From: Telopea speciosissima
Taxonomy: Eukaryota > Streptophyta > Magnoliopsida > Proteales > Proteaceae
NCBI RefSeq assembly: GCF_018873765.1
Contig: NC_057925.1
Span: 8,877,568-8,941,567 of the forward strand
Direction: 5' to 3'
DNA: 64,000 nt
Position numbers and translations under genes: made by a program. Shown here one piece after another: positions 1 to 64,000 of this stretch. Position 1 is the stretch's first letter. Each line of letters opens with the position of its first letter. The notes below the pieces were generated by a model. The model was not told the DNA's origin. It saw only the letters and a list, made by a program, of their open reading frames with translations, and ran no database searches.

Positions 1-532
1 TTTTATGATCATTACCACCGTGAACTAATTCCAAGAATTTCCAAATTTCGTTATTAAATTTTAACCTCTATTTTACAGCCAAATCCCTTTGATTTGAGAA
101 GGAATGGTTGGTTGAATACAAATCTGTCACTTTCTTTTTGCTTATCTTTTTGAGTTTGGTTAGAATAGTTATTCATAAATCAAAAGTGTGATGTTTTTTG
201 AGAATCACAAGACAAATCTGAACCATTCATTGTTTATGAATTTTTTTTTATAATTTAAATTATTTGTTTCTGATCATAATTTGGAAAGTGCACAATATTA
301 TGTAGAGTACTGATACGCTTGCATTGACATACACAATATGCATGCCAATGTTGGGTGTTATTTGATTGAATGTATTAAACTTGAAAATTTGACACTTGAC
401 TGCTCTAGATCATGTCCTCTCTAACAACGCGAGGTATAGGCACATCACTTGAATAGTGATTATTGACTTACTACAGTTGCATTAGTTGATAAGATTACAT
501 GTGTTTTTTTTTAACAAATTAAAACACCAATC

Positions 533-639
533 ACCTAGTCATGTACGGCTCCTATGCCTAGACATAGGATTGTGCGAAATGACCACCACCCATGGAAAGG
601 CATAAATCCTTGAGAGCTACACACCACACATGACTAGGT
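533..639. repeat. Short MITE-like element with 12-bp inverted ends
   Basis: The ends ACCTAGTCATGT (533-544) and ACATGACTAGGT (628-639) are exact reverse complements. The interior contains GCGAAATGACC and CCCATGGAAAGG blocks that recur in the neighbouring element at 680-835. Size and ends fit a non-autonomous DNA element. No target duplication was identified, so the class is unknown. Confidence 0.55.
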
Positions 640-679
640 AATGTTCTCTTTCAAATTTTTAAAATGGGAGAAATAACGC

Positions 680-835
680 TACCTGATTACGTGTGGCGCG
701 TGAACCTTATGCATACATAAGGGGCCATGCGAAATGATCGTTGCACCCCCATGGAAAGGTAAAAATCCTTGGAGGTGCAACGGTCATTTCACACGGCCCT
801 GTTTTTGGGTGTAGGAGCTGCATCCCACGCAAGTC
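680..835. repeat. Second copy of a related short repeat
   Basis: It shares the GCGAAATGATC and CCCATGGAAAGG blocks with the element at 533-639. It also has an internal palindrome around the CATGGAAAGG block: GATCGTTGCACC pairs with GGTGCAACGGTC. A related tail (GGTCATTTCGCCC and GGTGCAGGAGCAGCA) appears at about 20,520-20,570. Probably a dispersed non-autonomous element. Confidence 0.45.
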
Positions 836-1676
836 ACCAGATAGCTTTCTCTTTCCCATAAAAAAAAAATAACGTCGGCCTCCTCTCTAATGTGCACATA
901 GCCAGAGCCAGCCCAGCTCAACTGAGCCATCGGATGTTCATTGGGCACATATTGGGCTGGTGCGATCATTGGAGAGCAATCCAGATCCTCTACGACACGA
1001 CTACCGCAATGGCTTGTACTGCACAGACACAAGATGGTGCGCTATGATCACCTTATCCCTGCCCGAACGCCTTACCCGAGTGCAACTGGATCCTAAAAAA
1101 TATAGCCCGGAAAGCAGGTGAGGTGGTCGTTTTCCTTGCCACCCTATACACGTGTCAAACGAAGCCCCATTAGTTAGAAGTTTGTTTTCCATGTCCTAAT
1201 CCCTTCTTCTCTTTTTTTTCGTGGTCCAGAAAATGTCTAATATCCATCATTGGCCGTCTCTAATGCGTTACGCGTAACGCTACTCAAAGCCAAACGGTTC
1301 TTCATCCACGCCCCAAGTTCTATTTAACCAAAACAGAAAGTAAAGTTACCAGACCATCCCTTAATTATATCATTTTTACGAAAACACCAATCACCTTGTG
1401 ATGTGAAATTCAACTATTAGTATTTACCCACAAACCCCTAAAAAGGGTATAATCGTAGTTTTATTGAATTGTAATGGCGCTTTCGAAATTTTCTCTATTA
1501 TTATAAAAAAGAAAAATCCCAGAACCTTTAGAGAGCAGATAATATCATAATATCGAGACGTATCATCAAAAAAAAAAAAAAATATATATATATATATCGA
1601 GACGTACTCGTGCGGCTCTCCACACACACATTACATACACACACACACACAACCATTGCTCAGAAGCAGAGTTGCA

Positions 1677-19169
<17,493 letters not shown>

Positions 19170-19569
19170 TCACAAACGCAGTTCAAATCATATAAAATTT
19201 CTGTCGTAGAGTATAGCTTAAGTAGGCATCAGCAAGCCTCATCCAATTGCATATTTCTGTTATCTCTTCACTCTTTAGTATATGACCCCAAAACTCTGTA
19301 TAAGTCCTGTCTGGGGAACAACTATCCATGGCTATCAGGAATTTATATTTTCTACCTCTGCCCATTAATGTTTCTAGAGGTCAATATTTTGGTTATACCA
19401 GACAATTAAAGCTTGATAAAGTAACGTTCAGTTTCTAAGTCCAAATCTCAATGGGATAATGTGAAAATTGGGGTGGGGGCCGGGCGCAAGTATTAGCTCA
19501 ATATCTTCCTTCAGAAACTATTATTTTTGGGTTTGGAGTAGGGTTTCAAAATTCAGCGGTACTGCATTT

Positions 19570-19680
19570 CTAGGGATAGGGCAAAATCTGGCCGATCCGA
19601 TCGGTATTGGCCAACGCAGATCCGATCGGCATCGGCCAAGACCGATCCAGATCCCAATTCTGCCCTTTAAAACCCTGGTT
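19570..19680. repeat. GATCGG-rich dispersed repeat
   Basis: Contains repeated GATCCGATCGG(T/C)AT(T/C)GGCCAA motifs and ends near AAAACCCTGG. Related clusters lie at about 33,880-34,085, 35,430-35,530, 47,130-47,310, 50,250-50,340, 56,280-57,050, 60,600-60,830, 62,520-62,770 and 63,580-63,710. Mechanism and class unknown. Confidence 0.5.
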
Positions 19681-19845
19681 TGGAGTTTCAGATTTTTTGG
19701 GCTGTCACTCTCTCATCAATATGGACATTTTCCCATATTCCCTAATATAATTTCTTGCCGATGCTTTTAATAAGATTGATGGGTATCTTATAAAATAACT
19801 TTTAATGAGATTGATTTAGTTATTTTATAAAATAACTAAGGTTGT

Positions 19846-19990
19846 TCCATTGTGACCAAGTGGTCACGGGTTTGAGTCTAAAAACAGCCTCTGTGTGAAA
19901 GCAGGGGTAAGGCTGTGTATAATATGACCCTACCTAGGCCTCACAATGGTGGAATTCTCGTGCATTGGATACATTCTTTTTTTTTTTTTT
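19846..19990 (+). mobile_element. Au-SINE-like element
   Basis: tRNA-derived head with a B-box-like GGTCACGGGTTTGAGTC. It is followed by the Au-type body (AACAGCCTCT, GGGGTAAGGCTGTGTA, GACCC) and tail (GTGCATTGGATAC), ending in a T-run. Matches the known plant Au SINE pattern. It lies between the CCD1 3' end and the raffinose-synthase array. Confidence 0.8.
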
Positions 19991-19999
19991 AAATATAAA

Positions 20000-20810
20000 A
20001 TAAAATAAATTGATCATGTATTTTTTTAATGAAAAACAAAGCATATTATTTAGACAAGCAAGAAAAATTCTTCATGTCACAAAACAATTTAACTTCCTAA
20101 AGTTTAAGTTTAATTCAATCAAATGCCCCTTGTGAATTAGCACGTATTCCCATTTATGTCCATAAAGCACTTAGTATTTCAATCACTGTTATGCACTCTC
20201 TCATTGTCTTGAATTTCAAGTCTGTTACTTGACAAATAGAATAGAAATTTCACATGTGAGTGGGAAAGTAGGGATATATCTATCCACAAAATTAAGGCTC
20301 CACCATATCTGGTACATGGCAGATATTTAGACTATCTTGATAAACATATTTAAGGAGTGGCACATATTTGGACTATCTTGTTTAAGCATATCAAGGAGGA
20401 TCAATGTTTTTTCCATCTTAAGAATAATGAAATAATAAACAGGCACAAAAACCATGCAATCTGAAATCTCCATCGAATCCATTAGGCAAAATTTATATCT
20501 GAAAAAAAAAAAATTGGGAGTACGGTGGTCATTTCGCCCACCCGTGTTTGGGTGCAGGAGCAGCACACCTCCCAAAAAATAAATAAATAAATAAAAACTC
20601 TGTTAATTTACTTCTTCATAGATAGATATCATAAGCTAGGTCCTCCACGATCTTGAATGAAACTATCCATGAAATTGTGCACCGTCTGAAACGTAGATCA
20701 TCGCCGTTCTTAACCAATACTCAGGTTAAGGTCCGTGACTCCATCTCCGAACATTGTGAAGTTACGAGTAAAGCATCCCGAGGTTTGCGTATCTCTTAGG
20801 GCATGGAGAA

Positions 20811-20811
<1 letters not shown>
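20000..20811. other. Intergenic, no gene seen
   Basis: AT-rich sequence after CCD1. It contains only a fragment (about 20,516-20,575) related to the short repeats upstream of CCD1. No convincing coding potential on either strand. Confidence 0.6.

Positions 20812-20843
<32 letters not shown>
20812..20843. repeat. (AT)n microsatellite
   Basis: About fifteen AT units. Confidence 0.95.
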
Positions 20844-20844
<1 letters not shown>

Positions 20845-23800
20845 ATCAGGATACAAAAAATACGAACCAATTCCATCACATCAGCCAGCATTGTAAGTAT
20901 AAAAGAGGTAAGATCAGAGAAGACTACTAATAATACTAATATCACTTTTCTTAGAAAGAGCAATGCAAAGCAGTTTTCTCTTCTTAATCACCTGAAGAAG
21001 AGTTTTACCCTCAACTCTATTTGCATACATGGCATATAGCAAAGATACATGACATACATCTTCACCTCTCAACAAATATATCTTGTTGCCCAATAGACCC
21101 AATACCAATACAGGTCCCCTCTTTCTCCAACCCCTCAATCCAGACAGCTCCCAACAATGGTGAAATTTTATTTAATTTCATTTTTTTCAGTCACCAAATC
21201 TCATGTACTTGAGTTTTAACAGGCCATCTGTACATCTCCGGAGGCTGGGATAGTCAAAGTAAGTAGTCCACGGTCAGGGGCATAGTTGAATTCGGTTCCT
21301 AGTAGTGCACTTCTGTGGCGATGTGACAAGAAGGCAACAAACCCCAACTTTGAGGACTATGGTTGCAGTCGGCAAACTGATGCTTGGATGGAACTTCACC
21401 ATATTTTCTTGTTAGTAGCTTCCTGAACTTCTTATTGCTCCACAGATCAATTGGAGTTGAACATGTTGAACAGGCCAATAGGTGCAATAGAGATGCTGGA
21501 TGTGATTTCCTGCATCAAAAAGAGCAAGGGAGGGGGTAAGAAGGAAATTAGCTTTATGCTAGCACAGGCATATATGCAATTGACCAATAAGAATCAGGAT
21601 CGCCATGAATGGAGATTAAACTCTTCAAGAATTAAGAATCATTAAGGTCTCACCTTGAGAGGACAGAAGTGGAAAAGTTCATACTCCAGGGCCTTGAGGA
21701 ACCAACTCCCCTGCAAAGCAAAAATGTATCATTACCATTCGATAGTCTCCCTATTACCATGAAAGCTTTTGTGGTATGCCACATTTGGAACTACAATTCC
21801 AGAAGGCTTTACTCACCTGGTTTATGGGTATAGACAATGGTTCGCCATTCCAATCAGGTCCAGCAATTTGAGCCATTACTCCAACATCAGTGGCTGAACA
21901 CACCAACCATGCCAGAGCATTTGTTTGTGTTCCATATTTTTGAGCGAGCTGCACATCACATTTTCAACTCACGTTTCAGCACATCGTTCTCTAGTTGCAA
22001 GTCTTGAAAGAGTTACTGTGATTACTTGATCGTCATTTCCTTGATCAGAAGGCAGAAGATGGGAATGTAGTAGCATACTTGGTTCCATCTCTAGCAGGGT
22101 CTAAAAAAAGACAGGCGTGTATGGGGCCAGGGAGTTGGACACACAGTCCAGACCCGTCAGGGAGGACCATCTTCTTCAAGTGCTTGAAGTTGTGGTTGCC
22201 TGGCTTATCACTGGTTAAGGCAAAATAACCAAAATCCTCCAGTAAGAATCAAATGACTTGGAGCTCTAAAGAGGTAATATAATACAAGAGCAAAACGACT
22301 TTGATACCAGCATTGCAACCAAAACAAAAGCTAATTAATATACAAAATTGAAGGCAACTTGGGTGTTAGGCATGAGAATGTGAGTTATGACAGTACCTGA
22401 CAGAGATTGCAGAACCACCAATGGCTCGAGCAGCCACATGATAGTCTGCAGTTGGGTGTAGGCTCTGCACGGTAGTTGTCAATTCATCAAGTTAGTGCTC
22501 ATATGTCTTTGGATCTTTAACCATTAGTGACTTTAAACTAGCAGATAACTAGTGCACATATATCTTATTGAATCAATACTAAAGGATGTTAATGTTTGAT
22601 TATTACTTGTGAGGAACATATCCCAATCGGGTAGCATTAATTCACCAAGGAAAAGAGTGTTGTAAGCCACCGAGGAGATGTGGATAAGTGTGAGATGCTG
22701 GGTCCAAGGGGTAGAAGTCATCAGAAGCTCTCACCACAGCTGCTTGCTTGGCACTGCACATCTCATTGGTCTTGTGGCACATGCAAGCAATGCAGCCGTT
22801 GTTGGGGTGGTTGTAAGCGATGGAGGCTTCAAGGGCCTGGTGGTAGGTGCTGATGAGTGCAACACAGCCACCATGGCCTGCCCCAAGGGTCTCGATGATG
22901 TTCTGGACATCGACCTTAATTCCATCGACTCCACAGGACAATGTCTGGCTGGTTGCCCATTACCCCTGATGACTGAACCGGGTAAGCCAATGCAGTGTCA
23001 TAGTGCTCCATGCCAGTAGCAGCTGGTTTTACCTCACCCCCAATAATCGGCAAGAGCATGCGATACGTACACAAATCTGCACAAAATCAGAAATAGATGA
23101 GAAAACTTAAATAATTGATGACTTGATTTAATTAAAAACCCATTTGGCTCCAAAAATTAGTGAGGCTTTATAGTTGAAGTATACTTACAAAAGATGGGCA
23201 GTTATCTCTTACCCAGAAAAAAAAAAGATGGGCAGGTATCTCTTACCAAAAAAACAAATAAAAAACAGACGGGGAGGGTATCTACTCACTGTTCACGGGA
23301 TGTGCCACGATTTATATACAAGGGGCCCACATGGTCAAGAAGGAACGAGAGTATCACGAGGAGAGAGATAAAGCGAGAGTGAGGTATTTTCTTCCCAAAA
23401 AAGACAGACTGGGTATGATACTACTGGGTATGATACTAGTGATTATCTCATCTTTGGTTAATTGGCTCTTTACATCCCATTGGGTTGGATTGGTTTCAGT
23501 TGATCACAAGCACACCATCAGTTTCATTAATTTGGTTGAATTTTCTTTCAATTTTTCTGATAGTAATTGGCTGACAGTTTTTGTTCCAACTGGTGGGCTG
23601 GATTACTGAACCATTCAGGTTGCCAACTGCTAGGCCTAAACAATCTAAGCACTGTTGTTTTAAATAAATGGTTGAATTCTTCATTTTTAATTGTAAATTG
23701 GTTCAGGGTTGAGAGTAAAGGCTGAAGCTCCTCATGCCACCCCACCTCTTCTCCTTGCCCAACAGCCCAAGTGCCCAACCAAGCCACAACTGTCACCATT

Positions 23801-24289
23801 CCAAGTGACATAAAAATGGGCACTTTCATTTAGGGGAGCTTCTAGTTGTAACAACATTAGTTACAGGTTCAAGTGTAATCATAACCATGTTTCTGCAATT
23901 CTGTTACGTGGCAGCTCAGATTGGGCTGAAAATTTGTCGATAAATAGGATCCCAAGGTCCCCTATTAACATGTCAAGTTTCAACTTGGTCAGATTGCTGT
24001 GGGAAAACAGAATTATGGACTACAAAAGGATGCATGGATTACAATGGGGTGCATGGATATGCACGAGATAGTATAACATTAGATAGAAAGATAAATGGCT
24101 GAATTTGAGGCTAAAAAACAGCAGCCCAATTAGGTGATTCCCTAAGGGAGAGGATTCCCTGTGCCGAACCAATCATGACATGGGAGGTGGATTCATGACG
24201 GAGGAGAGAGAGAGTGTCAGTGCAGGACCCACATGCTCAGGATGTGAGAGGGCCTAGGAAAGCATCCCCACACTATTGGCATAATGTAG

Positions 24290-25080
24290 AACTGTATTTG
24301 AATGATCAAAACAGTACCAAAACAGAATTGAAATACAGAGAATATATAACCATTTTTAGAGAATTGTAATAACTCAAAATGAGTAGGTCAGGTGAGACTG
24401 AAAATCAAGTCGAGTTCAGTATATCAGTAAATTAACCACTCAGAATAGAATTCAGAAAAGAGGAGTAAACAGATTCTTCGATTCTGAACATGGTCTATGA
24501 ATAGCAACAGTAATAGATTAGTAAAATCAGAATTTGATTCAGTATTATGATGCACAAAACAAGAACTAAAAGATAAAGATAAAATAGGGAGAACACAATT
24601 ATTTCCAGATCAACATGTCTGATCTGAGAAAAACTTGGATCGAGTTCTCTTTAGGGTTTAGAATAACCTATCAAAAGCTGAAGGTAATCTCAAGGGGGTT
24701 GCTCAGTTGGCAAAGACCAACACCTCGCAAAGAAGAGGTCATGAGTTCAACTCTCCTTGGGGTCCAACTATAAAAAAAAAAAACAAAAAAAAACTGAAGG
24801 TAATCTAAGGCTAGATTCTCCTAATTAAAATTCATGCAAAAAAAGTCTTGCATATGAATTCGAGATCAGATAAGGAGTTACAGAAAATTTCAGAACAATA
24901 CTTGTTAACGGAGAAAATAGATTGAAAAAAACACAATACAATAAAATACCCGGGCTTCACACCGCAAGGTGGTTGGATGGATCAAACACCAACCAACCTT
25001 GATCGAATACAAAGATTCTTTGATCACACACAAGGATCTTCATCAAATGGAGAAGAGGAGAAGCAATAGCCTTTTTCCCA
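24290..25080 (+). repeat. Dispersed repeat family R1, copy in psi-RFS-1
   Basis: Homologous to 3,580-4,420: same start (TTTGAATGATCAAAACAGTA) and same terminal GGGCTTCACACCGCAAGGT module. It is itself interrupted by a SINE. A partial terminal module also occurs at 15,960-16,150 in CCD1 intron 11. Confidence 0.6.
24691..24793 (+). mobile_element. tRNA-derived SINE with 13-bp target duplication
   Basis: A 103-bp element with A-box-like GTTGCTCAGTTGGCAAAG, B-box-like GGTCATGAGTTCAACTC and an A-rich tail. CTGAAGGTAATCT flanks it exactly on both sides (24678-24690 and 24794-24806). Same head as the SINEs at 48,009-48,150 and 59,009-59,240. Nested inside an R1 repeat. Confidence 0.92.
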
Positions 25081-26011
25081 TATTATAAGCCCATTAAAGT
25101 GGCTGATTATGGAAAAAAAAATAAAAATTGGACTAAAGGTCAGCACATAGGTATAACCCAAACCAAAGCTTATTTCTAGTCAAATAAGCAATATTTAGGT
25201 GATTAACTGCATCACAGCATGGGGATCTTTTTCTATTCCCTAAATAACCAACAGACAAATTTGCCACATCATTTTTTCATGTGGTAAATCAAGTCATGGT
25301 TACAAATCCAATTGTAACTGAAGTGGTTACAACTATATTTTCCCTTCATTTAATTGCAAGGTAATTGGTGAAGCTCACATTATTTCCATGCATATGAATA
25401 ATAGCATCCTAGACAGATGATGACGTATTAATTACCAGGGAACATAACCTCAACAGTTTACTCGACAACCAAGAAGAAGAAACAATAATGGAGGATGGAC
25501 CACTTACTTCATATTGTGATTTTGCCTTGCTTTGTTGATTTGCTAGCAGACTCATGGGAATAAAAGAATGCACAGTTCCAAAAGAATGACCAACCAACTC
25601 TGCTAGCAATGCTGGTGTAGTTGTTAGTGAATCTGCATTCACCAAAAGCCAAAAAAAGAGGTCACTTGACTCATTCTGAATGAAGGTCCCCAATTTGCAT
25701 CGTTTACAAGAAATAAGTTAATTGTGAGTGTCACCATCAATTATTGAGATGTCACGTTCCAAAATTTCTGCGTAGTTGGTGGGGAATGGGGAGCCCCACT
25801 TTGGATGTGTATAGGAAGTTAATTTCAGTATATTAACGGAGACAGAGAAAGAGAGATATGGAGGATGGCATCTTGCCGATTTCCACTATTTCTTGTCTCA
25901 CATTTACCATTAGTTTTCCAAAGGAAAGGAAACAAAAAGAAAAGAAAGAGAAACTTACTTTACAGCTTGGTTGATGACTTCAAAAGGATTGGTTCCAGCA
26001 TGCATGTAGCA

Positions 26012-27360
26012 TAGTTGTCAAGGCGGCGCCGGCGCCTAGGAGACAAGTCGTTTTTTCCAGGCCTGACCATTGGCTCGCCTTATTGTGTGAGTGCCTCTTT
26101 TTTTTTTTTTTTCTCCTTTGATGTATAAAATTATTCTTCTCCTGATATTTTGGTTGGATTACATATTTTTTTTACATAGGGTGAGATGCATGGGATAATT
26201 AAGTGTATTACAATTTTTTTTTTTTTAAAAAAAAAAACAAAACAGAAAAAAAGGAAGATAGATCAAAAGACATGAGACTTCCACGCCAAGTCACGATCCA
26301 ATCAGGTTAGTTTTTTTTTTTTTTTTTTGTTTCTTTTTCTTCTTCTTCTTTCTCTGACATCTGTTTTTTTTTTTTTTTTTTTTTTTTTTCAATTCTTCTT
26401 TTTCGCCTCTGCTTCTTCCACTGCCACCGCCTTTTTCTATTTTCTCTTTCTCTATTTCTTCAGCCTTCTTTTTTGTCTTCTTCCAATTTCTGTCTTTTTT
26501 TTTTTTTCCTTCTTTTTCTCCTTTGCTGCTTCTTCTTCTTCCTCCTCCTTTTTCTCCTTTTTTCTTCTTCTGTTATTTTTTTTTCTGTCATTCTCTTTCT
26601 CTGATCCCCTCACTGGAATACCTCTCCCTGCTTCTCCCCCCTCCCCATCTCCTCCATGAAACCCTCTCTCGCTTCTCTTCCGTGAATCCCACTGCTTAAT
26701 ACGGCTTCCCTCTCCCACCCCCTTCTTTCTCCTATCTCCTCCCTAGATCTTTGATCTCTGGAAACCCTCTCCCTGCTCCCCCCCCCCCCCCAAATGTCTC
26801 CCATCTCCTCCATGAAACAAACCCTCTCTCCCTTCTCTTCCCTGAATCCCACCGCTTAATACTGTTTCACCCCCCCTCTTTCTCCCATCTCATCCCTAAA
26901 TCTTCGATCTCTGGAAACCCTTTCCCTGCTCTCCTCCCCCCACCCCCCCAAATGTCTCTCATCTCCTCCATGAAATCTCTCCCTTCTCTTCCCTGAATCA
27001 CACCGCATGGTACGTTTTTTTTTCCTTCTCTTTCTCCCATCTCCTCCCTAAATCTTCATCGTCCCATCTCTTCCTTAAATCCTACCTCATAATACTGAGA
27101 GATTGTGTTAGGTCCAGCCCTTGTAAGGTAATGGAGATGATGAAATCACCTCCCTGGTGTCCTTGAACTTTATCTTGTGCAGCACTATCCACGTGTCCAT
27201 GTCCTGCAGAAACAAAAAGAAACCAGATAGCACCATGTAAGTAACTGACCATATGATTAAAGAGTATGCACGCCAAGCGAGCTAGGCGACGCCTAGGCAC
27301 CCACCTAGGCAACAAGGTGCCTGGCCACTGCCTTGGGTTGCCTTGTCGTCATGACAACTA
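26012..27360. mobile_element. Composite foldback element with TAGTTGTCA ends
   Basis: It begins TAGTTGTCAAGGCGGCGCC and ends CGTCATGACAACTA, the two ends of the MITE family seen at 7,343-7,591. Between them lie about 1.2 kb of pyrimidine-rich sequence with poly-T/CTT runs. That sequence includes about three diverged tandem units of about 150 bp (CATCTCCTCCATGAAA...GAATCCCACCGCTTAATA near 26,650, 26,805 and 26,945). It abuts the broken exon 3 of psi-RFS-1. Best read as a MITE split by or filled with other DNA. Reading frames here are low-complexity artefacts. Confidence 0.6.
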
Positions 27361-28111
27361 CGGAGCAATAACAGAAAACATAAAGAGAACAGGCATATGT
27401 TGTTCCAGGATTGGAGAAAGTTTCATGCATCATAATTTTGACATGTAACCCTACCAAAAAGGGTAAAATAATTCTTTATTTTCCCAAGAGTTGGCATCAT
27501 GGAGTATACCTAAATTTACTTTTCAGTCTAAACTGAAATATCCCAGGCAACTGATTGACACTTCTGCTCCAAACATGTCTGTGCAAAAACGACAAAACCA
27601 CCTGCAACACCGAAAAAGAAGAGATATAAAGCTTTCATGCCAATGAAGACATCAAAGAAAGTTTTTACCAAACAAAAAAGACAGCAAAGAAAGTAAGAGA
27701 TGCTGAACATTTCAAACTCTATGATACAAAACCATCTGTATTGAAAGAAAATAATGTTAAAAATTTTAAACTGTACAATCCAAGGGTATCTTAAAAAGCC
27801 AACATCCAAAAATCCCTCACAGCCCACTACCACCAACCTGGCATGAAATCATGGTTCCTCAACCATGCAATAAGCTTGCAAAGGGAGCACCGATGTATCA
27901 TAATTTAATGCAAAGTTCAGATTACTAAATCTTTTATTGCTGGGAACCAAGGGATGGCATCCACAACTTCCCTCAGAACACCTGCTATCAACCTAGCATG
28001 AAAAGGTCCCTCAACCTTTGCAAAAGAGAATGCAAAGGGAGCACCCCTCATTCAGAATTTCATGCAAAGTTCAGATTACTAAATCTTTCATCACTGGGAA
28101 ATGAGAATATG

Positions 28112-28193
28112 TGGAGGAAAAAACATTTATTTTAACCATTTCACAGACACAGTGGAGGAAAAAGCATTTATTTTAATCATTTCACAGACACAG
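28112..28193 (+). repeat. 41-bp tandem repeat, two units
   Basis: Two nearly identical units, TGGAGGAAAAAACATTTATT...TTTCACAGACACAG, differing at two positions. Confidence 0.85.
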
Positions 28194-29410
28194 AGAAAAG
28201 CATCAGCATCTTCAGAAATAGCAGGGAAAATCCACCATCAATCAAAGACACACCACATAGATGGAAAAGAATAATCCTAGTATAATTCAACTATCTGCAT
28301 AAATCTGCAAATTTTTGGAACCTAGAGGCAAAAATAAACATAAAATCAGAAACATATGCATGGCCGTGTAGAAGGAAAAAGAATCTTAAGAGAATGGGAA
28401 TTCAATCTCAAGAAAGCACACCTATTAGTATTAAGTGACTCATAGATATAACAGGGACGAATGCACTATGGTCCAAGTCAAATATAATAGTATTCAGAAA
28501 TGGAGTCCAATGACTGATAAAAAGCCCCTTTACTTTCACTTCCTTTTAGGTGTGCTTTTTTGGGAGTGTATGTGTATTGGGGGGGGGGGGGGTAGGATAT
28601 GGAAGAAAAAACAATACAAAGAGAATAGGAACCAGTCAAAAGAAAACAAACCCATTTAGCAAGATATTGATAAAAAAGGGATGAAAACACTATATCCAAA
28701 GCAAATATAAAAGATTTTGGAAACAGAGCCACAATTGCTGTTAATAAGCCTTTTTTTTTTCTCTTTACCTTTTTTGTGTGCACTGCAGGGGTGGTGGAGG
28801 AGGCATACTTTAGTGCTCACACGTCATCCAGCTCCTATTCTTTCCCTATTCATCCAACAATCCAGAATTATCATTATGCCCATCCTTTCCCTCGATTGTT
28901 GATTGAGATAGACAAGTAGTCTTACCTCTTGAGCATACAGTACCAGTACTGAAACAAGCAAGACAAAGGATCAATTAGGCCTTATAACTCTTGGCCAATT
29001 AGTCCTTCAATTAAAGATGTGAACACAAAGCAAGGACATAAAAGAAGGCCAAACAGAGGGCTATCCCCAAAACCAAAAGCCAAACATTTTCCTCAATGTT
29101 CAGAAACAAACTCTGCCACCTTGCATGACCAGTGAATCCCCCATAGTAAGGAGAAGAAACTTCACAGGAAAAGATCTAACCACCTTAGCACAGTAAAATC
29201 CTAATATTTCCAAGTTCAAATGGGAGCTACATTGACCTGGCCCCTCTCCTCTTAACAGAAAGTTGTTGTAGCTTCTTTCTAAAAATTAGGATAGCTACGC
29301 ATACCATTATTAAGCCCATATCATCCCAACCCAACCCCCACTAGGAAGGATATTTCTTTCTGCCGTATGTTTTTAATATTTAGAAAGATTAAGAATCACT
29401 TTTTGGTGGA

Positions 29411-29503
29411 ATGGAAACAGCCTCTCTGGAAACAGGGGTAAGGCTGCGTACATTTGACCCTCCTCAGACCCTGCTAAACGCGGGAGCCTTGTGCACTGGG
29501 TAC
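29411..29503 (+). mobile_element. Au-SINE fragment
   Basis: Contains the Au SINE 3' body and tail (GGAAACAGCCTCTCTGG, GGGGTAAGGCTGCGTACAT, GAGCCTTGTGCACTGGGTAC). The tRNA-like head is missing. Confidence 0.85.
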
Positions 29504-30724
29504 GGGAATCACTTTTTGGCTTTTCTTCCCTAAAAAAAGAACAGAAAAATCAATATAGTTTTTACTATAAAGTATAGCTGAACATATTTCTAAGAAATCA
29601 GACTAAACATCCTTTCTGTAATCATCTCCTCGTCAAGTTCTGGGCCTAATATTTTCATTTCTCAACCCCAAGTGATGGGGAATCCTTGAGTATTAGTCCT
29701 TTTCTCATCTTTTTCTTCTTTTCCTTTTCTGAATAAACGAGGGATATTTAATAAGAGGTCAGAAATGAAGTGCTGGGGCTTTGAACAAGGGTCTTAGTTA
29801 ATCAGATATTCAAAACTCATCCTTCCGGGAATGGAAGGATCAAATTCAACTTTAGAAATAGAAAATACTTCAAGGGTTGCTCCAAGTTGTAATCCTGAAA
29901 AATCTATTTAGAAACAACCAAGAACCAAAAAATCTAAAAGATGTCTTTCAGGACTAGTGCTATGAAGAGCGATCAAGCACATACACTTCACTTGTTAAGG
30001 ATTGAATATTTTCATATTGCATTTGGATTGCCATTGTGATCAAAGGTGATTTTTGCCATTTCTACAAGAAATCCATCCAGCCACATATTAAACTCTATGC
30101 ACCATAAAGTTCTTGCAAAAGAACTACACGAATTAGAGGGTATAATCTTTTGGAGGGAAAAAAAAAATCAAAGAGCGTATAAGAAAGTCTAGAACCACAC
30201 CTGCTTGCTATGAACCAAATTGTACAATTGAAAATAATTCAGACAGTTAATGACCAAATCTAGAACTAATGCAACTTGCTACATGGAGTTTGAATAAATA
30301 TCGCATAAAATTCGATAATATCATTTGGAACTTCAAATAGGAAAAACAAAAAGAAGATGCGACTAACTTTAGAATAAGATTTGGTCACTTTCAATTGGTT
30401 TTACACCATAAATTTGCTCAATTGCATATTTGACATGGATGGCTTGACGAGATCAGAAAAGAATTGTCTGCACAAAATAAACTTTTCATGACTATATAAC
30501 AAAAACAGGACCATATCTCCCTGTAGATCCAGAATGCATCAGTTTTTTCTGGCTAGTAAGACAAACAAAGTATGAAAACACATCGGGCAATTGGTGAAAA
30601 TAGCTTCAACATCCACACACACAAATATATATATATATAAGACGGAAAGAGAAGAGAAATGGAAAATGAAAAATGACAAATGAAAGATGCAAGATAATAA
30701 GAGGAAAGAAGTCCAACTCAACAT

Positions 30725-31620
30725 GACAGGAGGTTCTCAGCTAAATGGGGTCTAGTACATGGATCCTTGCCCTCCAATAGGCTCTATTCGAGGTCATACT
30801 AGGTACAAGACCTAGGCTATGCATGACCTTCCTCACCACTTCTCCTATGATCATTTTAGGCCAGCCCCTAGCTCTTTTAGCTCCTTCAATTGGAATCATA
30901 TCACTCCTCCTTACTGGGGCGTCGTGCCTTGGTCGCCTAATTGGTGTCGCCTTGAATTTGGACCCTCTCCATCGCCTTGAGTCGCCTAGATGCCGTGACA
31001 ACTATGCCTAGACCTCCGTTGAATATGACCATACCACCTTAAACGACTCTCTCAGAACTTGTCATTGATCGGGGCGACTACCACATCTGCTCTAATACAA
31101 TCATTCCGTACTTTATCCTTCATTGTTTTTCCACACATCCATCTTAACATCTTCATCTCTGCTACACATAGCTTATCAATATGACACTTCTTAACTACCC
31201 AACATTCTGTTCCATACATCATAGCCGGTCGTACAACAATTCTATAAACTTTCCTTTAAGCTTTAAAGGAATACGTCGGTCACACAACACTCCGGACGCA
31301 CCTCTCCACTTTATTCATCCCACTTTAATTCTCTGTCAAACATCATCATCTATGCCACCTTTTTTTACTTATGACTAACCTCAGATATCTAAAATAGTCA
31401 CTTGTGGTATCTCTCTGTCCTCAATTCGCACATATCAGTATCCATCACAGTTTGACCAAAATTACACATCATATACTCCGACTTCGTTCTATTAATCTTA
31501 AAGCCTCTTGTTTCCAAGGTTGACATCCAAAGCTCTAACTTAGAGTTAATCCCTTCTTTTGTTTCATCCACCAAAACGATATCTTCTTTTCTTATTATTG
31601 CTATAGACAACAAATGAATG
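30725..31620 (-). mobile_element. LINE reverse transcriptase 3' fragment
   Basis: On the minus strand: DIVLVDETKEGINSKLELW (lacking the preceding catalytic FADD start), then LETRGFKINRTKSEYM, VRPAMMYGTECWVVKK, EMKMLRWMCG, LRWYGHIQRR and APVRRSDMIPIEGAKRARGWPK, ending WRARIHVLDPI. This is the familiar C-terminal half of plant LINE RT ORFs. It has stops, frame changes and an internal MITE, so it is dead. It truncates gene-X copy A. Confidence 0.9.
30925..31004. mobile_element. TAGTTGTCA-family MITE nested in LINE
   Basis: Ends TGACAACTA at 31,004 and has the family interior (CGCCTAG, CGCCTTG). It interrupts the LINE reading frame between HIQRRSR and APVRRSD, so it inserted after the LINE. The left end is degraded. 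Confidence 0.65.
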
Positions 31621-31649
31621 GTAACCACACAGGACAGCAGACAAACCAT

Positions 31650-33450
31650 AAACCTATCAATTAGAACAGTTCAAGAAATAAAATAAATGCATATCTTAAA
31701 CTTTAAAAAACACCAATGACAGAAACCTAACCAGGAAGGTGAAAGCTCCTTTTAAGTTGACAAACACTTCAATTCCTGCCAAATGGTTAAGCGTAAAAAT
31801 AAAAACAAAGCACATAAATCCATTGTGTAGTTCCAAACAACTTCATTAGTTCCAATACAAGAAGACTTACGTAGCATTAACACTTACTTGGACCTTTTTG
31901 ACAGGATTGTCCTGGCTATCCACATTAGCCGGACTTTCTTCCTTAGTGGCTTGCTCATCTGATACATTTTTGTGGATCAGATAAATCAGGCCCCTCATCT
32001 GAGGCAGTTTCCTGCTTCATCAAGCTTATATGATTCTTACTCTGTTTATCAGCTTGTAACTGTGAACCTTGAGGCTTTGCCTCTCCTTTCAACGAGAATA
32101 TCCTTGTCTCCTATCTCTGCTTTATATCCTGTAGCTTCATGATTCTCAATTTTGTGTTTCTCAAGAACCTGAGGATTTTCTTCTTTATTGAGAGCTTTGC
32201 TTGAGTAGTCTGAACTTCAGATGTTTCCTTGCTCTGGTTACTTGCTAGTTCTGAATCAGTTCTTGTCAGATGTTTCCCATAACCAACTACTCCAGATCTT
32301 TCCTTATCGATTGCTATACCTGTCTTCAGGAAGCACATCAGCTTCCATGTCCTTTGGGTGCAATGTCTTCTCATCTTCAGTCTTTATTTGTCTTTTAGTT
32401 TTGACTTACCCTTCTTTATTGCCTTTGATGCTCTTTTTTCTTCTTCATGTTTCCCTTCTTTTTAAACGGTTTAACATCATCAATCTCAGTAGCATCTACT
32501 TTTGCAGAATCTCAGCTGCCCTTCCTGCCATCAGAGTCCATTTCCTTTTTCCCAAGATTGTGATGCTTCTGAAAACTAGAACCCACAGTATTGTCCATAT
32601 CAATTTCACCAGTCACCATCTTCTTCTCAATTATTCCACCTAGTTTGTCATCAATATACAAAGCCAGATTTCCTTCCTCATCAGTATTTTTCTACCCCGT
32701 GGCTTTGTATGTCTTTTTTAGGCAGCATTTGAGGGTTTTCTCTTCACCGTAGCATCCCTTTTCAGTGGCTCAGAAACCTCTTGCTTTTCAAAAGTATTTG
32801 TTTCAGCAATTTCCACTCTCTTAGCTTCTTCAGGAAGTCTATCAACAGACATTTATGCAGCCATGGTATCATTCTGTGTTATTTCACTATATTCTGCAAT
32901 CTGCTGCTTTGAACTCCCTTCTTGGCCCCTTGACGACATCCCCCCACCATTACTTGGAATCTCAGGATAAGGATCTGATTTAGAAAGTATGGTGAATACC
33001 TTTACCTTCTTCCCAACTATCCTGTCAAAATCATTCTCAATCAACAAATACCTACAAAAGGAAGACATATCCTTCCTTGGACATAGTCTAGATGATCCCA
33101 TTTCAACTAACAAGGAAGAAGAATGCCTCTGCCATCTTCTTGTTAGCACCTCTTTTGTGTTTCTTTGTAGCAGTTTTAGCCATCTTTGCACTCTCAACCT
33201 CACCTTTCCCAACCTCAATAGCCCCCATTGGTTTGTTCTCCCGGGCTTTTATTAGCTATTACTACCCCCTTTCATTTTAACCCTACAATTTCCCTTGGTG
33301 CCTTCCTTCTTGTTGGTAAACCACACCTTGTACTTTACCAGCAACAGATTTCTGATTTTTTTCTTCTTAATCATCATTTCCACAAACCTAGAAAGCTAAA
33401 CCTCAACTTTTCAGTATCTGCGCCAGAAGGAAAACCATATAGGCATGGAA
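31650..33450 (-). pseudogene. Gene X copy A: Lys-rich Tudor-like protein pseudogene
   Basis: Minus-strand remnants of an unrecognised plant nuclear-type protein. The N-terminal block contains GSSRLCPRKDMSSFCRYLLIEN and VGKKVKVF (about 33,100-33,000). It jumps straight to ILSKSDPYPEIPSNGGG, so the Tudor core present in the copy at 49.6 kb is deleted. A long Lys/Glu-rich C-terminal region follows (about 32,560-31,900) with many stops and frame changes. It also has a 3'-flank block in common with copy B up to about 31,650, where LINE sequence takes over. The Tudor assignment rests on the copy at 49.6 kb. Function of the parent gene is unknown. Confidence 0.7.
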
Positions 33451-33879
33451 ATGCAAAAACCCACAATCGAAAGAACTCCTCAAAACCCAAAACTCTAGAA
33501 CCAATAAATCCCCAAACTCTGAGCTCTTAGAACATCCACAAGGACCACAACTAATTCAATAAAAAACAAAACCCTAACTACGTTAATACCCACATAAACC
33601 AAAAGCATAATGAAATCATATAGAAAATCTAGTCCGAAATAAAAGAATCAGAAGGCGCAACTAGAAACCCTAAAATGAAAAACAGTAATACCATTATCTC
33701 AGCCCCGTGGCGAGGTGTGATGGGCTCTGACAAGTGCAATGGCGGATTTCCTAATTTGATGCATTGACGGCCTGGCGGGTGTTTAAAGCTTATTGTTTGA
33801 AATCCAACCTGTCCGACCGGACTTTGGTCCGGTTCGTTTCCTTCGGAATTCCAATCTAGCCAGGCCACTTTAGCCAGCC

Positions 33880-34085
33880 CATGGTTCTAAGTATCGGTAT
33901 CGTATTACTCGTTAGTACCTTTTGCATGTAGCCAATCCTGATACCATATCCGTAACACAGTACCGACAAGAAGTAAAATGGTCAAAAAAACTCATTTTTT
34001 AAAGGGATTCAAGTGTAATTTTGTCTGATATAACCGATCCATTCCGATATCATATCTGTATCGGATCGATTTTGGTATGGACAAT
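33880..34085. repeat. GATC/TATCGG-rich dispersed repeat
   Basis: Contains TATCGGTATCGTATTAC, CCGATACCATATCCGT-like and TGTATCGGATCGATTTTGGT motifs. It separates the two inverted gene-X copies A and B. Same loose family as 19,570-19,680. Confidence 0.5.
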
Positions 34086-34086
34086 A

Positions 34087-35345
34087 TTGTGGGTTCTAGT
34101 TTTCAGAAGCATCACCATGCTGGAAAAAAGGAAACGGGTTCTCATGGCAGTGAGGTCAGCTGAGGCTCTGCAAAAGTGGACGCTACTGAGATTGATGATG
34201 TTAAACTATTTAACAAGAAGGGAAAGATGAAGAAGAAAAAGAGCATCAAAGGCAATAAAGAAGGGCAAGTCAAAACCAAAAGCCAAAGAAAGACTAAAGA
34301 TGAGAAGATATTGCACCCAAAGGACATGGAAGCTGAAGTGCTTCCTGAAGACAGATATAGAAATCGATAAGGAAAGATCTGGAATTGTTGGTTATGGGAA
34401 ACATTTGACAAGAATTGATTCAGAACTAGCAAGAGACCAGAGCAAGGAAACGTCTGAAGTTCAGACTACTCAAGCAAAACCTCTCAATAAACAAGAAAAT
34501 CCTCAGGTTCTTGAGATACAGAAAATTGAGAATCTTGAAGCTACAGGATATAAAGCAGAGACAGTAGACAAGGATAATCTGGTTGAAAGGAGAGGCAAAG
34601 CCTCAGGGTTCACAGTTACGAGCTGATAAACAGAGTAAGAATGATGTAAGTTTGGTGAAGTAGGAAACTGCCTCAGATGAAGGGCATGATTTATTGATTC
34701 ATAAAAATGTATCAAATAACCAAACCACTAAGGAAGAAAATCAGGCTAATGTGGAAAGCCAGGAAATTCCTGTCAAAAAGGTCCAAGCAAATGTTAAAGC
34801 CAACTAAGTATTCTTGTATTGGAACTACTAAAGATGTTTGAAACTAAAAAATGCTTCTTCTTGCCTTATTTTTAATTATTTAACCATTTGGCAGAAATTG
34901 AAGTGTTGGTCAACTGAAAAGGAGCTTTCACCTTCCTGGTTAGGTTTCTGCCATTGGCGTTTTTTAAGGTTTAAGATATGCATTTATTTTAGGGGAAAAT
35001 TTTCATACACGGCTGTGTGAGAGGGTCTCTCACAAAGAGTTGGAAAAGTCATAAATCCTCACCCATTAATTAATGCCTTGAAACTTCCACCCTCTCACAT
35101 ACATTGTTTACACGATCGTGTATGAAAACTTTCCCCTTTATTTTATTTCTTGAACTGTTCTAATTAATAGATTTATGAGAGAGCGGTTTGAGCTTGAGAT
35201 TTTACCGAGTCAGGCATTCACCATACTTTCTAAACCGGAGCCTTGTCCTGAGATTGCAAGTGATGGTGGGAGGATGTTACCAAGAGGCCCAAAAAGGAGT
35301 TCAAAGCAGTGGATTGCAGAAGCCAAGAGAGTGATAAGTTGAACA
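34087..35345 (+). pseudogene. Gene X copy B, inverted relative to copy A
   Basis: Plus strand. The Lys-rich region (VDATEIDDVK, SIKGNKEGQVKTKSQRKTKD, KILHPKDMEAEVLPEDRYRN) runs from about 34,170 to 34,800 and corresponds to the C-terminal part of copy A, with frameshifts and stops. After the shared 3' flank and a MITE insertion (34,992-35,136) comes a separate block at about 35,170-35,340: ELEILPSQAFTILSKPEPCP...RSSKQWIAEAKRVIS. This belongs to the region after the Tudor core. The order is therefore scrambled relative to copy A, so two fragments were joined. Non-functional. Confidence 0.65.
34992..35136. mobile_element. 145-bp Mutator-type MITE with 9-bp target duplication
   Basis: Ends are GGGGAAAATTTTCATACACG and CGTGTATGAAAACTTTCCCC, imperfect inverted repeats of 20 bp. 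TTTATTTTA is duplicated exactly on both sides (34983-34991 and 35137-35145). A 9-bp duplication is characteristic of Mutator-like elements. The paralogous copy A (near 31,670-31,695, other strand) has the uninterrupted site. Confidence 0.93.
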
Positions 35346-37125
35346 AGATGATAAATCCTTAGTTCAAGAATCTCCCTCTTCCCTTTAAGACTAAATATGG
35401 GGAGGATCATTACATATACCCTCAAGGTTTAAAAAATCAGGAATTGGATCGGCGAATCAGCTGATTCAAAAATAAATCGGTCGTGATTGATTCGAGTTCA
35501 GCTGATTCAACACATCTGATTCATGCCAAGAAACCCTAGAATTGCAGAGTTTTTAGATCTGAGGACCGATTCGATCCCTGATCTCATTTTTGAATACGTT
35601 GCATGTCTTGGATCGTGCATGCACTGAGACCAATTTGATGTGAAAAGATTTTCAAAATAGAAAACAAATTAACATAATTGAAAATCTAACGATTGGTACT
35701 GTGATTTGTGTATTGAACCTTCACAAGGTGCTTATAGAATATAAAATCCATTAGAATGTAAACGAATGCAAAATTAATTCCATATTTGATGTAAAATTAT
35801 GCATGAAAATTGAAAAAAAACCTCGCAATGAGGAAAGAAAAATTAGTGAAAATAAACGAAATTAATTGGAAAACCCTAGAGGGCCATACAATTAAACAAT
35901 TAGACAAGTCTATCCATAATGAGTTGAAAGGTTAGAGGTCTTATCTTGCTTCCTGCATACTTGATCTAGAGCCATGATTTGGGTGGCGAAAAGAGGACTA
36001 TCTACGTCTGTAACCTGCAACAAACTATTTTTCAACAAGAAAAGAATCCCTCTTTGAATCGAAATCAATGAAGGTTGCATGTGATTCTCTATTGTAGAAT
36101 GAAACTTTTCAATGGATGCTATCAAATCGAAAAAGTTTGCGACTGGTAATTAGGGTTTTGGTGAAGGAAGAGAAGCTATAGAAATTTATAAGGGAAAGAA
36201 GTTTCTAGAATCAACAAATGTATCATATACATTTACCAAAATACCCTTGTAGTAGTGTAGTACACTACCACTTGACACCCTAACCATTTATCGAATAGCC
36301 ATTGGTATTAATGGCCACCAAGACTAGCTAGATTCACAGCCCAAATCTAGACCTTGCTAATTTGATAATTTGTGGATGCTACGAAATCGAAAAAGTTTGT
36401 AGCAGGAAATTAGGGTTATGGTGAAGAATAAGGAGCAGAAAAGGAAGAGAAATTATAGAAATTTATAAGGGAAAGAAGTTTCTAGAATCAACAAATGTAT
36501 CACATACATTTACCAAAATACCCTGGTAGTAGTGTAGTACACTACCACTTGACACGCTAACCATTTATCGAATAGCCATTGGTATTAAGGGCCACCAAGA
36601 CTAACCAAATTCACCAACCCAAATCTAGATTTTGCTAATTTGATCATTTATGTAAGAGAAGTTGGAGTCTTTGATATATTTTTTTTCTTATAGACAAAGA
36701 TTTAAGTAAATATTATTTATAAAATAATGCCAATTTTTTTTTGTTAACTAAAATAATGCCAAATTAATACATCTTCAAAGTAATGCAAGAACCCAAAAGA
36801 AACCAAATGAAAGTAATGCACTTAATTAATTATAAAACCTATATCTTGAAAACTCTATTCCACTTTAGAGAAAAAATTGCTTGATATAGAATCACTATTC
36901 ATAAATTTATAAGGGTGTGAATATTTCTTATATCAATTTTCATACACACAAAAACAATAAATATTTAATATTCTTTCCTTTCTAATTCATATGGTTTTGT
37001 CACCTTAAATGCTGACAATTGTATAGTCGATACACTTAAAAAGGTCTAAACATTGTAATCTTGTATAAGTTCCGGTTGAAAGGGTTTCAAGAGGGATGGA
37101 CTGGGGTTGGTCCTAACCTTTGGTA
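35346..37125. repeat. Linker repeat L1 (segmental duplication, copy 1)
   Basis: Closely matches 50,926-52,480 (L3) and, more distantly, 45,100-46,650 (L2). Shared blocks include AAACCCTAGAATTGC, GATGTGAAAAGATTTTCAAA, GGAAAGAAGTTTCTAGAATC and CCACTTGACACCCTAACC. Copy 1 has an internal tandem duplication of about 258 bp (from about 36,115 and 36,374). No coding sequence. It continues at 42,608 after the CACTA insertion. Confidence 0.85.
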
Positions 37126-37144
37126 CACTACAAAAAATATGATT

Positions 37145-37565
37145 TTTTGCGACGGTAATAAACCGTCGTCAAAAATAGTTTTCTGTCGCTAAAAATATTG
37201 GCGACGGTAATTTTAACCGGCGCCAGTCCGTCGGCTAAAGTGATGTCGGGGAAAATAACGACGGTAAAACTGCTCCCGTCTAGCAAAATTATTTTTGGCG
37301 ATGCTTTACGTTTCCGTCGCTAAAAATATATTTTTGGCGACGTTTAGTGTTTCTGTAGCTAAAAATATATTTTTGGCGACACATACTTTTTCGTCGCTAA
37401 AAATTTATGTTTTACGACGGTTTTAATCGTCACTATAAATGTCAATATTAGGCGACGGTCTTTGGTATACCGTCAGGAAAAATCTAATTTATATGACGGA
37501 CATTTAAATAACCGTCGGTAAAAATGAATCTTTAGCGACGGTCATATTTTTACCGTCGCCAAAAA
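37145..37565. repeat. CACTA left subterminal repeat array
   Basis: About a dozen GCGACGG / CCGTCG(C/G)(T/C)AAAAAT units spaced 20-40 bp, partly palindromic. Such subterminal motifs are transposase binding sites in CACTA elements. Confidence 0.9.
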
Positions 37566-38839
37566 GCCTCTTTTTTTTTTTTCCCCCTATTTATTATAGG
37601 GTATTCATTGCTTGTAATTCAGAAAGGGAAATTTTCACCTGTAATCTACATCCATATATAATATTCATTCCCTAAAAGAAAAACCATTAACTACAAAATC
37701 CATATAAACATTGCATTAATGCATTGCTTTCCATTAACACAAACTCAAAAGGATTCCTTTAAAATTCACTTTCAATCAACTCTCCACCAATGTTGTTATA
37801 ACCAAAACACCAACAAAAAACAACCCAAAGAGAAAAAGTTTCTAGCCAAAGGAACATCATAATCTAATACTCCTTCCAATAAAATACTTCATCACCGTTG
37901 CTCTCCACATTGCAGATCAAGAACATCATAATTTAGTCCTCCTTCCAATCTCCATTCTTTCGAATTTCATAGTTGGAACTTTCTAGCTTCTAACTTCATT
38001 GCACCTGAAGGAAACATAGATGAACAAATTACAAATAAGTTAAAATCCTTTGAAGGACTAAAATAAACAAAAAGGGATCATCTTGACAAGTCATCATCTT
38101 GGCACTAAGAAGTGGCAAACCATATCCACCTATGAAAGGGCTTCATATTCCTAAGATCTGAGAAGGGACAAGTAAGGGAGGAGAAAGATCAAAATTAAAA
38201 TAAGGGTACTGTTAGTACCACTACAACAGAGTAGGGTTGAAGAAAGAAGAAGAATAGAATAGCTAAGATGGCTAGAGAAGAAGGAGAAGGCAGCCACACA
38301 GCCAGTAGATGCACCACACCAAAATTCTATCTTTCAAAAAACTGCAACTTTCATTGGTTACAACCTTGTATTTAAATAGGAAAATAAAGACTCATATCTA
38401 GACTAAAAATGAAACAAACACTAAATCAAACTCTACCACTGCCTAAAGTAAAACAAAAGATGACAAGAAATCCAAATGATAAATCTAGATCTACATAAAT
38501 AAATAAACTTTGATATCCTACTAAATGAAAACTAAATTTGGACCCGATTCATCTCCATCTAGGCTCCCCATCGAGTTTGGGCTAGTCCAAGGAAGTGTTC
38601 CTGCATCAGATATCCTCTACTAACACTTACCAACAATCTACGATATACAGATACACAAGCACTCAAGCAGCCATCCTCTCATGTAATAAACAAACCACAA
38701 ACTAAAATAAAAATATCTACAAGCTACATATATCACTATTTTGTTAATAGAAAGGTCACCATATTAAACCATCAACAATCATCAATAAGACATGAGAGTG
38801 CGGATCAAAATCCTCACAACAAAAAGAATGGAACAATTC

Positions 38840-39111
38840 CTAACCCACCTCTCTGCATGTTTTGAGTAATTCACTTTCGTCCAGCCTATCTACTTTAACT
38901 AATGCCTCAACATATTCAGCAAGTGCGGAGGGATTGGAATGTAGTGAAGGTTGACTATCAAATAGTCTTATCACTCCTTCTGGATCACTTCGGCGGTAAA
39001 GCTCTTTAAGTAGTTTGGCATCAGTTGCTCCATCTGCTTCACGTGCTCTCCAAGCTAAAGTGCCAACATAGCTTGACAAACGCCTTTGATGCACATCCAA
39101 AAGTCTACTCT
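38840..39111 (-). pseudogene. Captured FtsH (FTSH4/YME1-like) exon fragment in CACTA
   Basis: The minus-strand segment starts at a good splice acceptor (TTTTGCCTGCAG) and reads SRLLDVHQRRLSSYVGTLAW ... KELYRRSDPEGVIRLFDSQP ... LVKVDRLDESELLKT. It matches the N-terminal region, before the AAA domain, of plant mitochondrial FtsH4-type zinc metalloproteases. After LLKT the frame is lost (a QRGGLG-like continuation is visible one frame over), so about 85 codons remain. No AAA ATPase or protease domain is present. Confidence 0.82.
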
Positions 39112-40149
39112 CTGCAGGCAAAAGGAAAAAATATGATGAACAAGTAATCAACAAAATAACCAACTATTAAAATAAAAACCAAAGCGACAGCTGCAAATAT
39201 GCATGGTTTGCTTTGTACAGAAAGAGTCATGAACATCTCTGCCTGTTAAGAAGTTTAGCAACTATTTACTATTCAGTCATAGCAGGCAACCATATAAAGG
39301 TTGGTAACCCAAGCAAGAATATTAGTATCAATAAATTGTTGTGGAGTCGGTCTCTCTGTAGGTGGATTCCTATTTCCTAGGCATTATCTCTTTTCTGCTT
39401 ATCTTGCACTTCTAGTTTCTATTTACCATTATGGCAACCTAATCTAGGTTCCCAATAACATAATCAACCATCATTCCCCATGTTGTCTCCATCAAACCAC
39501 TATGCAACAAAACCCCTAACCTGCTCACTTCAACCTTAGACACCGATTGGAGTGTTTTTCACCTATTTATTTTCTAAAACCCAGTTCATGAAATTATTTA
39601 AGTCCCCTAAACCATTGTTGTTATTCACCTAAAGCTCTAGTTCTACCATCCAAACTTACCCATCACCCATCATTAATTCCAACCCTAGCACTAAACTGAT
39701 CCTACAACCCTCAAGCTACTAGTCTTCCCCTGCTGCAAACAGCAGCAGTTTTAGAATATTTTTACCTAATCGACTACCTAGTTTGGCTGGAGGCTGCATT
39801 AGTTGCAACTATTGGAGATACTACCATTGTGGCACCCTATTATTAGATCAAATTTCTATCAAATTTGGGTATCCTGTGATTGTCCTACATATGGTCAACA
39901 CAGAACAAGGTTTGGGCAACAGAATATAGTAAGACTTTAATTTTTCTTTCCCTCTATATATTTGCTGATGTTATTATATAATAAATCACATTAAATGAAT
40001 TAAGACATGCCAGAACTGACATTCAACCATACCAAAGAAGTGACTCACTGCAGGCTAACAAGCTTACTAATCACACAGTACATTCACCCACTACGATAAT
40101 AAAATTGAATTTAACTATGCAATTAAAAATGGTATATCAGTAATCATAC

Positions 40150-41076
40150 CTTCCCAAGGCCCACATGCACAATGGCAGTTTTGTCAATTTTAAAATCAAT
40201 ACGACCACGTCTCACCTCTTGCATTGCCCCAGTAATATCACTGGTCACTGAAACTAGCTATGTAGCAGGAAGAAAATAATTAAGGGCATTGCGATCGATC
40301 CATATGTTTACATCCATTCAATATCAACAAGTGGATAACTCACTTTGGGGTTTGGCATCAAACCACGTGGTCCAAGAATTCTTGCTATCTGTAACAGGAA
40401 GATCAAAACCTTTATTTGAAGAGAAGTACTAGTTGATTTGGTTATACATAATATAAATAGTATAAAAAATCCCATACCTTTCCAAGACGGGGCATGAAAA
40501 TGGGCATCCCAATACACTTATCAAAATTGAGTTTCCACCACCTGCAAGAATCCAAGTTGAGAAGTTTTATAAGTTAAGATATAGTTCAAATTAGAGAAAA
40601 TATTATATAGTGAGATAACATGATAAGTAACAGTGACTTGGTGATAGCCAAAAAACAGCAAATTTTGTTTTCTCTCTACATGGTCTCAATTCTCATTCTA
40701 GATCCTACTGGTATGACATCGTTTATCGTAAGGATGTAAATAATAGTGTTAAAAAATTAAGGCAAGGTATTATGATAGTCATAATATATAAATTGAAAGG
40801 GAAAGTTCTCCCTCTCAGTTCTCAATGGTTTATTTATCAGAGATCAGAGATTTCATATATTGGAGTATGCAAATTACTATTTTTGATTCCCTCAATAAGC
40901 TCATCTGCTCCAACTATATCAACCCTTGCAGCTCTAGCTTCATCTGCAGCTGCTCCTTCAGCAAACACAGCTACCCGGACAATCTAATAAGCAATATATT
41001 TCCTTTTAATGAACAAAGGAAAATTGAAGGTCACCTTTCCAGTACCATGTGGCAGACTTGCAGCACCACGCACCAT
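40150..41076 (-). pseudogene. Captured ribosomal protein L1 exons in CACTA
   Basis: Five minus-strand exon-like pieces with splice sites. First: 41076-41035 MVRGAASLPHGTGK. Second: 40983 to about 40,855 [20 protein letters not shown] / [14 protein letters not shown]. Third: about 40,544-40,482, in one frame KLNFDKCIGMPIFMPRLGK. Fourth: about 40,391-40,337 IARILGPRGLMPNPK. Fifth: 40238-40150 VTSDITGAMQEVRRGRIDF...IVHVGLGK. FDKCI and AVFAEGA resemble the organellar, probably mitochondrial, bacterial-type L1 rather than cytosolic L10a. N- and C-terminal parts are absent. It is a transduplicated fragment, not a ribosomal gene. Confidence 0.82.
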
Positions 41077-42114
41077 CTATGGCCAAGTCAGATACAATCA
41101 AAGTGTAAATGCAAGTTGAATATCCAATCAATTTAAACACTGAAAATTCTAGTAGCAATAGTTGAAAGACATTAGAATTAAAATAGTTTCATACAACTTG
41201 AAACAACAAACAACTTGAATAGAACTTTTGATTTCCCATCTCACAAATATAGGGTTGAATGTGCCGCTATAAGAGCTGCAACTTATGCCTGGCTTGTATT
41301 TCTTTTGGATAAAAGAGAAGAAAAAAGCAGCATATTACATAACTGCACAGAAAATTTGATAAAGCTTGTCACTCAAAGCACTCCAGGGTAATGAAAATTG
41401 GCAAGCATAACTGTCATTCAAATAGGATTTGATTTTCTGTGAACAGAGTTTTATGAAATCTATAAAATGCATTAAAATCTGGAATATGAGAAAAAGATTA
41501 AAGGAGACACATAGACACCAAAGTATCTCAGATGATCAAAGAACAAATATAGCGCAAAAGATTACCCCCGAACTCCATCTCTCAGATGATGAAATCGCAA
41601 AATGCAGAGTGAGGCTGAAATCTCCAACTCTCACAGCGTCGGTTCCTCGTCTCCTTCTTCCCCTGATGATGAATAACAAGACATTAGCTATTCAAAGTCT
41701 TCTACTCTTCTACTCTCCTCTTTTACACGGGCGATGAAAATGGGATTAAAAATAATACTTGGTACTGATGCATTCAACTTCAAGCCCGCCGGTTCCGTCG
41801 TTATCTCCTTATCCTGGTGGAGCGGTGGAGCAATGGAATAGAGATTGAAAGAGGATTAGAGCGATTGAGAAAGATTTGAGAGAGATTGAGTGAATAATAG
41901 AGCGCAGGGATTTTCAATAGAGGGGGAAAATAGGGTTCTGAACTTCTGATTATGGCTATAGAGATATTAGGGTTTGAGAGATTGAGTAGTGAGAGAGCGT
42001 AAGTTCGGGGGGAGAGTGATAGGAGAGAATGGCGGGATTTTGTGAGGGAATAATGGGTGTTGTTTGGGTTTAAGAGAAAGAAAAGCGGGAAGAGGAAAAT
42101 TGCCAAGTTAAAAG

Positions 42115-42595
42115 CTACTCCTCGACGATGGTAAGAATCCAACCGTCGTCTAAATTCTATTTTCCACGACTGATAACTAAAAAGCGTCGTCCAAAATTTA
42201 TTTTCAACGATTTTTTTTTTTGGTAAGGTATTTTCAACGATGGATAGGTATAAAGCGTCGCCCAAATTCAATTTCAACGACGAATAGTTATAAAACGTTG
42301 CCCCCATTATATTTTCGACGACGGTTAATCCGTGAACGTCGCCCCAATTCCATTTTCGCCGACGGTTAAATGTAAACCGTCGCCCAATATTATATTTTGC
42401 TACAAAAAATTATAAACCGTCGCTTAATTTTACTTTTACCGACGAATAAATATAAACCGTCGTTCTATTATATTTTTCACGACGGAAAATTGTACACCGC
42501 CGCCCAAATTATATAGGGCGATGGTAATAAACTAACCGTCATCGAAAATCATATTTGGCTACGAAACTCTATTTCTACCGTCGGCAAAAATCATA
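42115..42595. repeat. CACTA right subterminal repeat array
   Basis: Dense CGACG(G/A)...(A/T)AACCGTCG units, the inverted counterpart of the left array. The 41,770-42,110 segment between gene fragments and array has no recognised coding sequence. Confidence 0.9.
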
Positions 42596-42607
42596 TTTCT
42601 TGTAGTG

Positions 42608-43430
42608 GTATTTTTTTGCACAAAATTGTCACTAAAAAAAATACTGATTTAAATTAAAATAGAAATTAAATATTCTTCATGATCTTATGAATCACCTCAT
42701 GGGACCTTATGCACCTTATGAGACTTTATGCACCATGCAACATGCATTCTAGGTCGATTTCGCATGTTCTGGCAATAAAAACAACTATTTTTTTCACCTG
42801 AAGATGCGAAATCGACTTAGAATGCATTCCAAGAATGCATACCAAACACTGCTGCTGAATATTATCTAGTTGCTTTGAGAGGATTAAAGAACAATTTCGC
42901 CATAAACTTATTGCTCATGGCAAAATTCGCAATATTGAGTCTTAAACTTCCATTGAATTGCCATTATACCCTTTCGAAAAACTAGCTAGTCTTGTAATGT
43001 AACTTTTCAGAGATTCTATTGCATTCTCTTCATCCCCTGTTTCCTTCTGCAATTAAAGGCCACAAAGATCATTTTCATTCACAAACATCCATAGCAGCTT
43101 CATGTATGTCTTTTAAACTTTGGCACATCTCATTCGAAATCTAACACTTTAACTATTTCATTTTGGAAGAAAATCACTTTGTAATTTCTCTATCATTTTG
43201 ATCATCAAATTTGGCATCTTCATGAAATGCTCATATTTTGAAGGAAAAGCACTTTGTGTGTTTGAGAGAGAGAAAGAGGCTCTAGATAAGATCAAAGAAG
43301 TCTACAATTAATACTGCAAAAGAAATAAATGGAGAAAATTCCTCAGCAAACAACGGCCTACCGCTACAGTTGAATCAAGCTATAAGGGAAATCCGAAAAA
43401 GATACAAAAGAATAGACAGAACTCATAACC
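42608..43430. repeat. Linker repeat L1, continued after CACTA
   Basis: TTTGCACAAAATTGTCACTAA and CATGGGACCTTAT blocks match 52,480-52,570 in L3. A foldback MITE copy (about 42,735-42,850, ending GAATGCATACCAAACACTG) is inserted. The rest resembles the 3' flank of the RFS copies. Confidence 0.75.
42735..42850. mobile_element. Foldback MITE (TTTGGTATGCATTC family), left end degraded
   Basis: Shares CGATTTCGCAT, AACAACTATTTTT, GCGAAATCGACTTAGAATGC and the terminal GAATGCATACCAAACACTG with the complete copy at 48,296-48,416. Confidence 0.75.
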
Positions 43431-43715
43431 GCTAGGCATCGGGGACAACTTTGAAATTTGCTTTAATTTCAGTTTTTTCTTCAGTCACCAAATCTCATGT
43501 ACTTAAAACTTGGAATTAAACAGGCCATTGTACATCTCCTTCAGTGCCGAGATGGGCAAAGTCAGTAGTCCAGTATTAGGGTTGTAGTTGAATTTGGTTT
43601 CATTGGTACCCACCATGTGCTTCATGGGCGCTGTGATGAGTAGGCACAGAACTGACCACATCCCCTAAGCAAACTTGAATGCTCGAATGCAACTTCCATC
43701 AAACACTATGGTTTC

Positions 43716-44115
43716 TAGTTAAAACAAACACCAACAAACATGATCAGAAAACAAAAATAGAGTAAGACAAACACAGAGATTTAACGTGATTCACACACTG
43801 ATATGATGTGCTACATCCACGGGTGAAGTTGAAGATGTTTCACTATGCTATGGAATAAAGTTACAATGTAAAAATCTCTAAAGAACTCCCAAGACGGCAC
43901 TGCAAGCTCTCACCCAGAAACCCTAAGTCGAAAAACCCCAAATCTTACTCACTTTACAAAACAGGTAAGACACCTCCACCCAGTAACCCTAAGTCCCAAA
44001 TCCTAAGCCCTCCGCTACCATCACAGATCTCAGGAAAAATCTCAATTGGATCCACCAAAAAATGTTGGAGCTGGTCAATCTTCAAAACGGGTACAAGAAT
44101 TTGACACACATAACA
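43716..44115. mobile_element. 400-bp insertion in psi-RFS-2 exon 13
   Basis: Alignment with the intact exon and with psi-RFS-3 shows an extra 400 bp flanked by TTTC on both sides (43712-43715 and 44116-44119). It contains TTTAACGTGATTCACACACT and CTACATCCACGGGTGAAG, motifs often seen in plant retroelement-like repeats, plus an internal imperfect repeat of ACCC(A)AGTAACCCTAAGTC. Class not determined. Confidence 0.7.
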
Positions 44116-44499
44116 TTTCTTGTCAGTGATCTTCTGAACTTCGCATTGCTCCACAGATCCACTGCAGTTGAACATGTAAAGCAGTCCTATATGTGCAAAG
44201 GAGATATTGGATGTGATTTCCTGCATCACAAAAAAGCATGGAAGGGGGTATGAAGGAAATTAGCTTTACGCAAGCATAGGCTATATTTGCATTTGGCTTC
44301 AAGAAATAAGAATCATTAAGGATTCACCTTGAGTAGACAGAAGTTGTAGAGTTCATCCTCCATTAAGACTCAATCAACTTAGAGCTCAAAGGAGAAATAG
44401 AATACAAGCCCAAGAACACTTTAAAACCAGCATTGCACCAGAACAAAAACTAATTAAAGTGCTTAATTAATAGAAGGCAATTTGTACTTGACAGAGATT

Positions 44500-44629
44500 T
44501 TTTTTTTTATTTTTATAGGTAGGGGGGATGTAGGATGTGAACCAGGAGGCTTAAACTCAAGACCTCCTGGTAGCAATGGGTCTTTACGCACCACTAGTTA
44601 CCAAGTGCGCTAGGCACTTGACCACTACC
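44500..44629 (-). mobile_element. tRNA-derived SINE with 11-bp target duplication
   Basis: TGACAGAGATT lies on both sides (44489-44499 and 44630-44640). On the minus strand the element has a tRNA-like head (CTAGCGCACTTGGTAACTAG), a B-box-like GGTCTTGAGTTTAAGCC and a poly(A) end. It differs from the CAAGGGG-headed SINEs in this window. It inserted in the exon 9/intron 9 boundary of psi-RFS-2; the other RFS copies have the uninterrupted ACCTGACA(G/T)AGAT. Confidence 0.9.
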
Positions 44630-44779
44630 TGACAGAGATTGCACAACCGCCAATGGCTCGAGCAGCAGCTTGGATGTAGGCTCCAATTCGACTCCTCTAC
44701 TTCCGCCTGCCCCTACTGCCGTGTGCATCCCACACACAAGCAAGGTGGAATGTACCGCTTACCCCTGTCTGAGTGCCTG

Positions 44780-45030
44780 CATGGTAGTTTGTCAAATTCA
44801 ATTGCTCCTTGAGACCATCATCATACAAAATACTATGGAGATTATTCTGATCATTATCAAACGATTTAATCTGACTAGCAAACTATTTCTTCGAATCAGC
44901 CCAAAACAGCTTTACCCTAAGAAGAAATAGGGGTCATCTAGATTTCTGTCCAAAGGAAGGAGAATGATTTTTATAGGATTTTTTGGGTAAGAGGATAAAG
45001 GTGTTTTGGGTCTGGTTCGAAGAACTAGTT
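44780..45030. pseudogene. Gene X inverted fragment pair (unit 2)
   Basis: Left part (44,800-44,915) is on the minus strand and matches the Tudor-core segment at 49,645-49,745 (ATACAAAATACTATGGAGAT, AACGATTTAATC). The right part (44,920-45,030) is plus strand and matches 50,780-50,900 (GGGTCATCTAGA..TCTGTCCAAAGGAAGGAGAA). The middle of the inverted repeat has been deleted, so the two meet almost directly. Confidence 0.75.
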
Positions 45031-45099
45031 TGTTGATTCCTTATATTAATTCATTTTCATAATGAGAACAACCTCCACAGTATTTTGTATAATGATGGA

Positions 45100-46650
45100 G
45101 ACAAGGAACAGTTTAATTTGATGAGAGAGATCTAAGGGCCAAATTTAGGGTTCATGGGAGCGATCTAAGGGCCAATTCATGCCAAGACCCTTATAATTGT
45201 TGAGCTTTTAGATCTTAGGGCCAATTTTAGGGTTCATGGGAGTGATTCGATCCTTGATCCCATGTTTTGAGATGCTGCATGTACTGGATCATGCATGTAC
45301 TAAAATCAGTTTGATGTGAAAAGATTTTCAAAATAGAAAACAAAGTAACATAATTGAAAGTCTAACTATTGGCACAGTGATTTCTGTATAGAACAGTCAC
45401 AGGGTGCTTATAGAATATAAAATCCATTAGAATATAAACAAAAATGCATAATGAATTCTATATTTGATGTAGAATTGTGCATGAAAATTGAAAATCTCAC
45501 AACCAAGTAAACAATAATTATTGGAAAACTCCAATGGAACATACAAGCAAGCAATTAGAAAAAATCTATCAATAATGAATTGAAAGGTTAGGGTAGCCTT
45601 ATTTTGCATTCTCAAATATTCAGTCCAGATCTATGATTTGGATTGCGGTAAGAGAACCATCTACGTTTGTAACCTGCAAGAAACTATTTTTCAGTAAGAA
45701 AAGAATCATTCTTTGAATTGAACTCAACAAAGGATGCATGCGATTCTCGTAGAATGAAAGTTTTATGTGGATGCTTTGAAATCGGAAAAGATTTGCGGGG
45801 TGATAATATTTGGTTATCTAGGGTTTTAGCAAAGAATAAAGATGATACAAGGAAGAGAAAATGATCAAAATTTATAGGGGAAAGAAGTTTCTAGAATCAA
45901 CATAAGTATCATATGAATTTACAAAAACACTCTTGTAGTATATTACCACTTGACACCCTAATCTTTTATAAAGATGATACAAGGAAGAGAAAATGATCGA
46001 AATTTATAGGGGAAAGAAGTTTCTAGAATTAACATAAGTATCATATGCATTTATGAAAATACCCTTGTAGTACATTACCACTTGACACCCTAACCTTTTA
46101 TAAAGATGATACAAGGAAGAAAAAATGATCAAAATTTATAAGGGAAAGAAGTTTCTAGAATCAACATAAGTATCATATGCATTTATGAAAATACCCTTGT
46201 AGTACATTACCACTTGACACCCTAACCTTTTATCGAATAGCCATCGGTATTAATGGCCACTAAGACTCGCCAGATTCATTAACCCAAATCTAGACTCTAC
46301 TAATTGGGCCATTTTTGTAAGAGAAGTTGGAGTCTGCTTTTTTTCATATTGAGAGAAAGATTTAAAATTATTTACAAAAGAATGCCAAATTCTTCAATGT
46401 AATGCGAGTACCCAAAAGAAACCAAATAAAAGTAATGCAATTAGTAAAATTACTATTCAAAAATTTATGAGGGTGCCAATATTTCTTATTTCACATCCAT
46501 ATATAAAAGCAATAACTTTTTATATTCTTGCCTTTGTAATCCATATGGTCTTTTCACCTTAAATGTTGACAACTGTATAGTCGAAGAAATGTCTTAGCAT
46601 TGTAATCTTGTCTTGAGTCCCATTTTGGGAGGATTTCAAGTGGGATGAAC
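45100..46650. repeat. Linker repeat L2 (segmental duplication, copy 2)
   Basis: Homologous to L1 and L3 but more diverged. It shares AGATTTTCAAAATAGAAAACAA, CTTGACACCCTAA and GGTATTAATGGCCAC. It contains an internal triple repeat (45,838-46,230). No gene. Confidence 0.85.
45838..46230 (+). repeat. 132-bp tandem repeat, three units
   Basis: Units start AAAGATGATACAAGGAAGA at 45838, 45970 and 46102. Each ends in CCACTTGACACCCTAA(T/C)C. L1 and L3 hold a single equivalent block, so the expansion is specific to L2. Confidence 0.92.
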
Positions 46651-46892
46651 TAAAATTATTCCATGTTATCTGCAAAATGCAAGTCATTGGAATATCCAAT
46701 ATTCTCTGTAATTTTATAATATCTCTCTTTCTTTGTAAAGTCTTTCCTTGTTTAATCCTACCATGTAAAGATCATTCCCTCTATATATATAATACCTGTT
46801 CTATAATGAATCAAGACAAGACAATTCCTATACATATGGTATCAGAGCCTTTACTGTATCTCTGACTCCGTTTCTTTTGAGCACTCTGGTTG

Positions 46893-47728
46893 TCCTTACA
46901 TCGTCTTCTAATATCCCACATCTGTGCTCATAATAGCTCCAACACCATTGCCCACCTTTGTTTGCTCTCGCAGTCACAACCCAACCCTGCATTTTGACTT
47001 GAAGAAGTGGTTTGTTGATTAGATTAATACATTTTCATAATGAGAACAATATCCATAATATTTTGTATAATGATGGAGACAATGAGTGGTTGAATTTGAT
47101 GAGAGAGAAGTTTCTTATTTTTTATTTAGATATCAGTATCAATATCATATAATCGATACTAGATCAATACAATATCAATGAATCGTCTAAAATGCAAAAA
47201 ATTATTATACCCTGGAATTGGCTCTATATAGATTGATACAACCAATCCATATCAGTATCAGTATCAATATTAGCCGAGACCAATACGAGTTCCAATACCG
47301 ATTACTAAATCCTTACATCGTCTTCTAATTTCCCACATCTGTGCTCATAATAGCTCCAACACCATTGCCCACCTTTGTTTGCTCTCGCAGTCACAACCCA
47401 ACCCTGCGTTTTGACTTGAAGAAGTGGTTTGTTGATTAGATTAATACATTTTCATAATGAGAACAATATCCATAAAATTTTGTATAATGATGGAGACAAT
47501 GAGTGGTTGAATTTGATGAGAGAGAAGTTTCTTATTTTTTATTTAGATATCAGTATCAATATCATATAATCGATACTAGATCAATACAATATCAATGAAT
47601 CGTCTAAAATGCAAAAAATTATTATACCCTGGAATTGGCTCTATATAGATTGATACAACCGATCCATATCAGTATCAGTATCGATATTTGCAGAGACCAA
47701 TACGAGTTCCAATACCGATTACTAAATC
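46893..47728 (+). repeat. 417-bp direct tandem duplication
   Basis: Units start TCCTTACATCGTCTTCTAAT at 46893 and 47310. They are nearly identical through the GATATCAGTATCAATATCAT and CAATACGAGTTCCAATACCG blocks, which suggests a recent event. A shorter diverged relative lies at 45,030-45,135. Confidence 0.92.
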
Positions 47729-48008
47729 CTTGCGTCTGAGGCTTTTATTTCATACTAATACTTTGTTATCAATTACTATGGTGTATGGGACTCCAATCTA
47801 TGATTTTTCACTTTATCCTAAGAAGATGGATTAACATTTGAACCAACAAAGGAATAGCAAACAAATTTTCTTTTCCTCCCTCTCCCCCATCTCTTCATAT
47901 TCCCATTAGTAGTGGTTAGAGTAATGATACAAAATTTATACAAAAGCAAATTTCAACCAAAGACACTAACTTGAAGAGTTTTTTCTAGAATCACTCTTTT
48001 AACCATTA
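47729..48008. other. Spacer, no gene seen
   Basis: AT-rich sequence between the 417-bp duplication and a SINE. Nothing recognised. Confidence 0.6.
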
Positions 48009-48150
48009 TTTTTTTTTTGGTGGGAATTGGAGAGCTTTAATAGGGAGGGGGGTGGAATAGGGGATGGGGATAGGCCCCAAGGTGGTTTGAACTCATGACC
48101 TCTTATTGGAGGAGTTGATCTTTTGCCAACTGAGCTGTCCCCTTGGGGTC
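48009..48150 (-). mobile_element. tRNA-derived SINE
   Basis: On the minus strand it starts GACCCCAAGGGGACAGCTCA with A-box GCTCAGTTGGCAAAAG. It continues with B-box-like GGTCATGAGTTCAAACC and a C-rich body, and ends in poly(A). Same family as 24,691-24,793 and 59,009-59,240. The flanking duplication is not clear. Confidence 0.85.
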
Positions 48151-48295
48151 TATTAGCCATGATGTTGTAAACAAAAACAGCACCTAACAAATGGTTACAC
48201 TACATGGGACCGAGACAGAGAAAATTTTCACATATAACATTTTATTTCCTTCTAGGTTTCCATCAAATAAATGGAAAAAAAAAAAAAACTTATAC

Positions 48296-48416
48296 TGTGT
48301 TTGGTATGCATTCTAGATTGATTTCGCATTCTCAAACAATAAAAACAACTATTTTTATCATATGAGAATGTGAAATCGACTTAGAATGCATTCCAAGAAT
48401 GCATACCAAACACTGC
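48296..48416. mobile_element. Foldback MITE (hAT-like ends)
   Basis: Left end GTGTTTGGTATGCATTCT (48297-48314) is the exact reverse complement of AGAATGCATACCAAACAC (48396-48413). The inner halves (CGCATTCTCA / ATGAGAATGTG) also pair, so the element can fold almost fully. Ends resemble hAT-type MITEs. Another copy is at 42,735-42,850. Confidence 0.88.
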
Positions 48417-48504
48417 TTTAGTTCACATAACAAGATTTAATCCTCGACCATGTCAGCTCCTCAACACTCGTTTCATTTCATTTTCTTCAATAACCAAATC
48501 TCAT

Positions 48505-49575
48505 ATAGTTAAACTTGGATTTCAACAGGCCATCTGTATATCTCCTCCACCAGGACCGGGATGATCAAATTCAGCAGTCCATTGTCTGGGTTGTAGCTGA
48601 ATTTGGTTTCCTTGTAACCCTCAGTTCACTTCAGAGGGCGCTGTGATGAGTAGGCACCAAACTGGCCACATCCCCCTGACTTTGAAGACTATAGTTGCAG
48701 TGGGCGACCTGTTGTTGCTGGGTAAACTTGGATGCTCGGATGCAACTTCACAATCAAACAGCTCTGGTTTCTTGTCATTAGCCTTCTCAATTTCGTATTG
48801 CTCCACAAATCCACTGGAGTTGAACATATCAAGCTGTCCTATAGGTGCAAAGGAGATGTTGGATGTGATTTCCTGCATCACAAAGAGCAAGGAAGGGGAT
48901 AAGAAGGTAATTAGCTTTATGCTAGCATGGAAATATATGCAATTGGCTTCAAGAAATAAGAATCATTAAGGGCTCACCTTGAGAGGACAGAAGTGGAAGA
49001 GTTCTTACTCCAGAACCTTAGAGGGTTACAGGCAGTAATGTACCTTTTGGTAGCAGAATCAATTCCCCTGCAATGGAAAAAATGTATCCTTATAATCATA
49101 AGTCTCCCTACTACCATGAAAGCTTTTGTGGTATGCCACATATTTGGTTCTACAAATCTAGAAGGCTTTGCTCTCCTGATTTATGGGCATGGACAATGGT
49201 TTTGCCATTCCAATCATGTCCAGAAACTTGAGCCATTAATTCAATATCAGTAGCTCGTCAGACCTGTGAAGAAGGACCAGCTTCTTCAGGAGCTCAAAGT
49301 TGTAGTTACCTTGAAAAATAACTAAAATCAACTTAGAGTTGGTTCACACAAAAACACAAATACTTAGAGCTCAAAGTAGTACTAGAATAAAAGCCCATGA
49401 ATACTGTAAAACCAACATTGCAACCAGAACAAAAGCTAATTAAAATGCTCAATAGAAGACAATTTGTACCTGACAGAGATCGCACAACCACCAATGGCTC
49501 AAGCAGCAGTGTGATATCTTTGAATGTTTAACCTACCAAGCAACAAGTGCACATACATTTTTTTTCCCCAAGGAT
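48505..49575 (-). pseudogene. Raffinose-synthase-family pseudogene 3 (psi-RFS-3)
   Basis: 3' end of the gene only. Exon 13 (48509-48872) keeps its splice acceptor and TAA stop but has one extra C in a C-run at 48672-48676. That shifts the frame at KVRG, giving MWPVWCLLI instead of CGRFGAYSS. Exon 12 is at about 48,977-49,073. Exon 11 (from about 49,174) is fused at about 49,262 to part of exon 10 (to about 49,312), with the intron between deleted. Exon 9 is at about 49,468-49,520. Exons 1-8 are absent; homology fades inside intron 8 and gene-X sequence follows. It is the closest of the three pseudogenes to the intact gene by eye. Confidence 0.92.
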
Positions 49576-49579
49576 GTTG

Positions 49580-50225
49580 AATGCCTCACTTGGTAAAATC
49601 TCAAGCTCAAGCCACTCCCCCATCACATTCAACTGCTTCTGGTCACAATCATCATACAAAATACTATGGAGATTATTCTAATTAACAAACGATTTAATCC
49701 GATTAACAACCATTTCCTCCAGTCAGGCCAGAAAAGCTTTACCCTCTTCCCAACATTACTGTCAAAATTATTCTCACTCCACAAAACCCTAAGAAAGGAA
49801 GGTACATCCTTCCTTGGACAGAGTCTAGATGATCCTATTTCAAGTGATAAAGAGTTGCTATGACATTTCCTTATCAGCACCCCATTTGTATTTCTTCGCA
49901 GAAATTTTAGCAATCTCTGCAATCTCAATCTCACCCTTCAACCTCAACACCGCCTATTGATTTCTTCTTTTCTTCTCTGGGCCATATCAGTTATTATTTG
50001 CCCTTCCATTCCACTCCTACCATCTCCCTTAGTGCTCTCCTTGTTGCTGGCTTCCACACTTTGTGCTTTACCAGCAACGAACTTCTGCTTTTTCTTCTTG
50101 ATCACTTTCCAGAAACCCAAAAAGCTAAACTCCAATATCAATCTTTCAATATCTGCCCTAGGAGGAAAAACAGACAAACCTGTAATCCCACAAAACCTAA
50201 TAAAGGCTTATAAGGTTACTTCATC
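49580..50225 (-). pseudogene. Gene X copy C: N-terminal part with Tudor-like core
   Basis: Minus strand. A basic N-terminal region (KKKKQKFVAGKAQSVEASNK near 50,100) is followed by SLEIGSSRLCPRKDVPSFLR, ENNFDSNVGKRVKLFWPDWRKW and, after a frame change, YDDCDQKQLNVMGEWLELEI then LPSEAFNI (to about 49,590). The VGKxVKxFW...W...YDD.D...L....W.EL pattern resembles Tudor/PDS5-like chromatin-reader domains of plants; this is an inference from motif layout. Frameshifts and lack of the C-terminal region make it a pseudogene. It forms an inverted repeat with copy D. Confidence 0.65.
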
Positions 50226-50249
50226 TAAAAAAGCATGGAAACAGGGTTT

Positions 50250-50340
50250 TAGTGCATGGTATCAGTAACAGTACTGATATCGATCGCTGTCGATACCAAT
50301 ACGAATTGGCCGATCCAATACCAACATCTAAAACCATGAA
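50250..50340. repeat. GATC-rich dispersed repeat in the centre of an inverted repeat
   Basis: TACTGATATCGATCGCTGTC and GATCCAATACCAACA motifs lie in the loop between gene-X copies C and D. Same loose family as 33,880-34,085, which lies between copies A and B. Confidence 0.5.
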
Positions 50341-50385
50341 TGGAAATGCAAAAACCCATGGCTTATGCATTACCATGCTGTTCAA

Positions 50386-50925
50386 GATGAAGTAACCTTA
50401 TACGTAAGCATTTCTTAGGTTTTGCAGGATTACTGGGTTTATCTGTTTCTCCTTTTGGGGTTGATAAGATATTGAAAGATAAGGATTAGAGTTTAACATT
50501 CTAGGTATTTTGAAAATGGTGAACAGAAAGAAAAAGCAGAAATCTATTGTTGATAAAGCACAAATTGTGGTTTACCAACAAGGAGGACATAAGAGACATA
50601 GTAGGGATAAAATGAAAGGGTAAATAGAAGCTAATAAAGCACATGAGAACAAGCCGATAGGTGGTGTTGAGGTTGGGAAAGGTGAGGTGGAGAAAGTAGA
50701 TATGGCTAAAACTCCTAAGAAGAAATGCAAAAGGGGTGCAGACAAAGAAATGGCAGAGGCACTCTTCTTGTCACTTGAAATGGGGTCATCTAGACTCTGT
50801 TCAAGGAAGTATATACCTTCCTTTGGTAGGGTTAGTTGAGTGAGAATGATTTTGATGGGATTGTGGGGAACAAGGTAAAGGTGTTCTGGACTGACTCAAG
50901 GATTTAAAAAAAACTTAGTTTCCAT
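50386..50925 (+). pseudogene. Gene X copy D: inverted N-terminal copy
   Basis: Plus strand, starting opposite copy C with the mirror sequence AGATGAAGTAACCTTATA. It reads MVNRKKKQKSIVDKAQIVV, VYQQGGHKRHSRDKMKG-stop, ENKPIGGVEVGKGEVEKVDM, KRGADKEMAEALFLSLEMGS and SRLCSRKY, then frameshifts. It ends at the position equivalent to VKVFW, where linker L3 begins. Better preserved than C at the N-terminus, but still broken. Confidence 0.65.
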
Positions 50926-52800
50926 AACAAGATGATAATCCTTAGTTCAAGATTCTCCCCCTTCCCTTTTAGACTAAATATGTGGAGGATCATTACATAT
51001 ACTCAAGGTTTAAAAAAATGATGAATTGGATCGGTAAATCAGCCGATTCAGAAATGAATTGCCTGTGACTGATTCAAGTTCAGCTGATTCAACACAACCG
51101 ATTCATGCCAAGAAACCCTAGAATTGCGGAGTTTTTAGATCTGAGGGCCAATTATTCTAGGGTTCTTGGGACCGATTCGATCCCTGATCTCATTTGATAC
51201 GCTGGATGTACTAGATCGTGCATGCACTAAGACCAGTTTAATGTGAAAAGATTTTCAAAATAGAAAACAAACTAACATAATTGAAAAATTAACGATTGGC
51301 ACTGTGATTTGTGTATAAAACCTTCACAAGGTGCTTATAAAATATAAATCCATTAGAAAGTAAACAAATACAAAATAAATTTTATATTTGATGTAAAATT
51401 ATGCATGAAATTTAAAAAAAAAGCTCGCAATCAGGAAAAAAAAATAGCGAAAATAAGCAAAATTTATTGGAAAACCCTAGAGAGGCATACAAACAAACAA
51501 TTAGACAAGTCTATCTATAATGGGTTGAAAGGTTAGAGGCCTTATCTTGCATTCCTGCAAACTTGATCCAGATCCATGATTTGAGTAGCAGAAAGAGAAC
51601 TATCTTCGTTTGTAACCTACAACAAACTATTTTTCAACGAGAAAAGAATCTCTCTTTGAATTGAACTCAACGAAGGTTGCATGTGATTCTCTATTGTAGA
51701 ATGGAACCTTTCAATGGATGCTATGAAATCGAAAAAGTTTGCGGCTGGTAAGTAGGGTTTTGGTGAAGGAAGAGAAATTATCGAAATTTATAAGGGAAAG
51801 AAGTTTCTAGAATCAATAAATGTATCACATACATTTACCAAAACACCCTAGTAGTAGTGTAGTACACTACCACTTGACACCCTAACCATTTACTCGAATA
51901 GCCATTGGTATTAATGGCCACCAAGACTAGCCAAATTTACCAACCCAAATCTAGACTCTGCTAATTTGATCATTTTTGTAAGAGAAGTTGGAGTCTTTAT
52001 TTTTTTTTTTCTTATAGAGAGAAAGATTTAAGTAAATATTATTTATAAAATAATACCAAATTATTATTTTTTTGGTAACTAAAATAATACCAAATAGATA
52101 CATCTTCAAAGTAATGTGAGCACCCAAAAAAAACCAAATGAAAGTAATGCACTTAATTAATAAAAAGTTATCAGGAAAACTCTATTCCACTTTGGGGAAA
52201 AGATTGCTTGTTATAAAGTCATTGTTCATAAATTTAAATTTATAAGGGTGTGAATTTTTTCTTATATCAATTTTCATACACACAAAAACAATAAATATTT
52301 AATATTCTTGCCTTTCTAATTCATACGGCTTTAACACCTTAAATGCTGACAACTATATAGTCGATACATTAAAAAGGTCTTAACATTGTAATCTTGTATG
52401 AGTCCCTATTTGAACTTGGAAGGGTTTCAGGGTTTCAAGAGGGATTGACTGGGGTTGGTCCTAAACTTTGGCATTCTTTTGCACAAAATTGTCACTAAAA
52501 AGTTACTGATTTAAATTAAAATAGAGATTAAATATTGGTTATAATCTTATGAATCACCTTCATGGGACCTTATTTAAATTTTATTTTTCTCGTTAATTCT
52601 TTCTCTTGGCTTTCTTAGTGAGAACGAATATTATCTAGATGCCTTGAGAGGATTAAAGAACAATTTCACCATAAACTTCACCTTATTGAGTCTTTTAACT
52701 CCCATTGAATTACCATTATACCCTTTCAAAAAACTATTCATGTAGGGTAACTTTTCTGAGGTTCTATTGCATTCTCTTCATCCCCTGTTTCCTTCTACAA
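50926..52800. repeat. Linker repeat L3 (segmental duplication, copy 3)
   Basis: Closely matches L1 (35,346-37,125 plus 42,608-42,720) in order and sequence. The region around 52,455-52,490 (CTTTGGCATTCTTTTGCAC) is the empty equivalent of the CACTA insertion site. It runs into the 3' flank of the intact RFS gene. No coding sequence. Confidence 0.88.
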
Positions 52801-53003
52801 TTGTGGGCCACAAAGAAACCATTTCATCTTGATCATGAAAATTGGCATCTTTCATGAAATGCACATATCGGTGGTTAGCTAAGGAAACATGTTTCAAGAG
52901 GGTAACTCTCCCATGTGTTTGTGTGTTTGTGTGTGTGTGAGAGAGAGAGAGAGAGCAGCCCTGAATAAGATCAATTAAGACCACTACTAATACTGCTATT
53001 ACT

Positions 53004-53009
53004 TTTATT
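53004..53009 (-). terminator. Candidate polyadenylation signal of RFS2
   Basis: AATAAA on the minus strand, about 260 nt after the stop codon. The 3' flank from the stop to here is conserved with psi-RFS-1 (20,930-21,200). Position is plausible; other signals cannot be excluded. Confidence 0.45.
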
Positions 53010-53268
53010 ACAAAGAGCAATGCAAAGCAATTCCCTACTTATTCATCTGAAGAAAGAGCATCTTCCCCCTAGCTCACTCTTTGCATACATAGCATAGTAG
53101 TGATAAATTAGATACATCTCCACCTCTCACCATACACATCTTTTTGCCCAACAGACCCCAATGCCAACACAGATCCCCTCTTCCCAACTCCTCAACCCTG
53201 CCAGCTCCCCAACAGTGGTGAAAATTTTGTTTAATTTCATCTTCTTCTAGTCACCAAATCTAATATAC

Positions 53269-56200
53269 TTAAACTTGGATTTCAACAGGCCATCTGTACA
53301 TCTCCTCCTCTGGGGCTGGGATGGTCAAAGTCAGTAGTCCAGTGTCAGGGTTGTATTTGAATTCGGTTTCCTTGTTACCCACAGTGCACTTCAGTGGGCG
53401 CTGAGATGAGTAGGCACCAAACCGGCCACATCCCCTGACTTTGAGGACTATGGTTGCAATTGGCGATCTGTTCTCGCTTAGCAAACTTGGATGCTCGGAT
53501 GCAACTTCTCCATCAAACAATTCTGCTTTCTTGTCAGTAGCCTTCTCAACTTCGTATTGCTCCACAGATCCACTGGAGTTGAACATGTCGAGCAGTCCTA
53601 TAGGTGCAAAGGAGATGTTGGATGTCATTTCCTGCATCACAAAAGAGCATGGAATGGGTTAAGAAGGAAATTAGCTTTAAGCTAGCGCAGGCATATATAT
53701 GCAATTGGCTTCAAGAACTAAGAATCATTACGGGCTCACCTTGAGAGGACAGAAGTGGTAGAGTTCATACTCCAGGACCTTTAGGGTCACCGGCAGTGAA
53801 GCACCTTTTGGTAGCCGAATCACCTCCCCTGCAATGGAAAAAATGTATATCATTATTACCACAAGATAGTCTCCCTATTACAATGAAAACTTGTGGTATG
53901 CCACATATTTGGAACTACACATCCAGAAGGCTTTACTCACCTGATTTATGGGCATAGACAATGGTTTCACCATTCCAATCAGCTCCAGCAATTTGAGCCA
54001 TTACTTCAACATCAGTGGCACGGACAGAGCCAGAGAGTGTGCCAGGGGATGCATCGTGAATGCGTGTCTTCTTGGTAATCTTGCACCATCCAGCACCTTG
54101 GCAGTTGAACACACCCACCACGCCAGAGCATTTGTTTGTGTTCCATATTTTCAGCAAGCTGCACATCACATTTTCAACTCTTTTTGTTTTAGCACATAGT
54201 TCTGTAGTTGCAAGTCTCGAAGGAGTTACTATGATTGCTTGATTAGTCATTTCCTTAATAAGAAGGCAGAAGATGGGAGTGGAGCAACAGACCTGGTTCC
54301 ATCTCTAGCAGTGTCCACAAAAAGACAATCACGTGTCGGCCGGCCAGGGAGCTGGGCACGCAGTACAGACCCGTCAGGGAGGACCAGCTTCTTCAAGAGC
54401 TCGAAGTTGTGGTTGCCTGGCTTGTCACTGGGTAGGGCAAAATAAACAAAATCCTCCAATAAGACCCAATAGACTAACAGCTATAAACTCCAAAGGGCTA
54501 GTAGACTACAAGCCCAAGAATACTTTGAAACCAGCATTGCAATTACCAAATCAAAATCCAACAAAAATGCTTAATAGAAGGCAATTTGTACCTGACATAG
54601 ATAGCACAACCACCAATTGCTCGAGCAGCAGCATGATACTCTGCAGCTGGGTGTAGACTCTGCATGGTAGTTAATTCGTTAAGTTAGTGCTCATATATCT
54701 TTGAATGTTTAAACTACCAAGCATGTAGTGCACATGTATCTTATAGAATCAAATAATCAATAACAAAGATATTGGATGCTTGATGATTACTTACATGGAA
54801 CATATCCCAGTCGGGTTGCATGAATTCTCCAAGGAAAAGAGTGTTGTATGCCACCGAGGATATGTGGATGGTGTGAGATGCTGGGTCCCGAGGGTAGAAG
54901 TCATCAGAAGCTCTCACCACAGCCGTCTGCTTGGCACTGTACATCCCATCAGTGTTATGGCACATGCAAGCAATGCAGCCATTGTCAGGGAAGTTGCGAG
55001 CAATGGAGGCTTCTAGGGCCTGGTGATAGGCACGGGTGAGTGCAACACGGCCACCATGGCCTTCCCCAAGGGTCTCAATGATGTTCTGGACATCGACCTT
55101 AACTCCATCAACCCCACAAGAGGCAAGGTAGGCATGAAGCTCGTTATAGAAGTTGAACACCTTCTTTGGGGGCACAAGCCCAAGTCCATGCACAGCAAGG
55201 CTGTCCATGACAATGTCTGGCTGGTTGCCCATTACTCCTGGTGACTGGACTGGGTACGCCAATGCAGTGTCGTAGTGCTCCATGCCTGTAGCAGCCGGTT
55301 TCACCCCACCCCAATAACCAGCAAGTGCATGCCATACATACACAAATCTGCATGAAATCAGAAATAAATGAGAAAATTCAGTTCGATGAATTGGTTTAGT
55401 TAAAAATCTATTTGCCTACTAAAATTGGCGAGGCAAAATGAATGCTTCCTAGAGTGAACTTAATCTCAAAAAAAAAGGATGGTTAGGGGATTGTATGTAC
55501 TCATATGTAATGGCATATCCCACTCGAGTCAATGGGAGCATGGGAGGGGGTGCCTCACAATTCGTATACAAAGGATCCAAATGGTCAAACAGTAAAAAAA
55601 AGTGTCAAGAAGAGAAAGAGAGTGAGAACAATGTATCTTTTCGTCTAATGCTATACATAGGAGAGTATAGCATTAGACGAAGAAATTTAAGATTACAAGA
55701 AGATGCATAGGATTACAGTGTTAAGAAGAGAAAGGAGTGAGAACGATACATAGAAGAGTATAGCAAATTTGAGGCTAAAATTTACAAGCAGTCAAGTTAG
55801 GTAATTCTCTAAATATTCAACAGTCAAATTTGCCACATCATTCATCCATGCTATAAAATCAAACCATTGTTACAAATCCAATTGTAACCAAAGTGGTTAC
55901 AATTAGATTTTTCCTTTATTTAATTACGAGGTGAAGCTCACATAGTTCCATGCAATGAACAAGCATGCTAGACACATGATGACGTATTAACTACCAGGGG
56001 GCATAACCTCTATTCCATAACCAAGAAGAAGAAACAATAGAGGATGGACCACTTACTTCACGTTGTGGTTTTGCTTTGCTTCATCTACGACGATCATCAG
56101 ACCTGGCACTTGGTCATTGTTCTGGCCATTCTTTTGGAACTTTTCATTTTCTTTAATTCCCGTGAGTCTGCTAGCGAATCTGCAAACGTCAATTCAATTG

Positions 56201-58899
56201 AAAAACAAATCAGACAATAATCCGGACTGTCGGGCAAAAATAACAAGAGATGTATGTGCATATGGACCAACATTTCAAAACATGTAATCAGGACTACTCG
56301 ATAGGAATCGGTCAGAATCGGTTAGATAGTGATCAGAACCTGTGGATATCAGCTGGATCGATCACAGCCAATTCCAATTCAACTGATCCAGTTCCGATTT
56401 TTTAAGTCGTGATAGGGACTTAGAGAGGAGCAGTTCCAGCGGTTCATCGACCACTCTTTCCCAGTCCATCGTTCATATATGGATGAGAAGGGCTCAAGAG
56501 CGGGGTGTAAAATCCATCATCAAGATCCCAATCGATTACGATCTGGATCGTATCGAGATAGGCTTGGATCGGTCTGGGTTGGCCATGGAATCGATATATT
56601 CCATGCATTTAGGGTTTCTGGTATAGAATCGACCTTAGTCAGATCAAGGAAATTGAGATCGGCCTTGGTCGATTCAGAACCGGATCAGTTGGAATCAGCC
56701 ATCCGATCCGATTTTATTTTTAAACCCCGCACAGAAGAGGCCCCAAACCCAGATCTTTCTAAGAGGATCCCATTTTAACAGTGAACCTAGAGTTCAAAAA
56801 TCAATAGTCAAAACCAAGATTATTAAAATTGGAATAGGATCGGTCCATATTGATTCTGGCCACTTAGTCCCAAACAGGGTTTTAGTAATCGGTACGGATC
56901 CGGATCAGCCTGGACCAGTCATGTTTTTTTGTTACATTTTTACCCATCCATACTGATCCACTGACACAGAATCGGTCAGGAATCAATATCACCCATTCCA
57001 ATACTGATACGAATCTGCCCGATCCAATTCCAATATTTGAAAGCGTCAGAACTCAGAACCCCTCAAGGGCACTGAGAACTCAAAGAACACTTTATGTGAA
57101 TCAAAGGGGTCACTATAAAAGCCCTTTTCTTCTTTCCCTCCCATTGAGCATACTGGGAGTTTATTGGTTCTGTTGGATGGATGCTCTGCTTTTACGCTCA
57201 TGATCCCTCCTGGATTTTTCTAGTTCTTATACATTACAAGGATGATGAAGTAATTTAAATATCTTACTGTGCTCCTTCTTGGACGACGCAGTTGGAATCT
57301 TTTGCCTCGTTGCCTATCTGTTGCCAACCATCATCGATGATCACGAAACGTGGTGGGGTTCCACCCTTAGATAGGCTGCAAAGGAAAAGCTTAGTTTGCT
57401 GAGTAACATCTCCTGTGACCATGTCTTTCTTCTTAAAAAATAAAGAAATTTAATTAACCTTTTAAGGCCTTCGTCGACGCCCTCAGCTGTAACGTCGGTA
57501 TAGAAAGCGTCCCACGTACACCAGCCAAACCAGTCAAGGAAAGAAGGCAACTGCATCCACCAAAAGCCGGAAAAGGAGGTCACATGACTCATTCTAAATG
57601 AAATGAATGAATGAATGAAGGTTCCCCCACATTGCATTGCTTACAAGAAAGAAACTAAAACAGAGAACCACGCTTTACTTACTTTTTTCTTCTCCCTGTG
57701 AAGGAAAGTTTGCATATGTTTTTCGACGGCCCTGTTTTCACAAGAAAACAAGCGAAAAAGTGAGTGTCATCATCACTAACGCAAAGTCTCGTTCCATAAT
57801 ATCTGCGCAGTTGGTGGGTAGTATCAGTGGGGAATGGGGAGCCCACTTCGGATGTATGTAGAAAGCATATTTCAGGATCTTTCAAAGGAGATAACGAGAG
57901 AGAGAGAGAGAGATACAGAGGACTTGACCATTTCCTCTGTTTCTGGAGAGAGAGAGAGAGAGACTTACTTTACAGCCTGGTTGATGACATCGAAAGGATT
58001 GGTTCCAGCATGCATGTAGACCATGTGAAGCCCTTGATTTGTCTCAACAGCATTGTCTCCTGCAAATTCAATCACAGCACAAACAAAAAAAACACAGTCG
58101 TTTCGGTTTCTTCTGAACTCCAGCCTTTATTTTGTGCTCCAATCCAAATCCTATGAACTCCATAAATTGACTTTGAATGATTGATTTCTCCGACTTGAGA
58201 TTTGTGTTGGCATTAACGAGTAACGACAGACCACTCCAATGCCTCCAAACCCGAAGGCTATGTTAGCTTCGACTCTTTTCGATGGACGGGATGGGATAGG
58301 TCTGTAAATTTTTCTCTGTACTGTACTGTTGTGTAATTTACTCACCACTCTCGAGGCAAATCTCTATCTCATTGTTCTCGTTGCCCTGAAGAACGGCACG
58401 GAACTGGCCTTCAAGAAGAGGGAGGAAGACGGTGTAGATGGTTGGTGTGTCTCCTTGGTTGGCTTCATCATCAACAGTGCCGTCTTTGCTCTCGATGAGC
58501 ATGAATTGGGTCTCCAATGGAACATCTTTTCCACAGGTCCCCATTCTCTGGGTCATCCACCATAGCTTGAACCGGAAACAGCACATGAATCGGAGACCCC
58601 TGTTGAAGGAGATGGCTATTTAGTATCAAACTTTGAAGGGTAGTTTTATCCATAGAAAATACAAATACTAGAATGACCAAAATGCCCGTAGAAAGTTGAT
58701 ACTGTACTTACTCTAATATACCCATGGGAAAAACATGGAGGCTTTTGCTAGCAGACGATGTTGCACCGACAAAGGCACCTCCGACGAGCCCGCCGGTCCC
58801 CGGAGTCAGCACAATGTTGTCGGGTACTCCCGTCAGTACAGTCTTCCCATGCACAACCAGGTTTCCATCGTTGATGTAGATTTTCGGTGTCACCGTCAT
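53269..58899 (-). CDS. RFS2: RFS2/SIP2-like alkaline alpha-galactosidase / raffinose synthase family (13 coding exons, 776 aa)
   Basis: GH36 enzyme of raffinose-oligosaccharide metabolism. Arabidopsis SIP2/RFS2 acts as an alkaline alpha-galactosidase on raffinose, although the family is often named galactinol-sucrose galactosyltransferase. Exons (minus strand): 58899-58712, 58599-58346, 58059-57969, 57731-57683, 57550-57459, 57375-57268, 56179-56057, 55347-54795, 54659-54592, 54427-54293, 54158-53941, 53828-53740, 53631-53269. All introns are GT-AG, and the exons join in frame to 2,331 nt with TAA. Key motifs: DDGWQQ at 239-244, KVDVQN with probable nucleophile D387, and [11 protein letters not shown] with acid/base aspartate at D450/D451. 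There is no signal peptide, consistent with cytosol. The N-terminus ([20 protein letters not shown]) and the [21 protein letters not shown] block match the RFS2 subgroup rather than stachyose synthase. Not visibly damaged. It is the only intact member of a four-copy array. Confidence 0.95.
55641..55680. repeat. Perfect 16-bp hairpin in RFS2 intron 7
   Basis: TCGTCTAATGCTATAC (55641-55656) and its exact reverse complement (55665-55680) flank an 8-nt loop, ATAGGAGA. The corresponding intron of psi-RFS-1 (near 24,070) has only one diverged arm (GTATAACATTAGA). Confidence 0.9.
56280..57050. repeat. Cluster of GATCGG-rich repeats in RFS2 intron 6
   Basis: Several blocks of GATCGGTC, CGATCCGATTTT, AATCGGTCAGGAATC and similar, many self-complementary. 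They account for most of the length of intron 6. No coding potential. Confidence 0.55.
57598..57619. repeat. (AATG)n microsatellite
   Basis: About five AATG units in RFS2 intron 4. Two (GA)n tracts lie in intron 3 (about 57,896-57,912 and 57,946-57,962). Confidence 0.9.
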
Positions 58900-59008
58900 T
58901 TTGATATATTCCTACCGAACACAATACAGTGCAAACAATACTCATCAAACATCAGATATACATCCAAAAAGAGGGATACGACCAATCCATGTTGATACCA
59001 ATCTAAAT

Positions 59009-59240
59009 TTTTTTTTTTTTTTTTTTTGGAGACAGCAGGGGGTATCCGACTTTAGGCTGACTAAATCCCCCTGGACTCGTACATGACCCCCGCGCACGAA
59101 CCAGGAGCTTCTGAGCCCTAGTGAGCCAGACGGGTGGCCCCAAAAAATTATGCAGCAGCGAAGGTTTGATCACAAGACCTCGCTTCCTGAGGCAGAGTCT
59201 CATGTCCCCTCCAAGCCAACTGCTCTAACCCCTTGGGGTT
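59009..59240 (-). mobile_element. tRNA-derived SINE with 8-bp target duplication
   Basis: ATCTAAAT is present at 59001-59008 and 59241-59248. On the minus strand the element starts AACCCCAAGGGGTTAGAGCA with a tRNA-like GTTGGCTTGGAGG. It has GGTCTTGTGATCAAACC at the B-box position and ends in a poly(A) of about 20. Longer relative of the SINEs at 24,691 and 48,009. It lies in the probable leader intron of RFS2. Confidence 0.92.
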
Positions 59241-59248
59241 ATCTAAAT

Positions 59249-60108
59249 ACCATATTGATTTCCAAGTTGACCAATACTCATCCTTATCTCACTTAACCTC
59301 TATGCCTACTTTCAATAACATGAGCGATTGGTTGCAGTGCTGGAATCCTATTTTTAGCAGGGATAAAAAGCTGGCTCAGGAACGATTCTCCCTGGCCTCT
59401 TTCTTACTTTGGTTCATTTGGAAGGCGCGTAACGATTTGATTTTCAACAATAAGCAATGGTCACCACAGCAAGTTATTTCCATGGCTGAGAAAGCTCATC
59501 AAGATTTCTCTTCGGTGGTTTGCAAACCTCCCTCAGTCTCTATTGAAGTTGAAGAGAGAAATTTTCCTTCCTCCCATTCTTGGACTTCCCCTAATGAGCC
59601 TTTCCTTAAAATTAACTGTGATGCAGCATGGGTTAAAAATTCTGGTAAAGGAGGTTTAGGGGTCATCATCAGGGATCATCGGGGATTCTTATACATGCTT
59701 TTTCTTTAGGTACCTCCTGTGATTCTAGTCTTTACGCTGAAGCGCTTGCTATTAGAACGGGTCTTCTTCAAGCCGCTAAACTCCAATTATCTCATATTGT
59801 GGTGGAGTCGGATTGCTTAAGCCTTTCATTCAACAACTGAATTCAAGAAGCTTCGACTATGAAATTGATGCTGTGGGCTTTGATATTCTTCAGCTTCAAA
59901 GCTCTTTTGTTGACTGTCTTTTTGCTTTATTCCAAGGTCGTCCTAATGTTGTAGACCTTGGCCCGGTCGCGGCCCTGTCGGTTGAGTCACCGATGGATTG
60001 GCCAGTTTCACTCTGTGGCTTCTAAATCTCTGTGAAAGAGGCCACTGCTTGTACTGACTCTGGTTTTCAATGAATCTTCTTTCAACCAAAAAAAAAAAAA
60101 AAAAAATT
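59249..60108 (+). mobile_element. LINE 3' end with RNase H domain
   Basis: Plus-strand reading frame SLASFLLWFIWKARNDLIFN (linker typical of LINEs), then RNase H: LKINCDAAWVKNSGKGGLGV, IIRDHRG, (frame change near 59,705) YAEALAIRTGLLQAA, HIVVESDCLSL. It continues to a stop near 60,025. A short 3' UTR ends in a poly(A) run at about 60,089-60,108. The RT and upstream parts are absent (5' truncation). A one-base-type frameshift in RNase H makes it inactive. Antisense to RFS2, within its leader intron. Confidence 0.9.
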
Positions 60109-60430
60109 CCAAAACTGCGCACTAAAACTATAATCAACAAATCCAGGTTTGTGTTTTTACCCCCAAAAAAAAAAAAGTCCAGGCTTGTGTAAAGGGCAGG
60201 CAGACCCATATATGCCCCTTGGGCATGACAGAGAGCATCTGAATCCAGGGGAAGGGGGATACAAAAGGCCCAAGGAAGTGTCCAATGAGGCATCCAAGGG
60301 CTGGGCTTGGCTGGGCTGGGATGAGCACACACACGAGGATGTGTGTCTGCGGGAGGCTTGACTTGCGCCCAGCAGCCCAGCCCGATCCTACACAGTGAGG
60401 AGATAATAGATGTGGAACTGAGAGTCGGTC

Positions 60431-60460
60431 AAAACCGAAACCGAAACCGAAACCGAAACT
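60431..60460 (+). repeat. (CCGAAA)n short tandem repeat
   Basis: Four to five AACCGA/CCGAAA hexamers in a row, beside AT-rich sequence. Confidence 0.85.
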
Positions 60461-61984
60461 TAAGAGTCCTTACAAAGAAATTTTTTTTTTTTAACAAAAA
60501 TAAGAATAAAGAGCATTTATAATCGATTTTAAATAATTTATGAGAAAATCAATAATAACCGGATTAAAATTTTCAAATAGATTTAATCTGAACCGATTCT
60601 TGGAATAAAAAAACAAAAACCTGTATTGAACGATCCGGATACCGTATAGTGAAATGGTACAGACAAAGAATAAAACAATAAAAAAAACTCATTACTTTAA
60701 AAAAATCAGAGGTAAACTTGTTTGTTACGACTGATCCATATCAATATTATATCGGTATTGTATCATATCGGTTTTACAAGGAACCCATACCCGACCCGAT
60801 ACCGTTCCCTAAACAATTATGGCCGGAAATATGAGTGCAATAAATACCTAAGAATCGAAAGTGAAACCGTACACGCATATCACAAAAGTAGGGCTACAGG
60901 ACAGTTGTATGATTGTAGCAGAAGAAGTTGCAATTGGCTTTGAAGTTTGAACCTTAAAGATTCAATATTTGCACGTTCCTAGAGATACCAACATGGCAAC
61001 ATAAGAGAAGAAAACCAATCGTATTACTCTTTTTATTTTCTGATCCTACCTGCCTCGTTGGTCCCAGCACTTATTTTTACCAGACGGTTCCCATAGACAG
61101 TATAAACGCCGTTAGTTTTATGGAGAAGATGAGGAGAAGAAAGGCACAAAGAAGGTAACCCTGTACCCCGGCAGTAGGTAGCAGGGCCTCCTTATGGAAT
61201 CACTCTCCTCCTTCACGGGAACGATGAAAAAACGCAGAACATGATCAGATTTAACGAAAGTAATGAAAAAAATTAAATTTCTGAGGCCGCTAGAGAAAGA
61301 GAGAGAAAGAGATCTGATGACACGAACAATGAAAATGATAAAGAAAGTTGAAAAAAGGGAAAAGCCGCAAAATGGACGGATTCATGAAAAGGAACCCTAC
61401 GATCAACTGTGGCGACAAGAATATGACCGCAAAAAGGGATAAAAAGCCATACTTCACCAATTTTCCAGTTTTTCTCTGAGCAAAAACCAAGCCGATAAGA
61501 TTCCAAAACCATCGAGGAGATTTCGAGACCAACTGAAATCTCCGGATTTACTCGACAACAGAACTCTACGATAGAGCTCATGTTCAACATTTCTCATTCA
61601 AATCACTCAATTTGATGCTTCAAACATCTCCAAACACTGAGAAAATCAGGAGACCAAATGATACAGTAATCTCAAGCTGTTATAATGACAGAAAGAGTAC
61701 TAATTGTCACCAAACAAACTAATTAACTCCAAATTAAAACAGAAAACCTTCCAAATCGAGCATCAAAACACAGGAATCACACCAAACCGCCTTTTGATTT
61801 CTTCCTGTAAACACCTCAGAGATCAACAAAGCAAACATTTCGAACCTCTAACTTCCAGTACACCACAACCAAATAACGCATACACTCAAGAATTCCTCCA
61901 AGAACAACTCAAAAAACGAGGCTAAAACAAAAGAATGCATAACCATGTACATACAAATCTTCCTAAAACCTCAATAAAACTCAC
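60461..61984. other. Probable RFS2 leader intron, no gene recognised
   Basis: Contains a GATC/TATCGG repeat (about 60,600-60,830). Nearer the leader exon, T-rich minus-strand sequence (61,270-61,590) shows an open stretch of about 105 codons without similarity to any family I know. Likely intronic. Confidence 0.5.
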
Positions 61985-62225
61985 CTGAAAATCCTCAGCC
62001 GGCGAAGCGAGACTTGTCTTTGAACTCCGGTAACGGAGCGAAGAGAAATCGAGATCGATAGAAAGATTTAGGGAAGCAACAAATTAGAAAGAAAGACAAA
62101 AAGATAATCAAAACCCTAAATCTCACTCAATTAGAAGTGCATTCCAGAGGAAATGTCTCTTCTTCAAAGAGCGTTCAAGAACACGCAAAACAGAGTTTCA
62201 GTAATAACAGACCATACGAGTGCAC
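61985..62225 (-). other. Probable untranslated leader exon of RFS2
   Basis: On the minus strand, a pyrimidine-rich leader-like sequence (TTTGTCTTTCTTTCTAATTT, CGATTTCTCTTCGCTCCG) ends in a good donor, GATTTTCAG|GTGAGTTTTATT. It starts about 30 nt after a TATA box. The best acceptor is TTCGGTAG|GAATATATCAAA just before the RFS2 ATG at 58,899. The leader intron would then be about 3 kb. This is inference: it could instead belong to a separate unrecognised transcript. A leader intron is common in plant metabolic genes. Confidence 0.6.
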
Positions 62226-62251
62226 TAAACAAAAAGAGGGATTAAACCATC

Positions 62252-62259
62252 TTATATAC
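62252..62259 (-). promoter_or_regulatory. Candidate TATA box for RFS2
   Basis: GTATATAAG on the minus strand, about 30 nt upstream of the leader exon start. It is the only strong TATA match next to a leader-like segment in this region. Confidence 0.55.
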
Positions 62260-64000
62260 CGTCTGAAGCGCTAAATGTCGAACATCTCTAAAAAAATAGA
62301 TCTCTCCAGATATTGACACGTGTCATTGAATTCATGTTAGACCCCGTCAGATAACTCGTCTTGACGTCCGACAACACTAAACGTATCAGTCTGTGCGCCA
62401 GTTGAGCACATGCAACGAGGCGGCATTTGGGGGCGGGGGAGAAATCTCCTATGAAACCAAAGGAAATTGCTGAGCCTATGGACGGCTAGGATTCAACCAC
62501 AAAGTGCGGACAACGTTACCATGGTTTGAGGTAGCGGTATAATATCGCCTATGTCGGGCTATACGTACTGGTTTTGCAAGTGATCGATCTCGATATCGCG
62601 TCAATGCTGTATCGGTGACACAATATGGATAAGGGGTAAAATGATCAGAAAACTTGTTTATAAAAGAAAATCAGGGGCAAATTTGTTCAATATGGCTGAT
62701 ACTGATCCGATACCATATCGGTTTCTAGGTTGATCGATACCCGTTCTTATACCGTGCACTAAAATCATGAACAGTACGATTGGATTATCTACCGAGTGTG
62801 TCCTCCACTCGTAGATAAGGATGTCAATTTGGGATTAGAACTGGGAAGCGTCTTAGAACCATCCTGTTAAAACCCAGTACCGGACCATCTTAGACGGGAT
62901 GGTATCGGGATTTGATTTTGGTACCGAATAAGAAATGGGACGGGAAGGTTCTAGGACATCATTCCAAATGGTACCAGTACTGAAATACCGATTATGTATC
63001 AGATGGGACCTGATCTATCAATGCCCTTTCAAAGGGTATATTTCATGTTCTTTTGTTCAAGTATTATGGCTGGAGTTTGATGTATTTCGGTGGTATTTTC
63101 TCTTATGGAGGTTTCATCTGATAGACTTTCAGTTCTATTTCTATAAATTTGTTTAGTGATGGCACTAAAATTGTATATGGGCTTGTTTATTTCATATTTA
63201 TTAATTCTTAGTCGTCTTTTTGAGAAGCTTATATGTGATATTAAGGAAATTGAAGAAGTAAAATAATAAAATTCAATACATCATGTGTTCGTATTCTAAG
63301 TTGCTTTCAGAAGTAAGGGATACCTTAGATCTCATATTAGTGAAAAGATCCACAACACTATTAATGAAACCATCTCATTAGAAACCATTTATAGTTCTTA
63401 TCCCTTTTCCTACCCAGCTTAGAACCGTTTAAGAACCGGTAACCGGACTGAGACCTAGGTTTGGTCCTGTTAACTAAATGGGACGGTACTAGGATTGACA
63501 CCTTTGATACCGGTACTGGTACAGACCCATGACACCCTTACATGTAGATAGATATCACTCTCTTTTTCCTAGTTAACATTATGGAACGGGTGGAATCGGG
63601 TTATATTGGGCTGATTTGATCCACTTTATCCGTATCAATATCGTATTGGCATCAGGTGATACTGATACTGATACATCAGCATAATACCAATACTTAAAAC
63701 CATGGTTAGAGGTCTTTAACAGGTTCAAAAGTACCCCTTGAGGTTGATTAAGCGATGCCAATTCTGTCATTCCACTCAAAGTGTCAACCATATTGTTGGC
63801 CTTCTGAAGCTTAACTTGAAGATGAAGAAGTCGAAGTCTTGCCATTTAGTTTGCTTAGGACTTAATTTTAATTGGATTTGGAAGTAATTAGTGGCACATT
63901 GCCAGCCCGTCTTTATAAAGAACCGTAAATGAAGTAGACATTGGCAGCAAGTTTGTAGGCATTGCACGCATTGTTGTCATCCTTCTCATTGAATATGTAG
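62260..64000. other. RFS2 upstream region with dispersed repeats
   Basis: Presumed promoter side of RFS2. It contains two GATCGATA/ATCGGT-rich repeats (about 62,520-62,770 and 63,580-63,710) and AT-rich DNA with GGTACC/ACCGG(T/A)A motifs (about 62,820-63,000 and 63,410-63,530). No coding sequence recognised up to the window end. Confidence 0.5.

What the first reader, a model, noticed from the sequence alone, without database searches (positions are those of the whole stretch)
37126..42607. Gene-capturing (Pack-type) CACTA transposon with two unrelated host gene fragments
Sequence shows perfect CACTA ends, a GTA target duplication and mirror-image subterminal arrays. Inside lie FtsH4-like and ribosomal-L1-like exon fragments, both on the minus strand, with usable splice sites. 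Pack-type CACTA elements are known to capture genes; combining two organelle-targeted gene fragments in one orientation is notable because read-through could give a chimeric L1-FtsH transcript. No transposase was seen, so it depends on another element.
Basis: partly seen in the sequence, partly recalled or inferred. Interest (0 to 1): 0.75.

Follow-up and report, generated by a model that had tools for sequence, protein, structure and literature searches.

The report
Jumping DNA carrying pieces of genes
A 5.5-kb plant "cut-and-paste" jumping element has picked up broken pieces of at least four host genes, spread to eleven places in the same genome, and has relatives that may show how it was stitched together; it is a well-preserved example of a known kind rather than a new system.

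Summary
Window 37126-42607 is a non-autonomous Pack-CACTA transposon. Eleven full-length copies were found in its own 823-Mb genome, each with both ends and an exact 3-bp target duplication (11 of 11).

Correction 1: the cargo is not two gene fragments but four identified ones plus one of unknown origin: FTSH4-like (C3), plastid-type ribosomal L1 (C2), CLC chloride channel (C7), HD2-like exon 1 (C8) and a leader-like piece. The four identified pieces share one orientation.

Correction 2: an L1-FtsH fusion protein is not supported. All 11 copies share a 1-bp loss in an L1 exon and another in the FtsH exon, and joining all exons gives 26 codons.

Most likely origin (inferred): two neighbouring CACTA elements, each already loaded, fused around an L1 gene. 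A C5 element carries the same FTSH4 region; a degenerate C6 relative carries the same CLC-HD2-leader series; in our element both pieces are shorter at the side facing L1. Hybrid ends are suggested, not proven. New member of a known kind (compare soybean Tgm-Express1).

The parts
37123..37125 (.). target-site duplication, left copy (GTA)
   Evidence: 11 of 11 genomic copies have an exact 3-bp duplication, 9 different sequences
37126..38126 (+). left CACTA end: terminal repeat, subterminal array and inner left module, about 1000 bp
   Evidence: shared at 87% over 1005 bp of the consensus with a separate element at C6:40228974-40238219 (L041), ending where the FtsH homology starts
38127..39245 (-). 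captured FTSH4-like gene fragment (intron, one exon, intron)
   Evidence: substitution-only identity 96.9% to the C3 gene (L035) and 97.0% to a piece beside a CACTA right end on C5 (L036); 93.7% and 95.0% with gaps
38849..39111 (-). FTSH4-like exon; 1-bp deletion near its 3' end in 11 of 11 copies
   Evidence: donor gene has M41 peptidase domain
39246..39253 (.). junction FtsH|L1 with about 8 bp that match neither donor
39254..41297 (-). captured plastid-type ribosomal protein L1 gene fragment; about 1.5 kb of donor interior missing at 40059-40067, at a 6-bp microhomology
   Evidence: substitution-only identity 95.3-96.0% to C2 (L038); donor exons and solved structures
40150..40253 (-). L1 exon (SVTSDVTGA...HVGLGK in the donor)
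40344..40388 (-). L1 exon (IARILGPRGLMPNPK)
40478..40541 (-). L1 exon with 1-bp deletion (frameshift) in 11 of 11 copies
40878..40983 (-). L1 exon ([36 protein letters not shown])
41035..41076 (-). L1 exon (MVRGAASLPHGTGK)
41293..41355 (-). captured 63-bp piece of a CLC chloride-channel gene; shares CTTGT with the L1 donor at the junction
   Evidence: 93.7% to C7:22301149-22301211 (L045), next to a CLC exon (PF00654, E 7.2e-27)
41492..41592 (-). captured piece of an HD2/nucleoplasmin-like gene with exon 1 (13 bp, 41566-41578, ATGGAGTTC..., followed by a GT donor)
   Evidence: 88-89% to C8:57480882 (L044), 2.5 kb upstream of an NPL domain (PF17800) on the same strand; that HD2 proteins begin MEFWG is recalled
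41591..41945 (-). leader-like captured piece of unknown gene ('leader' is by eye)
   Evidence: 76-80% to C9:18165578, C7:43361465 and C2:51370499
41298..42116 (-). whole right cargo block (CLC, HD2, leader and two bits of unknown source), present in the same order in a degenerate relative on C6
   Evidence: 92%, 89% and 78% in pieces to C6:66358173-66358809 (L039)
42117..42607 (-). right CACTA end: subterminal array and terminal repeat (42576-42607)
42608..42610 (.). target-site duplication, right copy (GTA)

Best explanation
It is a Pack-CACTA transposon: a non-autonomous CACTA element that carries dead pieces of host genes and is moved by a transposase made elsewhere (the transposase is inferred, not found). 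Shown: ends, target duplications, 11 copies, donor loci for four gene pieces, junctions, shared frameshifts. Inferred: it arose by fusion of two CACTA elements inserted in the same orientation on either side of (or within) a plastid-type L1 gene. The left parent already carried an FTSH4 piece (like the C5 element), the right parent a CLC-HD2-leader series (like the C6 relic). The inner ends were lost, the outer ends then served as one element, and this spread. It most likely makes no useful protein. If transcribed it would give spliced, mostly frameshifted RNAs and could feed small-RNA silencing (inference).
For: Ends, duplications and copies. Donors: C3 FTSH4, C2 L1, C7 CLC, C8 HD2. C5: an A-type left end, the same FTSH4 region over a longer span (L035 2080-4595 in two pieces, against our 3330-4483), and an A-type right end. 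C6 relic: the same CLC-HD2-leader order with a longer CLC piece (1.18 kb of L039 in four collinear blocks, against our 63 bp) and a decayed right array. Both pieces are thus shorter in our element at the side facing L1, as expected if the inner ends were deleted (model: PMC8903248 section 9; passages of PMC13317346; the model also allows inner ends that are only mutated). Substitutions against donor or relic: right block 4-13% (against L039, L042-L045), L1 4.0-4.7%, FtsH 3.0-3.1%. Our left end is closest to C5 (p-distance 0.10) while our right end is far from it (0.35) and nearest the C10 type (0.29). Right-end data reject joining our element with C5 (AU p 5e-4, and 2e-5 on the longer alignment) and with the A-type elements plus C5 (p 0.0075). 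Frameshifts in 11 of 11 copies. Transitions at CG and CHG sites 7 to 13 times those at A or T sites, as expected of methylated DNA.
Against: The left-end data do not reject grouping our element with the C10 type (AU p 0.45 and 0.37), so hybrid ends are not proven. The C6 relic lacks the last bases of the right end and no left end was found. The FtsH piece is also 112 bp shorter than that of C5 at its OUTER side, which the simple model does not predict. Polarised sites give only 1 change shared by our element and C5, against 4 (ours with C3) and 3 (C3 with C5), so one shared FTSH4 capture is not supported by substitutions. FtsH is not more diverged from its donor than L1, though the model would make it the older. 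No element remnant is seen in the 8 kb read at the L1 donor (L038). No transposase was found.
Confidence: 0.55

Rival explanations
1. The same Pack-CACTA, but the cargo was gained piece by piece inside one element, by template switching during repair of breaks (gap repair with filler DNA), not by fusion of two elements.
For: Junctions show 2-3 bp, 5 bp and 6 bp microhomologies and one 8-bp filler; the right block is a mosaic of short pieces (63, about 100 and 350 bp); a single element lineage is not excluded by the left-end tree.
Against: The two flanking cargo sets each occur in a separate relative, C5 and C6, and both are shorter in our element at the side facing L1; the right end is of another lineage than that of the nearest left-end relative. 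Both processes may have acted: template switching for the small pieces, fusion for L1.
Confidence: 0.35
2. A captured chimeric gene that the element keeps and expresses, with selection for an HD2-exon1/FtsH or L1-FtsH product.
For: Leader-like DNA, an HD2 start codon with a GT donor, and the FtsH exon in one orientation; HD2 exon 1 joined straight to the FtsH exon is in frame and gives 94 codons in 6 of 11 copies and 112 in 1 more.
Against: In 4 of 11 copies this frame is short or has no start; 4 of 32 exon chains reach the FtsH exon in frame and all exons together give 26 codons (consensus); FtsH exon diversity equals that of its noncoding part (0.0147 and 0.0155) and L1 exon diversity is higher than noncoding (0.0336 and 0.0162; 0.0224 and 0.0157 without three copies that align poorly there), though two of the five L1 exons, 45 and 64 bp, are lower; frameshifts in both captured exons.
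Confidence: 0.05
3. Two separate CACTA insertions or solo ends that happen to flank resident host gene pieces at this locus.
For: The two ends may be of different lineage.
Against: The whole unit occurs at 11 places with a matching 3-bp duplication at each.
Confidence: 0.01

Closest known systems
Tgm-Express1 (soybean CACTA element of the wp allele; PMC1947982, abstract and Discussion read)
   Different: There the fragments are shown to be spliced into host transcripts and the element sits in an intron of a flavanone 3-hydroxylase gene; here there are no RNA data, 11 copies are known, and relatives holding parts of the cargo are found
Arabidopsis, rice and maize Pack-CACTA / Pack-TYPE elements (PMC8903248, passages and sections 9 and 10 read)
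   Same: CACTACAA terminus, target duplication, clusters of copies, genic DNA from several loci; acquisition by fusion of neighbouring insertions proposed
   Different: Here the left flank, the middle gene and the right flank each have a separate traceable source or relative
Other elements of the same family in this genome (L041 at C6:40228974-40238219 and nine more with both ends)
   Same: Terminal sequence and subterminal arrays; exact 3-bp duplication in 9 of 10
   Different: L041 shares only the ends with ours; its listed frames (142 aa at most) show no transposase by eye. The interiors of the other nine were read only in part or not at all

Membership tests
CACTA (En/Spm) superfamily | CACTA terminal inverted repeats | tested here: met
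   32-nt arms, 91% complementary; 10 of 11 copies start CACTA, 11 of 11 end TAGTG
CACTA (En/Spm) superfamily | 3-bp target-site duplication (defining length recalled) | tested here: met
   11 of 11 copies exact
CACTA (En/Spm) superfamily | subterminal short repeats in both orientations (recalled) | tested here: met
   CGACGG/CCGTCG arrays at both ends, inverted
CACTA (En/Spm) superfamily | moved by a TNP2-type transposase (Pfam Transposase_21) from a related autonomous element | not tested
   genome search for PF02992 did not complete six times
Pack-CACTA (Pack-TYPE) | non-autonomous: no transposase inside | tested here: met
   by ORF length only: longest stop-to-stop frame 202 aa, across the leader and right array; no domain scan of all frames; most of 38127-42116 matches host loci
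Pack-CACTA (Pack-TYPE) | host gene DNA between the ends, with a donor elsewhere in the genome | tested here: met
   four identified donors
Pack-CACTA (Pack-TYPE) | several copies, showing mobility as a unit | tested here: met
   11 copies, pairwise K2P 0.012-0.030
Pack-CACTA (Pack-TYPE) | fusion of two neighbouring elements as source of cargo (proposed mechanism) | tested here: inconclusive
   two part-cargo relatives for it; the end trees do not settle it
expressed chimeric gene | open frame through the joined L1 and FtsH exons and constraint on it | tested here: not met
expressed chimeric gene | a transcript | not testable with these tools
   no RNA data

The most novel reading that the evidence does not exclude
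One genome still holds all three sources of a fused gene-carrying transposon: a left parent type with FTSH4 cargo (C5), a right parent type with CLC-HD2 cargo (C6), and the L1 gene between them (C2). This would be a natural fossil record of two gene-bearing Pack-CACTAs fusing and taking a third gene, so that gene mixing grows by merging already loaded elements.
Probability: 0.4. Interest if true: 0.6.

Novelty: new member of a known kind. Interest (0 to 1): 0.38.

Why it matters
How plant DNA transposons gain host genes is inferred mainly from a few model species. Here a layered origin of one element can be read from its relatives in a single genome, so the fusion model makes checkable predictions (ends of two lineages, inner truncation, youngest gene in the middle). 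It also warns annotators that eleven loci carry L1- and FtsH-like exons that are probably not genes.

Tried and rejected
Rejected: resident genes flanked by two insertions. A native transposase interior: most of the interior matches host loci instead. An L1-FtsH fusion protein. One FTSH4 capture shared with C5, as proven: substitutions are star-like, private changes 31 (ours), 22 (C3), 21 (C5). Formal incongruence of the two ends of our element: right-end data reject some groupings, left-end data do not reject the right-end one. For the family as a whole, left-end data reject one clade of the right-end tree (p 5e-6) and separate branch lengths fit better (AIC 7725 against 7859, BIC 7988 against 8037), but the matching core-clade tests on right-end data were not significant (p 0.17 and 0.09), so end exchange in the family is likely, not certain.

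Weak points kept: the HD2-like piece was found at six places outside the element copies and the C6 relative, of which two, both on C8, have an NPL domain close downstream; the other four have none, and three further NPL genes on C6 have no such piece. It may thus itself be a repeated or mobile stretch. The higher L1 exon diversity is partly due to three copies that align poorly and to more CG and CHG sites there.

Led nowhere: transposase search; identity of the leader piece (L042, L043: no clear gene by eye); transcript and small-RNA tests (no data).
Full report
WHAT IS THERE. The window lies at C10:8877568-8941567 of an 823-Mb genome in 1287 contigs. That it is a plant is inferred from gene content (for example a plastid-type L1); the species is not known to me. 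Window 37126-42607 has CACTA termini, a GTA duplication and inverted subterminal arrays. Searching the own genome with the left 575 bp and the right 608 bp gave 11 places where both occur at 88% or more. Other left-end matches are 82% or less when full length (one of 309 bp at 86%, and short array matches up to 87%); other right-end matches are 76% or less apart from a 111-bp cargo piece at 85% on C6 (101 and 92 candidates, the best 40 scored in each, so relatives are undercounted). Eleven of 11 copies have an exact 3-bp duplication. Lengths are 5428-5501 bp in ten and 7481 bp in L034, which has two stretches inserted. Pairwise K2P is 0.012-0.030 and distance to consensus 0.7-1.9%, L034 taken without its inserts.

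CARGO. FtsH: window 38127-39245 matches the C3 gene (L035) and a stretch on C5 (L036) at 96.9% and 97.0% counting substitutions only, and the C7 paralogue L037 at 78%. The C3 and C7 genes each have an M41 peptidase domain on the same strand 6-7 kb further on, so these are FtsH genes; the name FTSH4 is recalled from the look of the peptide, with a weak YME1 hit in support (E 0.1). Outside the 11 copies the FtsH query hit only C3, C5, C7 and a 46-bp bit of the L1 donor; all 15 candidates were scored. L1: window 39254-41297 matches C2 (L038) at 95.3-96.0% counting substitutions only, introns included, with about 1.5 kb of the donor missing. Seven donor exons spliced give 166 aa with PF00687 at 160 bits. 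The best two matches among solved structures are 235-aa L1 chains (bacterial, recalled); the third is a 352-aa L1 chain, 4v61_BD (E 1.5e-43), which I recall as spinach chloroplast, against 3.6e-9 for the best chain named mitochondrial. The donor locus was not among the 17 matches of the PF00687 genome search, whose exon-by-exon scoring suits long exons. Right block: 63 bp of a CLC gene (C7; PF00654 in the neighbouring exon); about 100 bp with exon 1 of an HD2/nucleoplasmin-like gene (C8; PF17800 about 2.5 kb downstream on the same strand, in two neighbouring genes; the same piece at four further places has no such domain nearby); and a leader-like piece found at three other places. Parts of 41356-41491 and 41946-42116 match only the C6 relative and remain of unknown source. 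All four identified pieces read on the minus strand; for four pieces that is expected by chance one time in eight.

ARE THE PIECES GENES? No evidence for it. Eleven of 11 copies lack one base in an L1 exon and one at the end of the FtsH exon. All five L1 exons joined after HD2 exon 1 and before the FtsH exon give 26 codons on the consensus; of 32 exon chains 4 reach the FtsH exon in frame, none of them with the frameshifted L1 exon. From the ATG of the first L1 exon the joined L1 exons run 71 codons, about 50 of them in the L1 frame, and stop inside L1. A 94-codon HD2-exon1/FtsH frame exists in 6 of 11 copies, 112 codons in one, 45 or fewer in three, and no start codon in one. Nucleotide diversity is 0.0147 in the FtsH exon against 0.0155 in its noncoding part. 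In L1 exons it is 0.0336 against 0.0162, or 0.0224 against 0.0157 without three copies that align poorly there; by exon it runs from 0.008 to 0.049, and L1 exons are richer in CG and CHG sites. CG and CHG sites show 0.032 and 0.038 transitions per site and copy, CHH 0.009, A and T 0.003 and 0.0045, which I read as methylation.

HOW IT WAS MADE. Three finds bear on it. First, on C5 a left end (C5:37776049) and a right end (C5:37821907; duplication AGC/AGT, one mismatch) of this family enclose, or seem to, 2.5 kb of the same FTSH4 region in two pieces, of which ours keeps 1.15 kb; about 35 kb between the two fetched loci was not read, so that this is one element is inferred. Second, a degenerate relative on C6 has the same CLC-unknown-HD2-leader series and, after 1.4 kb of other DNA, a decayed right array without its last bases, but 1.18 kb of CLC in four collinear blocks where ours keeps 63 bp; its left end was not found. 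Third, L1 lies between these two sets. Both flanking sets are thus shorter in ours at the side facing L1, which fits the fusion of two neighbouring elements described in PMC8903248 (section 9). Against it: the FtsH piece is also shorter by 112 bp on its outer side; our element and C5 share only one polarised derived change, against 4 and 3 for the other pairings; and L1 is not clearly younger than FtsH (4.0-4.7% against 3.0-3.1%).

THE ENDS. With ten relatives that have both ends (9 of 10 with exact duplications), our left end is nearest C5 (0.10), then other A-type elements (0.12-0.17), and 0.19 from the C10 type; our right end is 0.31-0.37 from A-type and C5 and 0.29 from the C10 type; the tenth relative, C9_22.2, is at 0.20 and 0.35. 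The right-end tree separates our element plus the C10 type from the rest with 97-100% bootstrap, and AU tests reject our element with C5 (p 5e-4 and 2e-5) and with A-type plus C5 (p 0.0075). The left-end tree leaves the position of our element relative to the C10 type open (p 0.45 and 0.37 for joining them). Hybrid ends are therefore suggested but unproven.

JUNCTIONS. Left module to FtsH: 2-3 bp shared; FtsH to L1: about 8 bp of filler; inside L1: 6 bp shared at the deletion; L1 to CLC: CTTGT shared.

KNOWN OR NEW. [quoted passage not shown] I searched the paper library twice; neither search was for this species, so I make no claim that this family is unpublished. The value here is the layered history.

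On rereading I corrected the distance of the M41 domains, the identity ranges of other end matches and of the right block, the position of the L31-like frame, and the exon diversity, and added the unread C5 interior and the HD2 places without NPL domain.

Noticed in passing
L036 5651-6025 (C5:37820150-37820524): An intronless frame that looks like 60S ribosomal protein L31 (by eye, not searched), with an A run from 6195, i.e. probably a retrocopy, between the FtsH piece and the right CACTA end on C5.
   Followed up: partly
L035 1-1893 and L037 5571-7910: A PPR-like gene (by eye) next to FtsH is one open frame of 780 aa on C7 and split over several frames on C3; the two FtsH regions look like a duplicated block.
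   Followed up: partly
ends of C1:70201495-70228852 and C4:28759828-28787000 (L049, L052, L062, L065): These family members have left ends 95-96% like L041 but right ends only 72-75% like it, as if ends had been exchanged within the family.
   Followed up: partly
L034 (C3:27360000-27369300): One copy of the element holds two further inserted stretches (713 and 1342 bp), perhaps other mobile DNA.
   Followed up: no
window 42742-42827: A short inverted repeat (two 40-nt arms, 85% complementary, 6 nt apart) just outside the element, MITE-like by eye.
   Followed up: no
window 54741-55415: A raffinose synthase/Sip1-like exon (PF05691, E 1.7e-96); the other long window frames were not scanned.
   Followed up: no
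L042 (C9:18164600-18167000) and L043 (C7:43360500-43362800): A 1.9-kb stretch about 90% alike at two places that matches the leader-like piece; gene unknown.
   Followed up: partly
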